A stretch of DNA of 22,367 nucleotides. It comes from a virus. Below the pieces are notes generated by a model. It did no database searches, was not told the DNA's origin, and was given only the letters and a program-made list of their open reading frames with translations. Location of the stretch: the IMG/VR virus record IMGVR_UViG_3300001827_000042, positions 1 through 22,367 of that record; one strand, 5' to 3'. Positions within the stretch are counted from its first letter, which is position 1. Every line of letters begins with the position of its first letter. Shown here one piece after another: positions 1 through 22,367 of this stretch. The translations under genes and the position numbers were made by a program.

Positions 1-20
1 GGTTCTGGTTCTGGTTCTGG
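1..20 (-). repeat. GGTTCT hexanucleotide tandem repeat encoding Gln-Asn dipeptides
   Basis: Three perfect copies of GGTTCT plus a further GG start the window. On the coding (minus) strand they encode alternating Gln and Asn in the linker of the DUF1376-type protein. The true repeat number is unknown because the window cuts it. Confidence 0.8.
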
Positions 21-403
21 GCCGGTTTCGTAACCATTACGTCACCCTTACACACAGAAGACTTTGCACGACTCTTCCGAACCGCCTCACGGTTGTTCCG
101 AGCCTCTTTTTCTGCCTTCGCACGCTCTTCAGACATGCGGGGATTGACGAGCCAGTTCTCACCATTTTCTCCCTCAACCGTCTCGAACTTGTCTCTGATA
201 AGGAGCCAAATCTGATGAGTCAGACCTGGGCAAGCAATACAGAGTTGATCGAAGTTGTTGGGGAGTTTGTGACCAGCCGCTTGCAAAGCACAGAGTTGCC
301 AAAATGCTCCTCTTGCTTCCAACGGTAAGAAGTTAGTGCCGCCGATGTAATCATCTGGGTAAAACTTGACCCAGGGCACTCTGCTTTTTCTCTCTACGGT
401 CAT
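1..403 (-). CDS. DUF1376-type phage replication protein, 5' part only
   Basis: The reading frame opens with ATG at 403 and runs off the window at position 1 without a stop, giving about 134 residues. The N-terminus reads VPWVKFYPDDYIGGTNFLPL followed by EARGAFWQLCALQ, which matches the pattern of the DUF1376 family of phage and prophage proteins (a Y/F-P-x-D box, then an E-x-R-G-A-x-x-x-L box). Members usually sit in replication modules, and some are thought to act like helicase loaders or primosome proteins; that role is inferred here. After about residue 85 the protein becomes basic and charged and ends at the window edge in a Gln-Asn dipeptide repeat, as linkers of this family often do. 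An SD-like AAAGGTGG lies 7 bases before the ATG. It follows the SSB-like gene by 22 bases and ends the recombination/replication cluster. Confidence 0.72.
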   Translation of the reverse strand, partial: MTVERKSRVPWVKFYPDDYIGGTNFLPLEARGAFWQLCALQAAGHKLPNNFDQLCIACPGLTHQIWLLIRDKFETVEGENGENWLVNPRMSEERAKAEKEARNNREAVRKSRAKSSVCKGDVMVTKPAQNQNQN

Positions 404-425
404 CCTTGACCACCTTTCAGTTTAA

Positions 426-803
426 TTAAAATGGGATTTCATCATGAACAACATTGGTCAAATGCTGTCGTTGTGGAGCCTCTTGTTGTTGTGACTGGTT
501 TCCGAACGATGGATTTGGTTCAACATTTGTTGCAGTCGGGAAGATGGAATCAGTCTGAGTAATGGGCTGGTTGCCTGAAGTCGTTTGCTCAATCGGCAGA
601 TTGACTTGGATTGAGATGTAGGGAGTTCCGTTTTGTTTTGACGTTGCATTCCAGCCACTCAATCTTCCGCTAATCATTTGACCATTGAAATCAATTTCAA
701 TTTTGCCGGTGAAATCAGGCTGTCGAGTTCCTGGTTCTTTTCTGTTGTTAAGGAACAAGGCTGCGGTGCCGATTTTTTCTGATAGTGGTTTTTGATCGTT
801 CAT
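426..803 (-). CDS. SSB-like single-stranded DNA-binding protein with acidic C-terminal tip
   Basis: About 125 residues. The first 65 or so form a compact beta-rich segment (GTAALFLNN, then PDFTGKIEIDFNGQMISGRLSGWNA, in part) that resembles the small phage beta-barrel proteins of DUF736/SSB-like type. The middle is Gln/Asn/Pro/Thr rich and probably disordered. The protein ends in VVHDEIPF, very close to the DDDIPF tip by which bacterial SSBs recruit partner proteins. That tip and the position beside an annealase and an exonuclease argue for ssDNA binding in recombination or replication. The ATG at 803 shares a base with the upstream stop (TAATG) and has AAGGA about 7 bases upstream. A TTG at 809 is in frame but would leave no room for the SD. 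The OB-fold itself is not proven by eye. Confidence 0.6.
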   Translation of the reverse strand: MNDQKPLSEKIGTAALFLNNRKEPGTRQPDFTGKIEIDFNGQMISGRLSGWNATSKQNGTPYISIQVNLPIEQTTSGNQPITQTDSIFPTATNVEPNPSFGNQSQQQEAPQRQHLTNVVHDEIPF

Positions 804-1201
804 TACCAATCCTTCTTTTCTCGTGTTTCGTGATTTTGAAAAGTTTGCATCTCGTCAGCACTAGCAAACCCAGTACCGTCAGAGATAAATCCAAGGCTCG
901 CCAGAGCCCTACCGATTGCTGCGGTTTCGCACTTCTCAACGAAGCCAACTTGACCGCCCCTAGTTCTTTCTGCCATTGACATGCCTTGTGCAATTTGCAC
1001 TTGGTTGTTTTCTAATGGAACATCAATTGTCGCCCTGACTACAACACTTTGAAGATATCCGGCTTCATTGTATTTCGTGTCTATCAAATCTGTTGTGATT
1101 GACGAACCCGGAAATTTGGCATGCAATCGTTTGACTCTTGACTTGACCAACTCATAAGAGTTGCCCTTGAGATTGATTGTTTGTGCTTTCAGCATTCCCA
1201 T
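803..1201 (-). CDS. Probable Rad52-like single-strand annealing protein
   Basis: 132 residues. The C-terminal half contains VEKCETAAIGRALASLGF followed by an ASADEM segment. This is the hallmark of phage annealase-like proteins of the Rad52 superfamily and their relatives (an alpha-helical A-I-G-R-A-L box after a strand carrying VVVRATI). Such proteins anneal complementary single strands and work with a phage exonuclease. The gene overlaps the end of the RecE-like exonuclease gene by 13 bases and the SSB-like gene by one base, so three recombination functions are translationally coupled. The ATG at 1201 has AAGGAG 7 bases upstream; a second in-frame ATG lies at 1195. At 132 residues it is short compared with RecT or Redbeta and is closer to small Sak-type proteins. 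The family assignment rests on the motif and the context, and the function is inferred. Confidence 0.55.
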   Translation of the reverse strand: MGMLKAQTINLKGNSYELVKSRVKRLHAKFPGSSITTDLIDTKYNEAGYLQSVVVRATIDVPLENNQVQIAQGMSMAERTRGGQVGFVEKCETAAIGRALASLGFISDGTGFASADEMQTFQNHETREKKDW

Positions 1202-2097
1202 TCTTGGACTCCTTCATATCCAGTAGGCCATTCGTTTGAGTGGAAGCATCGTGAGAAGTCGATCAGTTCAACTCTCAATGTCTCTTCCAAGATATCAAGT
1301 GTCTCAGGTCTGAACGCCCAGACACCAACTTTGTGCGGCACACGCTTTTCAACTGCTACCAAGAACACATCAAAGTCATCGGACAGTTCAAGAGTTGACA
1401 GTCCTGCTTTGCAAACCCTAGTGATTGTTTCTCGGTAGAAGCACATCTGCTGCGGGTATTGGAACATTCGGGCTTTTCGCTGGAACTCATGCAGACATTC
1501 GCAGGTTTTGAGATCCAAGAAGCCACAAATTTTGCCATCATCATCAAGCAGTAGTTTGTCAGCCTTGCATTGCAACGTGATACCAAGTTGATCAGAGGGG
1601 TAGCGAAACACTGACTCTGGCAACCCAGGTCTGCTAAGAAGTTTGTGGGCAACCTCTTGCTTTGCAATGGCTTCTTGCATATTTTCTACCAAGCCCCACT
1701 GTTCAATGTTGCACAGTTCTCGACCTTCATACTTCTGTCTGAAGTTGACCATGGCTTTTTGATATGCAGCAGACGATTCACCATACTCTTTGCCAGTCTT
1801 TGGATTGATCAAACCAATCTCTTCAGCAATCTCAGGGGTGCTTACTTGGTATCGAGAGTCGAATGCTTCCCGACCCTCAAGAATCAAACAGTGAGCCATC
1901 TTGCCCAGAGCCATTGCTGGCGATTCTGTCTGCTGATCAATGTTGTCAATGAATCGGGCCTTGTAGTCGGCTGGCGAACCACGAAAGACTTTGAAAGCAC
2001 TGCTGGCAATCACCAACCCTGACTTGCAATATCCGTGGTACTCCTCATCTTCTTCAACAAATGGTCCCCCGCATTTGATACCCATCACTTCTTTCAT
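1189..2097 (-). CDS. RecE-like PD-(D/E)XK exonuclease (exodeoxyribonuclease VIII type)
   Basis: 302 residues, or 304 if an ATG at 2103 is used. The domain order matches RecE/DUF3799-type phage exonucleases. It has an N-terminal SAFKVFRGSPADYKAR helix, then a His box (AMALGKMAHCLILE, His about residue 70), an ADKLL aspartate (about 180), the FLDLKT motif giving Asp-x-Lys (about 195 and 197), and finally a QQMCFY helix corresponding to the Q-x-x-x-Y motif. The set of His, Asp, Asp and Lys is complete, so the nuclease should be active. Family members degrade one strand of duplex DNA to expose ssDNA for an annealase, which here is encoded immediately downstream with an overlap. AAAGGA lies 6 bases before the ATG at 2097 but directly abuts the ATG at 2103, so 2097 is preferred. 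Its first 44 bases overlap the preceding small gene. Confidence 0.82.
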   Translation of the reverse strand: MKEVMGIKCGGPFVEEDEEYHGYCKSGLVIASSAFKVFRGSPADYKARFIDNIDQQTESPAMALGKMAHCLILEGREAFDSRYQVSTPEIAEEIGLINPKTGKEYGESSAAYQKAMVNFRQKYEGRELCNIEQWGLVENMQEAIAKQEVAHKLLSRPGLPESVFRYPSDQLGITLQCKADKLLLDDDGKICGFLDLKTCECLHEFQRKARMFQYPQQMCFYRETITRVCKAGLSTLELSDDFDVFLVAVEKRVPHKVGVWAFRPETLDILEETLRVELIDFSRCFHSNEWPTGYEGVQEWEC

Positions 2098-2266
2098 TTG
2101 CATTCCTTTCTGCTTCGTAAAAAGTGTTGAATGGTCCTATCGGGTTAGTCTCCGGGAGACTTGAATCTTTTTTCTCCCACCAATACCAACCCTCTTCTGT
2201 GATTGTGTAACAGAATTCGTGAGGGCCTGTAATGAAAAAAAAACCGATACTGACATTATGTGTCAT
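2054..2266 (-). CDS. Small hypothetical protein, 70 residues
   Basis: Not recognised. The protein has an aromatic core (CYTITEEGWYWWEKKD) followed by NPIGPFNTFYEAERNANE. This looks like a small folded phage domain in which a beta hairpin is followed by a helix with the pattern G-P-F-x-T-F-x-E-A-E. It overlaps the upstream gene by 11 bases and the exonuclease start by about 44 bases, both on the same strand, which supports a genuine coupled gene. There is no good SD before the ATG at 2266, so translation probably depends on reinitiation. A run of nine T on the coding strand encodes the Phe-Phe-Phe stretch near residue 9 and is a possible slippage or sequencing-error site. No function can be assigned. 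Confidence 0.5.
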   Translation of the reverse strand: MTHNVSIGFFFITGPHEFCYTITEEGWYWWEKKDSSLPETNPIGPFNTFYEAERNANERSDGYQMRGTIC

Positions 2267-2606
2267 CAGACTTGTTCATATTCCGATTTGCCGCGTGAAG
2301 GAGTGACAGAAGATTGTCAACTCTATCAAGTGGCATAGCGTCAATAAGTGCCGACCGGAACTGCTGTAATGACATCACAACTGGTATTTCATCGGGTGGA
2401 GTGTCAGGGTTCTGTTCTTCTGCTTTATCACAAGTATGGTGCATCAGGAGCATGAACTTGAAGACATCGGGCAGGTAGGTTGCCCAAGTTGACATCACTT
2501 CCGCCACATCATCCGCTCTAGTCTGCATCTGCAACTCTGACTTGTCACAGAATTGCATGAAGAAGAACAGGGTTCTGGCTAGTTTTTTCTGAGTCGTGTC
2601 TGACAT
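2256..2606 (-). CDS. Hypothetical early protein, 116 residues, first gene after the attenuator
   Basis: Not recognised. It appears mostly alpha-helical: helices around RTLFFFMQFC, a DVAEVMSTWATYLPDVFKFM segment, and a C-terminal SALIDAMPLDRVDNLLSLLH segment. No transmembrane stretch or enzyme motif is evident. It is the first gene of the DNA-metabolism operon. The start codon at 2606 immediately follows the T-tract of an intrinsic terminator hairpin. The only SD-like bases (AGGGA, 7 bases upstream) lie in the 3' arm of that hairpin, so both transcription and translation of this gene could be controlled by that structure. The stop codon overlaps the start of the following small gene by 11 bases. 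Confidence 0.6.
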   Translation of the reverse strand: MSDTTQKKLARTLFFFMQFCDKSELQMQTRADDVAEVMSTWATYLPDVFKFMLLMHHTCDKAEEQNPDTPPDEIPVVMSLQQFRSALIDAMPLDRVDNLLSLLHAANRNMNKSDDT

Positions 2607-2641
2607 AAAAAAATCCCTAGGCGATTTTACTCACCTAGGGA
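2607..2641 (-). terminator. Intrinsic terminator / possible attenuator hairpin
   Basis: On the plus strand TCCCTAGGCGA (2614-2624) and TCACCTAGGGA (2631-2641) are inverted repeats of 11 bp with one G-U wobble and a 6-base loop. Reading the minus strand, the hairpin is followed directly by seven T (2613-2607), the canonical factor-independent terminator layout. There is no T-tract on the plus-strand side, so it works on leftward transcription only. It lies about 30 bases after the predicted start of a strong promoter and directly before the start codon of the next gene. This is the arrangement of an attenuator rather than of an end-of-operon terminator, although it may also stop readthrough from the tail genes. 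Confidence 0.82.
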
Positions 2642-2670
2642 CCAACTGAAAGGATGTACGACATGCACAT
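2635..2670 (-). other. Possible 11-codon leader peptide overlapping the terminator
   Basis: In the leader between promoter and terminator, ATG at 2670 opens a frame MCMSYILSVGP that stops at TAG (2637-2635) inside the 5' arm of the terminator hairpin. Its start would lie only a few bases after the predicted transcription start and has no SD, so it may be accidental. It is recorded because a leader peptide ending inside a terminator stem is the usual layout of translation-dependent attenuation. Confidence 0.2.
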
Positions 2671-2679
2671 CGCGGTAGG

Positions 2680-2707
2680 ATTCTAACAGAACCACTGGCA
2701 AAGTCAA
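2680..2707 (-). promoter_or_regulatory. Sigma70-type promoter for the DNA-metabolism operon
   Basis: Reading the minus strand, TTGACT (2707-2702) and TAGAAT (2685-2680) are separated by 16 bases, each matching the consensus at five of six positions. The predicted transcription start is near 2673. It points towards the replication/recombination genes and lies just upstream of the terminator at 2641-2607. The -35 box overlaps the stop codon of the small ORF upstream. It is the best promoter I found in the window. Confidence 0.68.
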
Positions 2708-2868
2708 GCCTTGCAACAGTAATTCCGTTGATAATCGCCCTGGTGGAGACTGACCAGAGGATTTTCGCAAGAACAAGTCTTGCATGGGGAGAAGAGGAAA
2801 GCAAGGAACTTGAAGATTTGTGACATGCTGGAGTCCTTTCCGGTACAGATTATATCGACCGGAAGCAT
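2704..2868 (-). CDS. Small cysteine-containing protein, 54 or 40 residues
   Basis: Not recognised. Two in-frame ATG codons each have an SD. The ATG at 2868 gives 54 residues and has AAAGG 6 bases upstream, right after the stop of the tail gene. The ATG at 2826 gives 40 residues and has AAAGGA 7 bases upstream. The shared part begins MSQIFKFLAFLFSPCKTCSC and ends YCCKA, so it has a short hydrophobic start, a C-x-x-C-x-C cluster and a later C-C pair. This could bind a metal or form disulfides, but no function is proposed. The hydrophobic stretch is too short for a normal membrane span. The stop overlaps the -35 box of the downstream promoter. The good ribosome sites and absence of a large gap support it; the small size argues for caution. 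Confidence 0.48.
   Translation of the reverse strand: MLPVDIICTGKDSSMSQIFKFLAFLFSPCKTCSCENPLVSLHQGDYQRNYCCKA
2838..2864 (-). repeat. Inverted repeat flanking a TATAAT box
   Basis: TTCCGGT (2838-2844) and ACCGGAA (2858-2864) form a perfect 7-bp inverted repeat around a 13-base centre. On the minus strand the centre contains a perfect TATAAT (2854-2849). No convincing -35 box lies 16-18 bases upstream. Read as RNA, the 3' arm runs into the AAAGGA that serves the ATG at 2826, so folding would tend to hide that ribosome site. It could be an operator over a weak promoter or a translational hairpin. Confidence 0.45.
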
Positions 2869-2877
2869 CTTCTGCCT

Positions 2878-4455
2878 TTAAGAAATTGTGGTGGTTCCCA
2901 GGGGGAGCCTGATTCTGCCATTGCCAAACGTCTTAAGGCTTGTGACTTCTGCCGCTGAGATGGCATTTTGCAGGTCAACAAAGCCCCCATACAGGTTCAG
3001 GTTGGTGATATTTACCTGGGTGTTCTCATTACCCCCCAAGTCAAACTCGCCAGCGTAGATATTCAGGGTTGTGAGGGTGTCACCCCCGTAAGCAACATGA
3101 CCACCATTGATGTTGAATGTGTTGACAACGTGATCTCCACAGAACACCTTGCCGCCACTGACATTAACGGTTGTCACATCGCCATTGATCTTGACTGAGC
3201 CATATGGCCCAACATTGATGACAACTCCTTTATCTAAGTGCAAGGTGGCAAGCCTACCAGCACCCTCTACTGTCACTTGTGACAGGCTATCCATCTCCAG
3301 TGTTGCTTTGGTCGGGGAACTGTAATGAAGTTTGAGTGAATCACCTTCCAACTTGCAACCGAGCCCTGCGTTCTCTAGATATGTGGTGTCATCCACATCT
3401 AGATCAAGATAAGTCTGAGCCAGTGGTGCTTTGATCACCACGTTATCTGCCGTCACATTCAACGCACTAGATGTAGTACCAATGTTGCCGGTAAAACCTT
3501 CAAGAACGCACAACTCTTTGCACACCAGGTTGCCGGTTGTGATTGAGTCTGCCCGGTCTGCAATGATGCAACGCTTGTCTGCGGTTGGCCCAACGCCATC
3601 ACTCCAGTTGTCAGCATCCGTGATATCAGTAGTGACCCCATCACCAACCCAAGTGATTGTTGGAATGCTCACGGTTGGTGGCAGTGACTTGTAGGGATGG
3701 TCACTGGGCAGGTTTGCCGTTAGGCCATACTTGTGAGCAAAGTAGCCAGTGATTCGTTCCATGTCGGCATCAGTCAAAGTACCAACTGCAATCAAGGCTT
3801 CTGCCAGATCCATATCAGTATCAAGCCCGCCAGTAGAACTTGAGCCAATTCTGAAATCAGCATCATTGTTCACGTCTGAATTATTTCTTTTTTGTGGAGT
3901 TTGCGCTGAAAAATCAGAACCATCAAACTTGCCTGTTAGGACATGACTTGTTGCCCCTTGAGTGGATCTTCGACAAACATACATATGAAACTCATTGTCT
4001 GTAACGCTGGCTTGTCCGAGAGGGTTGCTCAGGCTACCGTGAGTGCCGGGCCTAAATACGAATGAATTGTTGGTAGGGATGAATACATTCAGACCTTGAG
4101 TACCGCTTGCAGCCTTGTTCATTAAAAACTGCGTTGCACCACTCGTAGGAAACTTGGCAACCATTGCTATGTAGAAATCACCAGTGCCTGGTTCAAAGTC
4201 CCCACCCAAGTCAGCATTGAGAACGTTGTCACCTGGGAACACATCTTTGTCAAATCTTACAATGGGGCGAGAGTAGATCGCGTTCTTGATGAAAGCAGGT
4301 TGTGCCGCAACTGTGCTTTGCGTCAATGTGTTTGAATTGCCACTTGAGTCAGTCCAACTGGAGACAGCAGAACCATCAGCCTGTTTGAGTGAGTCAGCCT
4401 TGTACCAACCGGAAAGATGCCCGCTCGGAAGATCGTTGGGTGTCCACAAAGGCAT
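2878..4455 (-). CDS. Tail fibre/adhesin: LamG-like module plus beta-helix-like module
   Basis: 525 residues. Residues 1-255 form a LamG/concanavalin-like module. It opens with a W-x-x-x-DLPSG-x-LSGWYKADSLK pattern and a SWTDSSGNSNTLTQ box, and it closes with MERITGYFAHKYGL and LPSDHPYKSLPP, the usual C-terminal signature of this module in phage and aquatic bacterial surface proteins. Residues about 262-525 start ITWVGDG, contain ELCVLEGFTGNIG, and continue as short beta strands rich in Val/Asn/Gly, as expected for a right-handed beta-helix. The LamG module resembles that of the 926-residue protein, and the C-terminal half resembles the whole 276-residue protein just upstream. It is the last structural gene, so a receptor-binding or depolymerase-related role is likely; carbohydrate binding is inferred. 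The start ATG follows the upstream stop by one base. Confidence 0.75.
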   Translation of the reverse strand: MPLWTPNDLPSGHLSGWYKADSLKQADGSAVSSWTDSSGNSNTLTQSTVAAQPAFIKNAIYSRPIVRFDKDVFPGDNVLNADLGGDFEPGTGDFYIAMVAKFPTSGATQFLMNKAASGTQGLNVFIPTNNSFVFRPGTHGSLSNPLGQASVTDNEFHMYVCRRSTQGATSHVLTGKFDGSDFSAQTPQKRNNSDVNNDADFRIGSSSTGGLDTDMDLAEALIAVGTLTDADMERITGYFAHKYGLTANLPSDHPYKSLPPTVSIPTITWVGDGVTTDITDADNWSDGVGPTADKRCIIADRADSITTGNLVCKELCVLEGFTGNIGTTSSALNVTADNVVIKAPLAQTYLDLDVDDTTYLENAGLGCKLEGDSLKLHYSSPTKATLEMDSLSQVTVEGAGRLATLHLDKGVVINVGPYGSVKINGDVTTVNVSGGKVFCGDHVVNTFNINGGHVAYGGDTLTTLNIYAGEFDLGGNENTQVNITNLNLYGGFVDLQNAISAAEVTSLKTFGNGRIRLPLGTTTIS

Positions 4456-4456
4456 A

Positions 4457-5287
4457 TCAAGTCACCACAAGAGTTCTATTGACATCAGCCCGGACAATGC
4501 CTTGACCACGAACGCTCACACCATTGGTGTAAGTGGTAGCACCGCTTCCCGACCTGTCATCCAGCGTCCCGTCGTAGAGATTTACATCAGTTAGCGTGGC
4601 TCCCGCAGAGACATTGTTTTCCAGGGTCAACACGCTTGGCTTGTCAAAGACGTTTGCGGTGGTAAGTGTGCCGGAAGATTCAAACGACACAACAGACTTC
4701 CCGCGAATGTTGGCAGTGGTTAGGTTGGCGGTCCCTTTGACTGTCATTTCTCCACCACTGATATTGGCTGTGGTGACATTTGCAGATGTGTTGATTTGTC
4801 CAGAATCCATAGTGATTGTGGTCACTGCTGGGCCTGTGGATGGAATCGAAACAATTCCTCTTGGCGTACCAATAACCTCAAGGTTGGTCAGGGTTGAACC
4901 CTCAAGAGTGACAGTGCCAGCCCCACCCAAGTACCTCAACGATGTGATGTTCGAGTTGGAACCGATGTTGATAGAATCCGCAGTTCCGTCGTTGTCAGTA
5001 ACGATGACTGTCGTGAAGTCGCCAGATATGAAAACTGGTGCGGTCGGTGACTTGATAAACACCGTGGTTGCGTCAACATCAAGGTTGCCACCCTTGACCC
5101 CAAATGAGCCGGTGAACCCGTCAAGGATCTTGATTTCTGCAACCGCTGGGATTGATGTACCGCTGATTGTCTTGCTTGATCCGTTGAAAATCACGGTGTC
5201 AGAAGAACCTGGAACGGAACCAGTAGACCAGTTCGTGCCGGTGTTCCAATCTCCGCTAGTTGTACCAGTCCAAGTCACGATTGCCAT
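4457..5287 (-). CDS. Beta-helix-like tail protein
   Basis: 276 residues. It begins TWTGTTSGDWNTGTNW, a segment common to beta-helical surface and tail proteins (W-x-G-x-x-x-G-x-W-x-x-x-x-N-W), followed by GSVPGSSDTVIF. The rest is a ladder of short strands such as VTTANISGGEMTVKG and LTTANIRGKSVVSF, a repeat of about 20 residues suggesting successive coils of a right-handed beta-helix. It contains EIKILDGFTGSFG, which aligns with ELCVLEGFTGNIG in the C-terminal half of the next gene, so the two share a duplicated module. The ATG at 5287 directly follows the upstream TAA and has AAGGGA 6 bases before it. It is probably a tail fibre or baseplate decoration; no catalytic residues are apparent. 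Confidence 0.65.
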   Translation of the reverse strand: MAIVTWTGTTSGDWNTGTNWSTGSVPGSSDTVIFNGSSKTISGTSIPAVAEIKILDGFTGSFGVKGGNLDVDATTVFIKSPTAPVFISGDFTTVIVTDNDGTADSINIGSNSNITSLRYLGGAGTVTLEGSTLTNLEVIGTPRGIVSIPSTGPAVTTITMDSGQINTSANVTTANISGGEMTVKGTANLTTANIRGKSVVSFESSGTLTTANVFDKPSVLTLENNVSAGATLTDVNLYDGTLDDRSGSGATTYTNGVSVRGQGIVRADVNRTLVVT

Positions 5288-5668
5288 TTACTGTCCCTTT
5301 TTCAACCATTTCGGCAATCGGTAGGGGAAGTGACGGTTCAGCCAAGACTGCCTTTTGGCACACCCACAGCCCTTCTTCTGCTTGATACGCCCAAACGAAA
5401 CCGTCTCTATCAGCCACTTCACTGTGTCACCAAGACCCGTATGGGTCATAGCCCTGCGCTTCTTTTCACTTTCTAGGATTTGGTCCCAAGTTTTTCGGGG
5501 TTTGTGGTCAGTCGTATGAGTGTGGTATTTGATGGTTTTGCCATTGGCCTTCAGATACACAGGGCAATGAGTCGTGCAGGTTCCGTAAGAGGGTCTGCCG
5601 CCGTAAAAGCCCATTTTGCATTCACCTTCTGACCAGTGTTCGCATTTGACCTGCTTCAATTCTGTCAT
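5288..5668 (-). CDS. Small cysteine-motif phage protein (GLGDT...CGC-KR type)
   Basis: 126 residues. The N-terminal region contains four spaced cysteines (KCEHW, GECKM, GTCTTHCPVY: C-x7-C-x13-C-x3-C) that could form a metal site or disulfides. The C-terminal third reads GLGDTVKWLIETVSFGRI and then KGCGCAKRQSWLNRHFPY. I recognise that layout from small uncharacterised proteins encoded between tail genes of many phages, where G-L-G-D-T is followed by C-G-C-x-K-R-x-x-x-L-N. No biochemical role is known to me. The start ATG overlaps the stop of the 926-residue gene (TAATG), and the stop abuts the next start, so it belongs to the tail-tip operon. It could be an assembly factor or a minor tail component. 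Confidence 0.6.
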   Translation of the reverse strand: MTELKQVKCEHWSEGECKMGFYGGRPSYGTCTTHCPVYLKANGKTIKYHTHTTDHKPRKTWDQILESEKKRRAMTHTGLGDTVKWLIETVSFGRIKQKKGCGCAKRQSWLNRHFPYRLPKWLKKGQ

Positions 5669-8448
5669 TAACTCACCGTAATTGTTGCTGGGTAGGGGGG
5701 AGAAGAAGGAAAGCCACCTGAACTGACAAGAGTGTAAGTGCCGGTCGGATCAAGACTGGTTGCAAGTTTGCGATACCTGATGTCAATAAACGTCCCGGCT
5801 TCTGGCGCACAGGGTCCAACATATTCTGGCTCATCAGGGTCACGCTGAAATAATATGTATCTCAAGCCAACTTGATAGTATCTAGGCCAGTTGTTTTGAA
5901 TGTCACTTTGATTTGTAAAGCAAGCCAATTCAACCCGTGTGATTCCATTCCTGAGTGGCATACCGACTTCAGGGCATTCCAAATTTTGTGGGTCTGAACA
6001 CCCTGCGGGCTTACAAGCACTTCCAATAGTTTCAGCACTGAGTTCTGTTGAAACAACAAACCCCCGGTCTACGCCAACAACGCCTTGTGCCAGATACATG
6101 ACACTATTCACGTCAGTGGCAAGTTTGTTAACAACAACAGAGAATGAAGGTACACGGCGCAAACCTTGTTCTGTCAGATCACAATTATATCCGTAACCAG
6201 TCACAGGACATCCGGGACATCCATCAGGTGGGTTGGGTCCAGACTCACAACACGGACAAAAGTCAGGTGGATCATCACTTTGGCAATCATTGCAACCACA
6301 GTAACTAGATAAACCCCCGGATGGACAGGTAATAAAATCTGCTCTACATCGAAAAGCATCTCCGCATACGGAGTTTGTGCTGCATTTGCGTAGGAACACA
6401 CAAGAGCATTGATTACTACCACCACAAATAAAATCTTCGTCCTCTTGGAAAAACTCAGGTATGTTCACGGTATATGAACTAGCCGCATTCTGTCCGTTGT
6501 TTAGACAACATGAACTGACAGTGCCAGAAGTGTTGCAGTAGTTACCTGCCCCACCAGGTTCCGATTCCAAACAAGTGTCAAAAGGAGCATTGGTAGTGAC
6601 ATTTTGAAGATCATTAAGATCGAAGCAGGTTGCAGAACACGCCGGGTCGGGTCCAAAAGAGTTTGGGTTTTGGTCTAGGAACGGTGCATCACGGTCACCA
6701 TCCTGCCCACAACAATCACTTGTAGCCATCCCATCAAGTTCTTCACTACATCTCGTCTGGTTGGTGTAGTTTGATAAACCGAACAATGCGTTGAAAGGGT
6801 CTTGCCACTCAACACCACTGCGAATTGTGTAAGACTTACCGCCCTGGCAACCAGTCTCGTCCGTCAGCAACACTTTGTTTGTTGCGTTAATTGGATCACA
6901 GTTCTCGCATGTGTCACAATCTCTATGCCACAGTCCCTTTGCCCACTCCGACGAGACAAACAGCAGATTGTCTGCATATTCAGCATCAGGATCAGTGCAG
7001 TCTCGCGGGCAAAAGTTGATAGTTTGGCAATTTGTAGTGTCTGTCCAAAAGCGTAATGCGCAGGCCCATTCAAAGGGATTTCCGGGGAAAACAAAAGGGG
7101 AGCCCGGAAAATGGTTGACAGAACTTGGGTGTTGTGGTCCGTAGAACATGATGTTCCCGGCACAATCTTTCATCAGATCATTACGCTCAATGACTGTGCA
7201 ATCGTTACTGATCGAAAAGAATCCAGGTCCGACACAACTAGTACCACTAAGTTGACAGGGCACAACTTTGCCATTGAGATTGATCTTGAAAATGTGACCC
7301 GACAATGCAAAATTGAATGCCCTTGGGGTCATATCAGTTATTTGTGGTGGGTCGGTTCTGTAAGGGTGTGATGATGGCAAACTCGATTCAATATTGAACC
7401 TGTGGGCTAAATACCCTTCCATTCTTTCAACATCTTCTGTCTCCAACGAACCCGAAGCAACAATCAAATCTCCATACTGCCCACGGAACCTTGCTTGTTC
7501 AGTTCCAACGATACGATTGATTCTAAAGGTATCTGTGCTAGCAATGTTGTCACTACTACTCACAGAGTTGGTGCTGAAATCTGAGCCATTTAGTCTTGCT
7601 GTAACTGTGCCGCCAGACCTTTGAGCCACCACGGTATGCCAAACACCAGTGCTAAGAGATGCTTCTTGTGCGCTGTTTGCTTCTGATCCAAAGCAAGCCT
7701 TTAAGGTAGTTCCATCAAGAATAAGACCAAAGTTTGCGTCTCCCTGGTCAAAGATTCTTTTACGACCAGTGGTAGAACCAGACTCAACCCTAAAAGTGAT
7801 AGCAAACCAAGCGTCTCCCGTACCGACATTCAACTCACTGATGTTGCCAGCACTCATGTCCTTTGGAAGAGTGTTACCACCACCGACCTGAGCAGTTGAT
7901 AGAATTGTTCCACTATCAAGTGGGTTCCGTGAATCTGCGTTTAGCATCTCTCCCGGTGCAAAACAGGTAGACGAGACTCTGTTTAGGTTGTTTGTAGTGG
8001 TGCAGGTACTAGAGTCATCCCATCGGGATATTCTTGTTGTGTCTGGGTTGTCACTTGTGCATGTTTCAGTCGTGAAAGCACCGCCACCGGCTTGCCACCA
8101 ACCGTGCATCCGTTCAATTATTTCTGATCGACTAGGATTCCAAGTAACTCCGTCTGAAACGTGCAGAACCGTTTCTAGGAATTCATCTTTTTCCATGTAG
8201 ACAGCACCGCATGCAGAGCAATCGTCTGATCCGGGTTCGGGACAATCGGTTTCCCCGGTAGAAGTGCATTCAAAACTTCTTGGATCTACCGCACCGCACC
8301 CATGGGCTGTTGATCTGTATTCATACGGATCGTCCGAACCACAGTCACAACCCAATGATTTATCGGTGCAGCGTGGTGGCAACTTAAACTCTACATAGTC
8401 GCTATCTTCTTCCCCACAACAGCATGCTTTTTGTATCAAACTTGTCAT
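5668..8448 (-). CDS. Large cysteine-rich tail protein with LamG-like module
   Basis: 926 residues. By my count it has about 57 cysteines, roughly 6 percent, which is extreme for a phage structural protein. Residues 1-85 hold eleven of them, starting with a CCC triplet. Residues about 95-365 form a LamG-like module ending in VERMEGYLAHRFNIE and LPSSHPYRTDPP, closely matching the module in the 525-residue protein. Residues about 370-840 carry most of the other cysteines, with many CxxC, CC and CxC pairs, the densest stretch around 670-770 (for example YCGCNDCQS and DFCPCCES). The C-terminal part becomes an ordinary beta-rich tail sequence (YYQVGLRYILFQRD, FIDIRYRKLA). It lies between the distal tail genes and the fibres, so it is probably a tail-tip or central fibre protein. 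The cysteines could bind metals or form disulfides after release. Start and stop overlap neighbouring genes. Confidence 0.62.
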   Translation of the reverse strand: MTSLIQKACCCGEEDSDYVEFKLPPRCTDKSLGCDCGSDDPYEYRSTAHGCGAVDPRSFECTSTGETDCPEPGSDDCSACGAVYMEKDEFLETVLHVSDGVTWNPSRSEIIERMHGWWQAGGGAFTTETCTSDNPDTTRISRWDDSSTCTTTNNLNRVSSTCFAPGEMLNADSRNPLDSGTILSTAQVGGGNTLPKDMSAGNISELNVGTGDAWFAITFRVESGSTTGRKRIFDQGDANFGLILDGTTLKACFGSEANSAQEASLSTGVWHTVVAQRSGGTVTARLNGSDFSTNSVSSSDNIASTDTFRINRIVGTEQARFRGQYGDLIVASGSLETEDVERMEGYLAHRFNIESSLPSSHPYRTDPPQITDMTPRAFNFALSGHIFKINLNGKVVPCQLSGTSCVGPGFFSISNDCTVIERNDLMKDCAGNIMFYGPQHPSSVNHFPGSPFVFPGNPFEWACALRFWTDTTNCQTINFCPRDCTDPDAEYADNLLFVSSEWAKGLWHRDCDTCENCDPINATNKVLLTDETGCQGGKSYTIRSGVEWQDPFNALFGLSNYTNQTRCSEELDGMATSDCCGQDGDRDAPFLDQNPNSFGPDPACSATCFDLNDLQNVTTNAPFDTCLESEPGGAGNYCNTSGTVSSCCLNNGQNAASSYTVNIPEFFQEDEDFICGGSNQCSCVFLRKCSTNSVCGDAFRCRADFITCPSGGLSSYCGCNDCQSDDPPDFCPCCESGPNPPDGCPGCPVTGYGYNCDLTEQGLRRVPSFSVVVNKLATDVNSVMYLAQGVVGVDRGFVVSTELSAETIGSACKPAGCSDPQNLECPEVGMPLRNGITRVELACFTNQSDIQNNWPRYYQVGLRYILFQRDPDEPEYVGPCAPEAGTFIDIRYRKLATSLDPTGTYTLVSSGGFPSSPPYPATITVS

Positions 8449-8978
8449 GTGCAGGATACGCTCACGGCGTTTTCAGCCTGAAAGAAAAAGACTTGTTCGC
8501 CATCATCGGAGATTGCAGGCCACATGATGACAATACTTCCGTCGCTGATTGGAACGATTGAGACTGTGCTTCCAGATGGGCTACCAGTACCCACTCCAAC
8601 ACCCGGACCAATCTCGGTAGAAGTGTTGTTGACTTCCATCAGGTTGTAGGCATAAACAGTTCCGCCACCTTCTTCTGCACCCCAACCAGTTTCTCTGGCT
8701 TCAAAGTCACCATCTGTCGGAGTTGCCCAGTCAACTGGATCAACATGATCAAACTCGTACTTGAATCTATTTGTTGCCAAAGCAGTGTTACCAGTGATCT
8801 CTGCAAAGAAGAACCGACCTGGAAGGATGGTCTGCCGCAGGTCAAGTTTGGTCGCGTTGCGAAGTCCGTTGATGCTGGCGTTGGAACCCTCAAACGCTGC
8901 AAGCATGGTCATCAAGCGATTCCACAACCCCGGCGTAAGTTTGCCTAGCCCATTCGAGATGGATGGATACTGTGGCAT
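8445..8978 (-). CDS. Distal tail / minor structural protein
   Basis: 177 residues from the ATG at 8978, which overlaps the upstream stop as TAATG. An in-frame ATG at 9038 would add 20 residues, but these overlap the preceding gene by 61 bases. The C-terminal region has IVPISDGSIVIMWPAISDD and then VFFFQAENAVSVSC. This pattern (hydrophobic strand with an MW pair, then FF and ENA) is one I associate with uncharacterised proteins downstream of tape measure genes. The beginning has PGLWNRLMTML, a short helix, then DLRQTILPGRFFFAEITG. It is probably part of the tail tip or adaptor; the exact role is unknown. The stop overlaps the start of the cysteine-rich tail gene by four bases. Confidence 0.5.
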   Translation of the reverse strand: MPQYPSISNGLGKLTPGLWNRLMTMLAAFEGSNASINGLRNATKLDLRQTILPGRFFFAEITGNTALATNRFKYEFDHVDPVDWATPTDGDFEARETGWGAEEGGGTVYAYNLMEVNNTSTEIGPGVGVGTGSPSGSTVSIVPISDGSIVIMWPAISDDGEQVFFFQAENAVSVSCT

Positions 8979-9835
8979 TAGAAGGGAGCAACTCCGAGAA
9001 CCGCAAACATGGATTGTTGCGGGAAGGGTTGTCTCCAAATCACAGTCTTAGCAACAGTGCTTTTGTCTGAACCTGTGCCAACTTCTTCTGTCACCACATC
9101 ACCATTTGCGTGTCGCTTGGGAACTTGTCGTTGGTGCTTGATCGGGTCGTAGGTGAATCTGTAACGCATGGTGTAGGTGTTGGAACCTTCACGCGACAGG
9201 TTTGCACCTTCAAACAGCATGAATCCGGGCGGTACACCCATGAACGAGTCTTTGTTCCGAGTGCCAGCCAAGAACCGAGCAACCGTCAACTCAAAGGATG
9301 GAAAGTAAGAAAACCTACGAGTGATTTCTGTTGATTGAGTAGTGACAAAGCGGGTTACTGGTTCACCCGCAACATCGACAGGCTTGCCACCAATGTTATC
9401 ACTATCTTTGATCGCACCATCATCAGCCTCTGCTGGCTGCTCATTATCAAATGGCCCAACACGCCAGGTGTCCAAGAACAGGACTTCGATATCAGAGTTG
9501 ATTTGATCGAACTGCCCACCAGTCTCACCCCCACCATCGTTGATGACTTGATCTGGCTTGTAGACCGCTTCTACATTCCACTGAAACGTGCCTTCGTCAG
9601 AACTGTTGACGTTGTAGGTGGTCAGATACAGACCAGGTTCATCAGGCAACTCTTGGTTGTATTCCATCCCGGTCGCAGTAAAGATGCCGGTGAAGTCAAC
9701 TGGATATGCAGGAGTTGTGCCGTCAGTCGGAAGCACTTGTTTGACGATGAAACTACGTCGCAACTCTCTGGATTCAGAAGTAACGCTCAGCGAACGCGAT
9801 TGCTCAAAAACGTCATATTCAACCTTGTCGCTCAT
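8978..9835 (-). CDS. Tail structural protein downstream of tape measure
   Basis: 285 residues, not assigned to a named family. The sequence is beta-rich with conserved-looking segments: an early SRELRRSFIVKQV strand, EITRRFSYFPSFELTVARFL, a GFMLFEGANLSREG segment, and TYTMRYRFTYDPIKHQRQVP in the last third. The last of these is typical of phage tail proteins found after the tape measure gene. A Gly/Glu-rich loop (INDGGGETGGQ) lies near residue 100. The position immediately after the tape measure gene, with an ATGA overlap, is where distal tail (Dit-like) proteins are usually encoded. A role in the tail tip is therefore inferred from position, not from a recognised domain. Confidence 0.5.
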   Translation of the reverse strand: MSDKVEYDVFEQSRSLSVTSESRELRRSFIVKQVLPTDGTTPAYPVDFTGIFTATGMEYNQELPDEPGLYLTTYNVNSSDEGTFQWNVEAVYKPDQVINDGGGETGGQFDQINSDIEVLFLDTWRVGPFDNEQPAEADDGAIKDSDNIGGKPVDVAGEPVTRFVTTQSTEITRRFSYFPSFELTVARFLAGTRNKDSFMGVPPGFMLFEGANLSREGSNTYTMRYRFTYDPIKHQRQVPKRHANGDVVTEEVGTGSDKSTVAKTVIWRQPFPQQSMFAVLGVAPF

Positions 9836-12144
9836 GTCAAAATGCTTCCCAAACCTTTGGTGTTCCTAGCGATTTCTTGAGTTGCTTTTGCAGTCTCTTC
9901 TGATGCCTTCATTGTACGCTTCTGGCTTGTTTCTGCAAACGGATCAACCTTTACTGCACCCAAGGCAGTCTGCAATGACTCGGTGAAACCCTGAGTTGGA
10001 TCTTGAACATCATCTCCCCTTGCAGTGGTTAGCAAGTCTTGTCTCAAAGCCTCACTAAATTCAGCGAACTCACCTGGAGCCAACCGACCTTGAACTCTTG
10101 CCATCTCCAGTTGATCGAAGAGGGTTACAAATTGATCCACCACTGAATTAGTCAGAGTGTCAGAATCTAGGATTGCCCTGTCGCCCTCACTACCGACTTT
10201 GAATCCAGCAAGTTCTGAAATGAAGTCCCGTTCTGACAATGTTGCGGACATATCACCTATGAAACCCTGAAGTTCAGAGAAGTCAGGTGGCTCTGCTGCT
10301 GTAAAGGCTCCTGCTTCTTTCAGCAAGTTGTCAGCGATTGCATTCCCAACGCTTTCGTCAAGGAAGCCCCCCCTTACCGCCGCACCAACGTCCTCTAACT
10401 TGCCTACAAGTTCATCAAGATTTTCTAGCGATATTTCAGCGTTGACCAAGTTTTGAACCAGGTCTTGTGCTAAGAAACCATCAAACTCTTTGCTAACCTG
10501 AGCAAGAGTCGCAGGAATCTTCATCAGTTCTTCTTGAACGTCAGGGAACTGGTTGAACAAGGTTTTGATTTCTGGATCTTTGACCAACCCACCACCTAAT
10601 TCTGGTGTACCAGTTCTACTTGGATCTTCTGGGGCATCTGGTGGTTTGAAACCTTCAAACTTATCGCGGATACGTTCAAAGTTCTTGCCCAGGTTCTCAA
10701 TGAAGTCAGTTGTTGCGTTGCCAGCACCATCAGCCACATTATCGAATGAGTCAGCAATCTGGGAGCCGAGATCATCCATCATAATTTTCATGGCTTCTGC
10801 TTCAATTTCCATCTCAAGAGCAAAAGATCCGTCGCCTACGCCAAGTGCATTGAGTCCTTCAGCAAGAACCTGCATAACTTTACTAATGCCAAAAGTGATT
10901 GCTGCAAGAATGACTCCTACAACCCGGAATGCCGACAAGAAAATATCAACCGCACCAGTGATAGAGTTGACGTTTTTCATTATGACGGCAGAAGCGTCAA
11001 GCACTCCAGCAACACCAGCAAGCATATTTTTTGCCAATGCTGCTCCTGCCTCTTCTGTGAAGCCCATTTCGCCTCTGAACTCTTTCATAAACTCAACAGT
11101 AGTTTTTAGCGAGTTCGTGATCTCCTCAAACGCACCAACAACAAACGGGGCAAAAGTTTCACCCAAAGAGTTAATCAGACCGTCAGCAGCAGAACGCAGA
11201 CGAACAAAAGCACCCTCTGTCTTAGATAGGACTTTCTCAGCGAAGTTCTTAGAGGTGCTGGCGGCATTTACTAGTTGGTCACTGAAATCAAGAATCTCGC
11301 CCGTCACTTCTCGGAGTGAACCAACAGAACGACCGGCAATCCGGTTCAGTTCTGTCATCAGTTGGTCAGCAGTCTTGCCGGACTTTGCCAGTTCGTCTAA
11401 AGCACCGATTAGACCTTGCTCCCTAATTTCAGTACCGAGTTCTGCAATAACCGCAGCAAACGCACGACCCGCACGACCAGAGACAACACCAACATTTGCA
11501 AACGCAGCAAGAACAGCAACCGTTTCTTCCAGGCTGAACCCCATGTTCTTGGCTAGTGGGCCAGCATAGGTCAGTGCTTCACCCAACTCTTGAACTGTAG
11601 TAGCCGAGATTGATGCACCCTTCGCTAGAACATCAGCCGCACGCTCTACTTCACCAACACCCAGACCAAACTGGTTCAGTGTCACACCAGCAAGACGGGC
11701 TGCTTCGTCCAACTCCAAAGTGCCAACAACCGCCAAGTCCAAAACCTTGGGCAGCATAAACATGGTTTGGCTCGTTGTTCGCCCCTGTTGAGCCAACTTC
11801 ACCATTGCTTCTGCCGCTTCTGATGCGGTAAATGCAGTAGTGATACCCATCCGCTCCGCAGTTGCTTTTAGAGCGTTGAAGTCTTTTTCCGTGCCATTTG
11901 TAAGTGCTTGGACCCTCAATAGGTTGGCTTCAAACGTAGCAAACCTCTTTGTCGCCGCCACCATACCTGCGCCAATAAGTCCAACCCCGACTGCTGCCCG
12001 CTTGCCCATCTGGACGAAACTTGCGCTCATCCGTTTGGCATCTCTCCGCATCCGTCTGAGATCACGACGAATCTTCCGCATCTTGCGTACAAAACCCGAA
12101 ACACGAGCCCCGATTTCAATATGTAGTGCTTTGATGCTCGCCAC
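9832..12144 (-). CDS. Tail tape measure protein, TP901 type
   Basis: 770 residues. A very basic N-terminal helix (KMRKIRRDLRRMRRDAKRM) is followed by the TP901-type tape measure core, about residues 60-300. Its signatures are AERMGITTAFTASEAAEAMV, LAQQGRTTSQTM, LDEAARLAGVTLNQFGLG and LGEALTYAGPLAKNMGFSLE. Around residues 360-440 lie hydrophobic stretches (DIFLSAFRVVGVILAAITFG) that may form the membrane-interacting part released during DNA injection. The remainder is helical and acidic. The protein sets tail length and serves as scaffold for the tail tube. The start is GTG at 12144, with AAGGG 7 bases before it; the next in-frame methionine is at residue 22, after the basic start. It lies directly after the tail assembly chaperone frames, the standard order in siphoviruses. 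Confidence 0.92.
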   Translation of the reverse strand: MASIKALHIEIGARVSGFVRKMRKIRRDLRRMRRDAKRMSASFVQMGKRAAVGVGLIGAGMVAATKRFATFEANLLRVQALTNGTEKDFNALKATAERMGITTAFTASEAAEAMVKLAQQGRTTSQTMFMLPKVLDLAVVGTLELDEAARLAGVTLNQFGLGVGEVERAADVLAKGASISATTVQELGEALTYAGPLAKNMGFSLEETVAVLAAFANVGVVSGRAGRAFAAVIAELGTEIREQGLIGALDELAKSGKTADQLMTELNRIAGRSVGSLREVTGEILDFSDQLVNAASTSKNFAEKVLSKTEGAFVRLRSAADGLINSLGETFAPFVVGAFEEITNSLKTTVEFMKEFRGEMGFTEEAGAALAKNMLAGVAGVLDASAVIMKNVNSITGAVDIFLSAFRVVGVILAAITFGISKVMQVLAEGLNALGVGDGSFALEMEIEAEAMKIMMDDLGSQIADSFDNVADGAGNATTDFIENLGKNFERIRDKFEGFKPPDAPEDPSRTGTPELGGGLVKDPEIKTLFNQFPDVQEELMKIPATLAQVSKEFDGFLAQDLVQNLVNAEISLENLDELVGKLEDVGAAVRGGFLDESVGNAIADNLLKEAGAFTAAEPPDFSELQGFIGDMSATLSERDFISELAGFKVGSEGDRAILDSDTLTNSVVDQFVTLFDQLEMARVQGRLAPGEFAEFSEALRQDLLTTARGDDVQDPTQGFTESLQTALGAVKVDPFAETSQKRTMKASEETAKATQEIARNTKGLGSILT

Positions 12145-12147
12145 GGT

Positions 12148-12465
12148 TTAGCCCTTAGATTTCGCCATGCTCATAAGAATCGCCTTCATCTCATCAAGCG
12201 TCTGTTCTTTCTTCGGCAACCACGGCATAAATTGCTCTGGCTTGAAAGCCGTAGAGTTCTTGGCTCTGTGGGCATTTGCGATAACAGATGTCTGGATGGC
12301 TAATCCAGCATCTACACGCTCAGGTCCGATGGGACTGATTCTGTCATAAGCCATGAACAAGGCAAGATCATGGCTGCTCATGCTTCGGATTTCAGATAGG
12401 GGTTGTCCAAGTGCCAGTGCCAACTTGAGCATGAACAGGAGTGTTGGCCTGGCTTTTATTCCCCC
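12148..12465 (-). CDS. Tail assembly chaperone, gpT-like extension made by -1 frameshift
   Basis: The open frame runs from the frameshift point near 12465 to 12148. From the first internal ATG (12432) it encodes 94 residues containing LSEIRSMSSHDLALFMAYDR, the SPIGPERVDA segment and FKPEQFMPWLP. This is the typical pattern of the T-domain of lambda-type tail assembly chaperones (S-S-x-E-L-x-x-x-x-A-Y-x-x-x-x-P-x-G, then F-M-P). No SD precedes the ATG at 12432. A -1 shift at the end of the upstream gpG-like gene joins the two frames to give a fusion of about 217 residues. In this phage class the long form bridges the short chaperone and the tape measure protein during tail assembly and is absent from the finished tail. 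Tape measure follows within four bases. Confidence 0.78.
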   Translation of the reverse strand, partial: GGIKARPTLLFMLKLALALGQPLSEIRSMSSHDLALFMAYDRISPIGPERVDAGLAIQTSVIANAHRAKNSTAFKPEQFMPWLPKKEQTLDEMKAILMSMAKSKG

Positions 12466-12800
12466 TCAAGATCCTCAATGTCTTGGCTACTGAAACCGTT
12501 GAGTTTGGAGCAAGCACCAAAGACTTTATCAACCGCAGCAGCAGACTTCCGACCCAGAGCCTCAGCATCACCATCGGTAAACAGTCGCTCACCAGCCTCA
12601 TCGCACGCACAAAGCACGACAAGACGAGCCCGGATGTTGGATAGGTTCTGCTTCTTGCCAGTGCCTACGCAACTCGCCTCAAACTTGTCACGTTCAGAGG
12701 CAGTCAACATTCGGATATAGAGTGACCCGCCCCATTCAGGGACTTCTACAACTTCTGGTTTCAGGTCAACGACATTGAGGATTGCATCTCGATCAAGCAT
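12456..12800 (-). CDS. Tail assembly chaperone, gpG-like short form
   Basis: 114 residues. It contains GGSLYIRMLTASERDKFEAS, the usual first half of phage tail assembly chaperones (strand, then a helix with T-A-x-E-R-D-x-F), followed by ARLVVLCACDEAG and FTDGDAEALGRKSAAAVDKV. It lies between the tail tube gene and the tape measure gene, as gpG does in lambda and its functional analogues in other siphoviruses. The ATG at 12800 overlaps the tail tube stop (TGATG). The gene ends LEGE-stop on a run of five G, where a -1 slip would enter the gpT-like frame. The short form is the main product expected; the protein coats and keeps soluble the tape measure during assembly. Confidence 0.75.
   Translation of the reverse strand: MLDRDAILNVVDLKPEVVEVPEWGGSLYIRMLTASERDKFEASCVGTGKKQNLSNIRARLVVLCACDEAGERLFTDGDAEALGRKSAAAVDKVFGACSKLNGFSSQDIEDLEGE
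12459..12465 (-). promoter_or_regulatory. -1 programmed frameshift site (GGGGGAA)
   Basis: On the coding strand the last codons of the gpG-like gene are GAG GGG GAA TAA. In the -1 frame a TGA lies immediately before the G run (12468-12466) and the frame is open afterwards through the gpT-like domain. The switch must therefore happen within GGG/GGA. The P-site glycine tRNA re-pairs perfectly on GGG after slipping, while the A-site codon changes from GAA to GGA. Confidence 0.68.
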
Positions 12801-13231
12801 CAGGAAGCGTCCGCATCCGTAGTAATCGCCTTGACAACCTTGAGAGTAACGCTTGCAGTTTCGGCTTCGTCCATAGCAATATTATTACTAAAACTCTGCA
12901 CAATGCAAGTACCGCTGAATGACAACGTATCTGACTCGGCAGTAAGTTGTGCAAACTCAATCACCCAGCCACTTTCCGCACCGCTCGCAACAGCCGCCTC
13001 AAGCAAAACTTGACCAGCATCGTTGTTGTCGAAGTTCAATTCCAGGGTGATTTCACCCGGATCAAACATCCCCGCAACAAAAGTGCGGGCAGAAGTCGTG
13101 CCAAGGTTGGTGGTGTCAACAGAACCTCGTTCAAAGTTAGGGCCAGAGATAGAGATTACTTCCCCGACCGTGGTTTCTGCACCAGCCGTTCCAAACTTGA
13201 AAACAGCACCATTGCCAATTCTAATACCCAT
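12800..13231 (-). CDS. Tail tube protein, second copy
   Basis: 143 residues. It is a beta-rich protein with the layout of phage major tail tube proteins: GNGAVFKFG, VGEVISISGPNFERGSVDTT, DPGEITLELNFD, and a C-terminal strand pair SVTLKVVKAIT. The 150-residue protein upstream has the same order of motifs (GNGATFTWG, IGQVMSISGPSQERNIVDVT, DSGEVTVELQMG, SVTMKVSGDVT), so the two are paralogues. It lies next to the tail assembly chaperone gene, the usual place of the main tube subunit. The ATG at 13231 has AAAGGA with about 6 bases of spacing. Which of the two forms the bulk of the tube cannot be told from sequence; the other may be a minor or capping subunit. Confidence 0.75.
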   Translation of the reverse strand: MGIRIGNGAVFKFGTAGAETTVGEVISISGPNFERGSVDTTNLGTTSARTFVAGMFDPGEITLELNFDNNDAGQVLLEAAVASGAESGWVIEFAQLTAESDTLSFSGTCIVQSFSNNIAMDEAETASVTLKVVKAITTDADAS

Positions 13232-13241
13232 CAGATTTCCT

Positions 13242-13694
13242 TTATGCGCTCAATGTTACGTCGCCGCTTACCTTCATGGTAACGGACATGGTTACAACTT
13301 CATCCACAGCGTTGTTGATGCTCAAGCCTGTGATAAAAGCAGTGAAAGTAATAGTGTCGGTTGCAGCGAGAACGATTGTCGCCGACCGGGAAGTACCAGC
13401 GATCATGTCGTCCAGAAGTTCTTCATGCTTCTCATCGTTCCCAGAACCACCACCATCACTAAGACCCATTTGGAGTTCAACTGTGACTTCGCCCGAATCT
13501 ACGAAACCACCAAGGAATGAACGAGTTGGGGTGGCTTGAGTTTGCCCACCACTTACATTGTGGGTTTGGGTGCTACCCAAGGTGGTCACATCAACAATAT
13601 TTCGCTCTTGCGATGGGCCACTGATGGACATCACTTGTCCAATCTGATTTGACCCCCAAGTGAAGGTGGCTCCATTGCCAAGTGTTGCTGTCAT
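13242..13694 (-). CDS. Tail tube protein, first copy (paralogue)
   Basis: 150 residues. It shares the fold pattern of the following 143-residue protein from the N-terminal GNGATFTWG strand to the C-terminal VDEVVTMSVTMKVSGDVTL strand. It differs by an insertion of about ten residues around NVSGGQTQATPTR and by a glycine-rich loop (SDGGGSGNDEKHEE). The ATG at 13694 follows the tail terminator-like gene by one base, and the two tube genes are ten bases apart. The order (terminator, tube, tube, chaperone, tape measure) is that of a long non-contractile tail. The divergence of the two copies suggests an old duplication with different jobs, for instance main tube and a minor ring or immunoglobulin-like decoration function, but this is only inference. 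Confidence 0.72.
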   Translation of the reverse strand: MTATLGNGATFTWGSNQIGQVMSISGPSQERNIVDVTTLGSTQTHNVSGGQTQATPTRSFLGGFVDSGEVTVELQMGLSDGGGSGNDEKHEELLDDMIAGTSRSATIVLAATDTITFTAFITGLSINNAVDEVVTMSVTMKVSGDVTLSA

Positions 13695-13695
13695 A

Positions 13696-14142
13696 TTATG
13701 AATCCTCTGGCCTGTATGAAATCAGGAATGAAAAACGTCTGGTGTATGTGCCAGTTCTGCCGCCATCGACAGGTGGGCTGTATTCAATTCGGTCATCAGT
13801 ATGGGTGATACCTAGAATCCTGACATTTACCAACCCGCCGTCGAGAATAAACACGTTTCCACGACCACCAGACAGGTTTCTACGGACGTATTCGCCCAGT
13901 TTAGTAGCGTCTGAGTAGTTTTCTGCGATGCAATAAATGTCCACATCGGACTGAATCAGGTTGTTCCTACCGTCAAGATTCCGCTTTGGATCAGACCCGG
14001 TGATTTCGTACATAATCGCTGGAAGGGCCAATTCCTGGTCCAAAGCAACAGGACTGATCCTGGTGGAAACCATGCCATTGATGTCTGAATCGTTCTTCAG
14101 TTTGGTGAACAGGGCAGGCTCTAATCGTACTTCCATCGACAT
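13696..14142 (-). CDS. Tail terminator-like protein (DUF3168 / gpU-like)
   Basis: 148 residues from the ATG at 14142, which overlaps the upstream stop (TGATG) and has AGGTGG 6 bases upstream. A TTG at 14145 is also in frame but less likely. The N-terminal ALFTKLKNDSDINGMVSTRI, then LALPAIMYEITGSDPKRNLDG, then a SDVDIYCIAENYSDATKLGEYVRRNL segment follow the order typical of DUF3168 proteins: helix, short strand with P-A-I-x-Y-x, then S-x-V-D-x-x-x-x-x-x-x-x-x-x-x-x-x-L-x-x-x-V-x-x-x-L. These proteins cap the tail at the head-proximal end. The location after the gp10-like gene and before the tube genes agrees. Confidence 0.68.
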   Translation of the reverse strand: MSMEVRLEPALFTKLKNDSDINGMVSTRISPVALDQELALPAIMYEITGSDPKRNLDGRNNLIQSDVDIYCIAENYSDATKLGEYVRRNLSGGRGNVFILDGGLVNVRILGITHTDDRIEYSPPVDGGRTGTYTRRFSFLISYRPEDS

Positions 14143-14657
14143 CAACGACCACCTATGCCCTTATTAATTCGCTTCCTGGTTACTTTGACCATCTCCCTTG
14201 CAAAGTTTACTGGAATCTGTTTTCCCAACTTCTCGATAGCACCAGTCAGATAATGACCAGGTTTTGTTGCTCCGATTCTGACCGAGTATTTACGCCCATT
14301 GAATCCTGTAATGCGCATCAGAAAAGATCTACGTCCAAACTCCATAATCGCAGCAAGTTTGAATCTGGGGTTTTTGGGCTTTCCGATTGCAACACCAACC
14401 ATACCTACAATCTCTTTGGTGACCCTATGGACTGGCTTGGATGTGTTGATAGCCTTTTTGAGTTCACCCCTTGCTCCACCACCAGGACTAGGGGCTCTTC
14501 TCTGAGCCTCTTTACGGACTGGCGTAAGTGCCACCTTTTGCAAAGAACGCTTCAAAGCCTTGTCACGATCAATGTTCTCAACTTGGGCTAGTGCCCTAGC
14601 AAGACGATCGAAAGCCTTCATGTCAACATTGATACCAAGATCAGCCGCTTTTCCCAT
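14142..14657 (-). CDS. HK97 gp10-like head-tail / tail completion protein
   Basis: 171 residues, strongly basic. The start IDRDKALKRSLQKVALTPVRKEAQRRAP with a following SPGGGARGELKKAI loop is the pattern of the HK97 gp10 family (helix, then A-x-x-x-x-x-x-x-A-P, glycine-rich turn, L-x-x-x-I). Later PRFKLAAIMEFGRRS and HYLTGAIEKLG match the conserved E-F-G region and the C-terminal helix. Members are found in the connector/tail completion region of siphoviruses and probably help to join head and tail. The ATG overlaps the stop of the head closure gene (TGATG), and the stop overlaps the next gene in the same way. Confidence 0.75.
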   Translation of the reverse strand: MGKAADLGINVDMKAFDRLARALAQVENIDRDKALKRSLQKVALTPVRKEAQRRAPSPGGGARGELKKAINTSKPVHRVTKEIVGMVGVAIGKPKNPRFKLAAIMEFGRRSFLMRITGFNGRKYSVRIGATKPGHYLTGAIEKLGKQIPVNFAREMVKVTRKRINKGIGGR

Positions 14658-14974
14658 CAGACAATCTCCAGTGCCATGATGTCCAACTGCTCGTCGAGTT
14701 CTTCTCGATTCAAGACCTGAACCACTTCAAAGATTCGAGTCCCAAACTTGATACGGGTGGTGGGGGTGATATCAGTTCTGTACCGAACGCTGATCTTGTG
14801 AGTAATTCTTGCTTTGGTCTGGTTTGCGTCTTGCAACTCAGTCTCTTTGGTAGGAACAACCCTGGCCCAGCAAGACAAACCATCGCTGTATGAGTGATCC
14901 CGCTCACCCATTGCATCTACCGTGACAGATGAGTTCTGTACGGTTATTCGATGTCTCAGCATCCCTGAACGCAT
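14657..14974 (-). CDS. Head closure / head-tail joining protein
   Basis: 105 residues. The opening MRSGMLRHRITVQNSSVTVDAMGE and CWARVVPTKETELQDANQ are the standard signature of the phage head-tail joining family (SPP1 gp16-like head closure). Its pattern is G-x-L-R-x-R-I-x-x-Q, then G, then a W-A-x-V strand and an E-x-x-x-A/A-N helix. ISVRYRTDITPTTRIKFGTRIFEVVQVLN completes the small beta-barrel, and the total length is normal for the family. The protein closes the connector after DNA packaging. It overlaps both neighbours by a few bases: TAATG at the start and TGATG at the end. Confidence 0.85.
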   Translation of the reverse strand: MRSGMLRHRITVQNSSVTVDAMGERDHSYSDGLSCWARVVPTKETELQDANQTKARITHKISVRYRTDITPTTRIKFGTRIFEVVQVLNREELDEQLDIMALEIV

Positions 14975-15639
14975 TAGAAAGCCCTTTGTGTCTGGTACTG
15001 AGCCAAGATTCGGTCTACGCCATGGGGGACAATCTGCATCTTGACAGGATCAACTGCTTCTCGATGCTCATACCAGTGAGCAACAAGCATTTTGACTGCC
15101 AACTTCAAAGGCTCAACCTCAATCCCGGTGATAGGGCTCGACACGCCAATGCCCGCCTTGTAAGTCACCACGATTGCACCGTCTTGATCCGCCAGCGAAG
15201 GCCACTGTTTGTTTTGCTTGAGAGCCAGTCTGGGGATCAGGGTTCCAGATGCGGGAACAACATAGTTCTCTGCTGCGAACGTCTGGGCTGCTCCGTCTGA
15301 GTCTGTGTAAGTCACAGTCAAGTCAGAAGCACTTCCGTAATAGAAAGGGCCAAACGGTAGAGACAATGAGTCCCAGGTCGGGACCAGGTTGTATCTCACA
15401 GTCAGCGTGGTTCTAAGCATCCGCAGTTTGGTGACATTCTCCACATACTTGACTGCCGCTGTTTGCAAAGCACCAATCAAAGTGTCATCGTCACTCAAGT
15501 CAACCCTCGACCAGTCCTTCAAGTCACTAGTGGACACGAACGGGCCAGCCTCAGTATCGGCTTCAGTCAGGGAATAGATTGTTTGAACCTGCTGCTGAAG
15601 TGACAGGTCATTCAACAAATGGGGTTCTAATGAAGGCAT
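14974..15639 (-). CDS. gp6-like head-tail connector protein
   Basis: 221 residues. Residues about 34-75 (VSTSDLKDWSRVDLSDDDTL, then IGALQTAAVKYVENVT) match the gp6/gp8-like connector family: a first helix that contains L-K-x-x-x-R-V-D, a D-D-x-x-I turn, and a second helix A-A-x-x-Y-x-E. A beta-rich insertion follows, with VTYTDSDGAAQTF and NYVVPASGTLIPRL, then IVVTYKAGIG. A final helical segment (LKLAVKMLVAHWYEHREAV) resembles the end of the longer gp8-type proteins, so the 221-residue length is expected. It probably forms the ring below the portal. The ATG at 15639 has no clear SD and sits just after the hairpin at 15672-15643. Confidence 0.82.
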   Translation of the reverse strand: MPSLEPHLLNDLSLQQQVQTIYSLTEADTEAGPFVSTSDLKDWSRVDLSDDDTLIGALQTAAVKYVENVTKLRMLRTTLTVRYNLVPTWDSLSLPFGPFYYGSASDLTVTYTDSDGAAQTFAAENYVVPASGTLIPRLALKQNKQWPSLADQDGAIVVTYKAGIGVSSPITGIEVEPLKLAVKMLVAHWYEHREAVDPVKMQIVPHGVDRILAQYQTQRAF

Positions 15640-15642
15640 AAA

Positions 15643-15672
15643 GGAGTATGGGGGGTTTCCCCCCCAGACTCC
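15643..15672 (-). terminator. Strong hairpin with GAAA tetraloop between capsid and connector genes
   Basis: On the minus strand GGAGT, one mismatch, TGGGGGG, loop GAAA, CCCCCCA, one mismatch, ACTCC form a 30-base hairpin of 12 bp with a single 1x1 internal loop. It lies 18 bases after the capsid stop. Only three T follow, so it is a weak terminator at best. It may instead stabilise the upstream capsid mRNA or lower downstream translation, since the next start codon comes three bases after it with no SD. Confidence 0.55.
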
Positions 15673-15690
15673 GGGGTTTTGTATGGCCTA

Positions 15691-16875
15691 TCAAGCCATG
15701 GTGAGAACTTTGAACGCTGCGTCGAGCATACGGTTGCCATCATTGTAGCAGATGCCCTTGACACCAACTTGATCGTTGGCTGCGTAGAGTTCAGGGAGTG
15801 AGGTGAATTCAAATCCACCAAAGTCCACGATGTAGTAGTAGGACAAGTCACCAAAGCCAACTGGAGTGGTTCCAGTTGCAACAGCGGCAACGAAGTCAGA
15901 CTCATACATTGGCTTGCCGAGCAGAGTGTCGGGAGCCTCACCCAAACCTGGGGTCAACAGGTAACGACCATCGCTGTCCTTCAACTTGCGAAGGATTTGG
16001 GTGGCTTCTGGCGAGAAGATCCATCCTGCGCTTGGTGCAGACCGGTACTCCTTAGCGATGGAGTAGAAGAGATCAATGATCTCGTCTGCGTCAAAGGTAG
16101 TTGCGCTGGCGGCAGTCTTACCACTGGTTGCACCGTCAAAGATACCCTTTGGCTCGTTGGAACCGGAACCTGCACCCACCAGGAACTTCTGAAGTTCGAC
16201 AGATGCGAACTGCTTGGCGAAGGAACCTGCGATGTAGGACTCCAGTTGAGCCTCAGAGAACGTGCCGTTGAAGCGAAGCAACTGGTTGCTCAACTTCATG
16301 ATGCGACCAAGACGACGTGGGAAGAACGAAGTCTGAGCCCAAACGTGGTCATCTTCTGTGATCGCAGCATTTTCAGCAGCGTAGACAGCAGTGCCAACAT
16401 CCGACTCGACTGCGAATGCGGTTTGGTTGCCAACGCTCATCACGGTCGCAGCATCACGCATCCAGTTCATTTCTTGACGGAGTTCCACGATTTGTTGTTC
16501 AATCGTGGTGGTAGCCAAGAAACCGCCAGCAGAGTTGGTTCCGATGGACAAAGCACGAACTTCGTCAGCATCGAGTCGATGACCACCCATGGCCTTCAAG
16601 AAAGCAGAGCGATACTCACCTGAGTCACGGGTGACTTCTCGGTTGTGAACTTCTGCGGTAACTTGAACAGAAGCCTGGGCTGCTTCCATCTTGTCAAGGT
16701 TTTGTCGTTGCTCGATTGAACGTCCAAGTTCTTCAATCTCGTTTTCGAGAAGTTCAAACTTGCCTTGCTCATCGGCGTTGAGAACAGAGCGACCTTCAGC
16801 GTCAGCCGCATCAAGGATAGCACGAGACTGGGTAATCAAGCCTGCGCGCTTTTCTTTCAATTCGTTGATTTTCAA
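15691..16875 (-). CDS. Major capsid protein, HK97 fold
   Basis: 394 residues. Residues 1 to about 75 form a charged coiled coil (KINELKEKRAGLITQSRAIL, then a FELLENEIEELGRSIEQRQN segment) typical of the delta/scaffold domain that the prohead protease removes. From about residue 105 the HK97-fold core follows: ALSIGTNSAGGFLATTTIEQ, IVELRQEMNWMRDAATVM, a FFPRRLGRIMKLSNQLLR segment, SYIAGSFAKQFASVELQKFL, and GSNEPKGIF. Near the C-terminus are GKPMYESDFV and FGDLSYYYIVDFGGFEF. The start is TTG at 16875 with AAGGA 8 bases upstream; the next methionine is residue 62, which would delete the scaffold domain. The 94 bases upstream hold no gene; they contain the SD and a short inverted repeat (ACGCA..TGCGT) of unknown meaning. 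Confidence 0.93.
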   Translation of the reverse strand: MKINELKEKRAGLITQSRAILDAADAEGRSVLNADEQGKFELLENEIEELGRSIEQRQNLDKMEAAQASVQVTAEVHNREVTRDSGEYRSAFLKAMGGHRLDADEVRALSIGTNSAGGFLATTTIEQQIVELRQEMNWMRDAATVMSVGNQTAFAVESDVGTAVYAAENAAITEDDHVWAQTSFFPRRLGRIMKLSNQLLRFNGTFSEAQLESYIAGSFAKQFASVELQKFLVGAGSGSNEPKGIFDGATSGKTAASATTFDADEIIDLFYSIAKEYRSAPSAGWIFSPEATQILRKLKDSDGRYLLTPGLGEAPDTLLGKPMYESDFVAAVATGTTPVGFGDLSYYYIVDFGGFEFTSLPELYAANDQVGVKGICYNDGNRMLDAAFKVLTMA

Positions 16876-16969
16876 AGGGATTTTCCTTTTTGGGAGTTTT
16901 TGTGTGTGTAAAGAAAACTGGGCTGTTGCCCCACGCAGTTGCGTTGCCGGTTGGCTAAAGTGTTTTCGG

Positions 16970-18508
16970 TTATTGCATCTCTTGAATACGCAGACGGGCT
17001 TGAGCCAGGCTTACACCCAATCCATTACCGTCTTTCCGGTTGCATTGACGTTCCAGAGATCGCAGTGCCACCTCTGTTGCTGGGTAAGCAGGGAAACTCA
17101 CGGTTGACACATCTTTCAGTGACAAGTCGTGAACTGTTCGCAATGCTGTGCCATCACGTTCTGCCCAGGAGTCCCGAATGACTTGGAATCCAAAAGACAT
17201 ACCGTCAATGTCACCCCTACGGATAGATTCGACCACATCACGCCCCGCTTGAGTATTGGCAGGGTCAATTTCGACTCTCAAACCAATGTCATCTGTGGAC
17301 ATGCGAAGTGTGCCGGAAGCACTGCGACCGATGATCTTGCTGGAATCGTGATCAACCAGAGCCCGGACGTCATGCTGTTCTGACAACGCCCGATCAAAGG
17401 CTTTGCGGTCAATGCGTTCAACAAAGCCACCAAGATCCTGAGAGTCAGAGTCAAACTTGGCTGCGTAACCAACAATGGTTGGCAGTTCAGTTTCATCCTC
17501 ATCGTTGCTCAGTTCAATGTTCTGAAGAGCCCGCGACTCATAGAACCTATCTTCCGACCGGTTGTACGAACTGGGCTGCATTGGTTCTGGTGATTCGTCC
17601 GACTCCATTGGCTCTTCATCCTTTTCCAAATACTTCATGTATTCGCTGTGAGTCTCACAGGGCATGAAAATCTCAACACCGTCTTCCGTCATGGTGTGGA
17701 ATCCACTGCAACCCAGGCTTCTCGCACGATCAAGTGCCTCTTTTTCGGTGGTGTATTGGTCTTCACCAACTTTTTCTCGTTTCTCTTGGTTGTCGCTCAT
17801 TGAGTTCTTTCCTTTGGTTGACAGCGGGTGTTCTGCTGGCAACAGGTCTGTGTCATATTTAGTTCTTCGGAAACGCAGGTTTCTCAGGGCATAAAGAAGC
17901 CCATTTACGCGGGCATAAGCCCATTGATCTGCACTTGTTACGCTTGGTCTAACACTTTGAGGGTTGGTCTTGTAAGCCCCAACACCACGCTTGAAGCAGG
18001 CTTCCAACATGCGGTAGGTTGCTCTTTTCCGGGGATCATCCCCGTACTCTTCGTTGTGTTCCTCAACCTTGCGACGTAAGCCTTTCTCAACTGTTTTGGA
18101 GAGTTCAGCCCTATTCTCACGCTTGGCGATTACTGCATTCACCACTTCTTTCATCTTGCCTTCACCAAGAGTTCCAATCGCACCCCACTTGATTTGTGCA
18201 ACAACGCCAGCGATAGATGAAAGAGTTGGGGAAGTGTCACCTTTGAACTGTGAACCATCTTCAAAATGCCTTGCTATCCAAGCCTCACGCTCTTTGATCC
18301 AGTCCAAAACAACATCAGTCTCAGAGCCTTCACGAGCCCTACCCCAGAGCAAGTAAGCATCGTTTCCTCTGATGTTGCCACCAGCCTTCCAGATATCTGG
18401 GTGTTCTCTCTTCAAATGAGAAGCCCAGGTTCGATCAAACTGTGGGTATTTGGAGTTTCGTAGCGATATTTTTAGGTCATCACCCTTATTTGGGAAGTCA
18501 GTTGCCAT
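16970..18508 (-). CDS. Composite prohead maturation protease (S78-type) with N-terminal extra domains
   Basis: 512 residues. The C-terminal part, about 340-490, is an HK97-type prohead protease: TIVGYAAKFDSDSQDLGGFV, an ERIDRKAFDRAL helix, VRALVDHDSSKIIGRSASGTL with the catalytic His near 387, and IDGMSFGFQV with the catalytic Ser near 438. Such enzymes trim the scaffold domain of the capsid, encoded next. The first 235 residues are an additional region: KISLRNSKYPQFDRTWASHL, GVVAQIKWGAIGTLGEGKM, and ACFKRGVGAYKTNPQSVRPS followed by QWAYARVNGLLYALRN. I know similar blocks from other phages but not their function. Residues 255-295 (GCSGFHTMTEDG, FMPCETHSEYMKYL) are a small separate motif often placed before such proteases. 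The ATG overlaps the portal stop by 11 bases and has GGCGG 6 bases upstream. A second product from an internal ATG at 17800 is likely. Confidence 0.83.
   Translation of the reverse strand: MATDFPNKGDDLKISLRNSKYPQFDRTWASHLKREHPDIWKAGGNIRGNDAYLLWGRAREGSETDVVLDWIKEREAWIARHFEDGSQFKGDTSPTLSSIAGVVAQIKWGAIGTLGEGKMKEVVNAVIAKRENRAELSKTVEKGLRRKVEEHNEEYGDDPRKRATYRMLEACFKRGVGAYKTNPQSVRPSVTSADQWAYARVNGLLYALRNLRFRRTKYDTDLLPAEHPLSTKGKNSMSDNQEKREKVGEDQYTTEKEALDRARSLGCSGFHTMTEDGVEIFMPCETHSEYMKYLEKDEEPMESDESPEPMQPSSYNRSEDRFYESRALQNIELSNDEDETELPTIVGYAAKFDSDSQDLGGFVERIDRKAFDRALSEQHDVRALVDHDSSKIIGRSASGTLRMSTDDIGLRVEIDPANTQAGRDVVESIRRGDIDGMSFGFQVIRDSWAERDGTALRTVHDLSLKDVSTVSFPAYPATEVALRSLERQCNRKDGNGLGVSLAQARLRIQEMQ
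17798..17815 (-). promoter_or_regulatory. Internal ribosome binding site and ATG for a short protease form
   Basis: Within the protease frame, AAAGGA (17815-17810) lies 9 bases before an in-frame ATG (17800) at codon 237. The product would be 276 residues containing the MPC-x-x-H motif and the complete protease domain, without the unknown N-terminal region. The site falls exactly at a domain boundary (a polar linker reading MSDNQEKREK), which supports a nested gene. Confidence 0.55.
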
Positions 18509-20387
18509 TGATTACCGCCTTGATAGTGCTGTTGTCGTTGGTGTTCAACGGTGTGTGTCTGATATCAGTGCGAGCCTCATACTCTTCACCATCGTCAGCA
18601 ACAACGACTTCGCCTCTTAGAACAAAAGGCTCGCCAGTTGGGACTTTTTTACCTTCGAGTGAAGGCCATTTCTGACCCGAACCACCGACCCATTGCACTT
18701 CTTCAACCCCAGCATTGCGGTAATACTCAAGCATTAGCGCACCCTCAAGTCTGCGAACTTCTGAATCCAAGATGGTGTCAGCCTTCTCTTCTCTCCAGAT
18801 TTCTAGGACTTTTGCAGTGTCCTCTGCTCTAAGGTTGCTTCTAGCCCTAACAGAACGTCGGATTGTGAACCTGTCGGCAATGTTTCTCAGAACTTCGTCT
18901 TTGATTGGTTCAACTTCACCAACTTCGGACGTTGCTACTGCACGCAATTCTTCTGAGAACTTTCGGATGGCAGGAAGGATGATTGAGAACAACTGCCTTT
19001 GGTATTCGCTACTGAAATACCTTTCTGCCCAGGTTGCTATGTCCCCATTGCCGTTTTGTTGATACTCCCGAACTGCATCAATCTCAAGTTCGACCATTTC
19101 GGATAGCGACTCCCGCATAGTGGGCCTAAATCCGTCGAGAGCCTGTTGACGCTTAGCAGGGTTGTAAGCACGAACTTCAAGACTTCGTTCATCGGGTTGA
19201 TCACTTCCTGGCCGCAGTCTTTCCATGTTCAGCGGGCTCAGGTAATCATCTCCGTTTGCACCAATCGGGTCAAATTGTTCTGCTTTGCGGATGTCATTGA
19301 TAGACATGAATCCCGCTTGTCGGGCAAGTTGATAAGCACGATATCTGCTTTCCAGATCACCACGAAGCATCTCTTCAAAGTGGAAGGTGATCTTGTAGTC
19401 CGCACTCGGCAAGAGTTTCGATTCCAACTCGTTTTCAATACGACGAGCCCACGGAGTCAGAGTGTGCGTCACAAACCCACGGTTCAGTTCGTAGATAGAC
19501 CCGTATGAGGAAGAGCCCTCAAGTTCTGCCAACAGTGTGGGCGGGACACGGAACATCCTTGCAATTTCAAGGGTTTGGAACTTCCGGGTCTGAAGGAATT
19601 GACTCTCGTTGGGTGGAAGGCTCAGTGGTTTGAATTCAATACCACCTTCAAGCAACGCAACACGAGCCGAGTTAGACGCACCACGATGCAGGTTTTCCCA
19701 AGATTGACGCAGGTTGTTGAAGGCCTCATCACTCAGTTTGCCTGGAACACTTAGCACACCAGATGGCATAGCCGCATTACCAAAGTACGCAGCACCATAT
19801 CTTTCTGATGCAAGACCAAGACCAATGGCCTCTCTCGCCAGAGCAATGGGTGAATAACCCTTCAAGCCATTTGGTCCCAAGCCTCTGATATGCAGAACGT
19901 CGCTGGACGGAAGAGCCATATCTGTTTGATCAGAAGTGATCCGATATGCAACCTTCCCAGATTCAGTCATGTTCACTTGGACATATGCAGGCTCAACCGG
20001 AACAAGACCAGTGACCTGACCACGGGCATTACGTTCGATGATTGCATAGGCGTTTCCATACAGACACGCATGCGAAACCATTAATTCAAAGAACATGAAC
20101 GCTGTCAGGTCGGGGTTGACTTGTTGCCCAAGAACATTTGTCAATGGCAGTTCGTTCGCATTACGAACACCTTGGGGAGTCATTCTGTGGACATGGACGG
20201 GCAGACTTGCAATCGACTCAGAGATAATCCGAACGCAGGCGTAGACCGTGGACAACTGCAAAGCACTTGTCTCATCAATCCTCACACCCGCAGTGGATGG
20301 CAAACCAAACAACCCAACATGGTTGTTGCTGGTGATGTGTCGTTCTTCTGTTTCTGGCTTTCGCCTAAACCAATCTGTTAGAGGCAA
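18498..20387 (-). CDS. Portal protein, HK97 type, with long C-terminal extension
   Basis: 629 residues against about 400-450 for typical HK97 portals. The portal part (about 1-410) is clear: TVYACVRIISESIASLPVHV, a FFELMVSHACLYGNAYAIIE segment, VLHIRGLGPNGLKGYSPIAL, RKFQTLEIARMFRVPPTLL, and GSIYELNRGFVTHTLTPWARRIENEL. It forms the 12-subunit ring through which DNA enters and leaves the head. Residues about 420-629 are an added region: helical to about 555, then a WVGGSGQKWPSLEGKKV segment and a DIRHTPLN segment. These are reminiscent of the end of MuF/SPP1 gp7-like proteins (W..s....C..LdGk.., then H-P-P-L-H), but without their cysteines. The start is TTG at 20387, with AAGGGGGG 5 bases upstream; the next methionine (residue 69) would remove conserved portal sequence. 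The gene overlaps terL by 10 bases. Confidence 0.9.
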   Translation of the reverse strand: MPLTDWFRRKPETEERHITSNNHVGLFGLPSTAGVRIDETSALQLSTVYACVRIISESIASLPVHVHRMTPQGVRNANELPLTNVLGQQVNPDLTAFMFFELMVSHACLYGNAYAIIERNARGQVTGLVPVEPAYVQVNMTESGKVAYRITSDQTDMALPSSDVLHIRGLGPNGLKGYSPIALAREAIGLGLASERYGAAYFGNAAMPSGVLSVPGKLSDEAFNNLRQSWENLHRGASNSARVALLEGGIEFKPLSLPPNESQFLQTRKFQTLEIARMFRVPPTLLAELEGSSSYGSIYELNRGFVTHTLTPWARRIENELESKLLPSADYKITFHFEEMLRGDLESRYRAYQLARQAGFMSINDIRKAEQFDPIGANGDDYLSPLNMERLRPGSDQPDERSLEVRAYNPAKRQQALDGFRPTMRESLSEMVELEIDAVREYQQNGNGDIATWAERYFSSEYQRQLFSIILPAIRKFSEELRAVATSEVGEVEPIKDEVLRNIADRFTIRRSVRARSNLRAEDTAKVLEIWREEKADTILDSEVRRLEGALMLEYYRNAGVEEVQWVGGSGQKWPSLEGKKVPTGEPFVLRGEVVVADDGEEYEARTDIRHTPLNTNDNSTIKAVINGN

Positions 20388-21994
20388 CGTAACCCCCCTT
20401 GTTCATAGATTTCTGATGCGGTTTCTTCCGTTCCCTGATGTGCCATCATTCGGCCTAGTCCCATGCACAAAGCAACGACTCCATCAATATGCTCACGGTG
20501 ATGTCTACTACTCTTCTTTGATGGCTTGATGTTGCCCGCAGGGTCAGTCTCAATGCAGGCGACAGAGGCGTGTTGCCTCATAACCGGATGGTCCCCATGT
20601 CGGAGTTTGCCCCCAACGACCAAAGCCTCTAGCCTTTTGGCTGGCGCACTCATGCTCACATACCCCTGTCCAAAGAACGCAACTGGGATGCTTTCTCTAT
20701 CCATTCGGATGGCAAAATCGGTTGCATTCCAGCGGTCAAGAGCAACTTCTTGGACATCGAACTTCTCACGCATTTCAAGGATGTCATGGAAGATGTAGTC
20801 ATAATCAGTGACCGCTCCTGGTGTGAGTCGAAGTTTTCCCTGGTCAGCCCACTGTCTGAAGGGTTGTCGATATCGCCGTTCCCGCTCAATAACACCATCA
20901 GCAGGCAAATAGAACTTCGGTAATACGGTTACTGAACCACCCTCAGTTGCAAATACAGCAACCGCAGCAGTCATATCTTGGGTAGCCCCTAGGTCAATCC
21001 CAACCCAGCAAGGCTGCTTTGCCAACTCGTCCTCATTGATTTGACCACCGCCCAGGTCATCCCACTTCTCGATTGGTAGCCATCTGGTTTCTGTTTCAGT
21101 CCAGATGTTCAGATGCAAACGCATGAATGAGTTGGCGAACGCGGGCACATCAACACCACGCTTGCACTCTTCCGCTAAGTATTCCTCTGAGATCGCTGTT
21201 CCAATGCTGGGATTCGCATATCGCCACGTTTCTGGCTCTGTCCAGTCCATCCCAGACTTTGCTGCATAGATCACTGGCAGGAACTTGGGATCTTCAATCA
21301 CACCATCTCGGACTTTCTCGGCGTAGTCATGCTGTTCGTAAGCAATACTGTTCCTGTCGTGTCCTGCTGTCGTGATCGCCACACTCAATGGCTGCTCTCT
21401 TGAACCCTGACTTGTATGCAAGGTGTCCCACAAGTCTCGGTTTTTCTGGGTGTGGACTTCATCAAATATCAGTCCAGAGAGGTTCATACCATGCTTGGTC
21501 CCAGCATCAGCAGACAGAACCTTGAATGTGCCACCACTAATAGTGTTACGGATTGTGTTGTGCAGAACCTTCGATGACTTGGCAAGCAGTGGATCAGCCC
21601 GAACCATTCCAGCAGCAACATCGAACACAATCCTGGCTTGCTCCCGGTCTGAGGCAGCACTGACAACCTCTGCACCCTTCTCGCCATCAGCAAAGAGCAT
21701 GTAGAGCCCAAGCCCACTACTCAATGTGCTTTTGCCATTCTTTCTGGGGACTTCCAACCAGACACGCTTGAACCGTCGAAGTCCTTGGTCATCCACCCAC
21801 CCAAAGATTGTGGCTATCAGATTCTTCTGCCAGTCCAGGAGTTCAAACTGCTTACCCGCGAACTTTCCCTTTTGGTGCTGCAAGCACAGCCCAAAGAATC
21901 TCATTGCCCGGTCTGCTTTTTCAGGGTCGAAGGTGTACCCATCAGCATTTTGGGTTGGGTCAAATCCAGCGAGATCAGTGGGTGGTTTATCCAG
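20378..21994 (-). CDS. terL: Terminase large subunit (ATPase/nuclease), probable CTG start
   Basis: 538 residues if translation begins at CTG 21994; the first ATG is at 21904 (508 residues). Counting from CTG, Walker A PRKNGKST is at 83-90 and Walker B LIFDE at about 175-179. The nuclease domain has Asp in VGIDLGATQD (about 334), ALDRW (about 420) and HIDGVVAL (about 504). This is the two-domain motor that pumps DNA into the head and cuts it. Residues 19-37 (DGYTFDPEKADRAMRFF and neighbours) belong to the conserved start of this family and lie upstream of the ATG. The ATG has no SD, whereas the CTG has AAGGA 8 bases upstream and overlaps the terS stop by 8 bases. No ATG, GTG or TTG occurs in this frame between the preceding stop and the ATG at 21904. 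A +1 frameshift from terS is the other possible way in. Confidence 0.93.
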   Translation of the reverse strand: MDKPPTDLAGFDPTQNADGYTFDPEKADRAMRFFGLCLQHQKGKFAGKQFELLDWQKNLIATIFGWVDDQGLRRFKRVWLEVPRKNGKSTLSSGLGLYMLFADGEKGAEVVSAASDREQARIVFDVAAGMVRADPLLAKSSKVLHNTIRNTISGGTFKVLSADAGTKHGMNLSGLIFDEVHTQKNRDLWDTLHTSQGSREQPLSVAITTAGHDRNSIAYEQHDYAEKVRDGVIEDPKFLPVIYAAKSGMDWTEPETWRYANPSIGTAISEEYLAEECKRGVDVPAFANSFMRLHLNIWTETETRWLPIEKWDDLGGGQINEDELAKQPCWVGIDLGATQDMTAAVAVFATEGGSVTVLPKFYLPADGVIERERRYRQPFRQWADQGKLRLTPGAVTDYDYIFHDILEMREKFDVQEVALDRWNATDFAIRMDRESIPVAFFGQGYVSMSAPAKRLEALVVGGKLRHGDHPVMRQHASVACIETDPAGNIKPSKKSSRHHREHIDGVVALCMGLGRMMAHQGTEETASEIYEQGGLRCL

Positions 21995-22313
21995 CCAACA
22001 ATTCCTTCTTCAGTTCGTCTAGGGCATCCACCGCTTCTGGGGATTCGTCAAGCAAGCCAAGCCGACGCAGCCAGCGTTCCATTCTGTCGGACGCACTGTT
22101 TTTGATGTCTAGTGCTGGATGGGTTCGTGGTTGTCCCTGACTGCCAACGGTGATCAAACCCTGCTCGTCAAGAATCACGCTTGCCTCAAACCAATCTCTG
22201 AACTGCTGTGCAAGTTGGTCGATCAACGCGGTTTCTGCCGGGTTGTAGTCCCGCATAGCCAGAATCGTGTCCTTGAACCTCAAACTCAGCATTTTTGCTT
22301 CTTCCGACCTCAT
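21987..22313 (-). CDS. terS: Terminase small subunit (P27-like)
   Basis: 108 residues. It is placed directly before terL, overlapping its probable start. The C-terminal part ALDIKNSASDRMERWLRRLG matches the end of P27-type small terminases, which typically read H-P-x-x-x-x-x-x-x-x-x-x-x-x-x-L-R-x-x-x-x-x-L-G-L before the stop. The middle segment (ALIDQLAQQFRDWFEASVIL, then QGLITVGSQGQPRTHPAL) is also typical: helix, then a strand, then a short loop ending H-P. The protein is shorter than usual at the N-terminus and lacks the G-R-P-P-K-P segment that begins many family members. The ATG at 22313 overlaps the preceding frame as ATGA and has GAGG 8 bases upstream. It recognises phage DNA and starts packaging with TerL. 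Confidence 0.8.
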   Translation of the reverse strand: MRSEEAKMLSLRFKDTILAMRDYNPAETALIDQLAQQFRDWFEASVILDEQGLITVGSQGQPRTHPALDIKNSASDRMERWLRRLGLLDESPEAVDALDELKKELLAG

Positions 22314-22367
22314 CTCAAAAACCTCGATTTTTTTCTCTTATTTTTCGGCGTGCCCATCCGCCCGGTT
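22310..22367 (-). CDS. 3' end of an upstream gene, cut by the window
   Basis: A frame open from the window edge stops at TGA 22312-22310, overlapping the terS start as ATGA, the same coupling used elsewhere in this operon. The visible residues TGRMGTPKNKRKKSRFLR are very basic. An internal ATG at 22357 would give only 15 residues. In related phages an HNH endonuclease often precedes terS, but nothing here proves it. It could also be a chance opening. Confidence 0.35.
   Translation of the reverse strand, partial: TGRMGTPKNKRKKSRFLR

Follow-up and report, generated by a model that had tools for sequence, protein, structure and literature searches.

Our analysis of the late/early gene boundary of a phage genome points to a dual-output unit, in which a single promoter would yield a phage small RNA that pairs with ribosome-binding sites (RBSs) and, by readthrough, would feed the early operon; from the sequence comparisons at hand we hold this model to be a real possibility, somewhat short of probable. 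The DNA analysed, here called the window, is a phage contig of 22,367 bases whose main genes lie on the minus strand, where the late block runs from the terminase (21,904) to ~2,704 and early-type genes occupy 2,606 to the window end. Among the viral contigs and the bacterial and archaeal genomes that we scanned, only three were relatives spanning the junction, namely G001 (3300030372_002816, L011), G002 (3300030012_002028, L014), and G003 (3300030430_001510, L016), while three further terminase-carrying contigs (L022–L024, 6–14 kb) are apparently too short to reach it. The comparison set is four genomes and effectively two lineages (window/G001 and G002/G003), with identities to G001, G002, and G003 of 99, 94, and 95% for the terminase, 96, 79, and 78% for the nuclease, and 86, 64, and 62% for the first early gene. 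The features on which the argument rests are the following.

2704–2826, minus strand: 40-aa Cys-rich ORF, last of the late operon, conserved in 4/4 phages, with RBS GAAAGGACTCCAGC
2680–2707, minus strand: sigma70-type promoter TTGACT-16-TAGAAT with extended -10 (TG), from consensus match and conservation
2607–2673, minus strand: predicted terminated small RNA of ~67 nt, from its fold, with the start placed from the -10 box
2653–2671, minus strand: hairpin 1, GATGTGC-ATGTC-GTACATC, 7 pairs, kept in G001
2644–2653, minus strand: linker CCUUUCAGUU, the proposed seed, unpaired except for its first base
2607–2643, minus strand: intrinsic terminator, at which the late operon is expected to end as well, from fold, stability, and a compensatory change
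2256–2606, minus strand: first gene behind the terminator, 116 aa, conserved in 4 phages
1189–2103, minus strand: RecE/exonuclease VIII-like nuclease of the early operon (PF12684, E 6.7e-18; phrog_412, E 1.6e-36)
803–1201, minus strand: 132-aa protein of the early operon (phrog_11717, E 1.5e-15)
426–809, minus strand: single-strand DNA-binding protein (SSB)-like gene (phrog_18154, E 1.6e-7)
413–422, minus strand: AACTGAAAGG, RBS of the replication gene and proposed seed target, a 10-nt perfect complement 9 nt before the ATG at 403
1–403, minus strand: primosomal/replication-initiation-like gene, cut by the window end (G002 homologue: phrog_9327, E 1.5e-9)

In our model, the promoter, which overlaps the last late ORF at its stop codon, would start a transcript at the late/early boundary near 2673, and transcription would usually stop ~67 nt later at the terminator, where late-operon transcripts would stop as well. 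From its 5' end, the short product would comprise a hairpin, the linker UCCUUUCAGUU in unpaired form, and the terminator hairpin. Pairing of this linker with AACUGAAAGG is predicted at early-gene RBSs, namely that of the replication gene in the window and those of three or more genes in the nearest relative, and in the cell it may lower translation of these genes, probably within the early-to-late change. The fraction of transcripts that reads through would supply the recombination–replication operon, comprising the 116-aa gene, the RecE-like nuclease, the SSB, and the replication protein; a readthrough mRNA from the same promoter is implied because we recognise no other promoter for this operon in the window. 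A more specific version, which on the sequence comparisons we regard as rather unlikely, is that the small RNA silences the phage's own early genes via a shared RBS tag AACUGAAAGG, with seed and tag changed together between lineages (CCUUUCAG with CUGAAAGG; CCUUUCUG with CAGAAAGG), while the same promoter feeds the replication operon by readthrough; the RNA would then define a phage-made regulon in which early mRNAs are tagged for shut-off.

All numbers in the initial annotation of this DNA proved right. The promoter that it claimed is present on the minus strand, with a -35 box TTGACT at 2707–2702, a 16-nt spacer, a -10 box TAGAAT at 2685–2680, and then 6 nt to the expected start. It is the only promoter-like site matching at least 10/12 positions on both strands of the window (22 kb), and G001 likewise has a single such site on both strands; Markov expectations are 2.8 and 3.75 sites, respectively, or 0.2 and 0.1 with the TG extension. 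Because sites matching at least 9/12 positions occur in the window at chance level (11 found vs 11.3 expected), the consensus match alone is insignificant. In G001, both boxes are identical to those of the window while 4/16 spacer bases are changed, and the equivalent position in G002 and G003 holds a weaker promoter-like TTGAAC-17-TACCAT (8/12). The 40-aa ORF, which contains ..CKTCSC..NYCC.., has its TGA (2706–2704) inside the -35 box of the window; this overlap, hairpin 1, and the unpaired linker with its RBS matches were all absent from the initial annotation. A separate promoter overlapping the terminator was rejected, since the loop TAAAAT has no -35 and is TTAAAT in G001, so that it is not kept.

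The predicted 67-nt RNA has a fold of -30.0 kcal/mol (z = -6.7, 0/200 shuffles), and the terminator, the most stable terminator-like hairpin in the window, reaches z = -6.6 by itself (0/200 shuffles). An 11-bp hairpin followed by seven T that touch the ATG had been described here and was borne out: the stem (2641–2614) has 11 pairs, or 13 with two outer G-U pairs, and a 6-nt loop, and the seven T at 2613–2607 (U7 in RNA) adjoin the ATG at 2606. Aligning the leader in related phages for covariation of the stem, as had been proposed, gave one compensatory change, A2636-T2619 to G-C, in G001. The Shine–Dalgarno (SD)-like bases of the gene, said to lie in the 3' arm, do so in the window and G001 (AGGGA) but not in G002 and G003 (GGGCGG). 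Hairpin 1 is modest by itself (z -1.8) and in G001 has lost one loop base and changed one U-A pair to U-G. In the G002 and G003 leaders, three different hairpins replace those of the window and G001, and the terminator likewise ends almost on the ATG (TTTTTTTATTATG); the order of hairpin, unpaired CAUCCUUUC linker, terminator, and ATG is kept in both lineages. On sequence, consensus, and conservation, the locus has its own promoter and intrinsic terminator for a discrete short RNA, and no unit of promoter, terminator, and ATG was found in 57 other viral loci (307 kb).

A second strong hairpin stands directly at an ATG on the minus strand of the window (~15708–15639), 3' of the major capsid gene. 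It is present in 4/4 phages, with a stem that differs by compensatory changes, no promoter is seen at it, and its U-run is short or absent. Because this hairpin also ends at an ATG in 4/4 phages, the closeness of hairpin and start codon is not in itself special here.

Turning to the linker, the longest block common to all four leaders is CATCCTTTC, extended to TACATCCTTTC in the window, G002, and G003; the 11-nt block common to the window and G002/G003 was reached in 0/1000 and 4/1000 shuffle pairs, and the 9-nt block of G001 in 33/1000 and 47/1000. In every predicted fold, the linker sits between hairpin and terminator and is mostly unpaired. Both strands of every genome were searched for complements of that genome's linker. 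In the window, the linker is the perfect complement of AACTGAAAGG, and this longest match, 10 nt, is at the RBS of the replication gene (422–413). Outside the locus, the G001 linker has its three longest complements (12, 11, and 10 nt) at RBSs without exception: two precede right-arm genes (oriented positions 28305 and 28837) and one precedes the replication gene (21729). The window lacks the right arm, which holds two of these three targets. Among 58,394 loci in G001, no 10-mer except CCTTTCAGTT has its complement at three RBSs, a figure that is post hoc because the seed/target idea was formed after the match was seen, and the only other place of this RBS-complementary 10-mer in G001 is the linker. 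Neither the 307 kb of other viral loci nor the late genes of this phage contain AACTGAAAGG.

Since the core CCUUUC complements ordinary SD sequences, any stretch resembling an anti-SD would be expected to give part of this match; the specific part in the window and G001 is AGUU with AACU. The 16S rRNA tail CCUCCUUUCU of many bacteria would explain AGAAAGG, as in G002 and G003, but not the AACU of the window and G001. In G002 and G003, which contain no CTGAAAGG, the linker reads CCUUUCUG, and CAGAAAGG is found in early genes of the right arm. Complementarity there is shorter (8–9 nt, or 10 with one G-U), three of the matching sites in G002 are copies of one leader, and the match is not extended at the homologous replication-gene RBS. 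Ranking by duplex energy places RBSs at ranks 1, 3, and 4 in G001, fifth in the window, and outside the first ten in G002 and G003, the whole-genome ranking outside G001 being dominated by GC-rich chance duplexes. Altogether, an accessible, conserved seed complementary to target RBSs is found in both lineages, strongly in the window and G001 and weakly in G002 and G003. Pairing of the linker in cis with the SD of the 40-aa ORF was rejected, as its 7 nt in the window and G001 are lost in G002 and G003.

The initial annotation had left open attenuation, antitermination, or a stable ~67-nt RNA with control of the operon as a second role. Of these, the RNA is the best supported, by its conservation, by the match between linker and RBS, and by the absence of another recognisable promoter in the window, while peptide attenuation fails because the frame is broken. 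Antitermination is the main alternative, which we place on the unlikely side: the promoter–terminator pair would keep the early operon off until a factor, of phage or host origin, acts either at the promoter or on the leader RNA to permit readthrough, and the short RNA would be a by-product. In lambda, Q acts at pR' and N at nut. Such a gate would fit the position of the operon, which has a strong terminator in front of it and no second promoter that we can recognise, and the conserved leader hairpins and linker could be its recognition element. The layout is established in lambdoid phages (PMC6266700; PMC4496710), where the lambda promoter pR' is followed at once by the terminator tR' in front of an operon (PMC6266700), just as the promoter here is directly followed by a terminator. 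However, pR' serves late genes whereas the genes behind our terminator are of the early type, for DNA metabolism; the subset of phage proteins scanned, many of them of unknown function, included none recognisable as Q- or N-like, and no qut-type site was identified; and the linker as the sole 10-mer matching three early RBSs in G001 would be left unexplained. The 116-aa first gene was rejected as a recognisable antiterminator, having no family match and a low-confidence AlphaFold model without structural match; phage records hold no homologue of it and no significant DNA match of the leader.

A purely passive layout is, in our judgement, improbable. In this reading, compactness of the genome would have pushed the late-operon terminator up against the following gene, the terminator would leak enough for expression of the early operon, and the RNA would be functionless, its RBS matches reflecting anti-SD-like composition. 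A terminator for late transcripts is expected at this junction, the capsid-gene hairpin sets another example at an ATG in 4/4 phages, and CCUUUC matches generic SDs. Against this, a terminator of the late operon only would need no upstream promoter, the promoter boxes, hairpin 1, and the linker are conserved, and the extended AACU match is unlikely to arise from composition.

Folded without the terminator 3' arm, the leader forms hairpin 1 and a weak hairpin, with no strong competing antiterminator. A riboswitch-like attenuator or known RNA family was rejected on this fold and because no Rfam hit reached the gathering score. The match to NsiR1 (RF02399), at 26.7 bits vs a gathering score of 39, was treated as chance; it spans the full-length model but lies mostly in the terminator hairpin and U-run, whereas the 5' part of the model matches poorly. 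An attenuator in which ribosomes on an 11-codon frame decide terminator formation is very improbable and already largely refuted by a frameshift: the ATG-started frame (2670–2635) does end inside the hairpin, as annotated, in its 5' arm, but it is not a conserved peptide because a 1-nt deletion in G001 shifts it and changes its residues, it is absent in G002 and G003, and it has no run of a regulatory codon.

Comparison with known systems offers precedents for the dual-output model. IsrK of the Salmonella prophage Gifsy-1 arises from one phage promoter that gives a short terminated RNA and a readthrough transcript with phage genes, and it activates translation of its own readthrough mRNA by altering the fold of that mRNA (PMC4825925). 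The unit described here would likewise use a single phage promoter for a small terminated RNA and for a readthrough mRNA, but its predicted targets are the RBSs of several early genes, which would presumably be repressed; the predicted short RNA of the window matches its own presumed readthrough mRNA over 10 nt at the replication-gene RBS, ~2.2 kb downstream. DapZ has its promoter at the stop codon of the upstream coding gene (PMC9438474), and here too the promoter lies at the end of an upstream coding sequence, with the terminator also shared with that operon; in contrast, DapZ is chromosomal and Hfq-bound, whereas ours would be encoded by a phage, with the U-tract running straight into the start of a gene. 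In Staphylococcus, RsaA, RNAIII, and further RNAs carry a conserved unpaired C-rich seed that covers SD sequences (PMC3961350). The phage linker is similarly an exposed C-rich seed for SD sequences but differs in being CCUUUCAGUU rather than UCCC, in lying between two hairpins, and in having phage genes as predicted targets. These are analogies, and we claim no homology of the phage unit to IsrK, DapZ, RsaA, or RNAIII.

Phage small RNAs acting on phage genes are already known, among them sar, OOP, and VpdS, and those whose functions we found described belong to a small number of model systems, chiefly enterobacterial and Vibrio phages (PMC12197685). If the dual-output model is true, a small RNA would have been found from sequence in an uncultured phage without close relative in the phage records searched, its seed clear and testable and its targets named, and the same promoter of a compact phage would serve an RNA regulator as well as a gated early operon.

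Some further observations concern the genomes as a whole. Relatives of the 132-aa protein are labelled ssDNA-binding (Thermus phage ssDNA binding protein) or hypothetical, and in G002 the SSB and replication genes are separated by a C5 cytosine methyltransferase gene (L014:6453–7442). The window (22313–22367) and the contigs of G001–G003 begin ~40–55 nt before the small terminase gene, which suggests a defined genome end; because they start ~40 nt before this gene, G001–G003 look like near unit-length genomes of ~30 kb. A 355-aa right-arm protein of G002 (L014:10246–11313) has a dockerin-like tail CPSDLNEDGMVGFQDLLQVLGD; curated models gave no confirmation of the repeat, CPSDLNEDG, which we take as a hint of a Planctomycetota host. 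The right arm of G003 contains, on the minus strand at oriented position 28299, a promoter-like TTGACA-16-TACAAT (11/12) that is likely an early promoter, judging from its sequence. Finally, the right genome ends of the relatives carry tandem arrays, of ATATTTCTCAGA units in G001, GACGGTCCAGCTCT units in G002, and GAGAGCCCACCG units in G003, possibly an origin or end region.
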